The notes under the pieces were generated by a model. The model was not told the origin of the DNA and did no database searches. It saw only the letters and a list, made by a program, of their open reading frames with translations. Position numbers and translations under genes: made by a program. A stretch of DNA of 64,000 nucleotides from Bdellovibrio bacteriovorus HD100. Lineage in GTDB: Bacteria > Bdellovibrionota > Bdellovibrionia > Bdellovibrionales > Bdellovibrionaceae. This document shows positions 1 to 64,000 of the stretch, one piece after another. Position 1 is the first letter of the stretch; each line of letters starts with the position of its first letter. The stretch covers positions 682,001 through 746,000 of the forward strand of contig NC_005363.1 in assembly GCF_000196175.1 (NCBI RefSeq), written 5' to 3'.

Positions 1-198
1 TAACGCGAGCCACATTGCGCGTTGCGATGCGCTTGGGGAGCGGATTTGAGGGCTGGACGAAAGGCTTCTCAGTTCGTTCTCAGCTCCGTTTTAAATGCAT
101 TTCTACAACATAATGTGGCGACGAAATAGAGCAACACTGAGAAAAACCCGAACCTTTCTATAGATTTGAATGCAGTACGTTTTACGACGGAGTCAGGG

Positions 199-450
199 AT
201 GTTTTGGGTTGTGACTTTAACAATGTCAGTTCTGATGTTTTCTGCCAGTGGATGTTCGCTGGAGGCCAACATCAGTGACTTGAACCAGCAGGTGCTGCCG
301 GCGCCCGCAGCTGTCCGTCACGACAAAGATTATCAAAATACAGAATTGGCCGTATCAGGCCATTATCAAGTTCAAGGTCAAATTGCAGAAACAACGGAAA
401 GACGGAATAGCGGGAACTACGTTGTAGAAGGAGTTATCGCTTATGAATAG
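199..450 (+). CDS. Small predicted lipoprotein
   Basis: A protein of 83 residues begins with a hydrophobic segment ending in Ser-Ala-Ser-Gly-Cys (Cys19), which reads as a signal peptide with a lipobox, so it is probably a lipid-anchored envelope protein. I chose ATG 199 because GGAG lies 6 bases upstream; an in-frame TTG at 166 would add 11 residues but has no ribosome-binding site. The rest is short, polar and without a recognised domain. Its stop overlaps the start of the giant fibre gene by 8 bases, so the two are likely translationally coupled. A role in anchoring or exporting the fibre is only a guess from position. Confidence 0.7.
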   Translation: MFWVVTLTMSVLMFSASGCSLEANISDLNQQVLPAPAAVRHDKDYQNTELAVSGHYQVQGQIAETTERRNSGNYVVEGVIAYE

Positions 451-3400
451 ATCCAAAATTCTGATTTTGAATCTGTTGTTGTTTTCGTCCGTGGCTTTGG
501 CACAAACCAATGGCAACAAAGGGATCACCTTTCAGGGGGTGATCAAGGACAACTCCAATCCCTCCAGTCCCGCGTTTCCCACTGTGACCTCCAATGTGGT
601 GGTGCAGATCCTGGGTGTTCGCAGCGATGGCAATTCCTGCATTCTGTGGGAAGAAATGCACTCGGGTGTGCAAATTGAAAAGGGTTATCTTTATCTTGTC
701 GTCGGGCGCGGGAGTAAAACCGCTCAGCCGACTTTAAGCTTTAAAGACGTCTTTAACGACAAGCCTAAAACCAGTCTGACGTGTTCAAATGGATTTACCG
801 ATTACACGCCGCTGGCGACTGACAGTCGCAAACTGCGCGTCGTGGTCAGCAGCCTGGGTATCACTGCTGACTTTAATATGCGGTCGGCTCCGTTGGCTGT
901 GCATTCTGAAACTGCAGGAAGTGCGGAAGCTCTGAATGGCAAAGCCAGTGCCGACTTTATTAACGTGAATACGCCAGGCGGGTTGACTCAAGCAGCGGCA
1001 GAGTCCTGGTTTGGCAGCACCATGATGGCCGATATTCTGGCGGGGACTTACGTGGCCCCCACGGCAACCACCGCCGGCAATGTGACCGGAGTTGTGGCTG
1101 TGGCTAACGGCGGAACCGGAGCCAGCACCGCCGCGGGTGCTCGGACAAACCTGGGACTGGGACCTTTGGCAGTGATGAATCCCACAGGGACTGCGGATGC
1201 CACGACTTATCTGCGTGGTGATGGGACGTGGGCGGGATTGCCGTCAGCACCCACATTGGCGGGTGACGTCAGTGGGTCCGTGGGCGCAAACACCGTTGAT
1301 AAGATCAAAGGCACGGCGGTGAATACCACGGCTTTGGCTGACGGCCACTTCCTGCGCTTTGAGAGCGGGGCATGGATCAACGGCGCCCTGGTGGCGGCGG
1401 ATGTCCCGGCTTTGGATTGGGCCAAGATCACCACGGGGAAACCTACGAACTTGGCAGGGTACGGGATCACTGATGCCGTCAGTAAAAACGGCGACACCAT
1501 GGCCGGCGCCTTGAACATGGGTTCTAACGACGTGACTGCAACAGGCTATGTTTTGATGAGCCCGCAGCGCGCGTTGGGTTTGGGAACATACACGAATGCG
1601 CAAGAAGCCACTTTGACAGGCGGACTTTCAGCCGCTCACAAAGGTTACACCTGGTACAACAGTGAAGCTCATCAGGTGAAATTCTGGAATGGAACGACTG
1701 TGCAGGCTTTGGGTGTTGCAGGTTCCGGGATCACCAGCATTGGTGGTCAGACGGGTGGTGCGCAAGCGTTTGCGACCGGCACCGTGGGCACGGCTCCTGC
1801 CTGGTCTTCGGGTTCTGACACTCACACTTTGAATATTCCAATGGCCGCGACGGGTTCGGTGACGGCGGGTTTACTGAGCAACGCCGACTATGCGGCTTTC
1901 GCGGCGAAGCTGGGAACAGCGACCAACTTTGGCGGCGATGTCACCGGGACTTATAACGCCATCACTCTGAATACGGTGCCGATTGCAAAAGGTGGTACGG
2001 GACAAACCACAGCGACAGCGGCCTTCGGTGCGTTGTCTCCGTTAACCACCAAAGGGGATGTGCTTGTGCATGATGGAACGGCCAACCTGCGTATGGCGGT
2101 GGGTTCCGACGGCAAGGCGTTGATCGCCGACAGCGCCGAAGCTGCCGGAGTTAAATGGGGCGACATTTTCTCCACCGATTTGCTTTCTATGGTGACCACG
2201 GGAATTGTTCAGCGCAATGGGGCGGGATCTTATTCTGCGGTGACGGTGAATGGGCCGTTGACTTATTCCTCCGGAGCTTTGGGTGTGAACGTCGGCACGG
2301 GCGCTGGCAGCGTGGCTGCGGGGGATGATGCCCGCATCACAGGTGCTTTGCAGCGCAGTGGTGGCACCATGACTGGCGTCCTGGGTTTGGGAACTTACTC
2401 CAATGCGCAGGAAGCCACTTTGGTGGGGACCTTGAATGCGACCCACAAAGGTTATGCCTGGTTTAACAGTGACGCCAATCAAGTGAAAATCTGGAATGGG
2501 TCAGCGGCCCAAGCGCTGGGCATTGCCGGTTCCGGTATCTCTTCCTTTGGTGGCCAGTCGGGGAATTCCCAGTCTTTGGCTATCGGCACGTCTGGAAATT
2601 CACCCGCGTGGAGTTCGGCTTCAGACACGCACACCTTGAATATCCCGATGGCTTCTGCCGCGAGTGTGACCGCGGGTCTTTTAAGCAAAACAGACTACGA
2701 TGCCTTTGCATCAAAGCAGGCCGCAGGAAATTACGTGACCGCGTTGACCGGGGATGTGACGGCGGCGGGACCTGGTTCTGCGGCGGCAACAATCGCCGCA
2801 GACGCGGTGACTTCGGCGAAGATCGCCAATGGCACTATAGTTGGTGCGGATATGGACTTTACCGGAGTCAACACGGCGACGACTTCGTTTGCAATGAAAG
2901 ACGGCACCGGCAAGTTCTTTAATTTCGCGTGCGCGACGACTGGCCACGTTCCAACGTGGACCGTGGCGGGCTTTGTCTGTCAGGCGGCGGCTTCGGGGGA
3001 CTTTAAAGCAGACGGCACGGTGAACATGACGGGGCCGTTAAAGGCCGTGGTCGGCTCGGCGGCAGCTCCAGGCTACACTTTTGTTGGAGACACCAACACG
3101 GGCATGTTCGGTGCGGCGGCGGATGCTCTAGGATTTTCCACTGCCGGTGTTGAGAGGATGAGGCTTGATGGCTCCGGGATGACGGTGCAGGGGCCCAGTT
3201 CGTTTCTTGTTGTTAAAGATACAGTTTCGGGTGGGGACACTGAAAGCGGTCTTTTCATTGAGGGTGATGGGGCCACAGGAGGACTGACAGCTTTGTCTGA
3301 TGGGTATAGCAATCATCCGGCGTGGGCCGATTCATTGATGCTGTATTCTGATACAGTCAATTCTGGTGGTTTAAGACTTCATGCTAACGCCGGAAATATC

Positions 3401-6322
3401 ACCCTAAGTAATGGCTGGTCGCCCAACGTAGACCGGATGGTGCTTTTGCCTTCTGGAAATGTCGGTATCGGCACCTTAACTCCGGGTTCTGCCTTGGAAG
3501 TGAAAGGTGAGATCAGAACATCAGGAACAACTTCCGGCTATACGGGCTTTAGAGCTCCCGCATCCGGAAATAATATCACTTATACTCTTCCCGGCGCTGA
3601 CGGCACCAATAACCAGGTTTTGACCACCAATGGTTCCGGCACGCTGTCGTGGACCAGCCCCGCAGCTGGCGGAATCACGTCCCTGGGCGGATTGACAGCA
3701 GGGACACAGACTTTTGCGATCGGCACCAGTGGAAATGCGCCGGCATTTAGTTCAGCGACCAGCACACACACATTGAATATTCCAATGGCGGCAACGGCGT
3801 CAGTGACGGCGGGTTTGATATCCAAAGCAGAATACGATTCCTTCGCCGCCAAACAGGCTGCAGGAAATTATGTGACAGCCCTGACCGGTGACGTCACGGC
3901 CACAGGTCCCGGGTCAGTAGCAGCGACAATTGCGGCAAATGCGGTGACGTCGGCCAAGATTGCCAATGGCACGATTGTCGGCGCGGATCTGGATTTCACG
4001 GGAGTGAACACCGCAACGACTTCGTTTGCCATGAAAGACAGCACTGGCAAGTTCTACAACTTCGCCTGTGCGACCACGAGCCATGTTCCGACTTGGACAG
4101 CAACTGGCTTTGCCTGCCAGGCGCCTGGGGCGAATATCACTTCAGGAAATGTGACGACGGCCTTGGGGTACACTCCGGTGAATGACGCTGGAGACACTAT
4201 GACCGGGGATTTGACCTTTGATGCGACCAAAGGGATTTACTTCAAAGACTCATCGGGGCCAGAGAAAGTATATTTAAAAGCACCGACGGCTTTGGCCGCC
4301 AGTTACAATCTGACCTGGCCAGCGGCGGTGCCGACAGCGGGGCAGTCCCTGCAGTCCGATGCTTCGGGGAATTTAAGCTGGTACACGCCCAGTGCTGGTG
4401 CGGGCGATTTCAAAGCTGACGGTACAGTGAATATGACCGGCACCTTGAAAGCGGTTGCGGGAACCGCCGCGGCTCCGGGTTACGCTCTGGTTGGTGACAC
4501 CAACACCGGTATGTTCGGTGCGGCGGCCGACACGCTTGGTTTAGCTACGGCGGGTGTTGAAAGAATGAGGCTCGGTGCTACTGGGATGACCGTTTCGGGG
4601 ACTTCCGATGACAACGTAAGCCTGAGTGTTGAAAGCCCGGATAACTTTTCCGGATATTCCACCAAGATGCAGATCACAGACTATGGTGGCGCGGGGGCCG
4701 TGGGGCTGTGGATTCAAAATGCGGGTGGCACCAAAGCTTCCCCGACAGCAACAACGGCAGGAACGATCATCGGAAGACTTTGGTATTCGGGCTATGCTAC
4801 TGGCTTCCGACCGGCGGCGGGTATCAACGTCACGGCTCATCAAAACTTCACCGCCACCAACACGCCAACAAATATGATTTTCTACACCGGCCCCGTGGGA
4901 AGCTCCACGGCCTTGGAACGTATGAGAATTGATTACGCCGGGAACGTCGGTATTGGCACGGTGGCTCCGGGCTCGGCTCTGGATGTGAAAGGCGAAATCA
5001 GAACCTCCGGAACAACATCAGGCTATTCGGGTTTCAGAGCGCCAGCTTCCGGGAATAATATCACTTACACGCTTCCAGGAGCTGATGGCACAAACAACCA
5101 AGTCCTGACGACGAATGGCTCAGGGACACTGTCTTGGACAACGCCGGCGGCTGGCGGTATCACCTCCTTGGGTGGATTGACAGCGGCGACGCAGACCTTT
5201 GCGATTGGCACCAGCGGCAATTCTCCGGCATTCAGTTCAGCGACCAGCACGCATACTTTGAATATTCCGATGGCGTCGGCAGCTTCAGTGACCGCCGGTC
5301 TGATCAGCAAGTCTGAGTATGACACCTTCAACGGCAAGTTGTCGGCCACGATCACGTCCCCGTTGGCGGGGCAACATATTCGGCACAATGGTTCAGCCTG
5401 GGTGAACGCACTGGTGGCTTTGTCGTCAGATGTGACGGGGACTTTGTCCATTGCCAACGGCGGTACCGGCGCCACCAGTGCGGGATCGGCCCGGACAAGT
5501 TTGGGCATCGGATCTGCCGGTACAAGAGACACGGGGGCAGTCTCTGGAAATGTGCCGCTGATTGGTGTCTCGGGGATCACGGCGAACAAGATGTGTACTT
5601 CGGATGGGACCAGTTCGATCATTTGTAACACGAACATTCCCACCAGCCAGTGGGGAGTCTCGGGTTCCGACATCTACTATAACGCGGGCAAGGTGGCCAT
5701 CGGCACCACAGTTGCGGATCGCAATTTGACCGTAACGAACAACTCTTCGGGGCAGGGGTCGATCAGTGTTCAGAACAATAGCGGCAGCGGAGTAAGCTCA
5801 GTCGAATTCTTTAATAGCAGTGGTGGGCCGGAAGGTTTCGTGGGCTGGGGGAACAGCAGTGCCAGCGGTGTTTCCAATACTGTTGTTCTTGGTTCTAATG
5901 GAGTAAGGCAAGTGGCTTTGTTTACCAATAACACCAAAGTTCTTACGGCTTATTCATCGGGGAATGTCGGAATTGGCGTGGCTGGTGATCCGGACGTCAA
6001 ACTGAAGGTCAATGGAACGATCGCTTCGGCTCAGGTGAATGACTTAAGCCCGACGAGCTTCGATCTTTCACTCGGAAATTTCCAGCACACTTCGACGGGC
6101 TGTTCTGGAACTTCGTGGGATCTGGTGAACATGGCGGAAGGTGCGACGTACACCATCGCCGTACAAAATAACACACACACGGGTGCCTGCAGTTTCACGA
6201 ATTCAGGTTCGACGTTCCGTTACCAGCCCGCCAATGCCACACCGGGTGTGGGGCATGTGATCTATTCCTTTATGAAGGTGGGAACAGTTGTCTATGTTTC
6301 GTGGGTTGAAGGCTTTAACTAA
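443..6322 (+). CDS. Giant repetitive phage-tail-fibre-like secreted protein
   Basis: This 1959-residue protein has a signal peptide ending near Ala-Leu-Ala-Gln (residue 21) and then an almost entirely repetitive body rich in Gly, Thr, Ala and Ser. Three kinds of block recur: tail-fibre style units (VANGGTGA, NVGIGT), a unit with TYTLPGADGTNNQVL, and a unit with THTLNIPMA. Near-duplicate blocks lie at about 1575-1905 and 2385-2705, at 2715-2990 and 3850-4130, at 2998-3190 and 4408-4590, and at 3510-3860 and 5005-5330. The C-terminal 70 residues are unique. Such repeats are known from phage tail fibres and from the chimeric Bdellovibrio fibre proteins (mosaic adhesive trimers) used in prey recognition. 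Assignment to that family is my inference; trimerisation and the adhesive tip cannot be seen directly. Confidence 0.8.
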   Translation: MNRSKILILNLLLFSSVALAQTNGNKGITFQGVIKDNSNPSSPAFPTVTSNVVVQILGVRSDGNSCILWEEMHSGVQIEKGYLYLVVGRGSKTAQPTLSFKDVFNDKPKTSLTCSNGFTDYTPLATDSRKLRVVVSSLGITADFNMRSAPLAVHSETAGSAEALNGKASADFINVNTPGGLTQAAAESWFGSTMMADILAGTYVAPTATTAGNVTGVVAVANGGTGASTAAGARTNLGLGPLAVMNPTGTADATTYLRGDGTWAGLPSAPTLAGDVSGSVGANTVDKIKGTAVNTTALADGHFLRFESGAWINGALVAADVPALDWAKITTGKPTNLAGYGITDAVSKNGDTMAGALNMGSNDVTATGYVLMSPQRALGLGTYTNAQEATLTGGLSAAHKGYTWYNSEAHQVKFWNGTTVQALGVAGSGITSIGGQTGGAQAFATGTVGTAPAWSSGSDTHTLNIPMAATGSVTAGLLSNADYAAFAAKLGTATNFGGDVTGTYNAITLNTVPIAKGGTGQTTATAAFGALSPLTTKGDVLVHDGTANLRMAVGSDGKALIADSAEAAGVKWGDIFSTDLLSMVTTGIVQRNGAGSYSAVTVNGPLTYSSGALGVNVGTGAGSVAAGDDARITGALQRSGGTMTGVLGLGTYSNAQEATLVGTLNATHKGYAWFNSDANQVKIWNGSAAQALGIAGSGISSFGGQSGNSQSLAIGTSGNSPAWSSASDTHTLNIPMASAASVTAGLLSKTDYDAFASKQAAGNYVTALTGDVTAAGPGSAAATIAADAVTSAKIANGTIVGADMDFTGVNTATTSFAMKDGTGKFFNFACATTGHVPTWTVAGFVCQAAASGDFKADGTVNMTGPLKAVVGSAAAPGYTFVGDTNTGMFGAAADALGFSTAGVERMRLDGSGMTVQGPSSFLVVKDTVSGGDTESGLFIEGDGATGGLTALSDGYSNHPAWADSLMLYSDTVNSGGLRLHANAGNITLSNGWSPNVDRMVLLPSGNVGIGTLTPGSALEVKGEIRTSGTTSGYTGFRAPASGNNITYTLPGADGTNNQVLTTNGSGTLSWTSPAAGGITSLGGLTAGTQTFAIGTSGNAPAFSSATSTHTLNIPMAATASVTAGLISKAEYDSFAAKQAAGNYVTALTGDVTATGPGSVAATIAANAVTSAKIANGTIVGADLDFTGVNTATTSFAMKDSTGKFYNFACATTSHVPTWTATGFACQAPGANITSGNVTTALGYTPVNDAGDTMTGDLTFDATKGIYFKDSSGPEKVYLKAPTALAASYNLTWPAAVPTAGQSLQSDASGNLSWYTPSAGAGDFKADGTVNMTGTLKAVAGTAAAPGYALVGDTNTGMFGAAADTLGLATAGVERMRLGATGMTVSGTSDDNVSLSVESPDNFSGYSTKMQITDYGGAGAVGLWIQNAGGTKASPTATTAGTIIGRLWYSGYATGFRPAAGINVTAHQNFTATNTPTNMIFYTGPVGSSTALERMRIDYAGNVGIGTVAPGSALDVKGEIRTSGTTSGYSGFRAPASGNNITYTLPGADGTNNQVLTTNGSGTLSWTTPAAGGITSLGGLTAATQTFAIGTSGNSPAFSSATSTHTLNIPMASAASVTAGLISKSEYDTFNGKLSATITSPLAGQHIRHNGSAWVNALVALSSDVTGTLSIANGGTGATSAGSARTSLGIGSAGTRDTGAVSGNVPLIGVSGITANKMCTSDGTSSIICNTNIPTSQWGVSGSDIYYNAGKVAIGTTVADRNLTVTNNSSGQGSISVQNNSGSGVSSVEFFNSSGGPEGFVGWGNSSASGVSNTVVLGSNGVRQVALFTNNTKVLTAYSSGNVGIGVAGDPDVKLKVNGTIASAQVNDLSPTSFDLSLGNFQHTSTGCSGTSWDLVNMAEGATYTIAVQNNTHTGACSFTNSGSTFRYQPANATPGVGHVIYSFMKVGTVVYVSWVEGFN

Positions 6323-6344
6323 GTGGCAGGATCCGGGGGGGAGA

Positions 6345-8423
6345 ATGCTAAAAAAAGTTACGACATTCGCAGCTCTTGTTTCTTCGTTGCTGCTGTCAAT
6401 GAACGCTCTCGGATTCGGTGGTGGTTTCTGGCAGAAAAGACATGTGGGGTTGCAGCTCCTGGCTGGTCAGTTCGATGCCTCGGCGATGATCAATGGACCG
6501 CTGAGCATCGCTCGATTCAGGGAACCTCGTGATGCGGTTGTCAATGCGGCTGGAGATATCTTTATCGTGGACAGCAACGCCTCTGTCATTCGCAAGATTT
6601 CCAATGGCGTTGTTTCAACCTTTGCCGGGAAATTTGGTGTTTTCGACCATGCGGATGGAACGGGTGACAGTGCCCGGTTTGACTACCCGACAGGGATCAC
6701 CATCGATGGCAGTGGAAATCTTTTTGTTACGGAAGGAAACAACCACACCATTCGCAAAATCACTCCGGCAGCTGTCGTGACGACGGTGGCGGGGTCACCC
6801 GGGAACGCCGGCACGGCTGATGGAACCGGATCTGCGGCAAGATTCAACAATCCCGAAGACATCACCTTGGCTGCAGATGGCAACTTTTATATCACTGATA
6901 AAAATAACAACATGATCCGCAAAATGACGCCAGCCGGGGTTGTGACGACTTTTGCCGGTGACGGCACCTATGGTTGTACTGACGGAACGGGTGCTGCCGC
7001 ACATTTTAATTACCCCACCGGTATTGTGGGAGACTCGGCGGGGAATCTTTTTGTAGTGTGTTCAAGCTGCAGTACGATTCGTAAAATCACACCGGCCGGG
7101 GTTGTGACGACCTTTGCGGGACAGGCCTATACCACGGGTGCAGTGGACGGAACCGGCACCGCAGCCCGGTTTAGTTGGCCCGTCGGAATCACCATCGACA
7201 GTTCTGACAACCTGTATGTGGCGGACTACAGTAATTCAGCAATTAGAAAAGTGACATCCTCGGCCGTGGTCAGTAACTTTGCAGGATCCTATGGTGATTA
7301 TGGTGCGGTGGATGGCACAGGGACCGCGGCGCGATTTGCCGGGCCGGCGGGTGTAGGTATTGATGCGTCCGGGAATTTGTTTGTCACCGATTCTGACAAT
7401 GCGTCGATTCGCAAGGTCACACCTGCGCGAGTTGTTACCCTGGTGGCAGGATCATTGGCTGGGGACAGTGATGGGTCGGCGGATGGGACGGGGACTGCGG
7501 CTTCCTTCCATAGCCCCGAAGGAGTTGCGGCCGATCCAGCCGGCAATCTCTATGTTGCTGATACAATGAATAGAACGATTCGAAAAATCACACCCTCTGG
7601 GAATGTAACTACGATAGCCGGAAGTCCTGGTCAGATTGGGTCTGCGGATGGAACCGGGGCGGCGGCCCGCTTCTCGTACCCCACGAAGCTGACGGTGGCG
7701 GAGGACGGCAATATCTACGTAGCCGATGAGTATCGAATCAGAAAGCTCACCCCGGGTGGCGTGGTGACATCGTTGGCGGGGGACTACGACAACTCCGGTT
7801 CCGCCGATGGGACGGGGACATCGGCTCGTTTTGGCGGAGTCGCCGGCATCGCCAGCGATGGGGCTGGAAGTCTTTATGTTTCTGATTCCGGAAATTACAC
7901 AGTCAGAAAAGTGACCTTGGCTGGTGTCGTGACAACTTTGGCAGGGCAAGTGGGCATTCAGGGAAGTGATGATGGAACCGGAACTGGCGCGACCTTTTCC
8001 CGCGTGGCGGGCATCACCGTCACTCCGTCGGGGAATATTTTTGTGGCGGACACTGACAATAACGTCATTCGTAAAATCACCGTCGCCGGAGTCGTGACCA
8101 CTTTCGCCGGGGCTGCCGGTCAGGGCGGAAATGATGACGGCATGGGAAGCAATGCCCGCTTTTCTCAACCGCATTTTGTCGCGACGGATTCTTCAGGGAA
8201 TCTCTATGTTGCCGAGTGGGGAGAAGCCACAATTCGCAAGATCACCTCAGGTGCGGTCGTCACCACGATTGCCGGGGTGCTTAGTACAAGTCCCGGTTAT
8301 ACGGGGTCCCTTTCAAATGGAGTTAAGCAGTCTGAGATTGGCAGCGCTTTCAGTATTTGTGTGTCAGGGCGAAGAATTATTTTTGTTGGCGAGAATATCG
8401 TGAAATGGGTCCCGCGTCCTTAG
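6345..8423 (+). CDS. Secreted NHL-repeat beta-propeller protein
   Basis: The product (692 residues) has a signal peptide of about 23 residues followed by eleven tandem units of about 55 residues. Each unit contains a variant of DGTGxAARF, then GNLFVxD, then IRKITPxGVVTTxAG, which is the NHL/six-bladed propeller pattern; eleven units would make about two propellers. ATG 6345 was chosen because it has a strong GGGGGGAG site and starts a good signal peptide; a longer TTG start at 6288 lies inside the fibre gene. It follows the fibre gene by 22 bases and is probably co-transcribed. NHL propellers are usually protein or ligand binding scaffolds, so it may act at the cell surface with the fibre, which is inference. 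Confidence 0.85.
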   Translation: MLKKVTTFAALVSSLLLSMNALGFGGGFWQKRHVGLQLLAGQFDASAMINGPLSIARFREPRDAVVNAAGDIFIVDSNASVIRKISNGVVSTFAGKFGVFDHADGTGDSARFDYPTGITIDGSGNLFVTEGNNHTIRKITPAAVVTTVAGSPGNAGTADGTGSAARFNNPEDITLAADGNFYITDKNNNMIRKMTPAGVVTTFAGDGTYGCTDGTGAAAHFNYPTGIVGDSAGNLFVVCSSCSTIRKITPAGVVTTFAGQAYTTGAVDGTGTAARFSWPVGITIDSSDNLYVADYSNSAIRKVTSSAVVSNFAGSYGDYGAVDGTGTAARFAGPAGVGIDASGNLFVTDSDNASIRKVTPARVVTLVAGSLAGDSDGSADGTGTAASFHSPEGVAADPAGNLYVADTMNRTIRKITPSGNVTTIAGSPGQIGSADGTGAAARFSYPTKLTVAEDGNIYVADEYRIRKLTPGGVVTSLAGDYDNSGSADGTGTSARFGGVAGIASDGAGSLYVSDSGNYTVRKVTLAGVVTTLAGQVGIQGSDDGTGTGATFSRVAGITVTPSGNIFVADTDNNVIRKITVAGVVTTFAGAAGQGGNDDGMGSNARFSQPHFVATDSSGNLYVAEWGEATIRKITSGAVVTTIAGVLSTSPGYTGSLSNGVKQSEIGSAFSICVSGRRIIFVGENIVKWVPRP

Positions 8424-8427
8424 TGGA

Positions 8428-9159
8428 CTATCTGTATTTTTTAAAAATCTTCTCCATCGTGCCGTTGGTCTTCATCTGGGCAATCGCACGATTCAGTTCA
8501 GAAATCTTCAGAGGAGAGTCGCGGCGCAGCCAGCAGCGCACAGGGATTTCCTCGATGACAAGTCCACGTCTTTGGATCTTTGAACTTTTGTGGCGCTTAA
8601 GATAATAAGCCAAATGTATCTCTTCAACCACCGCATAGTTAAAGCGCGAAGCATCCAGCTTTTGCAGATTGGCATCTTCATTAGGGGAATCATCCCGTAG
8701 GAATGTCCCTGCACTGAAACTGTCTTGCAGGGCTGGGTATCGGTATTTCAAGACCGTGCCGATCCGCTGTTTTTTCAGTTGATCCAGCGATTTTACGGCA
8801 GCGGTGTTAGAAACAATCAAATTCTTTGAAGTGAAAAGAGGCTCCGACCAAAAAACGTCAGCCTCGCGGACCTGGGCCCATTCGCGGGATGTATAGCAGT
8901 TCAGATCAATTTTGTTTTTTTGCGAATACTCGCGAATGCGGAATTTGGGCAGAACAAGAATGTCAATTTTGCGGCCCAGTTCGTTCGCGAGGGCGCGCAC
9001 ATAGTCAGCGGTGATCCCCTTTGGAGACGTCCCGGAATCCGCAAAGTACCAGGGGGCCGACATATTTTCGCCTATCACAGTTGTTAAAGGCGACGAGGCC
9101 AGTGTCGGCAGACAAAAGAGAGAGACTGAAATAAGAAGAAGTGTTTCCCGGAATTGCAC
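8428..9159 (-). CDS. Periplasmic solute-binding protein, SBP_bac_3-like
   Basis: A 243-residue protein with a signal peptide (cleavage near Thr-Leu-Ala-Ser, residue 22) and the fold pattern of polar amino-acid binding proteins (family 3). It contains ITADYVRAL, PKFRIRE, NCYTS and GTVLKYRYP, which recur almost unchanged in a second protein at 50662-51390, so the two are paralogues. Both keep a Cys in NCYTS and another near the C-terminus (VRCWL here), a possible disulphide. No permease or ATPase gene is adjacent, so it could feed a transporter elsewhere or act as a sensor. The start is GTG; it lies 8 bases after the KH gene stop, so the pair is probably an operon. Confidence 0.75.
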   Translation of the reverse strand: MQFRETLLLISVSLFCLPTLASSPLTTVIGENMSAPWYFADSGTSPKGITADYVRALANELGRKIDILVLPKFRIREYSQKNKIDLNCYTSREWAQVREADVFWSEPLFTSKNLIVSNTAAVKSLDQLKKQRIGTVLKYRYPALQDSFSAGTFLRDDSPNEDANLQKLDASRFNYAVVEEIHLAYYLKRHKSSKIQRRGLVIEEIPVRCWLRRDSPLKISELNRAIAQMKTNGTMEKIFKKYR

Positions 9160-9167
9160 TCCCTATC

Positions 9168-9506
9168 TTAGTCACTAAAATAAGGAACTTCAACTATTGC
9201 GCGGAATCCTTTCCGAGCTGAAATGGAAGAAATAAGGGTTCGGATGGCGCCGATATTCCTTCCTTTGGATCCCAAAATTTGTCCAATGCATTCTTTTTTG
9301 CAGCCGACGTGATAAACTGTGGTGCGTTCACCGACCTCGACATTGATGGACAGGCTTGAACTGTCACTGACCAGCTCCGTCAGTAACCCCAAAATCAGTT
9401 TGCGCCCGTTTTCCCGCTCTTCATTCAACTTCATTGGGCAGAGGGGCGTGTCTACGCTGGATTCAGACGACGAGGCAGATCTTGTAATTACCTTAGGCAA
9501 ACTCAT
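9168..9506 (-). CDS. khpA: KH-domain RNA-binding protein, KhpA-like
   Basis: A cytoplasmic protein of 112 residues whose C-terminal half carries a KH domain: IGQILGSKGRNIGAIRTLI contains the GxxG loop (Gly-Ser-Lys-Gly) that contacts RNA, followed by a final beta strand AIVEVPY. Size and single KH domain fit KhpA/YlqC, but the first 35 residues are an extra polar extension not typical of that family. The start ATG has a GGGAG site. KhpA usually pairs with KhpB to bind RNA and influence cell size and translation; its usual neighbours rpsP and rimM are absent here. A second KH protein elsewhere in the genome could be the true KhpA, so the symbol is tentative. Confidence 0.7.
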   Translation of the reverse strand: MSLPKVITRSASSSESSVDTPLCPMKLNEERENGRKLILGLLTELVSDSSSLSINVEVGERTTVYHVGCKKECIGQILGSKGRNIGAIRTLISSISARKGFRAIVEVPYFSD

Positions 9507-9636
9507 AGGACTCCCGCAATAACAGTTGCTTCACTCAGATTATGCGGGTTTGCGGAAGCAGTGATAATTGAAACTGCCAAAACGGGACCATTGCAGGCCA
9601 CAAACTGAGGCTTTTGGATTAGCCCCGACGTGGCTG

Positions 9637-10437
9637 TTAAGGGTTTTTCTCAATCGCTGAAAGCGCCGTCCAGATCAGCATCCCACCGCCAGAGAAGCTG
9701 ACCAGATCCTTCGCTGAGTGCGGCAGCAAACGCACTTCCGGTTTCTGATTGCGGGGATTGTTGCGAATTTCTAGACGGGCGCGGGAATAACGTCCTGGAT
9801 TTTCGGGATCGATGAATAGTATTTCTTGAGACGCCGAGTCTGCGGCGACCTTCAGGACAAAGTGGAATCCGCGGATTTCGTTTTCATCCAAGATAGGAAT
9901 TCCCATATCACGACCGCCATCTCGATCACCGCCAATGCGCGGGCTGCGGCCGCGTCCTATCGGTGGTTGCGCCGGGCGTGGACGGGAATCATAGCGCAGC
10001 AGCAGAATCTGTGGTTCGGAAGACAGCAGATCAGAAACTGTCAGTTCAGTTCCGCCAAAGTGACGGCCTTTTCCACCGTAGTGGTTGTTTCGTCCGGTCA
10101 GTTGATCCAGATTCTTCAAGTACTGCACCAGCTGTGGTTCGATCAGCCCCTGATTCACATCGGTGCCCTGGGCAAGACTCACACTTGCGGCCTGGGCCAG
10201 CAGGTCAACCTGCTGGGATTTGGACAGGGACTTGTTTTCAAGCTGCAACCAGTTGATCGCACTTGCGGGACCGCACAAGGAGCTGGAACGCGAATGGGGA
10301 ATCACCCCGCGCAAGTAAAGTTCATCGTCGTTTTGATTCAGCATCAAAGAGGCCAGCTGGCTTTCATGCGGAAGCTCAAGCCCTGCAAAGGCCGGATTGA
10401 AGCTGAGAAGTAAAACGAAAAGAATACTTATACGCAT
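9637..10437 (-). CDS. Secreted papain-like (C39-type) protease candidate
   Basis: A 266-residue protein with a signal peptide ending at Ala-Phe-Ala (residue 18). Three separated motifs fit a papain-fold cysteine peptidase: SLCGPASAINWLQ with candidate nucleophile Cys55, GFHFVLKVA with His192, and LFIDPENPG with Asp210. This order and spacing resemble the C39-like family, although the segment between about 150 and 180 is a low-complexity Arg/Gly/Pro insert. It overlaps the upstream MFS transporter gene by 10 bases, which points to translational coupling. It would act in the periplasm or outside the cell; substrate unknown. It could instead be a non-peptidase member of the same fold. Confidence 0.6.
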   Translation of the reverse strand: MRISILFVLLLSFNPAFAGLELPHESQLASLMLNQNDDELYLRGVIPHSRSSSLCGPASAINWLQLENKSLSKSQQVDLLAQAASVSLAQGTDVNQGLIEPQLVQYLKNLDQLTGRNNHYGGKGRHFGGTELTVSDLLSSEPQILLLRYDSRPRPAQPPIGRGRSPRIGGDRDGGRDMGIPILDENEIRGFHFVLKVAADSASQEILFIDPENPGRYSRARLEIRNNPRNQKPEVRLLPHSAKDLVSFSGGGMLIWTALSAIEKNP

Positions 10438-11579
10438 TTGGACCTCTTAAACAGCCACGCATAACTGTTTACCATCATAAAGGAACCCACCAGGAACAAC
10501 GAGCCCGCCAGAATCGCATTTTGAATCCCGATCAAGTCTGTCAGTTTGCCAATCGCAACGTGCATTACAATCAGCATCAGAGAGTCTGTCGTCATCATAT
10601 AAGTGACGGCCGTATCCAGGTCTTCGGGGAACTCAGAGGAAATCCATGAAATAGCCAAAGGGTAAAACGGGGCTATAGCCAAACCGGTACCCGCCAGGAA
10701 CAGAGGGTGCACGTAAATGCCTGCCAGCAAGACAATCAAACTTGCCACCAAAGAAGCCGACAGAAGAAACTTTGCACTTTGTTTGAAATGAATGACAGCA
10801 AACGCCAATCGACCCAGCATCATGCAAACAAAGAAGTAGGTCACATAAATGCTGGAGGACTCCATTGAAAAGTTCCAGGTTCTTTGCATGTAAAGCGCCA
10901 GGCGGGAAGACACCATGATTTCGGCGGCGACAGCAAAGCTCAGCATGATTGCCAGGAACAACTGTGGCTTCAGGTTCTTCTTTTTATTGGCGCGGTGTTG
11001 ATCATCCGTAACGGTCGAACGGGTGTGCAGCGACTTGTGGCTGGGATGAAGAGTGTAAATGAAAAGACTCAACGGCCCTGCGGTGGCAATGGCGAACGTC
11101 CAGCGCCAGCTGCCAGTCAGATACTCGACGGAGGCGGCAAGAAGTGGCGCCAGCAAACTGGCCAGGCCATACATGGTGTGCAGTCCGGCCAGCATTTGTT
11201 GTTTGCGCTCGGGGCTTGAGCCCATGGGGACCAGCACATTGGGTACCAAGCCCAGAATTCCCATGCTGAAGCCAAAGCCAAAACTGAAGATCAAAAACAT
11301 CGGGAAGACCGGGGACACCGCCAGCCCCAGCAAAGAGACAATCAGTCCCACCGTCCCGGCCTGCAAAACAGTCAGGCGGTCATAGCGGCGCAAAAGATAG
11401 CGGCAGGCATAACTGGAAATCAGACCTGAGATATTGGAAAAGGCAAACATCAGCGAGCCCGTGCCATCGCTGACTCCAAATTGGCGCAGAATTTCGGGAA
11501 AGAGCGGCCCACGAATGTTGTCGGTCAGGCCGAAAACAAACAAACTTGCATAAGACAGGAAAATAAAGGGCCAAATCAT
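10428..11579 (-). CDS. Major facilitator superfamily transporter
   Basis: An inner-membrane protein of 383 residues with about twelve hydrophobic segments and a central charged loop near the middle (KSLHTRSTVTDDQHRANKKKN), typical of the 6+6 MFS layout. Motifs near the N-terminus (FGLTDNIRGPLFPEIL) resemble sugar and drug efflux MFS members; the substrate cannot be told. ATG 11579 is preferred over a codon 66 bases further upstream because the hydrophobic first helix starts here. A TATAGT sequence ends 6 bases before this ATG, so the transcript may have almost no leader. The gene overlaps the C39-like protease gene by 10 bases; a joint export or import role is speculative. Confidence 0.8.
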   Translation of the reverse strand: MIWPFIFLSYASLFVFGLTDNIRGPLFPEILRQFGVSDGTGSLMFAFSNISGLISSYACRYLLRRYDRLTVLQAGTVGLIVSLLGLAVSPVFPMFLIFSFGFGFSMGILGLVPNVLVPMGSSPERKQQMLAGLHTMYGLASLLAPLLAASVEYLTGSWRWTFAIATAGPLSLFIYTLHPSHKSLHTRSTVTDDQHRANKKKNLKPQLFLAIMLSFAVAAEIMVSSRLALYMQRTWNFSMESSSIYVTYFFVCMMLGRLAFAVIHFKQSAKFLLSASLVASLIVLLAGIYVHPLFLAGTGLAIAPFYPLAISWISSEFPEDLDTAVTYMMTTDSLMLIVMHVAIGKLTDLIGIQNAILAGSLFLVGSFMMVNSYAWLFKRSKCV

Positions 11580-11788
11580 GCGCCCACTATAAGGGCGCCG
11601 TAGGAAAAAAAGAAGGAGGGACTGGGGAGGCTGGATTCTTTCCAAGGCCCTGTGTCTGGAAAACCCGGTTTAAACACAGACGAGGGTGGTCACTGACTGG
11701 GCAGAGAGTGTAAGAATTCCTGAAAAAGACTCTGAAGACCCCCGAATGGGCCCCCAATTATATGAAATCCCTAGGAAAAGGGGGGTGC

Positions 11789-11817
11789 TTGTGCTACAAA
11801 CCCCGCACACATAATCC
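11789..11817 (+). promoter_or_regulatory. Possible sigma-70 promoter of rlmN
   Basis: In the 319-base gap before rlmN, TTGTGC (11789-11794) and TAATCC (11812-11817) are separated by 17 bases and could be -35 and -10 boxes. The leader after it contains GGGATC pairing with GGTCCC (about 11829-11857). No gene was seen in the gap. Both boxes are weak matches. Confidence 0.3.
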
Positions 11818-11898
11818 TTTAACCAACGGGATCAGCCTTAGTGAAGGTAAGGTCCCAGCTGTAACAAGCACGGCTGTAAAAAGCCAAGGAGCCCGAAG

Positions 11899-13098
11899 AT
11901 GGAAGCAAACGCCGGCAGCACTCTTGCGCCCGTTAATTATTCTGACGACAACGTCGCCAAACCCCTTGAAAATCAACCTGTCAATTTCTACTCCCTGACA
12001 CTGGAAGATCTGAAAGCCTATATCAAAAGCAAAGGCAAAGAGCAGTTCCGTGCCCAGCAGATTTTCAAATGGGTTTATGAGCAGCGTGTGACGGATCCGG
12101 AACAGATGACCAATCTGTCCAAGGAATTCCGTCAGGATCTTCCCTCCATGCTTTCTTTCGATCTGCCGCCGGTTCTTCAGCATTTGAAGTCTGTCGATGG
12201 CACCCAGAAGTTCCTGTTCGACATGAAAGACGGTATGTCCGTTGAAGCGGTGGTGATTCCTTCCGAAGACCGCCTGACTTTGTGTATTTCCTCTGAAGTG
12301 GGCTGTAACATGGCCTGCAAATTCTGCTTCACTGGCAAACAAAAACTGAAACGCCGTTTGCGCACAGAAGACATCGTGGGTCAGTTCATGCAGGTTCATG
12401 ATCGTCTGGCTGAAGGTCAGCGCATCACCAATATCGTATTCATGGGTATGGGCGAGCCGCTGGACAATCCGGAAGCAGTCTTCAAAACCATCGACGTGAT
12501 TCATTCTCCGTGGGGTATCAACCTGTCCCGCAAGAAGATCACGGTCTCCACTTCCGGTATCGTGCCGGAAATGTGGCGTGTGGCTGATGCGAAAGTGCGT
12601 CTGGCAGTCAGCCTGAACGGTCCTAACGATGAAATCCGTTCTCAGGTGATGCCGATCAATAAACGCTGGGATACCAAGGCGTTGCTGGAAGCTTGTAAAG
12701 AGCACTACCGTGTTTCCAAAGACAAGATCACTTTCGAGTACGTGTTGCTGAAAGGGATCACCGATCAGTTGGAGCACGCCCGTCAGCTGGTGAAACTGGT
12801 AAAAGACGTTCCATGCAAAATCAATATCATCCCGTTCAACGAACACCCGGGTTCTGGTTACGAGCGTCCTGATGACGACACAATCCAGGCATTCCATACG
12901 GAATTGATGAACCTGGGCGCACACGTTCTTCTTCGTCGTTCCATGGGTCGTGACATCTTCGCGGCTTGCGGTCAGTTGACCACGGTGAAAGAGCGTCCTC
13001 AGACGATGGATATTTCCAACTCTCGTCTGGCGGGTCTTCCTAAATACAAACGTGAACTTTTGGCTGCGCAAGAAGCAGAACAAAACAATCAACACTAG
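11899..13098 (+). CDS. rlmN: Dual-specificity RNA methyltransferase RlmN
   Basis: RlmN uses radical S-adenosylmethionine chemistry to methylate C2 of adenosine 2503 in 23S rRNA and adenosine 37 in some tRNAs. The 399-residue protein shows the CxxxCxxC iron-sulphur motif (Cys136, Cys140, Cys143 in GCNMACKFCFTG), the extra Cys129 seven residues before it, and the C-terminal catalytic Cys357 in IFAACGQL, which correspond to the residues known in E. coli RlmN. GMGEPLDN and the start site AAGGAG support the call. The N-terminal 25 residues are an extension relative to the usual protein. The next gene, a PfkB kinase, starts 10 bases later and is likely in the same operon. Confidence 0.97.
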   Translation: MEANAGSTLAPVNYSDDNVAKPLENQPVNFYSLTLEDLKAYIKSKGKEQFRAQQIFKWVYEQRVTDPEQMTNLSKEFRQDLPSMLSFDLPPVLQHLKSVDGTQKFLFDMKDGMSVEAVVIPSEDRLTLCISSEVGCNMACKFCFTGKQKLKRRLRTEDIVGQFMQVHDRLAEGQRITNIVFMGMGEPLDNPEAVFKTIDVIHSPWGINLSRKKITVSTSGIVPEMWRVADAKVRLAVSLNGPNDEIRSQVMPINKRWDTKALLEACKEHYRVSKDKITFEYVLLKGITDQLEHARQLVKLVKDVPCKINIIPFNEHPGSGYERPDDDTIQAFHTELMNLGAHVLLRRSMGRDIFAACGQLTTVKERPQTMDISNSRLAGLPKYKRELLAAQEAEQNNQH

Positions 13099-13108
13099 AG
13101 GTAACATT

Positions 13109-14017
13109 ATGTCTGAAATTCTTGTTGTCGGCAGTCTGGCTTACGATTCCATTGAAACTCCATCCGGTAAAGTGGACCGCGCTTTGGGTGGTTCCGCGAA
13201 CTACTTCTCTTTGGCAGCGTCTTTGTTCTCCAAAGTGCGTGTTGTCGGTGTTGTTGGTGAGGACTATGACCAGAAGGACTATGATCTTCTGAACAATCGG
13301 GGTGTGGATCTGGCGGGTCTTTCCAAAGTTCCGGGTAAGACATTCCACTGGGCGGGTTCCTATGAAGGTGACCTGAATGAAGCTAAAACTTTAAAAACCG
13401 ATCTGAACGTGTTTGCGGACTTCAATCCGCAGTTGCCAGAGCATTTCAAAGATTCCTCTTTCGTGTTCCTGGCAAATATCGCCCCTGAACTGCAATTGCA
13501 GGTACTGGAGCAGGTGAAATCCCCTAAGTTTGTTGGCATGGACACCATGAACTTCTGGATCTCCATCAAAAAGGACAAGCTGATTGATGTCCTGAAAAAG
13601 GTGGATCTGGTTCTGATCAATGAAGGGGAAGCGAAGATGCTGACGGGCGCAGCCAATGCGATCTCGGCGGCGCCTTTGATCACGGCCATGGGCCCTAAGG
13701 CCGTTGTGATCAAACGCGGTGAGTACGGCTTTGCAATGTACACCAAGGACGAAGGTTACTTCATCCTGCCAGCCATGCCGATTCCGACTGTTGTCGATCC
13801 AACCGGTGCGGGTGACACGTTTGCTGGCGGTTTCTTCGGTTACCTGGCTGCGCAGAAGGAAGTTCCGACGATTGCGAACCTGAAGCAAGCCTGCATCATG
13901 GGATCCATGATGGCCTCCCACACAATCCAGGATTTCTCTGTGAAAGCTCTGGCGAAAGTGACTTTGGGCGATCTTGAAAAACGCCTGACTGAGTACAAGA
14001 AAGTCATCACTGTTTAA
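13109..14017 (+). CDS. PfkB-family sugar or nucleoside kinase
   Basis: A 302-residue cytoplasmic kinase of the ribokinase/PfkB family. The N-terminal GGSANYFSLAASL (substrate-binding Gly-Gly signature) and the C-terminal DPTGAGDTFAGGF, whose GAGD (233-236, catalytic Asp236) forms the anion hole, are both intact, as is NEGEAKMLTG. It phosphorylates a hydroxymethyl group of a sugar or nucleoside with ATP; which substrate cannot be read from the sequence. ATG 13109 with GAGGT upstream was chosen over a start at 13052 that would overlap rlmN. A clear terminator follows, closing the rlmN operon. Confidence 0.88.
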   Translation: MSEILVVGSLAYDSIETPSGKVDRALGGSANYFSLAASLFSKVRVVGVVGEDYDQKDYDLLNNRGVDLAGLSKVPGKTFHWAGSYEGDLNEAKTLKTDLNVFADFNPQLPEHFKDSSFVFLANIAPELQLQVLEQVKSPKFVGMDTMNFWISIKKDKLIDVLKKVDLVLINEGEAKMLTGAANAISAAPLITAMGPKAVVIKRGEYGFAMYTKDEGYFILPAMPIPTVVDPTGAGDTFAGGFFGYLAAQKEVPTIANLKQACIMGSMMASHTIQDFSVKALAKVTLGDLEKRLTEYKKVITV

Positions 14018-14030
14018 ATTCCTGTCAAAG

Positions 14031-14053
14031 GCCTCCACTCTGGAGGCTTTTTT
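14031..14053 (+). terminator. Rho-independent terminator after PfkB kinase
   Basis: GCCTCCA and TGGAGGC form a perfect 7-bp stem with a CTC loop (14031-14047), followed by a run of T. Confidence 0.9.
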
Positions 14054-14187
14054 CTTTGTTAAGATGTCTTGTGATTTGAAGATAAATTGAAAAATGTTTG
14101 TTATTGAAAGTCCGGTTTTTAGACAAGAAGCAAACAATTGTTGTTTAGTCCTCTTTTGGGAAGATCTGCGATTCCGATGCGTAGAGT

Positions 14188-15093
14188 ATGAAAACAGCTA
14201 TATATTTACTTTTAGCGTTCTTGTTTTTGGCGGCTTCGGTCATTTCCTGCTCGGAAGAGCCCAAAGCATTGATCCCGACGGATTTGCCCAGCACTGAAGA
14301 GCCGGAAACTCCAACTAACCCGGTGAACTCAGATCCAACAGTTGCGGCGGATACGGCGCTGTATTTCCGTCTTGGTTTGCAATGGGAGTCTGCTGTGGAT
14401 GGAACTTTCGTGGATTGGCCGACTTCCACTAGTTTGGGAGGTGATAGGTGCAATATTTCAGTGGCATCACCTTTGGCGCAAAGAAATATCACTTGTGCAT
14501 TTTCAATTCCGGAAGCGCGACTTTTCTACAGTCACGTCAATTTCAAAATGGGTACTTCCGTGGCTTCGGCGTGCCCCATTCTGAAATTCCGACCTTATTA
14601 CTATGTTCGATCGAATTTGGATGTCGTGGCGCCGGATCCGGCGGCGATGCCTCCAATTTTAGGTTCACCGGGTTACACCCCTCCTGGCAGTGATACTGCA
14701 ATTTCGTGCGGTGATGGGAAAGATAAGTCCTGCTATGGTGGCGCTGCCCCCACTTTGGTTCCTGAATTTCCAAAGAACGGTGGCCTCTATTTCTTAACGC
14801 ATATCAATTCTGAAAGTGCTTATAAGCTCGGTTCAGAAAACAGCTTACGATACTACGGGAATGGTGGTGTATTGGTAAACTATTTGGTAACCAATAACCT
14901 GGATCCGGTAGGGCGTGGGATCACCGTTGCGACGAATTCCAACAAAAATGAACGCGTTGAGGATACCTTTTTTGACTATCATATTTCTTGCGTGAACTAC
15001 TGGGGTGAAACATTGTATGAAATTAACCTGTTTATCTCCGATGAAAACTTTGATGATAGTGGCGGTGTCGACAACTACATCGACTGGAACTAG
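14188..15093 (+). CDS. Predicted lipoprotein of unknown function
   Basis: The 301-residue product has a signal peptide with lipobox Val-Ile-Ser-Cys (Cys21) and then a Pro/Glu/Thr-rich spacer of about 25 residues, a layout typical of surface or periplasmic lipoproteins. The rest has scattered cysteines that could form disulphides and an aromatic, Asn-rich C-terminal half. No family was recognised. It stands alone between two terminators, with a 130-base AT-rich upstream region that could hold its promoter. I cannot propose a function. Confidence 0.8.
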   Translation: MKTAIYLLLAFLFLAASVISCSEEPKALIPTDLPSTEEPETPTNPVNSDPTVAADTALYFRLGLQWESAVDGTFVDWPTSTSLGGDRCNISVASPLAQRNITCAFSIPEARLFYSHVNFKMGTSVASACPILKFRPYYYVRSNLDVVAPDPAAMPPILGSPGYTPPGSDTAISCGDGKDKSCYGGAAPTLVPEFPKNGGLYFLTHINSESAYKLGSENSLRYYGNGGVLVNYLVTNNLDPVGRGITVATNSNKNERVEDTFFDYHISCVNYWGETLYEINLFISDENFDDSGGVDNYIDWN

Positions 15094-15125
15094 TCTGCTG
15101 TTGTTAGAAAATTGAAAACGAAAGA

Positions 15126-15158
15126 AGAGACCTAGGCTTCCTGGGTCTCTTTGCTTTT
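15126..15158. terminator. Bidirectional terminator inside the end of the GMC gene
   Basis: An 11-bp stem (15126-15136 with 15140-15150, one G-T pair, CTT loop) is followed by TTGCTTTT on the plus strand and by a T-rich tract on the minus strand. Its right arm lies in the last codons of the convergent GMC oxidoreductase gene, so one hairpin serves both genes. Confidence 0.75.
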
Positions 15159-16820
15159 GTGGGTGATCTTTGCCGGGATTTGCTCCGCGATGTATTCGGC
15201 GACGGCGGCAATGGTCAGGGACGGGTTCGGGCCGGTCGAAGTGGGCAGGATGCTACCATCCACCACGTACAAACCTTTGTATCCATACACTTCCCCCAGC
15301 GGGTTCACGAAGCCGGTGTCCGGGGTTTCGCCCATCGGGCAGCCGCCCAGGGGATGAACGGCCACGACCTTGTTCAAGTGAGTCAGCGGATTGTCGACAA
15401 AAACACCGCCAATACGCTCGGCGATTTTCTTCATTTGTGTGCGCAGACGATCAAAGTGCAGTTTACTGCCGTCCATCTTCCATTTGATGATGGCCTGGTT
15501 GTCGGAACGCAGGCGGATTTCCCCGTCGGGTTTATCTCTTCCCATGCCCAAAAGCACAAAGCAGCGTTTGGTGAAATCCGCGCGATCAATGGCCTGCGCG
15601 AACTCATCTCCGACGTTGATCTGATCACGGCTTTCGATATTCAGAATTTTGAAGATGTACTTCTTGATACTGTGAGCGAACAAGGTCCCCAGTCCACGAA
15701 TGCCAGGCAGTTGAGGGATTTTTCCGGAAAGATACCAGGCAAAGCCTACAGGGAATCCGGCCTCCTGCAGATACATTCCATGGTGATAGCCATCCTCATA
15801 GTCCTTGAAATTGTATTCGATGGCACCCGTTATGACCGGGCCGTTGGTGGCATCAATATTTTCGCGGGATCCAAAAATCAAACCCAGCAGATCGCCGTTG
15901 CCACTCCACTTTTTTCCCAGCCAGATATTCAAATTCGGCAGGTGCCCCTGCTTCTTCATTTTCAACAGCAGGGATGTTGAGCCAATGGAACCGGCAGACA
16001 GAACCACATTTTTCGCTGTGAAGGTGGTTTCCTGCTGTGGAAATTCCGGAATGACATACGTCACTTTATAGTAGTCACCACAGTGCTCGATACGCACGAC
16101 ATCCGCGTGGGTGCGAATATCAGCGGGATGCTCGGCCGTTTTCAGATGCCGGGCCCGGAAGATATAGTTCAGATCCAAAGAGTTCTTGGCATTGATATTA
16201 CAGCCGATGTCGCAGTCGCCACACTTATTGCACTTGGACTGCAAAGCCCCATGCATGTTGTGGGTTTGATGTCCGGGGAAGCTTCCCTCAAACCGCACAG
16301 CCAGGGGCGGCAAATTGAAGCTGGGCTTTCCGACTGAATCTGGCGGAGGTGGCATTTCTTCTGCCAGTCTTTTCAAAAGTGCGGTCTTGGGTGTCGCCTT
16401 GTAATAATTCTGCGTTTCATAAGGGTAGGGCTTCGCTTCCATCATGTGCAGAACGCGGTCGTAAAATGGATCAAGACTTTTGCGATTGTAAATCTGAGGC
16501 CACCCTTGAAAGAATCTTTCAGGCATCCGGTAAAGGACGTTGGCATAAATCAGGCTGCCGCCGCCAAGTCCGCTGGCTGTCAGTGACAGCACGTCACTTT
16601 CCGGGGTGTCCCGCAACTCCATCAGACCGTATTTTTGGTCTTCTGGGTCCCAGAACATGCGTTGTTGAACATCATGAGGGCGCCGCGGGAACTGGCCTAT
16701 TTTCCACTGACGGCCTCGTTCCATTAAACAGACCTTGTAGCCCTTTTCAACCAGACGGCAGGTCATGACCGAGCCGCCAAAACCGGAACCGATCACGATG
16801 TAATCATAATCCAAATTCAT
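15132..16820 (-). CDS. GMC-type FAD oxidoreductase, cholesterol-oxidase-like
   Basis: This 562-residue flavoenzyme starts with the FAD-binding GSGFGG (11-16) and carries GLGGGSLIYANV near 84 and a C-terminal GMC pair, VHPLGGCPMG (catalytic His region) and GPNPSLTIAAVAEY. It would oxidise an alcohol, possibly a sterol or similar lipid, with FAD. A Cys cluster C-x2-C-x2-C-x3-C (Cys197, 200, 203, 207) followed by AKNSLDLNY sits in the middle; this occurs in part of the cholesterol-oxidase-like branch and may hold metal or an iron-sulphur cluster. There is no signal peptide. It follows the alpha/beta hydrolase gene by 6 bases with its own GAGG site, so the two are an operon and probably act on the same substrate. 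Confidence 0.85.
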   Translation of the reverse strand: MNLDYDYIVIGSGFGGSVMTCRLVEKGYKVCLMERGRQWKIGQFPRRPHDVQQRMFWDPEDQKYGLMELRDTPESDVLSLTASGLGGGSLIYANVLYRMPERFFQGWPQIYNRKSLDPFYDRVLHMMEAKPYPYETQNYYKATPKTALLKRLAEEMPPPPDSVGKPSFNLPPLAVRFEGSFPGHQTHNMHGALQSKCNKCGDCDIGCNINAKNSLDLNYIFRARHLKTAEHPADIRTHADVVRIEHCGDYYKVTYVIPEFPQQETTFTAKNVVLSAGSIGSTSLLLKMKKQGHLPNLNIWLGKKWSGNGDLLGLIFGSRENIDATNGPVITGAIEYNFKDYEDGYHHGMYLQEAGFPVGFAWYLSGKIPQLPGIRGLGTLFAHSIKKYIFKILNIESRDQINVGDEFAQAIDRADFTKRCFVLLGMGRDKPDGEIRLRSDNQAIIKWKMDGSKLHFDRLRTQMKKIAERIGGVFVDNPLTHLNKVVAVHPLGGCPMGETPDTGFVNPLGEVYGYKGLYVVDGSILPTSTGPNPSLTIAAVAEYIAEQIPAKITHKSKETQEA

Positions 16821-16826
16821 AAGACC

Positions 16827-18629
16827 TCAGGCGACGCGCAGTTTTGGCTTTTGTGCCACCGGCATCTGCTGTAAAGAGTGCTGATTCAAAAAATCGACCA
16901 GTTGAGGGAAGACCTCGGTGTGACAGTACTGCCCCATGAACACATCCTGATGCCCGTACTGGGCAAACTCTTTGTACTGAATGCGGTCGGCATTTTTCGT
17001 GGATCGCAATTCCTCATAGGTTTTTTTGTTCGAGCCTGGGAAGATGTGATTGTCGCTTCCGGAAATCAGCAGGGTGGGCGGCATTTCCTGCATCTTCATT
17101 TTCTCCAGATAGTTGATCTGTCCATCAAACGACAGCAAATGTCGAGCCAGCAGCATTTTGCGGATGTGTTTGTGATAGTGGAAGCTCGTTCCACCAAACA
17201 AATCCATCAGGCGACGATGTGTTACCGGATGAATATTGCGGTGGTTGTAGACCGCCGGGAACCCCCAGCCCCACATAAAGCTGACCATATGGCAGGCCGG
17301 TTCGCGGCATTCACTGCGCAGGGATCTTTCCATCCAGTACAGCCATTTGCCAAAAGCCCTTCCAGGCATGTATGGGATGCGCGGGCTGACATACGCATAA
17401 CCAAAGACGGTTTCAAAGATTTCCGGTCCCACCATCATCTTCAGCATCGACTGCCAGCGCACCTGCGGAGTCAGCGACACACTGTTGGCAATAATGCTGG
17501 CGATATTGGTCACATATCCGGCGGCGTAAGAGGCCATAAAGGCCAGGGAACCCACACAGTGAGCGATCACGTGGATGCGCACGTCACTCCCACACTGTTC
17601 GCGGATGAACTCCACCGCTCTGGGAATGTCGTATTTGGCGATGTCATCAATGGTGTATCCGTGCGGGGACAGGTTGTAGTTGAAACGCCCGCTTCCACGC
17701 CAGTCCAGCGACCAGACATCGGTGTAACCGGCCCCGTGCAGGTGATTCACCAGATTTTCATGTTCCGGCATGATGAACATGTCTGTCGAAGTCGTCAGTC
17801 CGTGCAGAAGCAGCACCACATCTTTTTGCGGCCCACAGTTAAATCGTTGAATCGAGATACTTAAACCATCGCGGGTGTCCAGGGGATGCAGAGTCTTTTC
17901 ACCCGCAGCGACGCCTTGAGTGGTGTGTGGCGGGTAAATATGCTCATTCCACCGCGCAGAGGTGGTGGTAAATACAAAGGGTGCATAGACCTCCCACAGA
18001 TTTCCCAGAAATGATTTGAAGTACTTTAAGATGGCTTCTTTATCTTCCAAAGAAGTGCCAGCATTGGTTTTAAAACTTCCCATCTGTTTGATAAAGTCCT
18101 TCAGGGAAATGCGCAGAACCCCCACACCCTGAACCTTTTTTTCTCCAAAGTTTTCATAGGTGGAATGACCTTCCCACAAATAGAAATACAAAGTCGTGGT
18201 CTGCTCCCAGATCTCTGTGGCGTTTTCCTTGATCACGTCCTTAAAACCAAACAGGGTCCATTTTTTCTCTTCACGGTCCTCGAAGAAAAGTGTGTAGTGC
18301 ATTTCTTTGGCCGTATCCATATTGGGACTGGCGGCGGGGCGGGTGAACAGATGAAAATGACCTTTCAGTATGGGCAATTCATCCCCAAACCGAATGTCAG
18401 TCACCGTGCCTGAAACTTTAGAGGGCGTGCTGTTGTCGGCATGAAACTTGGCCAGATCCGGCACATGAATCTGCAGATTGAATTCGAAGGGCAGTTTGTC
18501 AAAACGTGCGGATTCCTGTTGAAAATCAGATTGAGCCAGGGGGGTCGAGGGAAGCAGGGTGAATTTTTTGGCGACAAAAAAACCGGCCATTCGTTCGCTG
18601 AACTCAAGAGAGGTTGCTTGCGCACTCAT
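16827..18629 (-). CDS. Alpha/beta hydrolase with Cys in the nucleophile elbow
   Basis: A 600-residue protein of two parts. Residues 1-225 are an unassigned beta-rich domain. Residues 255-580 are an alpha/beta hydrolase with oxyanion motif LLHGLTT (275-280), nucleophile elbow IAHCVGS in which Cys358 replaces the usual Ser, an acid in ISGSDNHIF and a terminal His in YGHQDVFMG. In other bacteria similar hydrolases are fused or adjacent to GMC cholesterol-oxidase-like enzymes, as here. A lipid ester or lactone substrate is likely but not shown. The start ATG has AAAGGAT. No signal peptide is visible. The cysteine resembles the arrangement in dienelactone hydrolase. Confidence 0.8.
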   Translation of the reverse strand: MSAQATSLEFSERMAGFFVAKKFTLLPSTPLAQSDFQQESARFDKLPFEFNLQIHVPDLAKFHADNSTPSKVSGTVTDIRFGDELPILKGHFHLFTRPAASPNMDTAKEMHYTLFFEDREEKKWTLFGFKDVIKENATEIWEQTTTLYFYLWEGHSTYENFGEKKVQGVGVLRISLKDFIKQMGSFKTNAGTSLEDKEAILKYFKSFLGNLWEVYAPFVFTTTSARWNEHIYPPHTTQGVAAGEKTLHPLDTRDGLSISIQRFNCGPQKDVVLLLHGLTTSTDMFIMPEHENLVNHLHGAGYTDVWSLDWRGSGRFNYNLSPHGYTIDDIAKYDIPRAVEFIREQCGSDVRIHVIAHCVGSLAFMASYAAGYVTNIASIIANSVSLTPQVRWQSMLKMMVGPEIFETVFGYAYVSPRIPYMPGRAFGKWLYWMERSLRSECREPACHMVSFMWGWGFPAVYNHRNIHPVTHRRLMDLFGGTSFHYHKHIRKMLLARHLLSFDGQINYLEKMKMQEMPPTLLISGSDNHIFPGSNKKTYEELRSTKNADRIQYKEFAQYGHQDVFMGQYCHTEVFPQLVDFLNQHSLQQMPVAQKPKLRVA

Positions 18630-18822
18630 GTAAATATCCTTTGTTTATATGAATGTTACGGAGTTTTCGCAAAAACATGAATATGTCTCAAGCCTAGGAT
18701 TCTTGGACGCAACGATAAATTGTCGGACGCAGGGCTGTTTTTTGAGATGTCGTAAAAGCCTGGTCAAATATCGGAGCACATAGGAACGGCTTTGATGGAC
18801 AAGGTTTCAAGGAGTCATTAAT

Positions 18823-18840
18823 ATGAATCCAACTGAATAG
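18823..18840 (+). CDS. Possible five-codon leader peptide
   Basis: AAGGAG is followed 8 bases later by ATG and four codons (Met-Asn-Pro-Thr-Glu) and a stop. It precedes two hairpins and a tiny membrane-protein gene, so it could be a translated leader. It may equally be chance. Confidence 0.25.
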   Translation: MNPTE

Positions 18841-18850
18841 TTTCGGTGGG

Positions 18851-18907
18851 TTCCGCGCTTTAGCGGAAGTTTATGGATGGTAGGGTCGCCATCAAAAGGA
18901 GACCCTA
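18851..18907 (+). promoter_or_regulatory. Two leader hairpins; second encloses the ribosome-binding site
   Basis: TTCCGC and GCGGAA (18851-18868) form a 6-bp stem without a T tract. TAGGGTC (18881-18887) pairs with GACCCTA (18901-18907); its 13-base loop contains AAAAGGA of the ribosome-binding site and its 3' arm reaches the A of the start codon. The arrangement could control translation of the next gene. Confidence 0.45.
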
Positions 18908-19059
18908 TGGAACTTCCTCAGAAGTTTATGAATCTTTTGGTGATCATCATTCCCCTTGGCTTGTTTATTCTTGCCTTCCTGGTTCTGGACTACCGGCAAA
19001 AGCGTCGCCTGTCAGAGAAGAATGATCTCAAAATGAAACACCCCGGACCTAGATCCTGA
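18907..19059 (+). CDS. Tiny single-span membrane protein
   Basis: Fifty residues: a short polar start, one hydrophobic helix (about residues 8-28) ending in Leu-Asp-Tyr, then a strongly basic tail (RQKRRLSEKNDLKMKH). By the positive-inside rule the C-terminus is cytoplasmic. ATG 18907 has AAGGAG 6 bases upstream; an upstream in-frame ATG at 18877 has no site. No family is recognised. Small proteins like this often modulate a larger membrane complex. The leader hairpins suggest that its translation is controlled. Confidence 0.6.
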   Translation: MELPQKFMNLLVIIIPLGLFILAFLVLDYRQKRRLSEKNDLKMKHPGPRS

Positions 19060-19123
19060 TATTGATCCGGCTTTGTTTTATATTTAAAGGGAAGTCCGGA
19101 AAATTCCGATATTTCCCTTAGAC

Positions 19124-20470
19124 ATGAGCAAAAAGAAAAAGAAATCTTCAGCCGCAGAGAATCTGATTGAGTCATTGATGGATGATCTCAAGGAGATTCA
19201 ATCCGAGTCCTCGTATCGTGCGAACGATACGGGCGAGGAATATAATGGGCTGCCTGCTCTTGCCACAGACGAAAATCGCCTGGATGCGACGGCCGTGGGC
19301 GGGAACATCTGGGACAGTCTGGAACAGGGACTTGGGAAAGATGCTGCCAAAGACATCGACTCTTCAGAGTTTGTCGGTGGTGCTGACTATTCCGCCGAGT
19401 CCAATGAAAGCTCTTACGACGGTTCTTACAACACACCGGAGATTCCTGAAGTGGAGTCATCCGATTCCGACGATTTTGAAATGCCCGAGGGCTTCGGCGA
19501 CCTGCCACCTTCCGAGCGTTTCATGATGGGCCCTTCCGTGGGTGAAGAGCAGCGTTACGACGGTCCTTCCGCGGATGCTGGCTATCAATCAGCGGATGAC
19601 CTGGATGCGATGCCAGTGTCGGCGATGGATGATGATTCCACTCGTCCGGTGTTCAGCTCGCAACCTGCCGGTGAAGACAAAACTGTTTCCATTCAACAGG
19701 ACTTCAACGCCACCAGCTCTGCTGTGGGTGGCACTGATGCGGATAAAACCGTTGCAGTCGAAGGTTTTGCCAATGCCCGTGTGGGTTCGCGCAAAGCCCA
19801 GCCCGAAGTGGATGTTAAAGTCAGTGTCGGAAACTTCCGTGGCAGCCGTGGGGCCGCCAATGTGATGACGTCCGTGGATGCCAGCCTGGCTCAGGCCGAA
19901 AACCTGAAGCTGGCGCAACAGCGCATCCTGGAACTTGAGCGCGAAGTGGAACATCTGCGTGGTGAAAATGAAGAGCTGGCTTCTGCCGGTGAAATCATCC
20001 GTTCCCGCACTGATGACCTGACCGTCCGTATTTCTGAAATTGAAAAAGAGAAAACCGAAATGCAGGAATCCGCGCAAAGCGAGATCCTGATCCTGAAAGG
20101 GAACCTTCAGTACAAAGAGAACGAGGTTGCCAAGGCGCGCATCAAGGTTGAAGAACTTGAAACTAGACTTAAATCGGACTTCAAAAAGATTCGCGTCCGC
20201 GAACGGGAATTGGAAAACCGCCTGGAATTGCTCCGTGCGGAAAAGTCCGCCCTTGTTCGGTCCAAAGATGAGTATATTTTAGAACAAAAAAGAAAGATTG
20301 ATCAGCTCTCTCAGGAACTCGATAATTACCGTAAGAAATGTCTTGAGCTTAACAAGACGATCGAGGCCAATCAGGATCAAGTCAAACGAACCGAGCGCGC
20401 ACTGCGTTTGGCTTTGACGAACCTGGAGGCGAAAGAAGAGAATCTCGTTCCGTTGAAGAAAGCTGAGTAG
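19124..20470 (+). CDS. Acidic coiled-coil protein with FHA-ligand-like motifs
   Basis: The 448-residue cytoplasmic protein starts with a lysine-rich stretch (SKKKKKSS), continues with about 240 acidic, Ser-rich, probably disordered residues, and ends in a long coiled coil (about 255-440) with regular heptads. The disordered part repeats Asp-Lys-Thr-Val twice (Thr187 in DKTVSI, Thr209 in DKTVAV). These resemble the TxxI/V sequences bound by FHA domains when phosphorylated and resemble EKTSIV in the DgcB tail encoded 3.5 kb downstream. It is followed after one base by a metallophosphoesterase gene. No family was recognised; a scaffold role is inferred from architecture only. Confidence 0.75.
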   Translation: MSKKKKKSSAAENLIESLMDDLKEIQSESSYRANDTGEEYNGLPALATDENRLDATAVGGNIWDSLEQGLGKDAAKDIDSSEFVGGADYSAESNESSYDGSYNTPEIPEVESSDSDDFEMPEGFGDLPPSERFMMGPSVGEEQRYDGPSADAGYQSADDLDAMPVSAMDDDSTRPVFSSQPAGEDKTVSIQQDFNATSSAVGGTDADKTVAVEGFANARVGSRKAQPEVDVKVSVGNFRGSRGAANVMTSVDASLAQAENLKLAQQRILELEREVEHLRGENEELASAGEIIRSRTDDLTVRISEIEKEKTEMQESAQSEILILKGNLQYKENEVAKARIKVEELETRLKSDFKKIRVRERELENRLELLRAEKSALVRSKDEYILEQKRKIDQLSQELDNYRKKCLELNKTIEANQDQVKRTERALRLALTNLEAKEENLVPLKKAE

Positions 20471-20471
20471 T

Positions 20472-21611
20472 ATGGAGTCCGCTTCCCAGGTAGAAAGTAG
20501 CGAGGGCACCGCCGTCGCGAAACCTGCTCCCGTAAAAAAGATCAAGATCATCGTCAGTGATCTCCATTTGGGGAAGGGCCGCCTGTTGGAAAAAGGCGGA
20601 ATCAATTCGCTTGAAGAATTCTATTACGGGGAAAAGCTTGTGGAGTTCATCCACTTCTATTCCACCGGTGTCTATCGCGACTATGAAGTCGAACTGATCA
20701 TCAACGGGGACTTCCTGAACTTCCTGCAGTGTGATTACAAAGGCCACTTCCTGTCCGTGATCACTGAATCCGTGACTTTGGAGATTTTGAAAGACTGCGT
20801 GAACGGGCACAAGGCCGTCTTCACAGCTTTGGCTGAATTCGCCGCAAAACCCGGCAACACCATCACCTACATCGTCGGTAACCATGATCAGGGGATGCTG
20901 TGGCCCGCCTGTCGCGCCTACCTGAATCAGGTCATCGGCACGCCGATTCGTTTTAAAAACATCGTTTACTTCTTTGATGGAGTTCACATCGAACACGGCC
21001 ATATGCATGAGGCCGCCAATCGTATGGACCCCAAAAAGTTCTTCCTAAAAAAGGATCTGGTGGAGCCGATCCTGAATCTGCCGTTTGGATCCCATTTCTT
21101 CCTGGAAGTCGTGTTGAAAATCAAACAACACTACCCCCATGTCGACAAGATCCGTCCTTTCGGCAAAATGGTCCGCTGGGCTTTCCTGAACGAAACCGGA
21201 ACAATGGTTCGCGCCTTCTTTATGGCCATGGGGTATTTCCTGAAAAGCATCCTGGTCAAGGATCCGCGCCGTCATTGGCCTTTGAAACGAATTATCCAGG
21301 TGATTGCCGAAAGCGCGATCTTCCCGGATTTGAGTGAATCAGCGCGTAAAATCCTGGGGGATGACCGCGTGCACACGGTGATCTTTGGCCACACCCATGT
21401 TTATCAGTATCGCCAGTGGTCCGAGAATAAAGAATATTTCAATACGGGAACATGGACTGAGATCACTTCTTTGGATATTGTGTCCTTGGGAAAGATCACG
21501 AAACTAACCTATGTTCTTATCGAATACCCTGAAGACGGAGGCCGGCCGCGAGGTAGGTTGAAGGAGTGGAAGGGTTACCACAAAATCGAAGAAGACGTAG
21601 CTATTTCCTAG
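20472..21611 (+). CDS. Calcineurin-like metallophosphoesterase
   Basis: A 379-residue protein with all five metallophosphatase blocks: SDLHLG (Asp30, His32), NGDFLNF, GNHDQG, HGHMHE and FGHTHVYQ. This is the LpxH-like/UDP-diacylglucosamine pyrophosphatase style of the superfamily, with a dinuclear metal site, but the length is well above LpxH and the substrate is uncertain. About 20 polar residues precede the domain. A hydrophobic stretch around residues 250-265 could touch the membrane. The start lies one base after the coiled-coil gene stop, so the two are translationally linked. The first of two structured intergenic repeats follows immediately. Confidence 0.85.
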   Translation: MESASQVESSEGTAVAKPAPVKKIKIIVSDLHLGKGRLLEKGGINSLEEFYYGEKLVEFIHFYSTGVYRDYEVELIINGDFLNFLQCDYKGHFLSVITESVTLEILKDCVNGHKAVFTALAEFAAKPGNTITYIVGNHDQGMLWPACRAYLNQVIGTPIRFKNIVYFFDGVHIEHGHMHEAANRMDPKKFFLKKDLVEPILNLPFGSHFFLEVVLKIKQHYPHVDKIRPFGKMVRWAFLNETGTMVRAFFMAMGYFLKSILVKDPRRHWPLKRIIQVIAESAIFPDLSESARKILGDDRVHTVIFGHTHVYQYRQWSENKEYFNTGTWTEITSLDIVSLGKITKLTYVLIEYPEDGGRPRGRLKEWKGYHKIEEDVAIS

Positions 21612-21617
21612 GCGGGC

Positions 21618-21731
21618 GATGAAAACGGCCCATCCGACTGCGTTGTCGGACAGCCTTCTCGCTTCGACGTGCTTGGAGCACGCCTGCGCTGCGAGGGCTG
21701 TCCTCCGCCTTGCGGCTGGACCGTTTTGATC
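21618..21731 (+). repeat. Multibranched structured intergenic repeat, copy A
   Basis: A 114-base element folds as follows: closing stem 21622-21632 with 21717-21727 (10 of 11 paired, extended by GAT/ATC across a G-G mismatch); hairpin TCCGAC/GTCGGA (21633-21650); stem CAGCC..CTCGC with GCGAG..GGCTG (21651-21662 with 21691-21700) enclosing hairpin CGTGC/GCACG (21668-21682); hairpin CCGC/GCGG (21705-21715). Copy B at 45280-45400 has the same layout with compensatory changes. It is not a tRNA. It could be a mobile REP-like element or an RNA. Confidence 0.75.
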
Positions 21732-21756
21732 ACCCTTTAAATCCCGGTAGTTTTCT

Positions 21757-21814
21757 GGCTGGCCCTTCGGGCGCCGCGGGGATGGGGAGTGCTGGCTCCC
21801 TTTGGGAGCGTCGC
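21757..21814 (+). repeat. Two tandem GCTGGC-type hairpins after copy A
   Basis: Units at 21759-21777 (GCTGGCCC, TTC, GGGCGCCGC) and 21791-21814 (GCTGGCTCCC, TTT, GGGAGCGTCGC) share a base but have different self-complementary tips. Three matching units follow copy B. Confidence 0.6.
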
Positions 21815-21842
21815 TGGGTTGGGACTAACTTTTTAGAAAGAG

Positions 21843-23069
21843 ATGCACGTTATGTTGGAGATTTCGCATTCGTTTCATAAAATTGATGAATCTGTTTTGG
21901 TGAAGTGTCAGGAGTCTTTGAAGTTGTTTTTGCAACGTAAAGAGATTGGCTTTCCGCAGGTGATGGAGCGTGTTTCTTTGTGGCAGCAGTCTTATAAAGT
22001 TGGGACTGAACTGGCGGAGAAATTTAAGAAGATTGTTATTGTTGGTTTGGGTGGAAGTTCGCTGGGGACTCGTGTCATTGCGGAAGTTTTCTGTGCTCGC
22101 AATATGTTCTTTGTCGACAATGTGGATGCTCTGGAATTTGAGACTTTGATTGAAGAGCTGGGGGACCTTAAAGAGGTTGCTTGGGTCTTTATTTCCAAGA
22201 GTGGAACTACGATTGAATCTTTGTGTGCTTTGGAGCTTGTGGATCAGATTTACACGGAAGAAAAACTGAATCTTCCCAAGCACAGTGTGGTTATTTCTGA
22301 AACCAAAGACAGCAGTTTGATGGCTTGGGCTCGCAAGCATTCTATTCCTACTTGTGAAATTCCTTTGGATGTTGGGGGGCGCTTCTCGGTGCTTTCTCCG
22401 GTGGGGATGATGCCGGCGGCGTTCCTGGGGTTGGATCTTGAAAAGTTCCGTGTCGGGGCGATGCGTGCCTTGAATGACACGGCGGTTGTGACTCAGACGA
22501 TGGCGCAAGTGGCGCAAAGTTATCAGCGGGAAGAATGGATCACTCTGCTTTGGATTTACAATTCTCGTATGAAGTCTTTCGGGGCTTGGTATCAGCAGCT
22601 GTGGGCGGAGTCTTTGGGGAAACCTGAAACTCGTGCGGGGAAACCGGCTCCGCGTGTGAGCACGCCGATGTCTGCTGTTGGGGCTTCGGATCAACATTCG
22701 ATTTTGCAGCAGGTGATGGAAGGAACCAAAGACAAGTTCGTTGTGTTCCAGCGTGTGGAAGAATCCGAGGCGGGTTCTTTGCGCATCAAGAAGGCTCAGT
22801 TCAAAGAAACTCAGGACCTTGAAGGTCGCACGATGGGTGAACTGCTGCGGGCAGAAGGTTTGGCCACGCAGGAGGCTTTGAATCAGAGTGGTGTTTCCAC
22901 GATGACTCTTAAGACTAAAGTCCTAGATGAGCACTCTTTGGGTTACATGTTCATGTTCTGGCAACTTGTGGTTGCGGGGCTTGGAGATTACCTGGAAATC
23001 GACGCCTTCAATCAGCCGGGTGTCGAGCTGGGCAAGAGACTAGCGAAAGAGAAATTGAAGAAAGCTTGA
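21843..23069 (+). CDS. pgi: Glucose-6-phosphate isomerase
   Basis: Pgi interconverts glucose 6-phosphate and fructose 6-phosphate in the cytoplasm. The 408-residue protein has the SIS-fold signatures GLGGSSLGTRV, FISKSGTTIESL and, near residue 280, SAVGASDQHSILQ with the catalytic His region, and ends with LGKRLAKEKL. It is shorter than the E. coli enzyme, like other compact bacterial forms. ATG 21843 is used; ATG 21852 is possible. Codons in the first half end mostly in T or G (43 of 60 plus-strand bases at 22021-22080 are G or T), unlike the gene before it, and the bias fades toward the 3' end. dgcB follows. Confidence 0.93.
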   Translation: MHVMLEISHSFHKIDESVLVKCQESLKLFLQRKEIGFPQVMERVSLWQQSYKVGTELAEKFKKIVIVGLGGSSLGTRVIAEVFCARNMFFVDNVDALEFETLIEELGDLKEVAWVFISKSGTTIESLCALELVDQIYTEEKLNLPKHSVVISETKDSSLMAWARKHSIPTCEIPLDVGGRFSVLSPVGMMPAAFLGLDLEKFRVGAMRALNDTAVVTQTMAQVAQSYQREEWITLLWIYNSRMKSFGAWYQQLWAESLGKPETRAGKPAPRVSTPMSAVGASDQHSILQQVMEGTKDKFVVFQRVEESEAGSLRIKKAQFKETQDLEGRTMGELLRAEGLATQEALNQSGVSTMTLKTKVLDEHSLGYMFMFWQLVVAGLGDYLEIDAFNQPGVELGKRLAKEKLKKA

Positions 23070-23105
23070 TTGTCAGGTGACGGGGGGAAGTTTTATACTT
23101 TTCCC
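23070..23105 (+). promoter_or_regulatory. Possible promoter of a leaderless dgcB transcript
   Basis: TTGTCA (23070-23075) and TATACT (23095-23100) are separated by 19 bases and each match 5 of 6 consensus positions. Transcription would begin about at the dgcB ATG (23107). The same bases can form a 9-bp stem, GGGGGAAGT with ACTTTTCCC (23083-23105, two G-U pairs). No ribosome-binding site stands at normal distance. Confidence 0.5.
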
Positions 23106-23106
23106 T

Positions 23107-24039
23107 ATGGCTCACAACGATGACAACTCAGACAACTTAGAAAAAACCAGTATTGTTGCCAGCGACACTTTCAAGGGTCGTCTTAAAGAGGCGGATGATG
23201 TTCCGCCGGCAATTGTTGTTTTGATCGGCCCTCCGGGCTACGTCGGTAAACAATATCCTATCACGGCCAGTGATATCGTCATCGGCCGCTCTGTGGAAAG
23301 CCAAGTCTACATTGATGATAAAAGTTTGAGCCGCTCTCACGCAAAGTTCGCTGTCAATGGCAGTGAAGTGTCCGTGATCGATTTGGGTTCCACCAATAAA
23401 ACCATCGTGAATGGTCAGGTGATCCCACCCCTGGCATCGTGCCTTTTGAAAAACAATGACCAGATCAAAACCGGCAACGTGATCTTCAAGTTCCTTGAAA
23501 AAGGCAGCATTGAAGCCATGACCAATGCGGCGATGTACGATCGTGCGCAGAAGGATGCGTTGACGGGTGCTCATTCTAAGGGTGCGCTTTTGGACAAGGG
23601 ACCTGAGGCGATGAAACGCGCTGAAGTTCTGAACGAGCCCTTCAGTCTTGTGACTTTCGATATCGATCACTTTAAAAAGATCAATGACAGCTACGGGCAT
23701 CCGGGCGGTGACTATGTTCTGAAAGAACTGTGCCGTATCGTGATCACCAAGCTGATCCGCTCCAACGACTTCTTTGCCCGTTACGGTGGTGAAGAGTTTG
23801 TGCTGCTGCTTTCCGGTTCACCAAGCAAAACAGCTGGCGAAGTGGGCGAGCGTATTCGTCAGACGATTGAAGCCCATGACTTTACATTTGAAGGCAAGAA
23901 GATCCCGGTGACCATCTCCGTGGGTGTTGCCACCAAGCTTCCAAATGAAACCGAATGGACTCAAGTGTACGACCGTGCCGACAAGGCGCTGTACCAGTCC
24001 AAACAAGGTGGCCGTAACCGTACGACCATCGTCGCTTAA
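23107..24039 (+). CDS. dgcB: FHA-GGDEF diguanylate cyclase DgcB
   Basis: This enzyme makes cyclic di-GMP from two GTP and in B. bacteriovorus (Bd0742) is needed for prey invasion. The 310-residue protein has an N-terminal tail with Thr14 in LEKTSIV, an FHA domain (about 35-130: GR at 60-61, SRSH 75-78, GSTNKT, NG at 102-103), then a GGDEF domain with active site GGEEF (227-231) and inhibitory I-site RSND (218-221). Published work describes the phosphorylatable tail as the ligand of its own FHA domain, which fits Thr14 here. ATG 23107 is used because it gives that numbering; an upstream GTG at 23077 lacks support. A terminator follows. Confidence 0.95.
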   Translation: MAHNDDNSDNLEKTSIVASDTFKGRLKEADDVPPAIVVLIGPPGYVGKQYPITASDIVIGRSVESQVYIDDKSLSRSHAKFAVNGSEVSVIDLGSTNKTIVNGQVIPPLASCLLKNNDQIKTGNVIFKFLEKGSIEAMTNAAMYDRAQKDALTGAHSKGALLDKGPEAMKRAEVLNEPFSLVTFDIDHFKKINDSYGHPGGDYVLKELCRIVITKLIRSNDFFARYGGEEFVLLLSGSPSKTAGEVGERIRQTIEAHDFTFEGKKIPVTISVGVATKLPNETEWTQVYDRADKALYQSKQGGRNRTTIVA

Positions 24040-24108
24040 TTTTAGTTTTTATCCCGGGGTTGGCTTCTTACAAGACTTTACTGAAGACACTCCAAACCTG
24101 GGATTCTT

Positions 24109-24141
24109 AAAGCCGCAGCCTAAAAAGTTGCGGCTTTTTTT
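24109..24141 (+). terminator. Rho-independent terminator after dgcB
   Basis: AAAGCCGCA (24109-24117) pairs with TGCGGCTTT (24129-24137), followed by more T. Confidence 0.88.
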
Positions 24142-24482
24142 CATATTACCTTGGTCTAGGGCCGCTTTGGCCAACTTTACAGTCCCTCTATATATAGACA
24201 TAAAACTGCTGCCTTCCGTCAGCTCTGCTTAAAACTTAGTACAGGTTTTGATCCATAAGAAATGATTATGTGTGTCATAACAGAATGCGTAATTCCTAAG
24301 TTGTTTCATATATTTAGGGCCACTTTGACTCTTCAAAATCAGGCATCATCGTTGCATTAGTGAAAGAGTGTAGGCATCGCGGGTTTGGGGGCGAATTTAC
24401 CGGGTGCTGGGGGGAGCAGAATGGCTCTTTCGGGAAAAAAATTCAGAACGTTAACCGAATTTAGACAGAAACGAGTCAAAGT
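24142..24482. other. Intergenic region before the sigma factor
   Basis: About 340 AT-rich bases between the dgcB terminator and the sigma factor gene. I see no gene. It should contain the sigma factor promoter, but no box pair is convincing; a GAACGTT at about 24446 is too far from TCAAA (24476) to be a standard ECF promoter. Confidence 0.5.
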
Positions 24483-25103
24483 ATGGAGAGAGATCTAAAC
24501 GTAACGGATCTTGAACTGGTAGAAAAAGTGAAGTCTGGCGACAGACGCTCTTTTTCCGAACTCGTGAAACGACATCAGAGAAGTGTGCTGCGTATGAGTT
24601 TGCGGTTCGTAAAGGACATGGACACAGCTGAGGACGTGACGCAAGAAGCGTTCATCAAGGCTTACGAAAAGCTGAACACCTTCGAAGGTCGTTCTTCTTT
24701 CAAAAGCTGGCTGTTCCAGATCGCCGTGAACACGGCACGCAACAAACTGCGTGAGTGGAAACGCGACACCGTGGATATCGACGATGTGCAATTGGCTGTA
24801 GATGCGGAGGCCGAAACTACACTCGTCCATACGGCGGTTTCTGACATACTTAAAAATGAAGTAGAGAAGCTGCCGTTCAAGCAGAAAACAGCCCTGGTTC
24901 TTCGTGTGTACGAGGACCTGAGCTTTAACGAAATCGCTGATATTATGGAGTGCCCATACGATACAGCGAAGGCGAACTACAGACATGCTCTGATGAAACT
25001 TCGTCAGACATTCGAACAGCAGGCTGAATTGAAGAACTGGACGGAAGAAGTAGGTGGCTTCTTCCTCGAGGTTAACCAAAGATTTGCGGAAGCAGAAGGA
25101 TAA
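24483..25103 (+). CDS. ECF (RpoE-like) RNA polymerase sigma factor
   Basis: A 206-residue group 4 sigma factor. Region 2 is seen in SVLRMSLRFVKDMDTAEDVTQ and the following EAFIKAYEKL...SSFKSWLFQIA; region 4 in LPFKQKTALVLRVYEDLSFNEIADIM with the helix-turn-helix YDTAKANYRHALMKLR. It directs polymerase to envelope or heat stress genes. Position directly after dgcB matches Bd0743, reported to matter for the heat shock response. The gene after it begins 6 bases beyond the stop and encodes a likely membrane anti-sigma factor. The extra C-terminal 25 residues beyond region 4 are unusual in length. Confidence 0.94.
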   Translation: MERDLNVTDLELVEKVKSGDRRSFSELVKRHQRSVLRMSLRFVKDMDTAEDVTQEAFIKAYEKLNTFEGRSSFKSWLFQIAVNTARNKLREWKRDTVDIDDVQLAVDAEAETTLVHTAVSDILKNEVEKLPFKQKTALVLRVYEDLSFNEIADIMECPYDTAKANYRHALMKLRQTFEQQAELKNWTEEVGGFFLEVNQRFAEAEG

Positions 25104-25109
25104 GAATCG

Positions 25110-25589
25110 ATGGACAACGTGGACCGTATGGATCGCATGGATAAAGTGCGCAAAGGCCTTAAAGCCGCCGACGATATGGAACTGCCCATGAACGATGATT
25201 TCTTCGATCGTTTGCATGATAAAATCATGGCCGAGGTGGAAACCGTGGAAATCAAACCGGCTCCGGTATTGATGACGCCGCGAAATCTGCTTCGCTCTCA
25301 CTGGCGAGGATGGCTTTATCCCGTCAGCGGCGTAGCTTCGTTGATGGCCTTCGCTGTTCTTTTGATGCCGCAGGTGTCAAAAGTAAACCAGTCGATGACC
25401 AGAGCCGGGCTTCTGAGCGACGGGCATGAGCGCATTGTCTCTGAGGCCCTTTTGTCCCCAGAGGAGATTTCCCAGACCTTGATCAGCACGCAGAGCGAAT
25501 CTGACTTTTTTATGGACGTAGCTCGCGAATCATTCGAAAATTTATCTGTAGATAAATTCAATAAAATCATGGGTGAAAGCGGACGCTAA
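25110..25589 (+). CDS. Probable membrane-anchored anti-sigma factor
   Basis: A 159-residue protein with a charged cytoplasmic N-terminus (LPMNDDFFDRLHDKIMAEVE, like the sigma-binding helix of RseA-type proteins), one hydrophobic span at about 66-87, and a periplasmic C-terminus. No zinc-binding His/Cys motif is present. Gene order sigma factor, anti-sigma factor, periplasmic protein is the classical envelope stress layout. The anti-sigma role rests on position, topology and the N-terminal pattern, not on a full domain match. It lies 6 bases after the sigma gene. Confidence 0.65.
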   Translation: MDNVDRMDRMDKVRKGLKAADDMELPMNDDFFDRLHDKIMAEVETVEIKPAPVLMTPRNLLRSHWRGWLYPVSGVASLMAFAVLLMPQVSKVNQSMTRAGLLSDGHERIVSEALLSPEEISQTLISTQSESDFFMDVARESFENLSVDKFNKIMGESGR

Positions 25590-25613
25590 TCACCCTGACT
25601 CGGGTGAGACAAC

Positions 25614-26099
25614 GTGCTGCTGAAGACTCTGTTCCCAATATTCCTAATATGTCTAAATTCGGCTTTCTCCGTGGCTGTAGCTGCGGAGAAACGCAATCAG
25701 CTGGAAGAGCTTCTGATCTGGAAGATGAGTGATGAGCTGAAGCTGAACACTTCTGACGAAAAGAAATTCACTGAAATTGTCCGTGACATCAATAAACGCA
25801 AAGCCCAGTTCAGCCAGGAGCTGCAGGCCTCCGTCGACAAAATGAACAAGGCGACCACGGCAAAATCCAAAGATGAAGAGCTGACCCGCTATCGCAAGTC
25901 TTTGCAAAGTTATGGTCGAATGAATGAAGAGGAGTTCGACAAGCTCAAGCCCCTGTTGGGACCTGAGCGTATGGTGCAGTATCTGCAAATTAAGCAGGAT
26001 CTGACCAACCGGATTAAAACGATGCTGGCGAATCCAGAGGCCACTCCCGGGAAAGCCGCCAAGCCTTTACCTTCTCCAAAGCTGATCGAAGAAAAATAA
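25614..26099 (+). CDS. CpxP/Spy-like periplasmic protein
   Basis: A 161-residue protein with a signal peptide (cleavage near Ala-Val-Ala-Ala, residue 24) and a mostly helical, charged body. Two repeated-looking helices (KFTEIVRDINKRKAQF and LKPLLGPERMVQYLQIK) resemble the periplasmic stress chaperones of the CpxP/Spy/LTXXQ group, which sense misfolded envelope proteins. The start is GTG 25614 with a weak GGGTGAG site. Its place behind the sigma and anti-sigma genes supports a feedback or chaperone role in the same regulon. The family match is weak by eye. Confidence 0.6.
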   Translation: MLLKTLFPIFLICLNSAFSVAVAAEKRNQLEELLIWKMSDELKLNTSDEKKFTEIVRDINKRKAQFSQELQASVDKMNKATTAKSKDEELTRYRKSLQSYGRMNEEEFDKLKPLLGPERMVQYLQIKQDLTNRIKTMLANPEATPGKAAKPLPSPKLIEEK

Positions 26100-26113
26100 C
26101 CAGCGAAATAACA

Positions 26114-26140
26114 AAAAAGCCGTCATTAAGACGGCTTTTT
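26114..26140. terminator. Bidirectional terminator
   Basis: AAAAAGCCGTC (26114-26124) pairs perfectly with GACGGCTTTTT (26130-26140) around ATTAA. It ends the sigma factor operon on plus and the eight-gene secreted-protein operon on minus. Confidence 0.92.
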
Positions 26141-26143
26141 CGT

Positions 26144-26545
26144 TTAGAAGATTTCCCAACCGGAAATGACATCAATCCCAGAATCACAGGGTTGAAACTG
26201 GTAAGGGCAATGAATCAGCGCCTTGAAGCGCTCGTCATTGCCATCGTCAAAGACAAACACCCCTTGAGAGGTGCCGTCGTTGGCGCGGTACATTCCCTTA
26301 ACGGCAGCATAGCGGCCCTTGGAATCCCGGGCGATGATGGAGTTCGGGCACTGATCCAGATTGTATTGTTCAATTTTGAAATCATAACTTTCAAACTGAG
26401 AAACCTGGTTGCGGGCTAGAGTGGTGATACGGCCATCCTGGATCTGCAGCGGTTGCAGGATCTTAAAGTTGTTCACGTTGTCGCGGGATTGTGCTGGTCC
26501 ATAAACCACACAAGCCATAACCAAAGCACTTGTCACTAGCGACAT
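26144..26545 (-). CDS. Secreted protein, last gene of the eight-gene operon
   Basis: A 133-residue protein with a short N-terminal hydrophobic segment (about residues 3-15) that may be a signal peptide, and three cysteines in the body. Its start overlaps the end of the preceding cysteine-peptidase-like gene by 10 bases, so translation is coupled. No family is recognised. Motif YDFKIEQYNLDQC and a C-terminal PYQFQPCDSG are the only notable features. It ends next to a strong terminator. Function is unknown; membership of the operon implies joint use with the other secreted proteins. Confidence 0.75.
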   Translation of the reverse strand: MSLVTSALVMACVVYGPAQSRDNVNNFKILQPLQIQDGRITTLARNQVSQFESYDFKIEQYNLDQCPNSIIARDSKGRYAAVKGMYRANDGTSQGVFVFDDGNDERFKALIHCPYQFQPCDSGIDVISGWEIF

Positions 26546-27732
26546 TGCTGACCTCCATAGCGGGATGTTTCACCCCAACGCACCGCCGGGCTCCAGCGGG
26601 CATCGGCGACCAGATGGCCGTCGATCATTTTTAAAAACAATTCCCAGGCGTTGTTGGCGGCAAAGCCCGTCATCACATGACAAGCCATCAGAACCTCTTT
26701 GGCGTCCTTGATGTCGCCAATCGCACTAGGCACGTCATAGTTGTTCTTGCGCCAGTGCATCAGATCGTTCAATTGCCCATAGGCTTCGCGCAGGCGGGCA
26801 TCGCGACGGTTGGTGGAGTGTTCATCCAAAAGGCCTGCAGACGGGCAACGGCCTCCGGCATCACGCACGGCCTTCCACGCGGCATTCACAGCGTCCACGC
26901 GGCCTTGCCACAGATTGCAGATGCTTTCCACGACCACATCAATACGCTCGTCGATTGTCGGCGGGCGCAGGCGCAGTTCTTTTCTGATACCTTCATGCCA
27001 TTGATATATTTGCTTGCGGGTGGGACGGCCATAAGAAGTCCATCCAGCCATTTCAAACTGCTGATTGTTCGGCGCAGGTGAAGCTGCTGTTTTCCAGATG
27101 CGGAATCCCCCCAGACGGCTGATTGGCCAAGTGTAGGGATTGCGAGTAGTGATCAATTCACGCACCTTAGAGGGTGTTGTGGAATACAGTGAGCGGATGA
27201 AACCGTTTTCATTCACATCGATGATCATTTCGGCATGTCCACCTCGGGTGCCGACGATGTTTTCTTCTTCCGGTGTCAGGGTCGGATTCAGGAAGATCGC
27301 ACCAGGGCGCACGAATTCACGTTGGATTGCCACTGGAACCGTGTCATGGCCCAGCGTCTGGGTGCTGGTCAGATCTGAAACCAACTGGATGAATTTACGA
27401 ACGCGGTCTATTTCAGGCAGGCGATCCCAGTTGGTCATGGAGTTGGTCAGGCTGCGCTTCATGTTTTCAATATTTGTAAAGGCCACCGGCAAAGAGTTTG
27501 CATAGGCAAAGATAATACGGGCCGCATAGACTGCATCGGCGCAGTCTGTGGAAATTCCATACCAAGGGTTCTTAGGGTTTGAGAATATGTCGGCCTTGAA
27601 GTTTTCAACCACCCATAGGGAATAGCGGTCTTCCTGAGCCTGAGACCACACGTTCTGGGAACTCCAGACCGCAGCTTGGGCCATCAGTCCGGTTGACATT
27701 ATCAGAGCAATCAACAGCGCTTTCACGTTCAC
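26536..27732 (-). CDS. Secreted NlpC/P60-like cysteine hydrolase candidate
   Basis: A 398-residue protein with a signal peptide (cleavage near Ala-Gln-Ala-Ala, residue 21). GISTDCADAVYAARIIFAYA places Cys64 at the start of a helix and GTRGGHAEMIID places His166 at the start of a strand, the arrangement of NlpC/P60 and related papain-fold enzymes that cut peptidoglycan peptides or amides. A C-terminal helical region (about 240-390) has three more cysteines. Start is GTG 27732. It is the only gene of this operon with a recognisable catalytic pattern, so it may be the enzymatic part of the system. The third catalytic residue was not identified. Confidence 0.6.
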   Translation of the reverse strand: MNVKALLIALIMSTGLMAQAAVWSSQNVWSQAQEDRYSLWVVENFKADIFSNPKNPWYGISTDCADAVYAARIIFAYANSLPVAFTNIENMKRSLTNSMTNWDRLPEIDRVRKFIQLVSDLTSTQTLGHDTVPVAIQREFVRPGAIFLNPTLTPEEENIVGTRGGHAEMIIDVNENGFIRSLYSTTPSKVRELITTRNPYTWPISRLGGFRIWKTAASPAPNNQQFEMAGWTSYGRPTRKQIYQWHEGIRKELRLRPPTIDERIDVVVESICNLWQGRVDAVNAAWKAVRDAGGRCPSAGLLDEHSTNRRDARLREAYGQLNDLMHWRKNNYDVPSAIGDIKDAKEVLMACHVMTGFAANNAWELFLKMIDGHLVADARWSPAVRWGETSRYGGQQCR

Positions 27733-27734
27733 AC

Positions 27735-28568
27735 CTAGAAGATATCGACGGCGAGTTCGATCTCGTTATCAGTCAGCACATTTGAGCGAGGTGCGGCAGA
27801 GGCTTCTTTGAATTCGAAAACCACTTCGCAGAACTTCGGAACACGCTGTGGCCAGTTGGCGTTTAGTACCATCACATTGTCACGGAAGGTGCCGTCAAAA
27901 GCCGCCCAGTTCGTGGTGTAAGAATAATCAACTTGCATGCTGTCGCCGGGGCTGACTTGATTTTCCTGCCGAGCATCCAGACGGCTGGATCTTAAATCGC
28001 AGGAAGTTGTCACGCGGTAGTAAAGATTTGCTGCCGCCGTGTAGGCATTGGCAGAATTTCGGACGTTGGCCGCCAATGAATAGATTCTCTCGCTGAGATC
28101 GTCCTCATTGCTGTTGCCGTTGCCATTTCCATTTCCGTTGTTGCCATTGTTTTTGCAGTTCCCGTAGCCATGACCGCCGCCATTGCCATTGTTGCCTTTG
28201 CATTGATACAAGGGCCCCAGGTAACAGACGTGAACTTTGTATCCCACACCCATGGTTTCATAGGAAAAAGACATGTTCAGCCGGGTGATACGAGACAGCC
28301 ACTGATTACCGAAAGAAAACAGCTGGTTTGTGCTGTCGTCGAAGGCCAGACCCACACTGCGGTTGCGCCACGGAGAAGTCGCCGGAGAGTTCAGATCCAC
28401 GTAATCCACGCTGCCAGAGAATGAGCCTGGCGTCGGGCTTTGAGGCCACGCTGTGCGAGTCACGTTGCAGACGAAGATGTCGTCAGAACTGGATGAAACA
28501 GAGACGTCCACGGCAGCAACAGCCGGGATGGAAAATGCGGCAAGCAGGATCGTCAAAAGTGCTTTCAT
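27735..28568 (-). CDS. Secreted protein with Gly/Asn-rich linker
   Basis: A 277-residue secreted protein with a signal peptide ending near Ala-Val-Ala-Ala (residue 19). A low-complexity Asn/Gly stretch with interspersed Lys and Cys lies at about 124-152. On both sides it matches the secreted protein at 30175-31203: VHVCYLGP against VDICYRGP, SLAANV against SLLAQV, CDL in both, and PKFCEVVFEFKEA against PRFCRVRYVFKET. The two are diverged paralogues with shared cysteines. The gene lies 2 bases before the cysteine-hydrolase gene. Function is unknown. Confidence 0.8.
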   Translation of the reverse strand: MKALLTILLAAFSIPAVAAVDVSVSSSSDDIFVCNVTRTAWPQSPTPGSFSGSVDYVDLNSPATSPWRNRSVGLAFDDSTNQLFSFGNQWLSRITRLNMSFSYETMGVGYKVHVCYLGPLYQCKGNNGNGGGHGYGNCKNNGNNGNGNGNGNSNEDDLSERIYSLAANVRNSANAYTAAANLYYRVTTSCDLRSSRLDARQENQVSPGDSMQVDYSYTTNWAAFDGTFRDNVMVLNANWPQRVPKFCEVVFEFKEASAAPRSNVLTDNEIELAVDIF

Positions 28569-28570
28569 GG

Positions 28571-30142
28571 TTACGGCTCACATCTGTAGCGAGGCAGGGT
28601 TTGAACTTGTTTGTTCATCACCACGCCAGCAGGGGATTCTTTAATGACACGGATATCGCTCAGGTCGAAGTTGCCGCCCTGACCCACTTCACCCACTGTG
28701 AATTCAGCAGAAAAGCGGTTCCAGAACTTTTGTTTTCCGGAAAGATAGCACTGACCGTGGCTTGGGTCGCACAGGCGTTCATAGTAAGTCGGCCACAGGC
28801 GTGTGGCACCCAGCTTTTTGAAATACCCCAGGGACATGTCCAAATCGGAGTTCAGATCCCCGGAAGAGATGTGCGGAAGCCCCGTCAAGCGCGGCAAACC
28901 AAGCAGGTCTGCCAGCGGCTGAATAGATTGAATCTGATCCAGACCGGCAACGCCGTTGGCGGCCTTCAGGTCAATCAGGAACTGTTCAGCGCGATTCAGA
29001 TAGATATAGAAATCCTCGAACGGATCAATCATGGTGACGACGACTTTGTAACGTTCGCCTTTCACGAAATTAAAACCATCAATGCTCTGTTGCGGGAAGC
29101 GCATCAGGCCCTGCCAGTTGCCCTGGATCGTGCCACCGCTGTTCCAGCCGTCAATGTAGGTGGTTTTCTGTGATCCTATTTTATAGACTTCAACTTCAGC
29201 AGCCACCGGAATGTTGTAAGCCGAAGGCGCTGTGCAAAGGCCGGCTTGATTGCAGAACAACGGCTGTTTGTTATCCACAGATAGATACATGTTCAGGTCC
29301 ACGCGTTCTTCGCCCGCCTGGCGGAACTGAAGATCGCCGATATTAAATTCTGCATTATAGGTGGTTGGGAAGCGGGGAGCTTCCAGTCCCACATCCTCAC
29401 TCAGTTCCATCATGTTGGCAGGGGCCTGCAAGGTGAAGCGGTAACGTGAAGAGCCGATGGCCGTCACGTCCGGGCTCAAACCCGAATCATCGCCTGCAAC
29501 ATAAGAATTCAAGGCGGCTTCGATGTCGCCGAACTCAAGTCCCAGTTCCTTCATTTTTTCCGGATTTGCGCATTCGGGTTTTAAACCCATGGTGAGGGAA
29601 AGATTATAGCTCGGGTTGATGGTCAGGAAGCAGTATTCGCCTTCCATCTGCACCATGCTTGGTCCCTGAGCCGTGGTTTTGCAATAGTCCTGGTTGGCTT
29701 TGTAGCGCAGAGGACGGCCGTTGACTTCGGCCACAGTCACGAAGGCACATTGTTGCAGGAACTTGTGCTGTCTTTTGACCAGAGATTTCTTTTGATTGTG
29801 ATCCATCGGCTTGCTGAAAATAGGATTTTCAATTTTGCAGATGTTTTCGTCCGGTAGATCACCATCAAGGGAAATATCCGCCACGTCAGAAACATCACTC
29901 GGCATATAGACGCCCTTGGAAAGCATCAGGAAGCTGCCGGCACTTTCAGTGCACTTGTCGATCATTTGCGGAAGAATTGTGGATCCGTCACCATCGCCAT
30001 ACACACGGATCGGTGGAGCGGACTCAAAGTTCACCGCGAAATTGTGTTTCATATCGCGAGAAGCGCGGCAGGCGAAAACTTCGCCTGCCAGCATAAATAC
30101 AACCCCTGAAAGGACCAGTACCGTGAGATTTTTGAATTTCAT
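28571..30142 (-). CDS. Large secreted protein of unknown function
   Basis: A 523-residue protein with a signal peptide (cleavage near Val-Phe-Ala, residue 24) followed directly by Cys. The cleavage residue context is closer to signal peptidase I than to a lipobox. It has about ten cysteines, beta-rich segments such as YRFTLQAPANM and RYKVVVTMIDPFEDFYIYL, and no recognised domain. The gene is separated from the next by 2 bases and from the previous by 32. As part of the eight-gene operon it may be a structural component. No catalytic motif was found. Confidence 0.8.
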   Translation of the reverse strand: MKFKNLTVLVLSGVVFMLAGEVFACRASRDMKHNFAVNFESAPPIRVYGDGDGSTILPQMIDKCTESAGSFLMLSKGVYMPSDVSDVADISLDGDLPDENICKIENPIFSKPMDHNQKKSLVKRQHKFLQQCAFVTVAEVNGRPLRYKANQDYCKTTAQGPSMVQMEGEYCFLTINPSYNLSLTMGLKPECANPEKMKELGLEFGDIEAALNSYVAGDDSGLSPDVTAIGSSRYRFTLQAPANMMELSEDVGLEAPRFPTTYNAEFNIGDLQFRQAGEERVDLNMYLSVDNKQPLFCNQAGLCTAPSAYNIPVAAEVEVYKIGSQKTTYIDGWNSGGTIQGNWQGLMRFPQQSIDGFNFVKGERYKVVVTMIDPFEDFYIYLNRAEQFLIDLKAANGVAGLDQIQSIQPLADLLGLPRLTGLPHISSGDLNSDLDMSLGYFKKLGATRLWPTYYERLCDPSHGQCYLSGKQKFWNRFSAEFTVGEVGQGGNFDLSDIRVIKESPAGVVMNKQVQTLPRYRCEP

Positions 30143-30174
30143 TATCCGATCCTTTCAGAGACCAAAGAGGGTGA

Positions 30175-31203
30175 TTAGTTCACGCTTTCTTCGATTTTAG
30201 TGTAAGTACACATTTCAGCGCCGTGACGCTGCCATTTTCTCAGGTTCTTCAAAGCAGCTGCATGGTTCGTCTCTTTGAAAACATAACGTACGCGGCAGAA
30301 GCGTGGAGTTTTTGTGTTTTGGTTGATCCATGTGTTGTAAAGGTCTTTAGCCGCGCCAACAGAAGTTGGTTGGTTAGTACCAGTGAAGAAGTCACCACCA
30401 CCGTTTTGTGGAGCATTCCAGTTGGAGAATTTCGCTTCGTTATCCAGTGTGTTGTACTGGTTGGCGTTGTTGCGGGCGAATTTGAAAGTGTTCAAACCTT
30501 GCAGGTCGCACACAGTGTAGGACTCAACAGTCAAGCCGGACAAAGTCGTGTACTTGATGTTTGGAGTCATGTTCAAACCATCACGACCGTGCTCATAGCC
30601 TGGGCCGTCTGGATTGTTGTCGCCTGGATTTACGCCAGTAGCAACGAAGTCAGTGGCAGAAACCTGAGCCAACAAGCTGAAGTTAGCTACAACGTTGTCT
30701 TCGAAGTACTCAATTTGAGGGCCACGGTAGCAGATGTCCACGAAGTACTCAGCACCGTAAAGCTCGGAACCAAGGTTGAAGCTCAGTTCTTTGATACGGT
30801 TTGCGAAAGCGTCATCATGGCTTACCAATGTAGCATAAGTGCCCTGACCCGCTTGGCGAGTAGCTGCAGTCCAAGTTGTGTTCCATTTAGCATCGCCTTG
30901 GTTCCAAGTGCTGTAAGAACCTTTCATGTAGTCCATCAGGTACTCACCACCGTTGTCGTTAGTACAAACGCAACGAGTGTGGCAGGTAGCATCAGTACAA
31001 GTGCCAGCAGTACAAGCGATCTGAGTGTCTTCGAAGTAGCACGCCTTGTGAGCGGATGCGTTGTGCTTCAAACCAGCGTTACATGCATAGATGTCCGGAC
31101 CGGAGCTGAAGGTTTTGAATTTGAAACGCAAAGAGATTGCGTTCGCGCTTTGTGCAGAGATCAATAGCATAGCTACTGCTGCAAATTTCATCAAGTTAGT
31201 CAT
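30175..31203 (-). CDS. Cys-rich secreted protein, paralogue of 27735-28568
   Basis: A 342-residue secreted protein with signal peptide ending at Ala-Asn-Ala (about residue 22) and a dense cysteine knot-like cluster at about 55-80 (CTAGTCTDATCHTRCVC). Downstream it shares conserved blocks with the protein at 27735-28568: VDICYRGP, SLLAQV, VCDLQG and PRFCRVRYVFKET. The strong AAAAGGAG site and the regular, highly biased codon use suggest high expression, possibly the most abundant product of this operon. Family unknown. A role as an extracellular or outer-membrane subunit is only inferred. Confidence 0.8.
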   Translation of the reverse strand: MTNLMKFAAVAMLLISAQSANAISLRFKFKTFSSGPDIYACNAGLKHNASAHKACYFEDTQIACTAGTCTDATCHTRCVCTNDNGGEYLMDYMKGSYSTWNQGDAKWNTTWTAATRQAGQGTYATLVSHDDAFANRIKELSFNLGSELYGAEYFVDICYRGPQIEYFEDNVVANFSLLAQVSATDFVATGVNPGDNNPDGPGYEHGRDGLNMTPNIKYTTLSGLTVESYTVCDLQGLNTFKFARNNANQYNTLDNEAKFSNWNAPQNGGGDFFTGTNQPTSVGAAKDLYNTWINQNTKTPRFCRVRYVFKETNHAAALKNLRKWQRHGAEMCTYTKIEESVN

Positions 31204-31233
31204 TGTTTTCTCCTTTTGATCTAACGTTCATTA

Positions 31234-31824
31234 TTAAGGCTTACTGTTTACTTTAATTTCACTGCTGTTTCCGGTTTCAACTTGAGGGTTGTACTCCATG
31301 ACATACATTCCCTGGTCGTATTGGCCGGCCCCGTCACAAACGATGAATTTGATTCGGGAGGGTTCCTGAAACTTGTTTTTTTCCAGGACAATCAGCGGCT
31401 GGCCGGAGCCCGTCGGGCAAAGCCCCTGGAATCTGGCCAGTACTTCCTGATTGTCGATGGCTGAATAGAAGTTGTAGATGCTTTTGGCGGCCACAAAGAC
31501 ATGATCCTTAGTGAACACTTTGGCCACTTCAGTCTGTGGCAACACGCGCTGAGTGGTGCGATAAAGGCGGTCGATTTCAGTGAACACCGTGCGCAGGATC
31601 GGATTGGTCGTGCCCAGGCAGTTGAAGCAAAGCTCCTGCTCTTTCCAGCAGGAGTTCTGATTCTTGCACACTTCCTGGCACAGAGTTTCGTCCGGACGGC
31701 AGTAAAGGGTGACAGTGTCCTGGAACTCACCGCGAGGACCTGTGCCGACAGCGGATTCAACCGACCAGGCAAAGGCCGCTTGGACATTCAGCAAAAGTGT
31801 CAGGGACAACAAAATGGATTTCAT
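31234..31824 (-). CDS. Cys-rich secreted protein
   Basis: A 196-residue secreted protein with a signal peptide ending near Ala-Phe-Ala (residue 19). Seven cysteines are packed between about 42 and 70 (YCRPDETLCQEVCKNQNSCW and then LCFNCLG), suggesting a disulphide-stabilised domain; two more lie in the C-terminal half. Its start codon overlaps the stop of the 898-residue protein by one base (TAATG), showing translational coupling. No known family. Its partner is likely the upstream large protein. Confidence 0.8.
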   Translation of the reverse strand: MKSILLSLTLLLNVQAAFAWSVESAVGTGPRGEFQDTVTLYCRPDETLCQEVCKNQNSCWKEQELCFNCLGTTNPILRTVFTEIDRLYRTTQRVLPQTEVAKVFTKDHVFVAAKSIYNFYSAIDNQEVLARFQGLCPTGSGQPLIVLEKNKFQEPSRIKFIVCDGAGQYDQGMYVMEYNPQVETGNSSEIKVNSKP

Positions 31825-34520
31825 TATTTCCCCATCGCTCTTCTGCAGGATTTGTGGAATCCGTACATGGAATGTGTTCTGAAGTTTTCAACTTTGCGCT
31901 CGTTGCAGGTGAAGCGAATGACCGCTTCGCCTTTGCACAGGTCTGACTTGATCCAGGCTTCTTTGGTGTCAGAGGGTGGCCATTGGCTGTCATCATCTTC
32001 GCGGATGTAAACTTCGTTGACCTTGGTGTTGTAGGCTTTTTCAAAGACATCGGCGGCTTTTGCGGCACAGCTGTCTCGGAAGCATTTCAGGCCTTTGCTC
32101 AGCTGATCCACACAGTGTGACGGGATCTGGCCGTATTTTTTGTAAACTTCGGCGGCGTAAGCGGCATTCACTTCCCAGGACTTCGGGATGTTCACCTTGT
32201 CTTTTTTTGCAGAGAAGTACTTCTGGAATGTTCTGAACAGATAAACCACGAACTTCGCAGGATTCACGACGCCGAAAGTGGAGCTGGAAGCCGCGGCCAC
32301 TGCCGTGAAGTTCAAGGTACAGCCGCCGCAGAATGAACGTGCCGTTTTGGTGCCTGTCGCGAAGTCACTTGGATTGTTGGAAACCACTTCGTTGGACTGC
32401 TTGGAATCACAATAGTTCACAGTCAGACCCGAGAAGGAATAGAAATTGTAGTTCTTGATGCCATTGTTGTTCAGGGAAACCGCGCAAGGAGCACCCAGCA
32501 AAGGCCCGAAGTCCGCAACCAAAGAGGTTTGCATTTTGGATTTTTCGACACGCGGATCAAATTTGATTTTGCCGTCTTTCACCAGTTGGTTGAAAGAAGC
32601 CACTTTGGGTGCTGTGAAGTTCACATCCACGTAAATTGGCAGGATATTCCAGCCAAACAGCGCCGTGTTCGCCAGATCGACCATCAGCACTTTGTTCATG
32701 CGCTGGGTCTGGAACCAAGGATCGTACATTTTGCAGGTTTTAAGCTCAGAATAAGGATTGAACAGATTCGGATCCGAGGTTTTGCCTGCCAGTGGCACCA
32801 AGGCGTCGGCATAAGTGGAAACCGCATACAGGTCCACCATGCTTTTCACCATCAGGCGAGTGCAGTCCACAGAACTGTAGCAGATTGCCTGGGCGCCTGC
32901 CACAGACTGGTTGTTCCAGGACAGCAAAGGCTGACTGTTGAACGCTGTCGGGATGAATTTGGCTTCTTCCGGATTGGCCTGAAGCTGCATCATCTCTTTG
33001 GCCCAAGGGGCGAAGCCGGATTTGTTCACGGTGTAGCCGGACTTGTTCCAGTAGTTTTGTTTTTCAAGCTCGTTACAGAATGGCAGAACCTGAGATGAAA
33101 CCGCGTTGAAGAAATTCACGTGCTCCTGCAAAGAGCGGCGGTCCGAGTACTGCATCTGAGTCATGTTTTTAAGTTGAGCGATACGGTCGATGTCAGACTT
33201 CAGGAAGTCCAGCGTCTCGTCACCAGCCAAGCGGATCTCGGTACACATGTAGTACAGTTCATTCATCATGGCTTCGTTGCCACGATGAGTGCTGATGTCT
33301 TTGGAAACCACGGTGCTTAGCACCGCCGCCCCCAGCTGATCCTGCAGCAGATTCAGATTTGTGATGGCAGCCTGATACTTGGTTTTCATCAGGGCGCGGG
33401 ACTGGATCACATTTTTGCGGAAGTTCGCCAGCCACTCTTGGGCGCTGTCGAAGGACTGGGTACCCAGGAAGTCATTGTTCACGCCGCGAACGCCTTTTTC
33501 CAGCATTTCAGCTTCGGTGCCCACAGGGACAGTGTCGAAGTGTTCAGGTGTCGGGCCGCTGATTTTAGCCAGTTCACGGATGCTGTTGGAGGAAAGATAT
33601 TCGCTGTCACAGGAAGGTTTGGTCATGCTCTTGCAACCGTTTGGTGTGAACATGATGGACTCTTCAAGAGCTATGGAGCGGAAGATGCGACCGAAAGACG
33701 GGCTGAGTTGCTCGACTTCGTTGGTGTGTCTCCAGGCCCAGGAAAGATAGATTTTCAAACTGTTCCAGAAATCGAAACCTTGTTGCGCCAACGAGTTCGG
33801 GTTGGTTTCCCAGTCGATCTGCAAAGTCACGAAGCGGTTGTTCAGTTTGTCGTCGGCATTAAAGCAGCCGGTGATGTAGTCAGCTTCGTTCAGATATGCC
33901 AGAGCGATATCCTGAAGATTGGCCTGATTGACCTCCGGATTTTGCAGGTGTCCCTGCAGCGCCGAGAATTTTTTGATGTAATAGCAGCCCAGACGGTCCT
34001 TGGAGGCATGCAATGGGAAGTTTGCCTGAGTGAAGCTGTCGAAGGCCAGCAGATCGGCGCGTTTTCCAGCGCGGGCCCAGATTTGAGAAAGGTAATCGTT
34101 CAGCTCAGAGCAGTTTCCGCCGCTGGCTTCGCAGCTGCGGTTGACCTGCAAATACTTCGGAAGATTTGCAGTTTTCAGATTCATAGGCAGCACCGGAAGC
34201 TGCCCACGGATCATTTTGTTCATAATGTTCAGGGTCATGTAAGCGACAGAAAGACGGAATTCTTTCATCGCCTTGTTGCTGTATTCCTCTGTGTTCAGGC
34301 CGCGCAGTTTGGCAACCGAGTTCGCAGTTTTTCCGGCGTTGTATCCGTCAATCATGATCATGATGGAAGACGTCGGTTTTTCAGAATCCAGCGCGCACTG
34401 AGCGCGGTTGGTGAATTTCAGAGGACTCAGGAGGCTTGTCTGATGGGCTGGCACTTCCGCGCGGCTTAGAACCGGCAGGGTGAAGGCCATCAGTAAAGTT
34501 CCTAGAATGAGTTTGTTCAT
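31824..34520 (-). CDS. Very large secreted protein of unknown function
   Basis: The 898-residue product is the largest of the operon. A signal peptide ends near Ser-Arg-Ala (residue 21). The body is mostly helical with about 20 cysteines, including SFCGGCTL near 760 and a C-terminal cluster (KGLKCFRDSCAAKA, LCKGEAVIRFTCNERK, HKSCRRAMGK). MIMIDGYNAGKTAN near residue 55 looks like a beta strand followed by a loop but is not a proper P-loop. No family was recognised. The start has GAGG. Coupled by a TAATG overlap to the next Cys-rich protein. Confidence 0.8.
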   Translation of the reverse strand: MNKLILGTLLMAFTLPVLSRAEVPAHQTSLLSPLKFTNRAQCALDSEKPTSSIMIMIDGYNAGKTANSVAKLRGLNTEEYSNKAMKEFRLSVAYMTLNIMNKMIRGQLPVLPMNLKTANLPKYLQVNRSCEASGGNCSELNDYLSQIWARAGKRADLLAFDSFTQANFPLHASKDRLGCYYIKKFSALQGHLQNPEVNQANLQDIALAYLNEADYITGCFNADDKLNNRFVTLQIDWETNPNSLAQQGFDFWNSLKIYLSWAWRHTNEVEQLSPSFGRIFRSIALEESIMFTPNGCKSMTKPSCDSEYLSSNSIRELAKISGPTPEHFDTVPVGTEAEMLEKGVRGVNNDFLGTQSFDSAQEWLANFRKNVIQSRALMKTKYQAAITNLNLLQDQLGAAVLSTVVSKDISTHRGNEAMMNELYYMCTEIRLAGDETLDFLKSDIDRIAQLKNMTQMQYSDRRSLQEHVNFFNAVSSQVLPFCNELEKQNYWNKSGYTVNKSGFAPWAKEMMQLQANPEEAKFIPTAFNSQPLLSWNNQSVAGAQAICYSSVDCTRLMVKSMVDLYAVSTYADALVPLAGKTSDPNLFNPYSELKTCKMYDPWFQTQRMNKVLMVDLANTALFGWNILPIYVDVNFTAPKVASFNQLVKDGKIKFDPRVEKSKMQTSLVADFGPLLGAPCAVSLNNNGIKNYNFYSFSGLTVNYCDSKQSNEVVSNNPSDFATGTKTARSFCGGCTLNFTAVAAASSSTFGVVNPAKFVVYLFRTFQKYFSAKKDKVNIPKSWEVNAAYAAEVYKKYGQIPSHCVDQLSKGLKCFRDSCAAKAADVFEKAYNTKVNEVYIREDDDSQWPPSDTKEAWIKSDLCKGEAVIRFTCNERKVENFRTHSMYGFHKSCRRAMGK

Positions 34521-34547
34521 GAGTCCTCTGTGTTTCGTTGACCGGGT

Positions 34548-35081
34548 TTAGTTCAGGGCTTTGCAGTTATCGACTTTGTTCAACATGGTTGTGTAGAACA
34601 GAATCACAGTTTGGTCTGCCGGGGAGAAGTTGCGCTTTGTAGAGCCGTCAGCGTTCACCATGTTGTACATGTAAGTGTTCACGAAACGATAAACAGAAGG
34701 AGTCACGCGCAGAGTGGAGTTACAAGAGTAGTTTTTGTAAGTCACAGTGATACCTGCGTAGTAATCACCACCGTTGTTGGTGGAGTTCTTGCTGTCGCCG
34801 ATGTAGAAGTTGTTGCCGCCGCTGTTTGGGTTGTCGCCGTAGCCAACCTGGAAGCTCACTGTCCAGCCTTCGCCGTGACCATCAGTTCCTACGATAGAGC
34901 AAAGGTTTCCTCTGCAAGCCACTGCCATTTCGTTTTCGATTTTTCTTTGGATCTCTGCTTCTGTGTAATGTGGGTTTGGACGTGGATCGTAGTCGGGGCT
35001 GCCACCGTCAAATTCATCAGCGTGGACAGTAAGGGACATTGCCAGTGCTACAAGGGCAGCACCAAGGAACTTCAATTTCAT
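34548..35081 (-). CDS. Small secreted protein, first gene of the operon
   Basis: A 177-residue protein with a signal peptide ending near Val-His-Ala (residue 21), then an acidic, Pro-rich segment (GGSPDYDPRPNPHYTEAE), and a Gly/Asn-rich beta-like core with four or five cysteines. Well-biased codons suggest strong expression. The start has GGAG and a 357-base upstream gap that must carry the operon promoter. No family is recognised. It may be a fibre or coat subunit; that is only suggested by composition. Confidence 0.75.
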   Translation of the reverse strand: MKLKFLGAALVALAMSLTVHADEFDGGSPDYDPRPNPHYTEAEIQRKIENEMAVACRGNLCSIVGTDGHGEGWTVSFQVGYGDNPNSGGNNFYIGDSKNSTNNGGDYYAGITVTYKNYSCNSTLRVTPSVYRFVNTYMYNMVNADGSTKRNFSPADQTVILFYTTMLNKVDNCKALN

Positions 35082-35438
35082 GTTGTCTCCGGTTTCTTTG
35101 TGACTTGTCAGGGTCCTGTTACGTTCTGTTGCTTCCTGACAGCGTTTTTTTAAAGTGAGCGAGTTTTAGTCGGTTTCCTCGGGTTCCGCTAGGGGAGACA
35201 CACTGCGTGTGTAAAGAATTCGTCAATAGATCTAAAGCAACACATAGCCCGAATGGGCTATAAGAGATTTGGGTGATTTTCAATTGTTGATTTCTTAACT
35301 TCGCCTTGCGGGCCTTAGACAGAAATTTAACCGTAGTTTTACGCCGTTAGCGCAGCACCAGATGGAAAAAATCAATCTTGAGTGATTTTTGCCTAAACAG
35401 GGAGCTATCTAAAACCCCTGTTTTTGAAGGGTTAACCC
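35082..35438. other. Upstream region of the secreted-protein operon
   Basis: This 357-base gap should hold the minus-strand promoter, but no clear boxes were found. It contains two perfect palindromes: ATAGCCC-GAAT-GGGCTAT (35244-35261) without a T tract, and AAGGGTTAACCCTT (35427-35440), which touches the stop of the next gene. AACAGGG and CCCTGTT near 35395-35421 may form a terminator of the minus-strand gene to the right. No gene was seen. Confidence 0.5.
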
Positions 35439-36488
35439 TTACGGGTGAGACAGCATTTTTTTGAGTTCTGCGGACGGATCTTTGGCTTTTTCAAGCCCTC
35501 GGCAGGCTTCAATGAAGGAAAAATAGTTGCGATCCCTTATTTCGTACAGCTTTTCGAAGTCACTGAGATCTTGCATGTAGGTGCGATACACCAGCAACCG
35601 TGCATTGTTCAGTTTCGCATCGGCGAATTTTTTGTAGCTGTCGGTTTTCAGGTGAGGCACGATTTCAGAGGAGAATTTGTTTTGGATCTGTTGAATCCGC
35701 TGCGCCCGTTTTTCTTCGGATCTTTCGCTGGCGGGAAGTTCCTTGTACCATTTTTCCAGCGCATCCAGCTCTGCGGAAATGAATTTCGAAAACACTTTGC
35801 TGTCGTCATTTTCTGACTGAATCAGCTTTAGCGTCGGAGAGTCCGCACCTTCTTTTTTCAAATAGAAAAGCTCAGCACCTTTGTTACCCAGAAAGGTGGC
35901 CAGACGCTCATTGAAGTCGGCAGAGTTTTTAATATACAAAGTCGCGTGCACAGTTTCATGAATGATCGTGTTCACCAGATCGTAGTCATCATAGCGAAGC
36001 ATGGAGCTTAAAATCGGATCATTGAACCAGCCCAGAGTGCTATAGGCGGAAACGCCGCGCATGTAGGTGTCGAGGTTGTCCTGTTGCAGGGACTTTTCCT
36101 CTTCTTTGGCATCGTCTTCGTTGAAGTAGCCCCTGTAGGGCATTTTGCCCATAAAAGGATAGGACCACTGGTGGTGTTTCAGTTCCCATTTCGGAGCCGC
36201 GCTGACCACATAGGTGACATAGGGGCGGCCCAATTCCGCGTAAGAAGTGTAGTTCTTGGTGGTCTTCAGATGCAGTTCAGTTTCGGCAAAAATGCGGGCT
36301 TCCTGTGCCAGCAGCAGCTTTTTCTTTTTGTCTTCAGCCAGTTTGGGATCTTTCAGCGCTTCCTCGACGGGGACGCGGCTGTTCATAAGTTTCATCTGGC
36401 CATAGCCGGACTTCATCAGATAGCCCATCTGGCATCCGCTGTTCAGCGTCGCTACGGCAAGAAGCACCAGGGCAAGTTTCAGCCTCAT
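35439..36488 (-). CDS. Predicted aminopeptidase lipoprotein (COG4324 type)
   Basis: A 349-residue lipoprotein (lipobox Asn-Ser-Gly-Cys, Cys19) with zinc-protease motif HETVH at 177-181 in LVNTIIHETVHATLYI and, shortly after, NERLATFLG, whose Glu could be the third zinc ligand. Size, lipobox and the motif pair fit the predicted aminopeptidase family COG4324. It would act at the inner face of the outer membrane or in the periplasm on peptides. The start overlaps the preceding beta-barrel gene by 4 bases (ATGA), so the two are coupled. Confidence 0.8.
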   Translation of the reverse strand: MRLKLALVLLAVATLNSGCQMGYLMKSGYGQMKLMNSRVPVEEALKDPKLAEDKKKKLLLAQEARIFAETELHLKTTKNYTSYAELGRPYVTYVVSAAPKWELKHHQWSYPFMGKMPYRGYFNEDDAKEEEKSLQQDNLDTYMRGVSAYSTLGWFNDPILSSMLRYDDYDLVNTIIHETVHATLYIKNSADFNERLATFLGNKGAELFYLKKEGADSPTLKLIQSENDDSKVFSKFISAELDALEKWYKELPASERSEEKRAQRIQQIQNKFSSEIVPHLKTDSYKKFADAKLNNARLLVYRTYMQDLSDFEKLYEIRDRNYFSFIEACRGLEKAKDPSAELKKMLSHP

Positions 36489-37057
36489 AGCGCCCAGGTG
36501 ACGCCGGCACGGATAGAGCTGTCGTCGGTTTGCAGGCCATCACCGATCGGTGTTTTCCAGACGTCATAGCTCAGTTTGATACCAAGTGCTTCCGTGACCT
36601 TGATTTTCAAGCCCACGCCATAGCTGGGAACGGTGACGGATTCAGGTTCGATGGTGTAGGTGTCCTGTCCTTCGATTTTGATTTGCTGATAACGGCTGAT
36701 TTGAGCGCCGCCGCCTTTGATGTACGGCTGGAACAGGGCGGTTTTGTCGGCGAATACCAGAATCAAATCCGCGCCCAGGATCTGGGATTTTTGTGTCGTC
36801 GTACGTCGGGCGTCCGACGGACTGGCTTTTTCTTCGCGCAAGCCTGTGGCGTCGGTGTAGCTCAGCTCCAAAGCCAGGCGCTCCAGGAAATAAAGAGAAA
36901 GAGAGCCGGTGATGGATTCAGAGTCGAAAGAGTTGTCTTTGTCGAAGGTGGTGGTTTTTCTTCCGTAGGACAGACCCAGTTCAGTGAACAGTGCATAAGC
37001 GGGCAGAGAGGTCGAAATCAAAACGGCCAGTAGGGTCAAAGATAAAAACTTCTTCAT
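36485..37057 (-). CDS. Outer-membrane beta-barrel protein
   Basis: A 190-residue protein with a signal peptide ending near Ala-Tyr-Ala (residue 22), alternating polar and hydrophobic strands (TGSLSLYFLERLALELSYT, GVGLKIKVTEALGIKLSYDV) and a C-terminal strand RAGVTWAL, like small eight-stranded barrels of the OmpW/OmpA-like type. The last residue is Leu instead of Phe. A good GGGGGA site precedes the start. It is coupled to the aminopeptidase lipoprotein gene; joint function is not evident. Confidence 0.75.
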   Translation of the reverse strand: MKKFLSLTLLAVLISTSLPAYALFTELGLSYGRKTTTFDKDNSFDSESITGSLSLYFLERLALELSYTDATGLREEKASPSDARRTTTQKSQILGADLILVFADKTALFQPYIKGGGAQISRYQQIKIEGQDTYTIEPESVTVPSYGVGLKIKVTEALGIKLSYDVWKTPIGDGLQTDDSSIRAGVTWAL

Positions 37058-37144
37058 TCCCCCATACTAGCAAGGTTGAGTGGCGAACGACATGAATTCG
37101 GCCACACTCTGGACTAAAGCTCCTGGACCGGGTACAACCAAGGT

Positions 37145-37561
37145 ATGGCTGACAAGGTTTTAAAATGCGGGCTGCCCTCGGATGAAGGGGAGCTTAAAAA
37201 GATTCTGACCCCTGAACAATATCGCATCATGGTTGAAAACGGCACTGAGCGTCCGTTCCAGAATGCCTATTGGAATCATCATGAACAGGGCATCTATGTG
37301 GATGCTATTTCCGGTGTGCCGCTTTTTTCCAGCGATGACAAATTTGATTCCGGCTCCGGCTGGCCCAGCTTCACCCGCCCCATCTCTGCGGATGCGGTGA
37401 AAGAGATTGCGGATTATTCCCACGGGATGACGCGGATTGAAGTGCGGGCCTCTTCGTCGAATTCTCACTTGGGGCATGTGTTTGATGACGGGCCGGCGCC
37501 CACGGGTCTTCGTTATTGCATCAATTCGGCCTCGTTGAAATTCATTCCGCGCAAAGGTTGA
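37145..37561 (+). CDS. msrB: Peptide-methionine (R)-S-oxide reductase MsrB
   Basis: MsrB reduces the R form of methionine sulphoxide in proteins. The 138-residue protein has the family blocks [34 protein letters not shown] and [12 protein letters not shown] with catalytic Cys125. The two CxxC pairs that bind structural zinc in many MsrB proteins are absent (the position reads ISGVPLF), so it is the zinc-free form. Cys8 is the only other cysteine, so resolving may depend on thioredoxin directly. There is no signal peptide. It stands upstream of a DUF3750 gene. Confidence 0.95.
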
Positions 37562-37623
37562 GTCCTGAGCAGACCTCAGCATTTAATCCCGCAAAAACAC
37601 AGAAAATAGTCCATACTGGTGGA

Positions 37624-38343
37624 ATGAAACTCATCGGTTCTGTTATTGCTTTCATGTTGTTGGGTGTTCAATCGCAAGCGCAAGACTGGCGCACCGCCAC
37701 TCGCGACAGTGCGCATCTGGCGCCGACTCCTCAGGAGGAAAAAGGTGCTGTGGTGCAGGTGTATGCCGCCCGCACAGTCAGCTGGCGTGGTTACTTCGCG
37801 GTTCACTCCTGGATTGCGACCAAAGCCAAAGGTGCTGATCACTACAGGACTTATCATGTGATCGGCTGGCGTGTGAAAAGAGGCCTTGAAGCCGTGCGAA
37901 TTGAAACCGACATTCCAGATCGTCACTGGTTTGGAGCCAAGCCCGATTTGATTGAAGACCTGCGCGGAGCCGAGGCCGAAGCGGCCATTCCGCAGATCGA
38001 CAAGCTGGCCAGGGACTATGCTTACAAGAACACCTATCGCGCTTATCCCGGGCCCAACAGCAACACCTTCATTTCCCATATCATCCGCAATGTCCCTGAG
38101 CTGAAGGTGGAACTGCCTCCGCATGCCATTGGCAAGGACTGGATCAATCAGGCGGACCTGGTTGGTTGGAGTGAATCCAAAACCGGAGTGCAGTTTTCCT
38201 TGTTTGGAATGCTGGGTCTGACCGTGGGATTGGGTGAAGGTGTAGAGTTGAATCTGCTGGGACTTAATTTCGGTGTTGATTTCATGCGGCCGGCGCTGAA
38301 GCTGCCGATGGTGGGTCGGGTCGGAATGACCGACAAACCCTAA
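37624..38343 (+). CDS. DUF3750-type secreted protein
   Basis: A 239-residue protein whose first 19 residues form a signal peptide (cleavage near Ser-Gln-Ala). The conserved core VQVYAARTVSWRGYFAVHSWIATK and the following YHVIGWR and SNTFISHIIRNVPEL fit the DUF3750 family. The Cys-less His/Ser pattern suggests a transferase or hydrolase of the NlpC/P60-like fold in some members, but this is not shown. ATG 37624 was chosen for the signal peptide. The gene converges with the TonB-like gene and overlaps it by 4 bases. Confidence 0.7.
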   Translation: MKLIGSVIAFMLLGVQSQAQDWRTATRDSAHLAPTPQEEKGAVVQVYAARTVSWRGYFAVHSWIATKAKGADHYRTYHVIGWRVKRGLEAVRIETDIPDRHWFGAKPDLIEDLRGAEAEAAIPQIDKLARDYAYKNTYRAYPGPNSNTFISHIIRNVPELKVELPPHAIGKDWINQADLVGWSESKTGVQFSLFGMLGLTVGLGEGVELNLLGLNFGVDFMRPALKLPMVGRVGMTDKP

Positions 38344-39227
38344 TTGCGGTTGACCAGCGCAGGGGGGCTGTAGCGCACGGTGAATGAGAACACCAGATGA
38401 ATGTAGCCATCCTCTTTCACCATCTCTTGTGGTGGATTCGGGAAGATGCGAGCTTCCTTGAAAGCGTTCACCGCCGCCATATCAAAGTTTTTGATCCCGG
38501 AACTTTTCATAATCAAAGCCGAGCGCAGATTGCCATTGCGATCCAGAATGAATTCGGCCTGAGTCACCCAATTGCGGTTTCCGGCGTTGATGCGGTCAAT
38601 GCGATCGAACTGATCAATCGCCTGCTGCACGCGGGTTTCCCAGCGGTAGCGGATCAATTCTTCCACGCGGGCATAGAAAGTATAAAACAAATAGCGGTCG
38701 GTGTTCAGAGCTGTGAAAGAGCCGACTTTCACATCGGTGGGCAGGGATTCGCCAACAGAGGAAAAACCGTCGTTGTACCGTTTCATCTCGGCCAGTTCTT
38801 TTGAAATATCCACATTGCGATAGCCGTCTTTGTCGACATCTTCGGTGTTGTGCTGCTGTTTCTTCTGTTCAGCCACCTTGGGTGGAGCCGGCTCGGGTTT
38901 GTTCACTGTGCTTTCGCGATTGCTGCGGTTTTGGGTCATGCCGGATTTCGCCGCCTGAGTTTCTTCTTTCACGCGCTGTTTTTGCTCGGATAGGAAGCGG
39001 GCCAGGGTTTCATCTTCTGGCAGCTTCATTTTTTCCGGCACCACGGCCTGGCGCACGACCGAGCGGTCTTTGGGTTTTAAGGCGTTGAAGATCTTTTGTT
39101 CGTCGGACAGTGTGACTTCAATCACTTCCGGCTCGGGCAGCTGCAGTTTGGGCGCAAGCCAGATCAGGCCCACGATGACCAGAAAATGGAACATAAAACT
39201 GCAGAGAATCGCCCTGAGGACTGCCAT
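38340..39227 (-). CDS. TonB/TolA-like energy-transducer protein
   Basis: A 295-residue protein with one N-terminal membrane helix (about 7-25), a long charged periplasmic linker (50-135, rich in Lys, Glu and Pro) and a C-terminal domain of about 100 residues: RYRWETRVQQ, EFILDRNGNLRSALIMKSSG, FDMAAVNAFKEARIFPNPP and LVFSFTVRY. This is the TonB C-terminal pattern. It would link inner-membrane energy to outer-membrane receptors. No exbB or exbD is adjacent, so it must use partners encoded elsewhere. Divergent to the PilZ gene. Confidence 0.8.
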   Translation of the reverse strand: MAVLRAILCSFMFHFLVIVGLIWLAPKLQLPEPEVIEVTLSDEQKIFNALKPKDRSVVRQAVVPEKMKLPEDETLARFLSEQKQRVKEETQAAKSGMTQNRSNRESTVNKPEPAPPKVAEQKKQQHNTEDVDKDGYRNVDISKELAEMKRYNDGFSSVGESLPTDVKVGSFTALNTDRYLFYTFYARVEELIRYRWETRVQQAIDQFDRIDRINAGNRNWVTQAEFILDRNGNLRSALIMKSSGIKNFDMAAVNAFKEARIFPNPPQEMVKEDGYIHLVFSFTVRYSPPALVNRN

Positions 39228-39319
39228 TGTCTCATTTTAAGCCGAAACTGGACCTTTGGGCAAGACGGCTAAAGTTGAAACACATTCTGCCGATAAGAAT
39301 TGAGTCAACAGGGGGAAAA

Positions 39320-39829
39320 ATGGGGAAAGTTCTCGATATTACGCCACGTCTAAGATCTCAGAATTCTTTGGAAAACAAGAAAATTGAGGTCCGCGCGGAT
39401 GTTCTCGACATTACAGAGGCCCGCCAGGAAATTTTGAGCCGGGACCGTCGTGACGTAAAAAGAACAATTTTAACTGAGTTTGTGGGAGCTTTTGTCGTAC
39501 TTCCTGAGAAGGGTCTTTTGAAGGCCGCACTTTACGACATTTCTGAAAACGGTTTGGCTTTCGATCTGGAGCTGGCTGAAGGCGGTTTTGCGGCCGGGGA
39601 CGAAGTGGCGATGCGAGTGTATTTGAATCACTCCACGTATTTCCCGTTCACGATCACCGTGTCCAACAGTCGTGCTATCGAAGACGAGGGCGTGGTTCGT
39701 CACGGTGCTGGTTTTGTCAAAGGCACGATGAATGATGTAGCGCTTCATCACTTTGTGAAGTTCATTGAAAACGTCAGTGCCAGTCTGAAAACAGATTCCG
39801 GCGACGTTCTTGTTTCTCACATCTCCTGA
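39320..39829 (+). CDS. PilZ-domain protein
   Basis: A 169-residue cytoplasmic protein with a PilZ domain starting at about residue 45. SRDRRDVKRTILTEF carries the Arg-rich c-di-GMP contact and YDISENGLAFDLEL matches the D/NxSxxG part of the fold. It is probably a cyclic di-GMP receptor, plausible in a genome with DgcB. ATG 39320 with CAGGGGGAAAA upstream was preferred to an ATG at 39227 that would overlap the divergent tonB-like start. A strong terminator follows. Confidence 0.75.
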   Translation: MGKVLDITPRLRSQNSLENKKIEVRADVLDITEARQEILSRDRRDVKRTILTEFVGAFVVLPEKGLLKAALYDISENGLAFDLELAEGGFAAGDEVAMRVYLNHSTYFPFTITVSNSRAIEDEGVVRHGAGFVKGTMNDVALHHFVKFIENVSASLKTDSGDVLVSHIS

Positions 39830-39844
39830 TAAATTGAATCCAAC

Positions 39845-39880
39845 AAAGGCCCGGTGATTTTTTCACCGGGCCTTTTTATT
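39845..39880 (+). terminator. Rho-independent terminator after PilZ gene
   Basis: AAAGGCCCGGTGA (39845-39857) pairs perfectly with TCACCGGGCCTTT (39863-39875), followed by more T. Confidence 0.93.
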
Positions 39881-39997
39881 TTTTGGGACGCCGTTTTGCG
39901 TGGACTTTGGTCCTGCGATTTGTTGCAATTTAGCTGTGGAGTATCTGCAGCTTTCGAGCCGGCAGATCGCATGGACTATAACTACGGAGGGTGTCCA

Positions 39998-41314
39998 TTG
40001 AGCAAAGCTAAACGCAGAAAAATTGTTGTCGATACGAACGTGATCCTTTTCGATTCCCAGGCGATCCTGCGATTTGGTGAGGCCGACGTTCATATTCCTA
40101 TTTCTGTCATCGAGGAAGTCGACAAGTTCAAGCGTGATCAGGGTGAAAACGGCCGAAATGCGCGTCAGTTCAGCCGCTTTATCGACGTTCTGCGCTCCAA
40201 GGGCTCTTTGGCCAGTGGTGTCCAGATCGACAACTCCGAAACCATGGTTTACATCAACACCGATCTGATGCTGGCCGGTATGCCGTCAGAGCTGGATCAT
40301 CAGAAGGCGGACAACCGCATCCTGAACACCGCTTTGGCTTTGCAAAAGCAGCACCCGCGCTACAAAGTTGAGCTGATCACCAAAGACATCAATCTGCGCA
40401 TCAAGGCCGACGTTTACGGTGTTGTTGCCAATGACTATGATGCCAACGACATCAACCGTGATGATCTTTACGAAGGTTATCAGGAGATCATGGTGTCTCC
40501 GGAACAGATCGACGCTTTCTATCGCGAAAAACGTTTCATCACGGACGTTAAACTTTACGGCAATCAGTATGTGATCATGAAAGATGCGGGGAACCCGAAT
40601 CATTCGGCGATCGGCCGCTACAGTTTGGCGGATAAAGCCATTGTTCCTTTGATGCAGGCCGCTGATTCCATCTGGGGTATTCATGCACGAAATGTCGAGC
40701 AAGCCTTCGCATTGGACTGTTTGCTGAATGATGAAATCATGTTTGTTTCCCTGGTGGGTAAAGCCGGTACGGGTAAAACATTGATGGCGATTGCTGCGGG
40801 TCTTCATAAAACTTTGGATCAGGGGCAGTTCCAGCGTTTGCTGGTGTCTCGTCCGATTTTCCCAATGGGGCGCGATATCGGTTATCTTCCTGGTGACATC
40901 GAGCAGAAATTGAATCCTTGGATGCAGCCTATCTTCGATAACGTCGAGTTTTTGATGGGTGCGGACAAAAAGGCTGCAGGACGTGCGCAAGAGTTGATCA
41001 ATCAGGGGATGCTGAACATTGAGCCGCTGACTTACATTCGCGGTCGCAGCATTCCGAAGCAATACCTGATCGTCGATGAAGCACAAAACTTGACTCCGCA
41101 CGAGATCAAGACAATTGTTACGCGTGCCGGTCGTGGGACGAAGGTTGTCCTCACGGGCGACGTCTATCAGATCGATAATCCTTATGTGGATTCCGCGAAC
41201 AGTGGTTTAACTTATGCGGTAGAGAGATTCAAAGGCCATCCAATTGCGGCCCATGTGACTCTGACAAAAGGTGAAAGATCTGAGCTGGCCGAGCTGGCAG
41301 CAAATATCTTGTAG
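39998..41314 (+). CDS. PIN-PhoH family ATPase/RNase
   Basis: A 438-residue cytoplasmic protein with an N-terminal PIN nuclease domain (KIVVDTNVILFD with a metal-binding Asp, later ISVIEEVDKFK and LITKDINLRIKA) and a C-terminal PhoH-like ATPase (Walker A GKAGTGKTLM, Walker B YLIVDEAQNLTP, then LTGDVYQID). This fusion is the YlaK/PhoH2-like type, linked to RNA cleavage and unwinding. TTG 39998 is chosen because GGAGG lies 8 bases before it; ATG 39971 and earlier starts have no site. The MaoC-like gene follows at 18 bases. Confidence 0.9.
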   Translation: MSKAKRRKIVVDTNVILFDSQAILRFGEADVHIPISVIEEVDKFKRDQGENGRNARQFSRFIDVLRSKGSLASGVQIDNSETMVYINTDLMLAGMPSELDHQKADNRILNTALALQKQHPRYKVELITKDINLRIKADVYGVVANDYDANDINRDDLYEGYQEIMVSPEQIDAFYREKRFITDVKLYGNQYVIMKDAGNPNHSAIGRYSLADKAIVPLMQAADSIWGIHARNVEQAFALDCLLNDEIMFVSLVGKAGTGKTLMAIAAGLHKTLDQGQFQRLLVSRPIFPMGRDIGYLPGDIEQKLNPWMQPIFDNVEFLMGADKKAAGRAQELINQGMLNIEPLTYIRGRSIPKQYLIVDEAQNLTPHEIKTIVTRAGRGTKVVLTGDVYQIDNPYVDSANSGLTYAVERFKGHPIAAHVTLTKGERSELAELAANIL

Positions 41315-41332
41315 GTTTTTAGGAGTTTTTTC

Positions 41333-41752
41333 ATGGCTGAAGTGATTGATGTAGGATTTGAAGCAAAGGTAACTGTGCAAGTGACGGATAAAATGATCCA
41401 GCAATTTGCGGAGCTTTCCGGAGACCACAATCCAATTCATTTGAATGATGAATACGCATCAAAAACCCGTTTTGGTCGCCGTATTGCCCACGGTATGATC
41501 GTTGGCGCTCTGATCTCCAGAGCGCTTGTTGATGGTATCGGGCAGGGTGGTATCTATCTGGCTCAAAACATGAAATTCGTAAATCCGGTGTTCGTGGATG
41601 ATACGATCGTTATCACCATCAAAATCACCGGTTTGAGAAAAGAAAAAGGCATCGCCACAGTTGAAACCAACGTGGCGAAAGTAAACGGCGATGTGGTGGT
41701 TAAGGGTGACGCTGTCATCATGATGTCCTCCACTGGTCCCACCGGTATATGA
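41333..41752 (+). CDS. MaoC-like (R)-specific enoyl-CoA hydratase
   Basis: A 139-residue hot-dog fold protein. FAELSGDHNPIHLND carries the catalytic Asp31 and His36 of (R)-specific hydratases (PhaJ type), followed by RIAHGMIVGALISRAL and the C-terminal strands. It would hydrate trans-2-enoyl-CoA to (R)-3-hydroxyacyl-CoA in lipid metabolism. AGGAG precedes the start. It overlaps the BLUF gene by 4 bases (ATGA), so the enzyme and photoreceptor are co-translated, an odd pairing. Confidence 0.88.
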   Translation: MAEVIDVGFEAKVTVQVTDKMIQQFAELSGDHNPIHLNDEYASKTRFGRRIAHGMIVGALISRALVDGIGQGGIYLAQNMKFVNPVFVDDTIVITIKITGLRKEKGIATVETNVAKVNGDVVVKGDAVIMMSSTGPTGI

Positions 41753-42177
41753 GCGAAATTTTCCACCTGGTCTACTTCAGCAAGGCGGCCGAGGATCTGA
41801 GCTATACGGACATCCGTGAGATCCTTGAAGTCTCGCGCCGGAACAATGCCCGCCTGGGTATCACCGGTTTATTGATTTTCCGGGATGGTTTTTTTCTGCA
41901 GCTTCTTGAAGGTGAGCAGGCGTCAGTGCACAAAATACTGGGTGCCATTCGTGAAGACGATCGCAATTATTCCGTCAAAGTATTGATTGAAGCCAGCGGG
42001 CAGGAACGCCTTTTCGCGGAATGGTCCATGGCTTTTCATGATGGCGATATCACCACCGCGTCCAGTGGGCATCTGGTGGAGCTGTTTGAATCCGTGGCCA
42101 CCAGTGACCTGAGCAAACGGGCGCTGATTATGCCAATCCTGAAAAAGTTCCGCGCTTCTGCCCCCGAACTAAAGTAA
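41749..42177 (+). CDS. BLUF-domain blue-light sensor
   Basis: The 142-residue protein is a single BLUF domain with a short C-terminal tail. It keeps the key flavin-contacting residues at exact family spacing: Tyr9, Asn33 and Gln51 (matching Tyr21, Asn45 and Gln63 of AppA), plus Trp92 and Met94 (matching Trp104 and Met106). The pattern IFRDGFFLQLLEGEQ is typical. BLUF proteins bind FAD and signal blue light through protein partners; no output domain is attached here. It overlaps the MaoC-like gene by 4 bases. The target is unknown. Confidence 0.93.
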   Translation: MSEIFHLVYFSKAAEDLSYTDIREILEVSRRNNARLGITGLLIFRDGFFLQLLEGEQASVHKILGAIREDDRNYSVKVLIEASGQERLFAEWSMAFHDGDITTASSGHLVELFESVATSDLSKRALIMPILKKFRASAPELK

Positions 42178-42246
42178 AAAAAGGTTCTTGGTTCTTTTTT
42201 AGGCCCACAGTGCATTATGAACGAACATCATAGAAAGGATTCCCTG

Positions 42247-42678
42247 ATGAAAACACTGCTGAATAAACTGATTGCTCCCAGAAACTTCAATACCAAGATG
42301 GATGATTTTGCGCTGACTGTTCTGCGCGTATTCATTGGTCTGACGATGGCGTTTTCTCACGGATTGGGGAAAATTCCTCCTCCAGAAATGCTGGTGGAAG
42401 GTGTGCGTTCTATGGGCTTCCCGGCACCAGAACTCTTTGCGTGGTGTGCGGGCTTGGCTGAATTTGCCGGCGGTATCTTGCTGGCATTGGGGTTGTTGAC
42501 CCGTCCCGCAGCGGCTTTCATGGTTATCACCATGATCGTGGCGGTCTTTGGTGTTCATGCGGCTGATCCGTTTGGCCAAAAGGAAATGGGTCTGTTGTAT
42601 CTGTTCACAGGTTTGTTCTTTGTGTTGCACGGGGCAGGACGCTGGTCTGTTGACCATCTGATCACGAAAAAGAAGTAA
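42247..42678 (+). CDS. DoxX-family membrane protein
   Basis: A 143-residue protein with four hydrophobic segments and the DoxX pattern VLRVFIGLTMAFSHGLGKI, FAWCAGLAEFAGGILLALGL, then AAFMVITMIVAVFGVH and LLYLFTGLFFVLHG. DoxX proteins sit in the inner membrane and are linked to oxidative or thiol stress in some bacteria; the exact activity is unclear. ATG 42247 is chosen for its AAAGGAT site; ATG 42217 has none. A terminator closes the gene. Confidence 0.87.
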   Translation: MKTLLNKLIAPRNFNTKMDDFALTVLRVFIGLTMAFSHGLGKIPPPEMLVEGVRSMGFPAPELFAWCAGLAEFAGGILLALGLLTRPAAAFMVITMIVAVFGVHAADPFGQKEMGLLYLFTGLFFVLHGAGRWSVDHLITKKK

Positions 42679-42697
42679 TTCCTGATTCAAGGGAAAC

Positions 42698-42727
42698 AAA
42701 AAAGGAGCCGCAAGGCTCCTTTTTTTT
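42698..42727. terminator. Bidirectional terminator between DoxX and lipB
   Basis: AAAAAAGGAGCC (42698-42709), GCAA loop, GGCTCCTTTTTTTT (42714-42727). Works on both strands for these convergent genes. Confidence 0.92.
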
Positions 42728-42774
42728 GCTATCCAGTGCCGCAAAGTTTTGTCTGCGGCTTTGAGAGCATCGTT

Positions 42775-43434
42775 TTATAGAACTTCCAATAGACGACGCT
42801 TCAATTTTTCTTTGAATTCACCAACATCCACTTTTGCACCAGTCAGCTGCTCAAGGCTTACCATCACCTCGGACGGGAAGCCGCAGGGGCGAAGTCCCAG
42901 AAAGGCTTTTTCATCAAAGGTCAGATTGATGGCCGCTCCATGGAAGGCCACCCATTTGCGCACACCCACGCCGACAGAAGCGATCTTGAGATCATTCACC
43001 CACACTCCGGTGTCGTCGGCATCGGCACGGTTGAAGCTGCTTTTTGCAGACGAGCGACCTTCGATCCCCGTCAAGCCATAAGTTTTCAGGACATCGACGA
43101 TGGCGTCTTCAAAAACCTTCAGGTAAGGATTGATTTCGCGATCTTTACGACCCTTGCGAACATGGGCGAGGTTTAGAATCGGATACACCACAAGCTGGCT
43201 GGGGCCGTGATAAGTCGCGCGACCGCCACGGGTGACTTCCACCACGGGGCCATTCCAGGAAAACACATCACCGGCCTGAGTGGCGCGTCCCACAGTCACC
43301 ACCGGCGGATGTGTGCAGAACACCAGAAAGCCAGGAAGGTCTTCGGTGTGCACCTTTTCCACCAGGTCATTTTGTTTTTTCAGGGCTTCATCATAGTTGA
43401 TAAGTCCCCAATCCTGAAAAATCAGATCAGCCAT
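42775..43434 (-). CDS. lipB: Octanoyl-ACP:protein N-octanoyltransferase LipB
   Basis: LipB transfers octanoate from acyl carrier protein to lipoyl domains, the first step of lipoate synthesis. The 219-residue protein has VTRGGRATYHGPSQLVVYP, KIASVGVGVRKWVAFHGAAIN with catalytic Lys150, and LRPCGFPSEV with catalytic Cys184. ATG 43434 fits the family start; a TTG further upstream would add 16 residues, and neither has a good ribosome-binding site. The product would serve the duplicated lipoyl domains of the E2 protein encoded at 52959-54563. Confidence 0.93.
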   Translation of the reverse strand: MADLIFQDWGLINYDEALKKQNDLVEKVHTEDLPGFLVFCTHPPVVTVGRATQAGDVFSWNGPVVEVTRGGRATYHGPSQLVVYPILNLAHVRKGRKDREINPYLKVFEDAIVDVLKTYGLTGIEGRSSAKSSFNRADADDTGVWVNDLKIASVGVGVRKWVAFHGAAINLTFDEKAFLGLRPCGFPSEVMVSLEQLTGAKVDVGEFKEKLKRRLLEVL

Positions 43435-43639
43435 ATTTTGTTTGTGCCACCGATTTAAGTCCAAGTCATTCTTTCTCTTCAAAGGTCCAATTCAGAAAGC
43501 AGTGTGCAACCTTTGGACAGCAATTTCATTCGGGGTGTAAACGCACTAGTCACAAAAATTTCAAAATGAGATTCGTTTGAAAAGCCACAGAACATGCCCC
43601 CAAAATGGTTTCAGGAACACAAAGAAGCAGGGAGAAGGT

Positions 43640-45274
43640 ATGAAGAATCTAGGACTGATGGGCGCATTGATCGCAGCGATCGCTCTGACAGGATGTCTGG
43701 ACAACGGCGGTGGCACCGAGGTGAAGCAAGACCTCAACAATGGTGACTTCAGCGTTATCACCGAGCCGGAAACGGGCTCAGGTGGCGGATCAAACGGTGG
43801 CAGCTCAGAAGAAGGCAGCACCGGTGGCGACAATGGCAGCGGTGGTGGCACAACCACTCCTTCAGAACCGGATGGTTTTGACATCAACAAAGGTGCAACT
43901 CTGACGGCGTCCACCAGCTTGAACCTTGATTTCTATCCTCCTTTCCACACGGCCTACACCAAGGTTTCTGAAAATGAATCCTGCGGTGGCGGTGCTTGGG
44001 TGGACTATGCGGACTCTGGCACTTTGTTAAGTTCCAAGACCAATCAGAATGTTCCTGTCAGTGTGCAGTTCCGCGATCATGATGGTCGCACCAGTTCCTG
44101 CTATGTTCGTCGTATCTATATTGACCAGATCGGTCCTGACATCGTGTTTGCAAAATACCCTTCCGCTCCGGTTGAAGAAGGCCTGGATGTGGAGCTGATC
44201 TTCACTGTGACTGACGCGGGCGCGGGTGTGGCTTCTGTGACTTGTTCCATGGGTTCTTCCACCAAAGCCTGCGCGGCCGGCCAGAACAAAATCCTTTTGC
44301 CGAAACTTGCCGGTGGCGATTACACCCTGAAAGTTTCTGCAACCGACAAACTGGGTCATGCTTCTGAAAAATCCATCTCTTTCAAAGTTTCCTCCATGTA
44401 CAAACAGATGGTGAACAACGTGAAAGTGAACGAATACCAGAAAGTGGATATTCTGTTCGTGATCGACAACTCGGGCTCTATGGAATACGAAAAAAAAAGC
44501 ATGGCGTCCCGTGTTCGTAACTTCCTGGATGTGGTGAAAGGTCTGGACTGGCAGATTGCCGTGACCACCACCGATCCAGTACACAAAACCCTGGGTGATG
44601 GCCGCTTGGTTCAGCTTTATAACAAACCCGGCCAGTATATTCTGACTTCTTCCATGAACGACACCGACGCCCGCAATACTCTGAGCAGCACCCTGCAAAG
44701 AAGTGAAACCGGCTCCGGCAGTGAGCAGGGTATCTTCGCCGCTTACCGCGCGATCGAACGCTCTTTGAGCGCTTCCGGCGGCAACGCGAACTTCATCCGT
44801 AACGATTCCCAACTGGCTGTTGTGGTGATCTCGGACGAAGATGAATCTGCCAACGGTGCGAAGAACGATCCTGCGAACTTTGTGAAGTTCGTGGCTGACA
44901 GCTTCGGTTCCCAGAAGGCCATGAGCTTCCATTCCATCATCGCTCGTCCTGACGATCAGGCGTGCTTGAAGGGTGAAGGTTATTCTGCCGGCTTCCGCTA
45001 TGAACAGATTTCCAAACTGACCGGTGGTGTGATCGGGGACGTGTGTGCATCTGACTACGCAGCCCAAGTTCAGGGTATCGCTGAAGGTGTGCGCAAGACT
45101 TTGAAATCCATCACGCTGACATGTGCGCCGGTAGTGGATGCCATGAGATCGATCCTGGTTTTGAAAGATGGGCAGGTTTATGATGGCACTCGCAAGATGG
45201 AAGGACTGAACCTGGTATTCGACCAAATGCTGCCACAGGGGAATTACGAAGTTTACTACTCATGCATTAAGTAA
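43640..45274 (+). CDS. Lipoprotein with von Willebrand factor A domain
   Basis: A 544-residue lipoprotein (lipobox Leu-Thr-Gly-Cys, Cys19) with a Gly/Ser/Glu-rich linker (about 30-80), an HYR-like Ig segment around 150-250 (VELIFTVTDAGAGVASVTC, GDYTLKVSATDKLGHAS) and a vWA domain from about 270. The MIDAS metal motif DNSGSM (Asp276, Ser278, Ser280) is intact, followed by VVVISDEDES. The domain probably binds a protein ligand through a metal ion at the cell surface. ATG 43640 has GGGAGAAGG. Copy B of the structured repeat begins 5 bases after its stop. Confidence 0.87.
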   Translation: MKNLGLMGALIAAIALTGCLDNGGGTEVKQDLNNGDFSVITEPETGSGGGSNGGSSEEGSTGGDNGSGGGTTTPSEPDGFDINKGATLTASTSLNLDFYPPFHTAYTKVSENESCGGGAWVDYADSGTLLSSKTNQNVPVSVQFRDHDGRTSSCYVRRIYIDQIGPDIVFAKYPSAPVEEGLDVELIFTVTDAGAGVASVTCSMGSSTKACAAGQNKILLPKLAGGDYTLKVSATDKLGHASEKSISFKVSSMYKQMVNNVKVNEYQKVDILFVIDNSGSMEYEKKSMASRVRNFLDVVKGLDWQIAVTTTDPVHKTLGDGRLVQLYNKPGQYILTSSMNDTDARNTLSSTLQRSETGSGSEQGIFAAYRAIERSLSASGGNANFIRNDSQLAVVVISDEDESANGAKNDPANFVKFVADSFGSQKAMSFHSIIARPDDQACLKGEGYSAGFRYEQISKLTGGVIGDVCASDYAAQVQGIAEGVRKTLKSITLTCAPVVDAMRSILVLKDGQVYDGTRKMEGLNLVFDQMLPQGNYEVYYSCIK

Positions 45275-45279
45275 GCTAC

Positions 45280-45400
45280 GGTTGGTGAAAAGGGCCCAAT
45301 CGACTGCGTTGTCGGGCCCTGTCCTCGCTCCGACGTGCTTGGAGCACGCCTCCGCTGCGGTAGGACCCTCCGCCTTGCGCTTGAACCCTTTTGACCAACC
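45280..45400 (+). repeat. Multibranched structured intergenic repeat, copy B
   Basis: Same architecture as copy A. Outer stem GGTTGGT (45280-45286) with ACCAACC (45394-45400), a G-G mismatch, AAAAGGG (45288-45294) with CCCTTTT (45386-45392), and CAA with TTG; hairpin CGAC/GTCG (45301-45314); stem GTCCT..CGC with GCG..AGGAC (45321-45328 with 45357-45366); identical inner hairpin CGTGC TTGGA GCACG (45334-45348); hairpin CGC/GCG (45371-45379). Several stems differ from copy A but stay paired, including the same G-G mismatch in the outer stem. Confidence 0.75.
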
Positions 45401-45423
45401 GACTTTCTAGCGGTTGGTTTTTT
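45394..45423 (+). terminator. Terminator that shares an arm with repeat copy B
   Basis: ACCAACCG (45394-45401) pairs with CGGTTGGT (45411-45418), loop of 9, followed by six T. The left arm is also the right arm of the repeat's outer stem, so the two folds exclude each other. Confidence 0.8.
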
Positions 45424-45444
45424 GCGTTTTCGGGGTGCGGGGAG

Positions 45445-45527
45445 GCTGGCGCTGCGCGCGCCGCGGGGTTTTGGCTGGCCCGCTGGGCGCCGCCTTTTTG
45501 GAGAGCGCTGGCGCTATCGCGCGCCGC
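45445..45527 (+). repeat. Three tandem GCTGGC-type hairpins after copy B
   Basis: Units at 45445-45464, 45474-45493 and 45507-45527 share GCTGGC and GCGCCGC (or GCCGC) ends while the tips differ: GC/GC, CC/GG and GC/GC. A degenerate fourth hairpin (TGCG/CGCA) lies near 45538-45550 beside the stop of the cytochrome gene. Confidence 0.6.
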
Positions 45528-45554
45528 TTTTGGGAGGCTTGCGTTCGCGCAGAG

Positions 45555-46697
45555 CTATTTTAGGATTTGGTTGAGGGTTGTGGCTACTTCGGCGGATTCG
45601 TTGATGACTCGTTGGCTGATGGCTGGGTTTTCCAGGAAATAGCCGAAGGCTCGGATGATTTGGGTGTTTTTTTGGTCGGGGCTTACGTTTGTTAAGTCAT
45701 AAGCTGGGTTTTTGTAGGCGTGGGTATTCCACAGACTTTCCAGGTTTAGATCTGTGCGGTTTCTTTCCAGCCATACTCTTGCGGGTTGGGCTACGTGGCA
45801 ACTGGCGCAGTCCATGTTTTCTGGGTTGAAGCTGTGCGGGTCTTCGGCGCGGTGGATGGCGCGCAGTTCTTTTCTGAGCAGGTCTTCGTTTCCTACTTTC
45901 ATGCGGGCTGAATTGCCGATGACTTTATTGAATGAATCTTCGCCGGTGGCTTCGGGGGAAATCAGGCCGCGTTCGAAGTGGTCTGATGGGACTGCGAAGT
46001 TGACGAAGGCTTGGGCTGATCTGTCTACGCGTGGGATCTTCATCAATTTTAACTGACCATTGCGCACTTCAAAGCCCTGGAAGGACCACATGTCGCCGGC
46101 GCCTCGGACCACCATCGCAGTGATGCGGGTTAGATTTGCAGGGCCTGCGTATTTGCGCACGATTTGGTTGAACTCTAACAACGCTGGGGATTTGTCGGCT
46201 TGTACGGCCCATGCGGGGTGAACCTGCAATGGCAGACCTTTGGTTTCTACTTTGTTGCGGGTTTTCCACGCCATCAGATCTTTTGTCAGGGAATCAAAGT
46301 CGGCGTCGGTCAGCACATAAAAACTGTGAAGGGCCGCATCGACCGTCTGTACGCGGTTGCGGAAGCCTGGTTCCAGCGGTTGCCACACCAAGCGGATTTG
46401 TTTTTGGCAGGACTGTGGGGTTGGCAGGGGGAAGCACGGGTCGATGCGCACGGCGATCACGCGCAGGGATGTGGCCACGTCGTTTTCACTCATCACCGGA
46501 GTCAGTGGGGGAATCGTGCCCATGAAGGCCGGGTTCAGCAGCGGGCCGCCGCGGCCGGGAGTGGTGATACCCATCAGATTGTCGTCGCCAAAACGGGCTG
46601 GCAACGGCATCAGATAAGAGACGTCATTCAGATCCCAGGCAGCGTTGGCCTGAAGACCCAGGAACAGGGCAAAAACGAATGCGAATTTGGCTTTCAT
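45555..46697 (-). CDS. Secreted c-type cytochrome-like protein
   Basis: A 380-residue protein with a signal peptide (cleavage near Ala-Asn-Ala, residue 19) and one heme attachment site CASCH (Cys297, Cys300, His301) in NPENMDCASCHVAQPARVW. The remaining 290 N-terminal residues are not a recognised domain. It is probably a periplasmic protein with one covalent heme; no distant Met ligand is certain. ATG 46697 was chosen for the signal peptide over a start 105 bases upstream. Its 3' third has unusual A/C-rich codons: 47 of 60 plus-strand bases at 45661-45720 are G or T, against 30 of 60 at 46021-46080. Confidence 0.8.
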   Translation of the reverse strand: MKAKFAFVFALFLGLQANAAWDLNDVSYLMPLPARFGDDNLMGITTPGRGGPLLNPAFMGTIPPLTPVMSENDVATSLRVIAVRIDPCFPLPTPQSCQKQIRLVWQPLEPGFRNRVQTVDAALHSFYVLTDADFDSLTKDLMAWKTRNKVETKGLPLQVHPAWAVQADKSPALLEFNQIVRKYAGPANLTRITAMVVRGAGDMWSFQGFEVRNGQLKLMKIPRVDRSAQAFVNFAVPSDHFERGLISPEATGEDSFNKVIGNSARMKVGNEDLLRKELRAIHRAEDPHSFNPENMDCASCHVAQPARVWLERNRTDLNLESLWNTHAYKNPAYDLTNVSPDQKNTQIIRAFGYFLENPAISQRVINESAEVATTLNQILK

Positions 46698-46825
46698 GCG
46701 ACGCAAATTTCCATTTTTGATGCGCCAATTCAACAAGATTCCCAAAAAGCGCCGGGCCAAGGACCTAATTGAAAATGAAATAAACGCGCTTCGTGTTATC
46801 ATGGGTTCTTACGGAAAGGTGTGGA

Positions 46826-47575
46826 ATGAAACTTCAGGGCGGAATTAATTTCAGAGACATGGGTGGGTATCTGACGACGGATGGCAGACGGGTTAAAAAA
46901 AACCGTCTTTATCGTTCCGGCTCCCTGTCTCGTTTGACGACTGAAGACTGTGCTCAGCTCGAGGCCCTGGGGGTGACTGATATTTTGGATTATCGCGATC
47001 TGAAAGAGTCCGCCGCCGACAAAGATGTGGTTTGGAACGGAGCTCGGTATGAATGCCATCCAGCCAATCCGGAATCTCATTCCGTCAAAAACGACAATCA
47101 CGATTTTTGGGCCGATGAAAACCTGCGATTGATTCCCCATGACTTTATGGAAAGCCTGTATAAGCAGCTGCCTTTTTCCAATCGCGCTTATCACAGATTG
47201 TTCGAACGTGTGCAGCCTCTTGAAACGGGCGCGTTGGTTCAGCATTGTGCTGTCGGCAAAGACCGCACGGGTGTTGGTTCCGCTTTGATGTTGTTGTCTT
47301 TGGGAGTGTCCCGTGACGCTGTTTTGGAAGATTACCTGCGCACCGAGCAGACCCTGCAGCCGTTCCGCGAACAAGTCTTAAGCAAAGTTGAATCCAAGCT
47401 GTCCACCAAGGGGCTTGAGAACCTGCATTACCTGATGTCAGTAAAAGAGAACTTCCTGGGTTCGGCCTTGGATGCCATCCACCAGCGTTACGGCAGTATG
47501 GATCGCTATTTTGCCGTCGAATATTCCCTGACCCCTGAAAAGCTCGCCGCTTTGAAAACGAACTATCTGGAATAG
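46826..47575 (+). CDS. Tyrosine-protein phosphatase family (MptpB-like)
   Basis: A 249-residue cytoplasmic protein that opens with NFRDMGGY and YRSGSLSRL and contains the phosphatase loop HCAVGKDRTG (nucleophile Cys141, Arg147), the pattern of bacterial tyrosine/phosphoinositide phosphatases such as MptpB. It would remove phosphate from tyrosine, serine/threonine or lipid substrates. ATG 46826 has a GGAAAGG site; an upstream ATG-like start lacks one. No signal peptide. Its partner kinase is not in the window. Confidence 0.9.
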   Translation: MKLQGGINFRDMGGYLTTDGRRVKKNRLYRSGSLSRLTTEDCAQLEALGVTDILDYRDLKESAADKDVVWNGARYECHPANPESHSVKNDNHDFWADENLRLIPHDFMESLYKQLPFSNRAYHRLFERVQPLETGALVQHCAVGKDRTGVGSALMLLSLGVSRDAVLEDYLRTEQTLQPFREQVLSKVESKLSTKGLENLHYLMSVKENFLGSALDAIHQRYGSMDRYFAVEYSLTPEKLAALKTNYLE

Positions 47576-47587
47576 TCCTCTTCAGGT

Positions 47588-47610
47588 GGTGATCCTATTT
47601 CAGGATCACC
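47588..47610. promoter_or_regulatory. Hairpin between convergent genes
   Basis: GGTGATCCT (47588-47596) pairs with AGGATCACC (47602-47610), loop ATTTC. It overlaps the stop of the minus-strand gene and lacks a T tract on either strand, so a terminator role is uncertain. Confidence 0.45.
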
Positions 47611-48395
47611 ACAATGTTGGGTTCGCTGACCACGATGAGCTTTCCGTCTTTGGTGAACGTCATTCCTTCGTATTGATCTGGAAGCAGTGGCAGATCCGTG
47701 GTGCTGACCACCTGCCCTTGGCGAGTTAGGCGCATCACGCGGGAAGATTCGTGGCTTAGCAGCAGCAACTGGTTATTTTTATCGTCATAAATGCATGCCG
47801 ACAGATCGCTCATCACATGTTTTAGAATTTTTTCGGTATCGAACGGTTCTTTCACACCCAAAGCCGCAGCGTCGGCGATGTCATTGCCATGAGAAGGGCG
47901 GGCCCATTCAAAGATGCGCTTGGGCTTTTTCTCCTGAACGGCATAGAAGGTGTTGTGCTTCTTTGAAAAACAAACTCCTTCCAGTCCCTTGTTGTGTTTC
48001 GCTGGCGCCGGAAGCTGCATCATTTGCACATCGTCGCGGGAGTCGCGAACGTCCACCGTCGTTTGAACCTCATCAATTTTCAAAATCAGCACCTGGTTTG
48101 ATTCCGTGCTGATCGCATACTGATTGTTGCCCAGATATACGATGTCTTCGGTGTCTGCGTCAGTCAGATTGGTCATGCGAATCGTGCGCACGGGTTTGGT
48201 GAAGTCGACTTTGTACTCAAAAATGTTTCCCGAATTGTTCTGAATCAGGAAGTAAGAATCACTGTCATAATTGTATGTGATCCCGGAAAGATTGCTGCCC
48301 ACCTCGGGCAGGGCTTTTTGGACCGAAACTGCTTCGGCTGCGAAGGCAGATGTGGATAAGGACAGCAAAGTGGTCAGAACGATTTGAGTTTTCAT
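47595..48395 (-). CDS. SdiA-regulated/YjiK-like secreted propeller protein
   Basis: A 266-residue secreted protein with a signal peptide ending near Phe-Ala-Ala (residue 20). SGITYNYDSDSYFLIQNN, DTEDIVYLGNNQYAISTE, KGLEGVCFSKKHNTFYAVQEKKP and YEGMTFTKDGKLIVVSEPN match the repeated strands of the SdiA-regulated (YjiK) family, a beta-propeller that may bind ligands or cleave esters. The start has GGGAG. Its gene converges with the phosphatase gene. Function in this organism is unknown. Confidence 0.83.
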   Translation of the reverse strand: MKTQIVLTTLLSLSTSAFAAEAVSVQKALPEVGSNLSGITYNYDSDSYFLIQNNSGNIFEYKVDFTKPVRTIRMTNLTDADTEDIVYLGNNQYAISTESNQVLILKIDEVQTTVDVRDSRDDVQMMQLPAPAKHNKGLEGVCFSKKHNTFYAVQEKKPKRIFEWARPSHGNDIADAAALGVKEPFDTEKILKHVMSDLSACIYDDKNNQLLLLSHESSRVMRLTRQGQVVSTTDLPLLPDQYEGMTFTKDGKLIVVSEPNIVVILK

Positions 48396-48560
48396 GAATA
48401 TCTCCCGCGCGGAATTCTTAACCTGAGACAGTAGGGCCTGAAAGAATATTCTGATTGAGTTTCGACTTTGTAAAGATTTAAACAGCCCCCCTTTAGTCCA
48501 GTTGGCTTTTTCCGAAACTGGAGGGGCAAGTTTGTTCGTTCAACCAAGGAGTGCGTTTCA

Positions 48561-49292
48561 ATGATCTCATCCATGATTCAAAAGTCAGTGCTGTTGGCTG
48601 CCACGGTGTTGACCCTGGCCGCTTGTTCGCAGGAAGGCCTTATTAAAGGGGCGGCCCTTTCCACCAAAATCACCCAAGGCGACGTGTATGTGTCGCTAAA
48701 AACCCAGGTGGACTCCAACAACCTGCAGATCATGAGTGTTCAGCTGCCGATTTATAATCCGGAAAACCCAGTGGAGATGCTGGGAATGCTCAATGTCTCG
48801 TCCTTGGTGCCGGGGATTACCGATATCGATCTGGTATTGAACTTTTCCCGGGTGACCAAGATTCCCGCTTTGCAGGCCGAAAAAGGACTGCCCAACGGAA
48901 CCCTGTTCCCGGTCATGGGAGTTAAGGCGGACGAGTGGTATTCCATCCCCCTCAGCGACAGCCGTGTCTCGAAGCTGTATTTGAATCTGGATTTGCAGGC
49001 TCCCAAGGTGGTCCTGGGATATGCACTGGGTACAGATTCGCTCAGTGCCGGGATCGTCGCGAATCTGTTCACCGGGTTTAGTGCTCAAGGGGTGACGGGT
49101 TACGGAGGAGTTTACAGCGGACTGTTGCCTGGCCAAAGCGGGGTGGCGGTGTTTGCCGACGTGAGTTCGATCTTAAAATCGTCCGCGCCGGGTGTGGCCT
49201 TTGTCGATCGCACATCGAAAAGCCGACAGAATAAAGTGGCTGAAAAACTGATGCAGTTGAATCAGCGCAAGTCCTTGTTGCGCGTTCGCTAG
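48561..49292 (+). CDS. Predicted lipoprotein of unknown function
   Basis: A 243-residue lipoprotein (lipobox Leu-Ala-Ala-Cys near residue 22) with AAGGAG before its start. The body is beta-rich with a repeated pattern of strands and a basic tail (KSLLRVR). No family was recognised. It is a single gene with a strong terminator after it. The lack of cysteines other than the lipobox residue distinguishes it from the Cys-rich secreted proteins of the large operon. Confidence 0.78.
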   Translation: MISSMIQKSVLLAATVLTLAACSQEGLIKGAALSTKITQGDVYVSLKTQVDSNNLQIMSVQLPIYNPENPVEMLGMLNVSSLVPGITDIDLVLNFSRVTKIPALQAEKGLPNGTLFPVMGVKADEWYSIPLSDSRVSKLYLNLDLQAPKVVLGYALGTDSLSAGIVANLFTGFSAQGVTGYGGVYSGLLPGQSGVAVFADVSSILKSSAPGVAFVDRTSKSRQNKVAEKLMQLNQRKSLLRVR

Positions 49293-49314
49293 AAAATCAC
49301 TGGCGTTAAAGATA

Positions 49315-49346
49315 AAAAAAGCCGACCCTGCAAGGTCGGCTTTTTT
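49315..49346. terminator. Bidirectional terminator
   Basis: GCCGACC (49321-49327) pairs with GGTCGGC (49334-49340); A7 before and T6 after make it usable by both converging genes. Confidence 0.9.
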
Positions 49347-49365
49347 GTTTGAATGTGTCTGAAAA

Positions 49366-49791
49366 CTAGTAGCGGATCACTTCAAAGATCGCGCGGCAAC
49401 CGCGGTTCACCCACACGCGATCCCCATAGATACCGTACGTGTTGTTGTACAGGCACGCATCGTAAGAGATCACATTGTAAAGTCTTACAGAGTGAATTCT
49501 GTACGGGTTGAAGTAGCACTCTTGATAATAGTAGTTCCAGGATTCGCAAGTGATGTATTCAACGCCTGGGCCCGGGCCTGGATAGGGATTCGGGTACGGA
49601 GCTGGTGGGTTTGGGCGTGGATTTGGATGTGGGTATGGATCCGGGCGCGGATTGCCTGGATAAGGCGCTGGGCGCGGTCCTGGGCGGATGTAGCTTGTTT
49701 CCGCGTCTTGATATTGGCTTTCCAAAACATCAGCTTGTGCCCATGGTGCCAAACCAAAGACAATTAGCACTGCAAAGAATAGGTTTTTCAT
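49366..49791 (-). CDS. Secreted protein with Pro-rich linker and DUF3011-like domain
   Basis: A 141-residue secreted protein: signal peptide to about residue 20 (Ala-Gln-Ala), a Pro/Gly/Asn/Tyr-rich repeat (about 36-76, with PYPNP and RPNPP motifs) and a C-terminal domain with four cysteines in YITCESWNYYYQEC, SYDACLYNNTYG and VWVNRGCRAIFEV. The last segment closely follows the DUF3011 pattern, in which these cysteines are conserved. ATG 49791 with GGGGGAAA was preferred over a start 24 bases earlier. Function unknown. Confidence 0.75.
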   Translation of the reverse strand: MKNLFFAVLIVFGLAPWAQADVLESQYQDAETSYIRPGPRPAPYPGNPRPDPYPHPNPRPNPPAPYPNPYPGPGPGVEYITCESWNYYYQECYFNPYRIHSVRLYNVISYDACLYNNTYGIYGDRVWVNRGCRAIFEVIRY

Positions 49792-49885
49792 CGTTTCCCC
49801 CAAAAAAGGTGTCATTGTGACTACAAAAATCTTGTACCCCGCAATTATGCAGGAATGGTGCCGCCGTTTTTCGGTGTCAGAATGA

Positions 49886-50524
49886 CTAAAATTTCCAGTC
49901 TTCGATCAAAAGGGCCGCCTGCAGCTTACCCTGGCGGGTCAAGGCGCTCAGGGATTTGATGCGATAGTCAAATGAGAATTCATGGGCCGAATTGATCTCG
50001 GTCACGCGGTGATAGGGGAAGTTCAGGCGTAGCTTTGTGAACTTCACGATCTTCAAAGCCGTGGCCGCGAGTCCAAAGCAAGCATAGTAAAACAGGCTGT
50101 CGCGTTCCCACAAATCAAACCAAGTGTGGGTCGTCAGTTGTTCCAGAGTGAAAGAGCAGCGGTCGTAGCAGCTTAAAGAGCGGAAGATCTGGATTTGATC
50201 GGCATTGTAGATCTGGATGTACTTTTCCTTGTCCAGAGTGTCGTGCAGATCCGACGGAGGCACGATTCCCATGCGAAAAAGAAACTGCAGAACAAAGCGT
50301 TCATTCGAGAAGCTTTCGTCCAGATACTCCGAGCGCAGGGCGCCGACATAGGCTTCCAGTGCTTGATTCACAGCGATCTGCTGGCTCGGGGACAGCTTGG
50401 CGAAATAGAGCATCTGAGGGTTGTCATAGGCGCGCACCTCGATGCCCAGACATTTAAGCAGGGAGGCCAGCTCGATAAGATTTGAACGGTAAGTGGACGT
50501 CTGTGCGTTTAATGCTAATTCCAT
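49886..50524 (-). CDS. Conserved-looking cytoplasmic protein, unknown
   Basis: A 212-residue protein without signal peptide or membrane segment. It is mostly helical at the start (SLLKCLGIEVRAYDNPQ; LSPSQQIAVNQALEAYVG) with a more strand-like end (LRLNFPYHRVTEI). Codon use is normal for the region and the reading frame is clean, so it is a real gene. No family was recognised. It lies alone, with divergent spacing to its neighbours and no obvious ribosome-binding site at the chosen ATG. Confidence 0.65.
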   Translation of the reverse strand: MELALNAQTSTYRSNLIELASLLKCLGIEVRAYDNPQMLYFAKLSPSQQIAVNQALEAYVGALRSEYLDESFSNERFVLQFLFRMGIVPPSDLHDTLDKEKYIQIYNADQIQIFRSLSCYDRCSFTLEQLTTHTWFDLWERDSLFYYACFGLAATALKIVKFTKLRLNFPYHRVTEINSAHEFSFDYRIKSLSALTRQGKLQAALLIEDWKF

Positions 50525-50661
50525 AATCTAATCCGTATTTAGGTATATTTCATACCGGATATGGACTGAAAGTGGATGGGTTTTTGAACATGCTTACATA
50601 ATTGTAAGACAAGAACGGGGCGGGTGGGCAAAAAGCTCACGATTTTCCAGGGACGTATCGA

Positions 50662-51390
50662 TCATTTGTACTGTGCAAAAATCCGGTCAAGCTCATCCGA
50701 GCTTTTGATTTCTTCGATGGCTTTATTAAAAGAGTCTGTGGTCTGAGCATCTTTCGCGGCAATCAGGCAGTGAATCGGATACTCCTGCATCACTAGCTTG
50801 TGAACGGGGTTTTTGCTTTTATCATTTTTCTTCAGAAAATAGTCCAAATGAGTGTCATCGGCGACCACGTTGTTAATGCGCTTATTGACGAACTTTTGCA
50901 GGTTTTGTTCTTCCGTCGGAACATCCTCGCGAATCAGGCGGCCGCTTTTGAAGAGCGGATCGATGTGCGGGTAAATATAGCGTAACACTGTCCCGACGCG
51001 CTCCCCTTTGATTTCTGAATAAGAGCTGACTGCCTTGCGGGATGCCAGCACCTCTCTTTTCATGAAAAGCACCTTGGACCAGGTGTACTTTTCGGGATTT
51101 GGCACCCACGTGGGACTGGTGTAGCAGTTTATTTCAGCCATCCCCTTGTTGATCATTTCGTGAATGCGAAATTTGGGGATCACGACGAGCTCAAATTTTC
51201 GACCAATGCGTTTTTCGATGGCGTTGATATAGTCCCGTACGATGCCCTGGGCTTGGCCCTTATCATCAGTGATCAGCAGAGGGGGCGCCAGGCTGTAGGG
51301 GATGGCCACTCGGAGGGGTTCATTGCTTTTACCGGCCCATGCCGGCCAGGCCAGCATGAATGTGGAAACGATCACAAGAAAATGTCGCAT
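50662..51390 (-). CDS. Periplasmic solute-binding protein, paralogue of 8428-9159
   Basis: A 242-residue periplasmic protein of the family 3 solute-binding type, with a signal peptide ending near Ala-Trp-Ala (residue 19). It shares PKFRI, INCYTS, GTVLRYIYP, REDVP, NLQKF and a C-terminal Cys (YPIHCLI) with the protein encoded at 8428-9159, at the other end of the window. No ABC transporter genes are next to it. The conserved Cys pair may form a disulphide. Ligand unknown; an amino acid is usual for the family. Confidence 0.77.
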   Translation of the reverse strand: MRHFLVIVSTFMLAWPAWAGKSNEPLRVAIPYSLAPPLLITDDKGQAQGIVRDYINAIEKRIGRKFELVVIPKFRIHEMINKGMAEINCYTSPTWVPNPEKYTWSKVLFMKREVLASRKAVSSYSEIKGERVGTVLRYIYPHIDPLFKSGRLIREDVPTEEQNLQKFVNKRINNVVADDTHLDYFLKKNDKSKNPVHKLVMQEYPIHCLIAAKDAQTTDSFNKAIEEIKSSDELDRIFAQYK

Positions 51391-51427
51391 GAAACAAATG
51401 ATAGCAGCTTCAAGGGCGAGTGCAGCT

Positions 51428-51460
51428 AAAAAAAAGGCCGGCTTGGAAAGCCGGCCTTTT
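51428..51460 (-). terminator. Terminator of the lpdA-E2 operon
   Basis: AAAAGGCCGGCTT (51432-51444) pairs with AAGCCGGCCTTTT (51448-51460), GGA loop. The A run at 51428-51435 gives a U tract on the minus-strand transcript. Confidence 0.88.
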
Positions 51461-51470
51461 GGGAAAGCGC

Positions 51471-52892
51471 TTATGCTTTCAAAGGTTTTTGAATGATATG
51501 GATCGCGTGACCCAAAGTCGCCTCAGCGGCTTCCATCATGGTTTCACCCAAAGTTGGGTGAGGGTGGATGGAAAGAGCCAGGTCTTCAATACGTGCGCCC
51601 ATTTCGATCGCCAAAACAGCTTCAGAGATCAAGTTGGAAGCTTCCGGACCGACGATGTGAACACCCAACAAAACGTGGGTTTTCTTATCAGCGATCATTT
51701 TCACGAAACCGTCTGTTTCCATCATGCTCACCGCGCGGCCGTTGGCTGCGAACGGGAACTTGCTGATCAGAAGGTCGGTGTGACCTTTGGCTTTCGCTTC
51801 AGCTTCAGTCATGCCGGCTGCCGCGATTTCAGGATCGGTGAAGACAACTGCCGGAACTGTTTTCGCATCGTAAACACGGTTATGGCCCGCGATCACTTCA
51901 GCAACCAGAACACCCTCGTGGGATGCTTTGTGCGCCAGCATCGGCTGACCGGCGATATCACCGATAGCAAAGATGTTGGAAACATTCGTGCGGCGTTGAG
52001 CATCGACTTTTACGAAGCCACGCTCGTCCACTTGAATGCCAGCAGCTTTCAGGTTTGCCTGATCGCCATTTGGACGACGACCCACAGTCACAAGGATCTT
52101 GTCGCATTTTACAACTTCGTCTTTGCCGTTGATCTCAACAGTCACTTCGTAACCGTCTTTGACTTTTTTCTGACCTTTGGCTTTTGCTCCGTAAAGAACA
52201 TTCACGCCCGCTTTTGTCAGTTTGCGAGTCACGATCTGAGCGCAGTCTGGATCAACCACACCCGCCAACAATGCGGATTGTGCTTCGATCACAGTCACTT
52301 CCGTGCCCAGCTTGCGCAGGTAAGAAGAGATCTCAAGACCGATGTAACCACCACCGATAACCGCCACGCGCTTAGGGATGGTATCAAACGCCAAAGCGCC
52401 TGTGGAAGAGCAGATGTCTTTTTCGTCGAACTTGAAGCCAGGGATTTCAATCGGACGGGAACCTGTTGCCACAACAAAGTATTTCGCCTGAACTGACTCA
52501 GTCCCTGCAGAAGACTTCACAGAGATTTCTTTGGAAGACTTGAATTCAGCATCACCTTTGATGATGGTAACGCCATAGCCTTTAAGAAGCTGATTCACAC
52601 CGCCGGACATCTTGTCAGAAACGGATTGTTTCCATTTCACAAGTTGTTTCATGTCCACGTCGATGCCACCTTTGATGTTCAAGCCCATTTCTTTGAAATT
52701 GTGCTGGGCTTTGTGCAAAAGGTGAGTCGCAGTGATCATGGCTTTGGACGGGATACAACCCACGTTCAAGCACACGCCACCCAGGAATTCACGTTCGATA
52801 ACTGCTGTTTTAAAACCAAGTTGTGCAGAACGGATCGCAGCCACATAACCGCCAGGACCCGCACCAATAACTACTACGTCAAAATTTTGCAT
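51471..52892 (-). CDS. lpdA: Dihydrolipoamide dehydrogenase (E3)
   Basis: E3 reoxidises dihydrolipoyl groups with FAD and NAD in 2-oxoacid dehydrogenase complexes. The 473-residue protein has the N-terminal FAD motif IGAGPGGYVAAIRSA, the redox disulphide Cys41/Cys46 in GGVCLNVGCIPSK, a second dinucleotide motif VIGGGYIGLEI, FAIGDIAGQPMLAHKA and the C-terminal HPHPTLGETMMEA with the catalytic His. It follows the E2 gene by 66 bases. The duplicate lipoyl domains of that E2 are its substrate. The E1 genes are not in the window. Confidence 0.97.
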   Translation of the reverse strand: MQNFDVVVIGAGPGGYVAAIRSAQLGFKTAVIEREFLGGVCLNVGCIPSKAMITATHLLHKAQHNFKEMGLNIKGGIDVDMKQLVKWKQSVSDKMSGGVNQLLKGYGVTIIKGDAEFKSSKEISVKSSAGTESVQAKYFVVATGSRPIEIPGFKFDEKDICSSTGALAFDTIPKRVAVIGGGYIGLEISSYLRKLGTEVTVIEAQSALLAGVVDPDCAQIVTRKLTKAGVNVLYGAKAKGQKKVKDGYEVTVEINGKDEVVKCDKILVTVGRRPNGDQANLKAAGIQVDERGFVKVDAQRRTNVSNIFAIGDIAGQPMLAHKASHEGVLVAEVIAGHNRVYDAKTVPAVVFTDPEIAAAGMTEAEAKAKGHTDLLISKFPFAANGRAVSMMETDGFVKMIADKKTHVLLGVHIVGPEASNLISEAVLAIEMGARIEDLALSIHPHPTLGETMMEAAEATLGHAIHIIQKPLKA

Positions 52893-52958
52893 AATAAATC
52901 TCCAATTAAGTCCAGCTGAAACACCTGCCGGTGCTTCAGCCTCCTCCGGGCGAGCCGG

Positions 52959-54563
52959 CTAGATCAACTCCACCAATAGTTTGCCTGGGTTTTCGATGCG
53001 GCCGATGAAGGCAGCAAGGAATCTTGCAGCGACAGCGCCGTCGATCAAACGGTGATCGGCAGTCATCGTGTAGTTCATAACTTTAATCGCGGAAACCTGG
53101 CCGTTTTTCAGAACCACTTTTTCGTCGATTTTGTACATGCCCAGGATCGCCACTTCAGGGTGGTTGATCACCGGAGTCGCGTATGTGCCACCGATAGAAC
53201 CGATGTTCGTTACAGTGATAGTTGCACCCTTCATTTCATCCGGTTTCAACTTGCCGTCACGAGCACGCTTGGAAAGATCCAGGATCTCTTTGGAGATTTC
53301 CAGGATGGATTTCTGGTCTGCGTTTTTGATCACTGGAACGACAAGGCCGTTTGGAGTGTCTGCTGCGAAGCCCAGGTTGAAGTACTTTTTGTAAACGATT
53401 TCGCCCGCTGCATCGTCGATGGAGGCATTGAACATCGGGAATTCACGGATTGTTGCGATCAAAGCCTTCATGATGATTGGAAGGTAAGTGATCTTCGTGC
53501 CGTTTTTCTCTGCGTGTTCTTTCAGGCTTTCGCGAAGAGCAACCATCGCATCCACTTTCGCTTCATCCATGATGGTGAAGTGCGGGATCACGTGTTTAGA
53601 ACGCTGCATGTTTTCAGCGATCTTCTTGCGGATGCCGATCATAGGAACGCGCTCTTCCGCTGCGCCTGCCGGGCCTTGGTAAGCTGGTTTAGGAATAGTC
53701 ATGGAAGCTGCTGCTGGAGCCGCTTTCGCTGCTGCCGGAGCTGCGCCACCACCGGAAGACATAACGTCTTCACGAGTCACGCGACCTGCAAGGCCAGTTC
53801 CGGTAAGAGAGTTGATATCAACTCCCATTTCACGAGCCAGACGACGAGTCGCCGGAGTCGCCAGAACTTTGGAGTCTGCCACAGGTGGGAAGATGTCGCT
53901 GGAAGCAGTTGCCACTGGAGCTGCTGCCTTCGTAGCAGGTGCTGCTGCCGGAGCCGGAGCTGCCGCTGCTGCAGGAGCCGCTTTCGGAGCCGCTGCGCCA
54001 CCTGCACCCTCAAGGATGATCATGGTGGAACCGACTTTTACAACGTCGCCGGATTTGAATTTCAATTCTTTTACAACACCAGCTACTGGAGTCGGAACTT
54101 CCACAGTCGCTTTGTCCGTCAGAACTTCAGCAATCGCCTGGTCTGCTTTTACAGAGTCACCTGGTTTAACCAACCATTTAACCAGTTCGCCTTCAGTCAC
54201 GCCCTCGCCCAGTTCAGGAAGTTTAACATCCTGAGCTTTACCGCCACCTGCAGCCGGAGCTGGAGTGGAAGCTGCTGGAGCCGGAGCTGCCGCTGCCGGT
54301 TGAGCGGCTGCAGGTTTTGCAGCGCCTGCACCATCAAGAGTGATCATCGTCGCTCCGACTTTAACAACGTCGCCGGATTTGAATTTAAGATCTTTTACGA
54401 CACCCGCAACCGGTGACGGAACCTCTACCGTTGCTTTGTCAGTCAATACTTCTGCGATAGCCTGGTCCGCTTTGACCGCATCGCCTGGTTTTACCAACCA
54501 TTTTACCAATTCACCTTCAGTAACGCCTTCTCCAAGCTCGGGCAGTTTCACATCAGTTGCCAT
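52959..54563 (-). CDS. Dihydrolipoamide acyltransferase (E2) with two lipoyl domains
   Basis: The 534-residue E2 core subunit has two nearly identical lipoyl domains (about 2-78 and 111-188, lipoyl lysines Lys43 and Lys151 in TDKATVEVP), Ala/Pro-rich swinging linkers, a peripheral-subunit-binding domain (VLATPATRRLAREMGVDI) and a catalytic domain ending in TADHRLIDGAVAARFL with the active His and Asp. It could be the pyruvate or branched-chain type; sequence alone does not decide. ATG 54563 starts the lipoyl domain; ATG 54590 upstream lacks a site. Upstream E1 genes are absent, so they map elsewhere. Confidence 0.93.
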   Translation of the reverse strand: MATDVKLPELGEGVTEGELVKWLVKPGDAVKADQAIAEVLTDKATVEVPSPVAGVVKDLKFKSGDVVKVGATMITLDGAGAAKPAAAQPAAAAPAPAASTPAPAAGGGKAQDVKLPELGEGVTEGELVKWLVKPGDSVKADQAIAEVLTDKATVEVPTPVAGVVKELKFKSGDVVKVGSTMIILEGAGGAAAPKAAPAAAAAPAPAAAPATKAAAPVATASSDIFPPVADSKVLATPATRRLAREMGVDINSLTGTGLAGRVTREDVMSSGGGAAPAAAKAAPAAASMTIPKPAYQGPAGAAEERVPMIGIRKKIAENMQRSKHVIPHFTIMDEAKVDAMVALRESLKEHAEKNGTKITYLPIIMKALIATIREFPMFNASIDDAAGEIVYKKYFNLGFAADTPNGLVVPVIKNADQKSILEISKEILDLSKRARDGKLKPDEMKGATITVTNIGSIGGTYATPVINHPEVAILGMYKIDEKVVLKNGQVSAIKVMNYTMTADHRLIDGAVAARFLAAFIGRIENPGKLLVELI

Positions 54564-54823
54564 GTTGCGAGAGTTCCTTTCGTTGTTCATATCTAAATCT
54601 AAAACACCTCGTTCTAGACGCACCCTAGAGCATTTGCACGGGATAACACGCAGCATAAACGGTATTGAAAATCAGCTGTCACAGGTTGCCACGTAACAGT
54701 GTGATTTTTCCACGGTTTCCAATAGGTTGCGGGCGGGGCAGGGGGCTTTGAAAGGGGTCGACAAAAGGCCCTTTCAGGGACTAATTTCAGGGTGTTGATT
54801 TTGACTTGAAGATTGGGGTTCCT

Positions 54824-55555
54824 ATGAAGTTTCACAGCAAGCTGCAAGAGGGTATTTTTTTAAAGCGCTATAAGCGCTTCTTTGCGGATATTGAATTTCA
54901 GGGGCAGCAGGTGACGGCCCATGTTCCCAACACCGGCAGTCTAAAAAGTGTGAACAATCCGGGACAGCACTGTCTGTTTTCTGAAAGCACCAATCCGGAG
55001 CGTAAGCTGAAGTACACTCTGGAAATGATCAAGTCCCCGACGGGATCCTGGGTTGGGGTTAATACGGCGACTCCAAACACAGTGGTGCGTGAAACCCTTC
55101 ATCATGTGGTCGGTCACAAAAAAGAGGTGATTGGCGGCTTTGCCCACTGGGCGGCCTTTGATGAAGTGAAGCCGGAATACAAAATCAGCGCGGAAACCCG
55201 CCTGGATTTTGCCCTGAAGAAAAACAACAGCGATAAAATGCATTTTATCGAAGTGAAAAACGTGACCCTGGCTGAAGAAGGGACCGCCAAGTTCCCGGAC
55301 GCTGTGACCGAGCGCGGGCAAAAGCATCTGCGTGAGCTTATGGCATTGATGGAGCAGGGGCACACGGCGGAAATCGTCTTCACAATCCAGCGTCACGACT
55401 GCGGTTCGTTCTCTCCGGCGGATGACATTGATCCGGAATATGGCCGTCTGCTGCGTGAGGCCTATCAAAAAGGGCTGCGTGTTTCGCCTTTTGTGCTGGA
55501 TCTGACTCCGGAGTCCGTCGAGTTGTCTGAGACAGTTCTGCCGCTAAAAATGTAG
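54824..55555 (+). CDS. sfsA: SfsA family protein
   Basis: A 243-residue protein matching SfsA (sugar fermentation stimulation protein). Blocks KRYKRFFADIEFQG, VTAHVPNTGSLKSV, RLDFALKKNN...FIEVKNVTLAEEGTAKFPDAVTERGQKHLREL and FTIQRHDCGSFSPADDIDP are all typical; the Glu/Lys pair EVKN is that of PD-(D/E)xK nuclease-like folds, and DNA binding has been reported for E. coli SfsA. ATG 54824 is used because homologues begin with a short N-terminus. No operon partner. Confidence 0.93.
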   Translation: MKFHSKLQEGIFLKRYKRFFADIEFQGQQVTAHVPNTGSLKSVNNPGQHCLFSESTNPERKLKYTLEMIKSPTGSWVGVNTATPNTVVRETLHHVVGHKKEVIGGFAHWAAFDEVKPEYKISAETRLDFALKKNNSDKMHFIEVKNVTLAEEGTAKFPDAVTERGQKHLRELMALMEQGHTAEIVFTIQRHDCGSFSPADDIDPEYGRLLREAYQKGLRVSPFVLDLTPESVELSETVLPLKM

Positions 55556-55740
55556 AGCGCCACGGCACGACCGCCAGGTGTTCGACGATTTTTCTGGACC
55601 TGTTTTTTGGTCGGGAAAGTGTCAAGAAAGATGACACTTTCCCTCTGAAAGGCTGATAAATATTCAGCCAATTCCACAGTCTTTAAAGTTTTAAATACGA
55701 GTGACCGATTTTCTCTGTGAACAACCAACGGAGGATCGGC

Positions 55741-56505
55741 ATGATGTCTTTCTTGCGCATCAAAACACTCGCAGTACTTTCCACAACACTTCTGCTGGCA
55801 GCCTGCGGACCTGGAATTCCGGTTCTGCCAGATGACCCTAACAATGAACCCGCAGCGCAACAGCCCAGTGATGGAAACTCCGCTCAGGGTGGCACTGAGC
55901 TGCCAAGCACAGAAACACCAGGACTTGTCGAGCCGGAAACCCCGCCACCCGTGGCGACCAACCCCAACGATGATGTTCTAAGTCAATACCAGCATCTGGA
56001 TCCAAATCACATCGTTCCGACCAAAGCGCTGGAAACAGCCGTATTGTATTTCCACGAAAACAAGGCGAAGTTCAAAAATCAGGCGGTGATGTCGATTTTG
56101 GATTTCAGCCAAAAGTCCACACAGAAACGCTGGTACTTCATCGACATGAAAACGGGTGCAGTGTGGAATGTTCACGTGTCCCACGGAAAAGGCTCTGACA
56201 GCAATCACGACGGCTTCGCAGAAAAATTCAGCAACGTGGAAGGTTCCAACGCCTCTTCTTTGGGTTTCTATAAAACGGCAGAGACTTATCAGGGCAGCAA
56301 CGGTTATTCCCTGCGCCTGGATGGTCTGTCCACGACGAACTCCAATGCCCGCTCGCGCGCCATTGTCGTGCATGGAGCAAACTATGTTCAGGATTCCAAC
56401 GTGATCCAGGGGCGCAGCTGGGGCTGTCCGGCGGTTTCCCAGGCCAATCGCGACAAGGTTATCAACCTGATCAAGGGTGGCAGCCTTCTTTACGCCTTTA
56501 AATAA
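55741..56505 (+). CDS. Murein L,D-transpeptidase-like lipoprotein (YkuD_2 type)
   Basis: A 254-residue lipoprotein (lipobox Leu-Ala-Ala-Cys) with a Pro/Glu/Thr-rich spacer of about 60 residues and a C-terminal catalytic domain: SILDFSQKSTQKRWYFIDM, HVSHGKGSDSN, SRAIVVHGANYV and GRSWGCPAVSQ with the active Cys229. This is the L,D-transpeptidase catalytic family, which makes or cuts peptidoglycan cross-links. Several such enzymes modify prey and predator cell walls in Bdellovibrio, so a role in predation is plausible. GGAGG precedes ATG 55741. Confidence 0.88.
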   Translation: MMSFLRIKTLAVLSTTLLLAACGPGIPVLPDDPNNEPAAQQPSDGNSAQGGTELPSTETPGLVEPETPPPVATNPNDDVLSQYQHLDPNHIVPTKALETAVLYFHENKAKFKNQAVMSILDFSQKSTQKRWYFIDMKTGAVWNVHVSHGKGSDSNHDGFAEKFSNVEGSNASSLGFYKTAETYQGSNGYSLRLDGLSTTNSNARSRAIVVHGANYVQDSNVIQGRSWGCPAVSQANRDKVINLIKGGSLLYAFK

Positions 56506-56633
56506 ACGCTCAGGGGTGTTTCGGCGCTTATTGAGAACAGGGAAAAATTATAAATACTCCCAGTTCCCATTGATAGGTCCGACTGTATCAAAACTGTTGT
56601 GGTAAGCATACGGTCCTCTCAGAAAGGATGTTT

Positions 56634-57098
56634 ATGCTTACCACTTTTCGTTTATTTGCAGTCACTATCGGGCTTTCTCTGCTCTCAAGTGTTTCCCTGG
56701 CTCAGACACAGATGCAACTGGTTCTAAAAAAAGACATTGTTTTTGATGCTCAGAACAGCCGGTCCAGTCAGTCTTTCTATACACAATACAAGAATGACCA
56801 CTGTTACATCAGTCTGGTGGGAAACAACCTGCGTAACAGCCAGTATGTAAATGCTCAGGGTTTGATTGTTTTACCAGTGGGTTTGAAGTTTACAGTGGTG
56901 AGTGTTGTTGATAATGACAAGGGCCTGGATCTGGAGACTCAAAAAATCTTTACCAAATCGTTCATCTATTCCGTGAACAGAGATATTGATACGTCCCTGA
57001 CCCTTAATTGCTCTCGCAAGTACAGTCTGTTTAAACGCCTTGAAAAACCCAAAGAAGTTCTGGGTCTGTTCACAGAACTCGTAAGTTTGCAGCAATAG
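56634..57098 (+). CDS. Small secreted protein of unknown function
   Basis: A 154-residue protein with signal peptide (cleavage near Ser-Leu-Ala, residue 23) and a beta-like core with two cysteines (YKNDHCYISLVGNN; LTLNCSRKY). ATG 56634 has AAAGG 6 bases upstream; ATG 56628 overlaps that site. No family recognised. It lies between the L,D-transpeptidase gene and a secreted protein whose start is buried in a hairpin. Confidence 0.72.
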   Translation: MLTTFRLFAVTIGLSLLSSVSLAQTQMQLVLKKDIVFDAQNSRSSQSFYTQYKNDHCYISLVGNNLRNSQYVNAQGLIVLPVGLKFTVVSVVDNDKGLDLETQKIFTKSFIYSVNRDIDTSLTLNCSRKYSLFKRLEKPKEVLGLFTELVSLQQ

Positions 57099-57158
57099 GC
57101 GGGGGGCGAGGCCAGTTTTGCGCCTTCCAATATAAGTCTGATTCGTTTTTTTCTTTTC

Positions 57159-57202
57159 GCTCATAGGAGTTTATCGTTCCTCCGATAAGAATTCCTATGA
57201 GC
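57159..57202 (+). promoter_or_regulatory. Long hairpin burying the start codon of the next gene
   Basis: GCTCATAGGA (57159-57168) is a perfect reverse complement of TCCTATGAGC (57193-57202), and inside it TTATCG (57171-57176) pairs with CGATAA (57183-57188) around TTCCTC. The ATG at 57197-57199 and the AGGAG at 57165-57169 both lie in the paired arms. Confidence 0.65.
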
Positions 57203-58156
57203 ATCCTGTTTTCTTTCCTGCTGACATTCCTGTTAATGACCGTGTGCCTGCCTGTGCAGGCCAAAGAAACGGACAATTTGACCGGCAGGACCAAAAATCT
57301 TCCCGACAGCACTGAAATCTTTGATCGCGAGATGAACAAGCGTCTGCAGGAACTGCAGGCAGAAGCAAGCTCTGAAGGCATTTCCTGTAATGACCCACGC
57401 AAATTGCGTATTTTGTTTCATGACCTGAACGACGCGAGATTTTTTATTGGATCCTTGGAGTCCTGGGCGGAAGACAATTCGCAGATTGCCAAGCGTGAGC
57501 TGACAGCACAGCAGTCGGTCTATGACGGGGTTCTGGACAATGGCTGGATTTTCAACCGTCTGAAGCTGGCTTCGACTGTCAAAGTGAACGGCCAGTTGGT
57601 GGGCACCGATAAGTTCGGTCACTTCATCGATCAGGGTTTTGAGTTCTACACACCTTATCGTCAAAGTGGCTATCGCATGTCCACAGCCCTGCATTCCAGT
57701 TTGGGGTCTGAAAAAGGCTATTCGGGCGGGGCGTCCACCGGGACGATTTCTTATGCTGATGCCATGGCGAATTATCAGGGAATTTTGTTTTATCATGCTT
57801 TGGCCGAGGGCCCGAATCCTTACTTCCGCTGTTCTCAAGGCAAGTGGACCCAAATTCGCGAATTCCGCTGGGCTGATTACGTGGATGCGGGTTGGGACGA
57901 AGGCATCAACTGCAGTGTCATGGCATCCCCTGAAGCTCAGGCCAAGTTCAACGCCAATCTGGCGAAGCAGGGGCAGACCTGTCCCGCCGACACCAGTGCT
58001 TGTGCCCAGCTGAACACGCGGTACGCGGTCTTTGATGAATATATCCTTTCACCAGAGTGTCGAAAGGTGGCTAAGGCCCCTGTGGGATCTTATGGCTCGG
58101 GTAAATCCCCAGCGGTAAAATCCTCGACGGGTAAAAGCGGGAAGGGGACACGCTAA
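57197..58156 (+). CDS. Secreted protein with TDKFGHFIDQG motif
   Basis: A 319-residue secreted protein with a signal peptide ending near Val-Gln-Ala (residue 22). The notable motif TDKFGHFIDQGFEFYTPY lies around residues 135-155; similar DKFGHF sequences occur in several bacterial membrane or periplasmic families without a known reaction. The C-terminus is low complexity Ser/Gly/Lys. Six cysteines are scattered in the second half. The start codon is inside a strong hairpin and there is no ribosome-binding site at normal distance. It overlaps the next gene by one base. Confidence 0.7.
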   Translation: MSILFSFLLTFLLMTVCLPVQAKETDNLTGRTKNLPDSTEIFDREMNKRLQELQAEASSEGISCNDPRKLRILFHDLNDARFFIGSLESWAEDNSQIAKRELTAQQSVYDGVLDNGWIFNRLKLASTVKVNGQLVGTDKFGHFIDQGFEFYTPYRQSGYRMSTALHSSLGSEKGYSGGASTGTISYADAMANYQGILFYHALAEGPNPYFRCSQGKWTQIREFRWADYVDAGWDEGINCSVMASPEAQAKFNANLAKQGQTCPADTSACAQLNTRYAVFDEYILSPECRKVAKAPVGSYGSGKSPAVKSSTGKSGKGTR

Positions 58157-58500
58157 TGGATTTGTTATCTTTGGTGGAAGCCCAGAAGTCTTTGGATGCG
58201 TTGCTGAAGTGTCCGGGTTTGCGTTGTGTGCTGGATGCCTTCGCCGTGGATCTGTCTAAAAATACCAGGGAAGACATTTACGTGTATCTGAAGGACGGCG
58301 GCAGCCCACAGGTGCAGCGACTTTGTCTGCCAATGGAACGCCCGCGCAGAGCGGAAGCCAATGAAGTTTGTTATATGGTGAAACTAAAGCGCGCCGGAGA
58401 AACGCAGGTGCTTTGGCGCAACGAACGGGGTCAGTGGAAGCTCAGCAACGCCTCTAAAAGGCCTCTCACGGCGGGTGAAAAGGCCCCTTCCGGTAAATAA
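58156..58500 (+). CDS. Small cytoplasmic protein of unknown function
   Basis: A 114-residue protein without signal peptide, starting in the stop codon of the secreted protein before it (TAATG). It has a helical start, then strands with four cysteines (LLKCPGLRCVLDAF, RLCLPM, EVCYMVKLKR) and a basic end. No family is recognised. Coupling with a secreted protein suggests shared regulation; there is no direct hint at function. Confidence 0.62.
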   Translation: MDLLSLVEAQKSLDALLKCPGLRCVLDAFAVDLSKNTREDIYVYLKDGGSPQVQRLCLPMERPRRAEANEVCYMVKLKRAGETQVLWRNERGQWKLSNASKRPLTAGEKAPSGK

Positions 58501-58503
58501 CGA

Positions 58504-58887
58504 CTACAGAAGGCGAAGTTGTTCGCCGACCAGTTTTTTCAGATTTTCGACGTAACCCATGTACTCTTCCATGTCCAGGCGCTCGTCTTTGCGGATGTGG
58601 GCGCTAGGGGAGTTGTAAGGGGTCAGTTCAATGATGTCAGCGTGGGAGGAGATGGCGGAAAAATTGCCTTCTTCCAGAACCTGCATCAAGGCATCCAGAT
58701 CGTGACCTTCGTCATCGTGAGGGTATTCAAGGCCACGCATTTCACACAAAGCTTTCAGAAATTTTTCGCAGGCCTGAGCCAGATTGTAACCCACCAAATC
58801 GTGTTGGGTATTGTCGGACAAGTGCTTTTTGGCGGTGTCGAGATCGTCCTGAGCTTTAAGAATCATGGATTTTGCGTGTGCGCTCAT
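58504..58887 (-). CDS. HEPN-domain protein
   Basis: A 127-residue helical protein with the HEPN pattern: SMILKAQDDLDTAKKHL, then GYNLAQACEKFLKALCEMRGLEYPH and HDLDALMQVLEE. HEPN proteins often bind nucleotides or RNA and many pair with a minimal nucleotidyltransferase in toxin-antitoxin systems; no such partner is adjacent. The RxxxxH RNase signature is not clearly present. ATG 58887 has AAGGAG. It reads as an orphan HEPN protein; toxin activity is not supported by sequence alone. Confidence 0.75.
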   Translation of the reverse strand: MSAHAKSMILKAQDDLDTAKKHLSDNTQHDLVGYNLAQACEKFLKALCEMRGLEYPHDDEGHDLDALMQVLEEGNFSAISSHADIIELTPYNSPSAHIRKDERLDMEEYMGYVENLKKLVGEQLRLL

Positions 58888-58945
58888 GGGAACTCCTTGG
58901 TGTATTTACGATTACTTTAGTGGCTGGACCTGTACCGCGCAAATA

Positions 58946-58979
58946 AAAAACCCACAGTTTTTTCAAACTGTGGGTTTTT
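58946..58979 (-). terminator. Terminator of the DsbA-like gene
   Basis: AAAAACCCACAGTTT (58946-58960) pairs with AAACTGTGGGTTTTT (58965-58979), loop TTTC. It works mainly on the minus strand, after the gene at 59002. Confidence 0.9.
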
Positions 58980-59001
58980 GAAGTTCAATCTTCAGGAAAG
59001 A

Positions 59002-59784
59002 TTACTTCGCTTCAGCCAAGTGACGGTCGATGATTTCTTTGAAATCAGCGAATGGATAAGCGCCACGCAGGGAAACACCGTTGATCAGGAAGCCTGGAGT
59101 ACCGGAGAAGTTGAATTTACGAGCTTCTTCCATGTCCGCTTCGATACGTTTCTTAACCACTTCAGAGTTAAGATCTTTTTCAAGCTTCTTCATGTCCGCG
59201 CCAGCTTTTTTAGCGGCTTCTTTCAATGCGCCTTCTTTTTTAGTTCTCAGGTCACCTTGGTTTTCAAATACCAGGTTGTAGAACTTTTCAGCTTTGGCAG
59301 CGTCTTGCAAAGCGATCGCTTCGAAGTACTGTGCTGCAGGCATTGCCATTGGGTGGAAATCCAAAGGAAGGTGCTTGTAAACAACGCGAACGTCCTTAGG
59401 GTAAGCTTTCATCACTTCATCAACAGTCGCATGACCTTTAGCGCAGTATGGGCACTCGAAGTCAGAGTATTCAATGATAGTCACTTTTGCGTCTTTAGGG
59501 CCAAAGATAACGCGGCCTTCTTCGATAGCCGGTTTCAATGGGTTCTTGAATTCGTCGTCACGCTTTTTGCCTTCTTCAGCAACAGCTTTTTCTTGAGCTT
59601 TACGTTGAGCGTTTTGAGCAGCTTTGTTCACCACTTCAATGAATTGCTCTGGATCTTTTTCGATCGCAGCGAACACGATGCTCGGATCTTTTTCTACAGC
59701 TTCCTTGAGTTGTTTAGCTGAAGGGGCACAGTTTACCAATGTAAGTGCCAGTGCTGAAATTCCAAATAACTTAAGTGCTTTCAA
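59002..59784 (-). CDS. DsbA-like thioredoxin-fold lipoprotein
   Basis: A 260-residue lipoprotein (lipobox Val-Asn-Cys, Cys19) with a helical linker (25-90) and a DsbA-type domain: IIEYSDFECPYC with redox CPYC at 111-114, YKHLPLDFHPMAMPAAQYFEA and the cis-proline motif GTPGFLINGVSLRG. It would catalyse disulphide formation or repair in the periplasm, useful given the many Cys-rich secreted proteins of this genome. The start is TTG 59784 with a strong GGAGG site. Dense, biased codons suggest high expression. Confidence 0.9.
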   Translation of the reverse strand: MKALKLFGISALALTLVNCAPSAKQLKEAVEKDPSIVFAAIEKDPEQFIEVVNKAAQNAQRKAQEKAVAEEGKKRDDEFKNPLKPAIEEGRVIFGPKDAKVTIIEYSDFECPYCAKGHATVDEVMKAYPKDVRVVYKHLPLDFHPMAMPAAQYFEAIALQDAAKAEKFYNLVFENQGDLRTKKEGALKEAAKKAGADMKKLEKDLNSEVVKKRIEADMEEARKFNFSGTPGFLINGVSLRGAYPFADFKEIIDRHLAEAK

Positions 59785-59877
59785 TGTCTTCCTCCAAGAT
59801 GGATGATTGTAATTTTTTGAGCCCCTTTATATTGACATCATTTTCAGTTTAGAGGGAAGGAAAAAATCCCGGTCCAA

Positions 59878-59895
59878 GGTCCTGCTAATCAGGAC
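59878..59895. promoter_or_regulatory. Hairpin in a divergent promoter region
   Basis: GTCCTG-CTAAT-CAGGAC lies between the divergent DsbA-like and 205-residue protein genes. It lacks a T tract and could be an operator site. The boxes of the two promoters were not identified. Confidence 0.3.
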
Positions 59896-59930
59896 TTGTC
59901 TCACTCTAAGACCCCTTTAAACTGACTTCT

Positions 59931-60548
59931 ATGAATAAATCAAATTTCCTTTTAACAATGTTCGCGGTTATGTTTCTTGGCGGGACGGCGCATGCCGGTT
60001 TGCTGTTTAACTATTCTCAATTGGCCTTGAAGGACCTGGATCAGATGAATCAACTGGTCAGTGACAAGGTCAAAGAGTCGAAAAAGTCATCCAGCGGCAA
60101 AGCGGTGCCACTGAAAGAGGCACTACAGGCAGTGTATGCACGCCCCAATGATGACGAGATGATCGAGAAAGTAGTGTCTCCTTTGCGTTCAAATCTGGAT
60201 GAATTGGAGTCCTGGGAAAAAACGATCAGTCAACTTACTGACGAAGCGATCAATGCCCTGAAGAATCCTCGTGCTTTTAAACCTGTCGTGCAAGTGACCT
60301 ACGTCATTTTCCTCGAGAATTTGCTGGCGGAAATCAAGCCCCATGCGAAAAATGACGGTTTTGAAAGAAAGATTGCCGAACGTATTCGTGACGCAAAAAT
60401 TGAAGTCACGAAGGACGCCATCAGCGAAAGAAAGCTGCGCATGATGAAGGACACGACATCTCCTTCCGAGATCGCCGGCAGTATCCTGGCCCATAAAAAC
60501 GAAACTCCGTCTGAAAAACCGGCAGAATCTGCCGCCTCTGAACAGTAA
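59931..60548 (+). CDS. Secreted helical protein of unknown function
   Basis: A 205-residue protein with a signal peptide (cleavage near Ala-His-Ala, residue 22) and long amphipathic helices (SQLALKDLDQMNQLVSDK; RKIAERIRDAKIEVTKDAI) without cysteines. The tail is Ser/Glu/Pro rich. No family recognised. It has its own promoter region shared with the divergent DsbA-like gene. A GC-rich hairpin follows the stop codon. Confidence 0.7.
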   Translation: MNKSNFLLTMFAVMFLGGTAHAGLLFNYSQLALKDLDQMNQLVSDKVKESKKSSSGKAVPLKEALQAVYARPNDDEMIEKVVSPLRSNLDELESWEKTISQLTDEAINALKNPRAFKPVVQVTYVIFLENLLAEIKPHAKNDGFERKIAERIRDAKIEVTKDAISERKLRMMKDTTSPSEIAGSILAHKNETPSEKPAESAASEQ

Positions 60549-60567
60549 TTTCCCTCGACCGGACCGG

Positions 60568-60594
60568 GCCCAAGTCTGTTTCGACTCTGGGCCA
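60568..60594 (+). terminator. Hairpin after the 205-residue protein gene
   Basis: GGCCCA-AGTC (60568-60577) pairs with GACT-TGGGCC (60584-60594, one bulged C). There is no T tract, so termination is uncertain. Confidence 0.4.
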
Positions 60595-60717
60595 GCGTCA
60601 AACGATAGATCTCCTCAAGTCTTCAAAAATCGCCTCAAATTGACTCAAGTTCTAATGAACTCCTACCGATAGAAACACCATGTGGGCTGGATGCCCTTGA
60701 GCAATTAGGAGGATTCG

Positions 60718-60996
60718 ATGTTTCTGCAAGGCGATTTGCAATTAGTGTTCGATGCGCTCTACACAGTAGGGGCGATCGATCCTGTATTGAAACTTGATTG
60801 GTCCGAAGTCACACGTGAGATGATGGCAAACCCACAGATCCTGAGTGACGCTTTCCAGACAATCAACGGCTGCCGTGGCGACAAAGATCTTCTGGTTCAG
60901 AAGCTCCACATGATGGATCCAAGATCCGTGAATTATATCGCTATGGAGGTGGCCCGTGAGTTTTGTGAGTTCCAGGATCGCACAGAGTTGCACTAA
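60718..60996 (+). CDS. Small cytoplasmic protein of unknown function
   Basis: A 92-residue protein with AGGAGG before its ATG, without signal peptide, and helical throughout (LQLVFDALYTVGAIDPVL; MMANPQILSDAFQTINGC). No family recognised. Its last 41 bases overlap the GTG start of a cupredoxin-like gene in another frame, and a CpaF-like ATPase follows, so the three are one operon. Strong coupling suggests a shared function. Confidence 0.72.
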   Translation: MFLQGDLQLVFDALYTVGAIDPVLKLDWSEVTREMMANPQILSDAFQTINGCRGDKDLLVQKLHMMDPRSVNYIAMEVAREFCEFQDRTELH

Positions 60997-61468
60997 GGTT
61001 CTTTGCCTGTTGTTGCTGTCTTCTGTCGCGAATGCGTGGGAAGTGGACTTCTCCCGTCGTCAGGTAGAATTCAACAAGGTTAAAAATGAAGACCGCCTGC
61101 CGGCCAGCGTGCAGGAGGATCAGTCCGTCAACATTCTTAGCAAGGTGTTTGATTCGGTTGAGCCGACTCAGGACATCGTGATCATGAATACGGAAAAAGG
61201 CTTCGTTCCTGCGCAGGTGCGCCTGAAAAAGGGCGGCAACTATCGCATTCACGTGGTGAACGTGAACAACAAGGAAAAAAACGTCAGCTTCGTGCTGGAT
61301 GCTTTCTCTGAGCATCACAACACGGTGTTTGGCGAACAGAAGACTTTCCATGTGACACCAAAAACGGACGGAATATTCTCTTACCAGTGTCCGGAAACGG
61401 CCGTGCAGGGGAAGTTCATTATTTATTCCGATGCGGCAGCGCCTGATCGCATGCCGGCGTCCAAGTAA
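60956..61468 (+). CDS. Secreted cupredoxin-like protein
   Basis: A 170-residue protein starting at GTG 60956 with GGAGG upstream inside the previous gene. A signal peptide ends near Ala-Asn-Ala (residue 27), and a beta-sandwich follows: IVIMNTEKGFVPAQVRLKKGG, NVSFVLDAFSEHHNTV, GIFSYQCPET and GKFIIYSD. This resembles the cupredoxin_1 pattern of copper-binding or copper-like domains. A Cys and His near the end could form a metal site, but a full type-1 copper set is not certain. It may sit in the periplasm with the ATPase system. Confidence 0.75.
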   Translation: MSFVSSRIAQSCTKVLCLLLLSSVANAWEVDFSRRQVEFNKVKNEDRLPASVQEDQSVNILSKVFDSVEPTQDIVIMNTEKGFVPAQVRLKKGGNYRIHVVNVNNKEKNVSFVLDAFSEHHNTVFGEQKTFHVTPKTDGIFSYQCPETAVQGKFIIYSDAAAPDRMPASK

Positions 61469-61492
61469 TTTTTTATCCGAGGAAAGGCACCC

Positions 61493-62599
61493 ATGTCTGA
61501 CCAGTCGAACGTTTTCAAACAGACCATTCAGCAGAATCTCGGTCCTGTTGCGAAATACCTGGACGACAAGGGTGTGTCCGAAATTCTTATCAATGGCCAT
61601 AAGGAAATCTTCGTGGAAAGAAAGGGTAAGCTCGAAAGAGTTTCCGAGTCTTTCCCGTCCGAAGATGATCTGCGTGCCGCGGTGAACAGCATCGCGCAAA
61701 GTGTGGGTCGACGTATCGATGATGAATCGCCTCGTCTGGATGCGCGTCTTCCGGATGGTTCCCGTATTGCGGCGGTGATCCCGCCGATGTCCCGCAAGGG
61801 CACGACTCTTTCCATTCGTAAATTCACGAACAACAAAATCACTTTTGCCGACTATATCAAATTTGGTGCGATCACCGAGGATGGAGCACGTTTCCTGGAC
61901 ATCTGCATGTTCCTGGGAAAAAACATCATCGTCAGCGGTGGTACGGGTTCCGGTAAAACGACATTGCTTTCACTTTTATGCACGCGCATTCCGAAAGGTC
62001 AGCGAGTGATGGTGATTGAAGACTCCTCCGAGCTGCAGGTTGATTACGAGCACGTGGTGATGTTTGAAACCCGCCAGGCCGATGCCATGGGTAAGGGTGA
62101 AGTCACGATCAAGGATCTTTTAAAGTCCGCCCTGCGTTTGCGTCCCGACCGAATCATCGTGGGGGAGGTTCGTTCCAGTGAAGCGATGGAACTGCTGAAC
62201 GCCATGAATACCGGTCACAAAGGATGTATGGGAACGGTCCACGCCAACACGCCAGAAGATGCGATTGTGCGGTTGGAAGCCCTGGCTCAAGGTGGTGATG
62301 CGAAGATCAGTGAGAAGGCTTTGCGCTCTCAGGTGTCTTCGGCGATTGAAATTATTATCCAGGTCTCACGTTTTTCGGACGGATCTCGCCGTATCGCAGC
62401 AATCAGCGAAGTGCGCGGATTCAGTGCGGATGGTTCATACAACGTGATCCCGATCTTTGAAATGTCCCGCCTAACACGCCGTCCCGACGGAACCCTGGAA
62501 GGAAAACTCCAGCCCACAGGCAACGTGCCGTCGTTCATGGAAGAAATCATCGACAACAACCTGCCCTTCCCAAAATCCAAGTTCGCAAAAGTCGCCTAA
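61493..62599 (+). CDS. CpaF/TadA-like secretion ATPase
   Basis: A 368-residue cytoplasmic ATPase of the VirB11/CpaF family. Walker A is GGTGSGKT (149-156), followed by [28 protein letters not shown] (Walker B region), then [20 protein letters not shown]. It would power assembly of a Flp-like pilus or a type II/IV-like secretion line. No pilin, CpaB/C or TadB/C genes are next to it; instead it follows the cupredoxin gene by 24 bases. It is therefore a solitary ATPase with unusual partners. Confidence 0.9.
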
Positions 62600-62630
62600 A
62601 AGGTGCCTGGTGACTTTTTACACCTACGCC

Positions 62631-62648
62631 GCGTTAATCCCATAACGC
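62631..62648. promoter_or_regulatory. Hairpin between the ATPase and the next gene
   Basis: GCGTTA-ATCCCA-TAACGC. There is no T tract directly after it. It may be an operator; AGGTG with CACCT (62601-62625) lies before it. Confidence 0.3.
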
Positions 62649-62725
62649 AGTTGCTCTGCACAGAGTGAAATATCGTTCGTTTTTTTGTGTTTAAAGAGTG
62701 GAAAAACTAGGCTAAGACCTTCTTC

Positions 62726-64000
<1,275 letters not shown>

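Follow-up and report, generated by a model that had tools for sequence, protein, structure and literature searches.

The window, meaning the whole analyzed stretch of 64,000 nucleotides of the Bdellovibrio bacteriovorus HD100 genome, contains two intergenic copies, A and B, of a repeated hairpin element, at the places given by an earlier reading made from the letters alone (the sequence-only reading). Copy A (21614 to 21735, plus strand) starts 2 nt past the TAG stop codon (21609 to 21611) of a co-directional gene (open reading frame 20472 to 21611, plus strand), and its arms GGGCGA and TCACCC enclose a unit running from TGAAAA to TTTTGA (21620 to 21729). Copy B (45279 to 45401, plus strand) starts 4 nt past the TAA stop codon (45272 to 45274) of another co-directional gene (open reading frame 43577 to 45274, plus strand), with arms CGGTTGG and CCAACCG around the corresponding unit (45286 to 45394). 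Both carry the apical hairpin CGTGC-TTGGA-GCACG on the plus strand (21668 to 21682 in copy A and 45334 to 45348 in copy B). As the sequence-only reading had stated, this hairpin is invariant, the two copies share a G-G mismatch, and their stems differ by paired changes (AAAACGG/CCGTTTT against AAAAGGG/CCCTTTT and CAGCC/GGCTG against GTCCT/AGGAC). Both copies are also more stable on the read strand than dinucleotide shuffles (z = -4.5 for copy A and -3.1 for copy B).

The strand that carries the fold

In a consensus of the 21 full-length HD100 copies (RNAalifold), the read strand forms a rod of 39 pairs, 19 of which have changes on both sides, with a covariation score of 0.354 compared with 0.147 in shuffles, in agreement with the earlier argument for selection on structure. 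The cloverleaf that had been proposed did not hold up. It scores slightly lower than the rod on the read strand, and its last hairpin (loop CTT) is paired in only 69% of cells and unpaired in 31%; the consensus is instead a single long rod, in which variable, co-varying stems surround conserved asymmetric internal loops. The proposed hairpin with loop TGCGTT is possible (95% of cells paired) but competes with the continuous rod.

The complementary strand folds better, with 97.4% of cells paired, 22 double-change pairs, a covariation score of 0.409, and a consensus energy of -61.5 kcal/mol against -43.7 kcal/mol for the read strand. For copy A, the minus strand (21614 to 21735) is predicted to form a continuous rod of -73.7 kcal/mol as RNA (z = -7.2) and -40.9 kcal/mol as DNA (z = -5.9), compared with -62.4 kcal/mol for the read strand, and the minus-strand rod of copy B (45279 to 45401) reaches -65.5 kcal/mol (z = -6.7) compared with -50.0 kcal/mol on the plus strand. 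The complement was the more stable strand in 93 of 95 Bdellovibrio copies (by a mean of 11 kcal/mol) and, among the matches listed, in 112 of 118 copies from elsewhere (by a mean of 9 kcal/mol). Base composition is not the cause of this difference, because the z score of the complement was lower in 23 of 23 HD100 copies (mean, -6.5 versus -3.7).

Arm mismatches on the read strand are mostly C-A (25 cases, with 6 of T-G or G-T), and no T-G occurs at arm pairs 3 and 4; because a read-strand C-A there corresponds to a G-T pair on the other strand, selection seems to act on the complement. The conserved fold lies on the complementary, non-mRNA strand. Arm sequences differ among copies without loss of pairing, and one arm pair occurs as all four Watson-Crick types. 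Double changes affect 20 of 26 consensus pairs across phyla, among the matches listed, and eight compensatory changes separate HD100 copies from their orthologs in two relatives, although these could also arise if one arm was corrected from the other.

The better fold of the complement, with its conserved G-U pairs, would suit transcription of that strand as an RNA gene or as a regulatory RNA. However, the 3' end of such an RNA would abut the stop codon of the opposing gene, where there is no terminator, and none of the eight known HD100 attack-phase small RNAs (PMC3627812, Table 2) overlaps a copy. An RNA of this kind also gives no reason for the replication polarity described below, and we consider it unlikely.

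Copies, insertions, and gene ends

Searches with BLAST and with a covariance model of the 21 full-length copies recovered about 32 distinct copies of the ~125-bp element in the HD100 genome (3,782,950 bp, one contig), several of them reduced to the outer stem. Matches occurred in 26 of the 40 genomes of our set of relatives, HD100 included, with up to 77 per genome; the carriers comprise the majority of the Bdellovibrio genomes, one of which gave just one weak match, plus a few genera elsewhere in the order. Three of these carriers, G012, G016, and G007, have 45 to 48, 19, and 9 copies, respectively. A degenerate core pattern, CATCTGCTGCGTTG-N40-70-CGCCTTGCATCTG, found at least 120 stretches in GTDB genomes, a cross-phylum set that was thus picked by the exact core. 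The matches listed come from Deltaproteobacteria, Nitrospirae, Methylomirabilota, Gammaproteobacteria, Omnitrophota, Selenomonadales, Gemmatimonadetes, Verrucomicrobia, and Acidobacteria, and six genomes from this list have 39 to ~149 matches each. With model R2, Geothermobacter has at least 145 matches and one Geobacteraceae genome at least 48. No match was found in 5,426 E. coli genomes (E ≤ 1e-3) or in the phages and viral contigs searched. Contigs of BDTX01, JAADIK01, and Guyparkeria also hold a shorter variant (L115 to L117, L119 to L121, and others) that has the CATCTGCTGCGTTG/CGCCTTGCATCTG core with a different interior and lies off stop codons in mixed orientation.

The element is mobile, as shown by empty sites in relatives and by a copy on a plasmid. 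In the relative G002, a copy with its own arms has been inserted directly after a TAA codon whose counterpart in the window is at 62597 to 62599, and the orthologous place (window positions 62594 to 62611, plus strand) is empty in HD100 and in a second relative, G023. Further presence/absence cases are HD100 3422457, G002 634864 and 3348614, and the pair G023 1459001/G002 2513162. At four other loci (HD100 1213414 and 996587; G002 292059 and 3743484), the place of the element is taken in the relative by an ordinary intrinsic terminator. The Bdellovibrio plasmid pBdHAGR2 carries one copy directly after a coding sequence, and G012 has direct, same-orientation tandem pairs of unlike copies about 125 to 138 bp apart (L366 to L375). 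Copies have often lost internal stretches or had their interior exchanged while staying at a conserved position. Insertion is slow, because most copies are common to HD100 and the two relatives. Another mobile-looking element, of ~63 nt and containing CTTCGGGCTGACGYGCAAAAATAGCATCCTGCTATTTTTG, is nested between TGCGT and TGTCGG in three copies (HD100 747075 and 1008682; G002 580033), and orthologs that lack it show an empty site.

A miniature DDE-transposon element like ERIC, RUP, or Correia, with TA as its insertion target, would fit the size and the imperfect palindrome, the presence of TA within two of the three stop codons, and the TA found at both ends of HD100 3422457. However, the arms vary while remaining paired and therefore offer a transposase no fixed terminal repeats, the adjoining stop codons, TGA included, occur at the frequencies of genome usage, and the empty sites show no consistent target duplication, of TA or otherwise. 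We regard this origin as very improbable.

With stop adjacency defined as a copy start at -12 to +9 nt from the stop codon (most commonly 2 to 4 nt), 65 of 85 copies in HD100, G002, and G023 start at the stop codon of a co-directional gene, where 2.6% would be expected by chance, and 0 of 85 lie next to an opposing stop codon. Genes were called in 20-kb stretches of these genomes by a home-made codon-usage scoring, as longest-open-reading-frame calls concealed the stop adjacency of several copies. In other phyla, among the matches listed, 46 of 106 scorable copies are sense-adjacent to a stop codon, compared with 6 antisense. Because the adjoining stop codons are used at genome frequencies, their sequence does not explain the preference.

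The left end of the element lies 0 to 5 nt past the co-directional stop codon or, in a minority of copies, past the T-run of an intrinsic terminator, and the right arm is followed by a T-rich tail. A strong intrinsic terminator uses the right arm as its own 5' arm in 11 of 81 copies, compared with 1.5 expected when partners are shuffled. In copy B, for example, the right arm CCAACCG can pair alternatively with CGGTTGG (45411 to 45417), which is followed by TTTTTT (whole terminator 45395 to 45423, plus strand); there, as at HD100 3670975 and G002 1302497 and 1930980, the next gene is convergent. Insertion into the loops of existing terminators, with the terminator stems becoming the arms, would fit the paired, locus-specific arms and the T-rich tail, but it was rejected, the four loci just named notwithstanding, since the relatives have no such arm sequence at the sites corresponding to G002 765696 and HD100 1213414.

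Orientation along the direction of replication

In HD100, dnaA lies at 394 to 882 and dif at 1,940,732 (PMC2731167). All 32 copies in this genome follow replication, the 16 before 1.6 Mb all being plus-strand and the 16 beyond 2.0 Mb all minus-strand. The same orientation is found for 45 of 45 copies in G012, 32 of 34 in G002, and 31 of 33 in G023, where replication direction was inferred with termini taken from the copies and synteny, so that these counts, and not that of HD100, are partly circular; many of the copies counted are also orthologous and hence not independent. Another carrier, G017, has more exceptions. As the copies follow replication, the well-folding strand is the leading-strand template and the poor folder is the lagging-strand template.

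Gene orientation alone was rejected as the cause, as 63 of the 65 stop-adjacent copies are on the leading strand, compared with only 53 to 55% of the genes in the fetched stretches (55% of those near the HD100 copies). Three HD100 copies that lie between lagging-strand genes still follow replication.

These patterns also bear on a functional RNA, selected in sense, that would lie in the upstream mRNA, either 3' untranslated or between cistrons, and act as a terminator, stabilizer, or regulator. Copies in sense next to stop codons, the T-rich tail past the right arm, the four loci where one relative has an intrinsic terminator and the other the element, and relatives in Geobacter that were annotated as short RNA elements (PMC2700814) would all agree with such a function. 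However, in 205 of 213 copies (the non-Bdellovibrio ones being among the matches listed) the sense strand is the less stable of the two, and the arm mismatches are C-A rather than U-G. Moreover, in convergent cases the element is followed by a canonical terminator 74% of the time, a higher share than where the element is absent, and genes on the lagging strand are almost without the element, although a function in mRNA should be indifferent to strand. The functional-RNA alternative of the sequence-only reading is therefore weakened, because the strand present in the mRNA of the upstream gene is the poorer folder, and we see it as a minor possibility. The other guess made there, a mobile REP-like DNA element, is supported.

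Mobilizers, known elements, and a proposed mechanism

REP elements moved through single-stranded DNA (ssDNA) by a Y1 (HUH) transposase, TnpA-REP, are dispersed extragenic hairpins, as is our element, for which movement through ssDNA is likewise possible, and replication polarity would suit a mobilizer of this type. Y1 proteins occur in many of the copy-bearing genomes, and no REP is known for two of the TnpA-REP subclasses (PMC6006769). In REP systems the repeats flank a Y1 gene of the same genome. However, no Y1 match was found in G012, G016, or G007, no copies adjoin the four HD100 Y1 genes, and the one copy neighbor among 23 Y1 loci is apparently due to chance, so that a Y1 mobilizer was rejected. 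REP elements are palindromes of 20 to 40 bp that carry GTAG or CGTC as a terminal tag on one side (PMC3733652), whereas our element is three to five times longer and has neither tag in its aligned left and right flanks. Furthermore, IS608-type insertion takes place on the lagging-strand template (PMC6006769), while the folding strand of the element is on the leading-strand template. An origin of the REP/RAYT type is thus quite unlikely. Reverse transcriptase was also rejected as the mobilizer, being absent from most carriers; the only PF00078 match of the HD100 genome is a reverse-transcriptase-like domain at 2601962 to 2602372, in an open frame of 1,589 codons.

The R-box of integron attC sites has the consensus RYYYAAC/GTTRRRY. 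GTTRRRY was not found in the element, whose invariant box, in alignments read by eye, is CGTTGTCGG/CCTCCGCCTTGC. The element shares other features with attC: both are imperfect hairpins with conserved boxes and variable stems, both occur directly after stop codons and in direct arrays, and both have their folding strand on the leading-strand template (PMC11023631). The bottom-strand preference of attC has a counterpart in the predicted folding asymmetry of the element. In chromosomal integrons, for which the leading-strand arrangement is reported, inversion of attC raises excision (PMC11023631). However, an integron integrase was rejected as the mobilizer, as 0 of 24 genomes had a TIGR02249 match over the cut-off (below it, matches turn up in almost every control genome too). 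No cassette array or attI was seen, and the element, unlike attC, is dispersed singly after conserved genes. Movement of the element requires neither a Y1 transposase nor a reverse transcriptase nor an integron integrase, and a dedicated mobilizer need not be present in every carrier genome. As a strand-selective hairpin at gene ends, the element resembles attC or REP, yet it fails the defining tests of both.

ERIC (IRU) elements are likewise intergenic imperfect palindromes, of ~127 bp, and are transcribed with their neighbors (PMC2229807), whereas our element has no detectable relative in E. coli genomes and has variable paired arms and a strand and replication bias. The earliest sighting that we found is an apparent relative, the Gmet_R1005 family of Geobacter metallireducens, listed in 2009 with 24 copies among "predicted short RNA elements" (PMC2700814, Additional file 4). 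In our comparison, which covered its central palindrome, GRCGTAGCGCTGCTACGCC, this palindrome matches the apical hairpin of the element and is found exactly in one of our copies, L181 (GGCGTAGCGCTGCTACGCC). The family is also multicopy and intergenic, lying, for example, between dapAB and dapL (PMC2700814). The text of that paper sets it out only as a predicted RNA, with no analysis there of strand, replication, stop codons, or occurrence across phyla. It is likely that the element is a source of misannotated "small RNAs."

Rfam gave no match for the 64-kb window at the gathering threshold or for three copies at E ≤ 1, on both strands, and a literature search with the sequence string of the element returned only unrelated papers. 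The claim that no described family fits therefore stands, with no Rfam match, no GTAG-tagged REP, and no integron. The sequence-only reading had named an absence of further copies or of covariation, or an Rfam or REP match, as outcomes that would count against it; on checking, further copies and covariation were present and neither match appeared.

We favor, with a probability of about 0.6, a nonautonomous mobile DNA element of ~125 bp that would act through the hairpin of one DNA strand, as the predicted folds suggest. An enzyme supplied in trans may recognize the folded single strand and join it to gene ends during replication. The ssDNA might be used as an insert on the lagging strand, or insertion might occur by any route and be followed by loss of those copies whose folding strand is on the lagging-strand template, where hairpin formation would lead to deletion or excision. 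The loss model is not helped by the four lagging-oriented copies, which were inspected for weaker folding and fold no worse than others. Copies at gene 3' ends would be neutral or mildly useful, some having replaced ordinary terminators. The observed placement, after stop codons of genes that run with replication or after terminators, puts nearly all folding strands on the leading-strand template.

More tentatively, we speculate by analogy with attC that such elements could be bacterial-wide, strand-specific ssDNA recombination sites that work without an integron integrase, a recombinase (perhaps a housekeeping one) directing them to gene 3' ends and replication direction deciding their persistence. 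Tens to ~150 copies per genome occur in several phyla, and the literature and databases searched gave no name, Rfam entry, or mobilizer for them. In Bdellovibrio, the element follows three sharp rules (a fold on one strand, copies along replication, and starts at stop codons), which make the spread and persistence of ssDNA hairpins near replication forks, a question of long standing, testable in culturable bacteria.

Two other repeats lie close to copies of the element. A GC-rich palindrome, GCTGGCNCTNCGNGCGCCGC, occurs three times closely downstream of copies A and B (21758 to 21777, 45445 to 45464, and 45474 to 45493; 0.01 expected) and is probably a separate repeat family. A further intergenic repeat, AAAAGGTGCCTGGT..ACTTTTT, is found in the window at 62598 to 62611, at L018 and L023, and at G002 765696; it lies 3' of genes and adjoins several of the hairpin copies.

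Follow-up and report, generated by a model that had tools for sequence, protein, structure and literature searches.

Strand asymmetry of base composition is well known and is normally a weak, chromosome-wide trend. In its replication- and transcription-associated forms, described as GC and TA skew, it is the leading or non-template strand that gains G and T. The repeat family described here from Bdellovibrio bacteriovorus is followed by a bias in this same direction, but one that is local, starts at the repeat, is much more pronounced, with up to 95% at four-fold sites, and extends over ~1 kb only. A one-sided effect that starts at a structured site and leaves a keto-rich non-template strand is also a feature of R-loop-linked mutagenesis at switch regions and of non-template deamination; here, however, a hybrid is only putative, there is no current hypermutation and recent C to T changes are not raised. 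REP/BIME elements with their RAYT (Y1) proteins resemble the repeat in that there are many intergenic palindromes directly after stop codons, but at ~123 nt the repeat is long for a REP and has conserved inner parts, Y1 numbers do not track repeats, and the strand that folds differs from the lagging template. Diversity-generating retroelements likewise combine directional change with an adjacent structured DNA site, but most carriers of the repeat are without a reverse transcriptase, A and C are both affected, and no template repeat was seen. Structured intergenic RNAs have been described from this very species, namely merRNA and eight attack-phase sRNAs (PMC3627812); the word "repeat" is absent from the text of that paper, and neither the window defined below nor the repeat loci gave an Rfam match at the gathering score. 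The literature that we searched contains no account of the repeat or of its downstream effect, and a repeat-anchored, polar, near-saturating local strand asymmetry with presence/absence support is new as far as we have found.

The stretch of DNA that was analysed (the window) comprises 64 kb, positions 682001-746000 of the 3,782,950-bp chromosome, and contains two copies of the repeat, A and B (Table 1). It had been claimed that the plus strand is G+T rich downstream of both, and on recounting all seven of the 60-bp counts cited are exact: 47, 41 and 30 of 60 beyond B, 43, 36 and 31 beyond A, and 30 upstream of A at 20641-20700. The 60-bp bins of the window have a mean G+T of 31.2 (sd 4.5), with counts of at least 41, 43 and 47 reached in 2.2%, 0.7% and 0.04% of them. 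The two most G+T-rich 500-bp windows in the 64 kb, 45404-45903 (0.68) and 21745-22244 (0.658), both start at the 3' (right-hand) end of a repeat copy. At four-fold sites the G+T fraction in successive 300-bp steps is 0.95, 0.78, 0.94, 0.81, 0.73 and then 0.48 from copy A, and 0.95, 0.82, 0.72 and 0.56 from copy B; the first 300 bp after each copy hold 20 four-fold sites with no A and a single C on the plus strand. Upstream of the copies the values are 0.41-0.67 and the genes are ordinary, and downstream the composition has become normal again at ~1.5 kb from A and ~0.9 kb from B. With 191 and 158 matched control genes, respectively, A gave a z of 3.6 and B a z of 4.6, both above every control, and the observation of one-sided G+T tracts after A and B is confirmed as real. 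GC-rich mini-hairpins (GGCTGGC...GCGCC) are also present in the intergenic part of both tracts (window 45440-45540 and 21760-21810).

Table 1. Positions of the repeat copies, their tracts and neighbouring genes, and of a second hairpin family (window coordinates unless a genome is named).
Feature	Position	Strand	Remarks
Repeat copy A	21613..21735	+	Outer-stem limits; covariance-model match 21608-21741; given strand is the leading-strand orientation
Repeat copy B	45279..45401	+	Outer-stem limits; covariance-model match 45274-45406
G+T-rich tract after A	21736..23069	+	Four-fold G+T 0.95 down to 0.73; normal beyond ~1.5 kb
G+T-rich tract after B	45402..46300	+	Enters minus-strand gene; plus-strand four-fold G+T 0.95, 0.82, 0.72, then about 0.56
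Calcineurin-like phosphoesterase gene, directly upstream of A	20472..21611	+	Stop codon touches repeat; unskewed
Phosphoglucose isomerase gene (pgi), downstream of A	21843..23069	+	Skewed along entire length
Gene directly upstream of B, without Pfam match	43640..45274	+	Stop codon touches repeat; unskewed
Convergent gene downstream of B, without Pfam match	45555..46760	-	Skewed part is the 3' half
Terminator-like hairpin at B (candidate, read from sequence)	45395..45423	+	Right arm of repeat CCAACCG + CGGTTGG, then TTTTTT
Second hairpin family copy	G000 1267145-1267313	+	
Second hairpin family copy	G000 2886561-2886726	-	

A covariance model of the ~123-nt repeat was built from 18 copies, and a search of the genome with this model located 31 copies of the same sense. 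The 16 plus-strand copies all lie at 0.32-1.59 Mb and the 15 minus-strand copies all lie at 2.00-3.67 Mb. By the sign of the skew, the origin lies near 0 and replication ends at 1.90-1.94 Mb, which means that every one of the 31 copies points in the direction of replication. Nearly all copies in the other complete genomes examined are split by replication direction in the same way; the exceptions in relatives are mostly weak inverted partner copies, with a few in G017. Most copies start at the stop codon of a co-directional leading-strand gene, and at polymorphic sites the place of the repeat is taken in a relative by a terminator hairpin or by a different hairpin repeat. Terminator-like hairpins also adjoin several copies, B included, where the hairpin may compete with the outer stem of the repeat. 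With regard to mobility, we rejected Y1/RAYT as the mobiliser, as Y1 counts do not follow repeat counts (0 Y1 and 42 copies in G012; 12 Y1 and 21 copies in G022). An origin from a reverse transcriptase (diversity-generating retroelement, retron or group II intron) was also rejected, as RVT_1 is missing in most carriers: it is absent from G002, G012, G015, G017 and G023 and has one weak hit in the B. bacteriovorus genome (G000). In G012 there are head-to-tail tandem copies spaced about 136-138 bp apart (685345/685483, 813333/813470, 961270/961408 and 1669362/1669498). The exact repeat core was found in the genome collection in strain kdesi and in one contig labelled as an Acidobacteriota MAG (L284), an occurrence outside Bdellovibrio that would reflect mis-binning or transfer; none of the viral contigs scanned contains it.

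The original prediction called for an examination of other genomic copies, which we scored as z values at four-fold sites with controls matched for gene strand and gene end, using sequence rather than expression data from one genome per species and our own gene calls. The 31 copies of G000 average a z of +0.84 (se 0.28) on the downstream side, as against -0.45 (se 0.18) on the upstream side. The effect is uneven, with 7 of 31 above the 95th percentile and one clearly opposite, and A and B are the extremes among copies for downstream G+T excess. The mean downstream excess recurs in five Bdellovibrio genomes and is not found upstream. For example, copies directly behind a co-directional gene in these genomes give +1.28 (se 0.15, n=91) downstream and -0.46 (se 0.12) upstream, and all copies together give downstream means of 0.92 (G000), 1.22 (G002), 0.58 (G012), 1.33 (G017) and 1.07 (G023), where G000, G002 and G023 have many sites in common and are not independent. 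Leading-strand G+T in G000 goes from 50-52% upstream to 59.7% in the first 250 bp downstream (58.2-58.7% in three other genomes) and is close to baseline again by 2 kb. Tracts are about 0.25 kb long on average and reach ~1.3 kb, and extreme G+T-bias windows are strongly concentrated behind repeats (about 9 of 32). It is hardly credible that chance, codon usage or terminator T-runs create this pattern. The unevenness among copies and the T-runs in the first 250 bp would fit such an origin, but controls matched for gene strand, gene end and 3' intergenic DNA do not give the effect, and separate genomes give the same result. In four genomes the intergenic DNA downstream of the repeat has 57.7-61.2% G+T, compared with 52.8% (sd 5.1, n=96) in the 3' intergenic DNA of leading-strand genes without a repeat. 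Codon preference had already been discounted in the original prediction, and indeed genes on both strands are affected, with a z, for copies directly behind a co-directional gene, of 1.22 where the downstream gene is co-directional and 1.33 where it is opposite.

Comparison across species provides natural pairs with and without the repeat. We compared pgi at locus A and the gene at locus B across 24 Bdellovibrio genomes; these loci, like the third locus below, were picked for strong skew, which is not the case for the genome-wide averages. The pgi gene is skewed in exactly the five genomes that carry the repeat (four-fold G+T of 0.85, 0.83, 0.83, 0.70 and 0.70, versus 0.48-0.66 in 17 full-length genes without it), and one of these carriers, G017, looks like a separate lineage. 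Coding-strand G+T of the locus B gene is 0.31-0.35 with the repeat and 0.55-0.69 without. This shows that the tract at A and B goes with the repeat across species. At the third locus, an enoyl-CoA hydratase gene accompanied by a degenerate copy has 0.73-0.81; where that copy is missing the values are mostly 0.44-0.68, and the three genomes that deviate are G008, G009 and G001, of which G001 reaches 0.75 with no hairpin visible. A preference of the repeat for landing next to DNA that is already G+T-rich is largely refuted and very improbable. Such a preference would account for site 1213412, where G023 is without the repeat and yet just as rich in G+T (60.8 vs 61.6%), but repeat-free orthologues are normal at A and B, and the DNA downstream of the G023 copy at 3452291 has 64.8% G+T as opposed to 54.4% at the empty G000 site. 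Empty sites in relatives were sampled in part. The view that a directional process starts at the element is thus largely supported, as the skew is polar, begins at the element, is absent upstream and tracks presence and absence across species. In G002 about 1.1 kb of extra DNA (L149, 363-1498) lies between repeat B and the still-skewed neighbouring gene, as though it had entered when the skew was already in place.

The skew also appears to depend on neighbouring transcription. Copies with an adjacent divergent upstream gene, all of which are followed by an opposite-strand gene, are without downstream skew: their z is -0.68 (se 0.35, n=12, ~7 independent loci), as against +1.28 for copies directly behind a co-directional gene, and G+T at 1-250 bp downstream is 50.3% versus 60.1%. 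We tentatively favour a slow bias that is tied to transcription past the hairpin and is R-loop-like as the cause of the downstream skew. RNA polymerase would exit the upstream gene and continue beyond the hairpin, where the RNA that it makes is untranslated; RNA-DNA hybrids could then form, keeping the non-template (leading, plus) strand open and the template strand covered; and in the long run C to T and A to G substitutions would be favoured on the plus strand, in part because the minus strand is spared. The orientation of the copies would arise if structures of this kind do least damage where transcription is co-directional with replication, or from the insertion mode of the repeat. This reading is favoured by the occurrence of the effect on both gene strands with none upstream, by the presence/absence match at A and B, by the loss of skew next to an adjacent divergent upstream gene, and by the case of G009, in which a symmetric hairpin flanked by convergent genes has skew on both outgoing sides (see below). 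Arguing against transcription is the observation that G017 copies with a more distant divergent upstream gene are strongly skewed in 3 of 4 cases with no co-directional ORF of at least 30 aa ending at them, as well as the presence of terminator-like hairpins at several copies. A related proposal, which we consider plausible but somewhat short of probable, is that the repeat emits a polar strand-specific substitution bias into the adjacent gene, whichever gene that is. If true, silent A and C fall to near zero within 300 bp with the protein kept, and the position of a repeat alone reshapes local codon usage.

A change from A and C to G and T on one strand is the axis of single-strand-linked transitions, which further favours transcription-linked bias, as does the rate of change downstream. 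In co-directional genes at 0-1200 bp downstream, pooled change away from G/T is slower (0.136 vs 0.211 far away) and change towards G/T is unchanged (0.263 vs 0.272), which is what sparing of the minus strand would produce. The two mechanisms offered as examples in the original prediction fare differently. C deamination is not supported by the proposed comparison of synonymous substitutions: recent substitutions near the repeat, polarised among G000, G002 and G023 with few genes and modest power, show no excess of C to T, and synonymous divergence within 500 bp downstream is not raised (co-directional 0.193 vs 0.252, opposite 0.232 vs 0.282). Both results also count against a transcription-linked bias. 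The R-loop stands as a candidate, with copies in opposite-strand operons being without skew. The tracts do not have the properties of an active C to T deamination hotspot, a result of modest power, and ongoing hypermutation downstream of the repeat was rejected since none is seen in recent changes. An excess of C to G at long distance was dropped as an argument against deamination because silent sites are near saturation there. It is rather improbable that the skew is a relic of a past episode in which error-prone copying during spread or re-copying of the repeat (by a reverse transcriptase, translesion synthesis or HUH-nickase synthesis) skewed a flank that is now decaying. In three close species there are 74 changes towards G/T and 98 away at 0-500 bp downstream, as decay would produce, but by our estimate this imbalance is not significant after allowing for parsimony bias. 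A young insertion at 765694 in G002 is unskewed, which also fits a relic; however, many changes made in a single burst would have disrupted the pgi protein, five repeat-rich genomes have no reverse transcriptase, and Y1 counts do not track repeats.

The repeat also has a conserved fold. Pairing is maintained in 95.1% of cells over 109 copies, with 566 double-change cells observed versus 152 in shuffles, and among outer-stem mispairs on the plus strand there are 40 A·C, which are wobble pairs on the minus strand, versus 4 G·T. The mean RNA minimum free energy is -65.2 for the minus strand and -54.6 for the plus strand, and in 106 of 108 copies it is the minus strand that has the greater stability, with a mean difference of 10.7 kcal/mol (1.0 in shuffles), and the consensus (alifold) energy is -57.2 on minus versus -24.9 on plus. 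The minus-strand fold contains 470 G·U and 31 A·C cells. The repeat thus has the covarying helices and one-strand G·U pairs looked for in a structured RNA, and its conserved fold is on the minus strand, opposite to the given leading-strand orientation. This fold is not that of the plus-sense RNA, argues against transcription-linked bias, and is left unexplained by an R-loop-like mechanism. Selection on a minus-strand RNA would accommodate it: head-on or antisense transcripts would carry the repeat as their structured 3' part, and its flank, rich in A/C and poor in G, would load Rho or serve as an unstructured leader, so that head-on transcription is kept out of leading-strand genes. The fold, the G·U pairs and the stability all point to the minus strand, skew is missing where minus-strand transcription must continue to the next minus-strand gene, and synonymous divergence is not raised. 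Rho prefers pyrimidines, and despite this preference U is down and A is up on the minus strand; moreover, a near-saturating effect over 0.9-1.3 kb of conserved coding genes is much to ask of selection at silent sites. We regard this explanation as unlikely.

Replication itself could also be responsible, if forks are perturbed on meeting a hairpin in one of the template strands, such that terminus-side DNA stays single-stranded on the lagging template or such that a low-fidelity polymerase copies the leading strand. The co-orientation of all G000 copies and nearly all copies in relatives is in agreement with this, as is skew that is confined to the terminus side and decays within about 2 kb. 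Other long inverted repeats are also keto-rich on the leading strand of their terminus side (59.4, se 2.2, vs 48.2, se 1.0; n=6). However, leading-oriented copies within opposite-strand operons are without skew, and a purely replicative cause does not predict its loss next to a divergent gene. Additionally, the symmetric G009 hairpin acts both ways, ordinary replication skew here amounts to a few per cent only, and divergence is not raised, which makes a replicative cause fairly improbable. A fixed Okazaki start was rejected, as it at most doubles exposure and the composition implies a rate ratio that we estimate at 4 or more.

Two hairpins elsewhere that are not homologous to the repeat give the same skew. 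In G008 a 31-bp inverted repeat of a third kind (L188, 1157-1315) lies upstream of the enoyl-CoA hydratase gene, which has 80% G+T at four-fold sites with the skew decaying over ~0.8 kb. In G009 the enoyl-CoA hydratase gene has the opposite skew and a different palindrome at its 3' end. This symmetric palindrome, AAAGGTGCCTGCTTC... (L192, 2318-2382), lies between convergent genes with keto skew running outward on both sides, at 69% on the plus strand to the right over 100 bp and 70-73% on the minus strand to the left over 200 bp. A hairpin like AAAGGTGCCTGCTTC, namely AGGTGCCTGG, fills a repeat site in G002, and the motif occurs at another such site in G000/G023. The second hairpin family in G000 has arms of 33-34 bp that vary per copy around the conserved core CTCTCGGACAGTCCTCGCG; it is followed by a one-sided G+T-rich tract and is leading-oriented in 8 of 9 credible hits. 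These hairpins, together with the replication co-orientation of the 31 copies and the minus-strand fold, go beyond what was originally predicted.

We have here a local strand asymmetry that is switched on by a defined element, and the natural presence/absence pairs make its cause testable. The results also call for caution, as extreme codon usage can be due to a neighbour and need not reflect expression or gene transfer. To what is known of predatory bacteria they add a family of structured repeats that is fully replication-oriented and apparently undescribed. Elsewhere in the window (53994-54554) there is a 237-nt direct repeat, 80% identical and with a spacing of 324, within a minus-strand gene.
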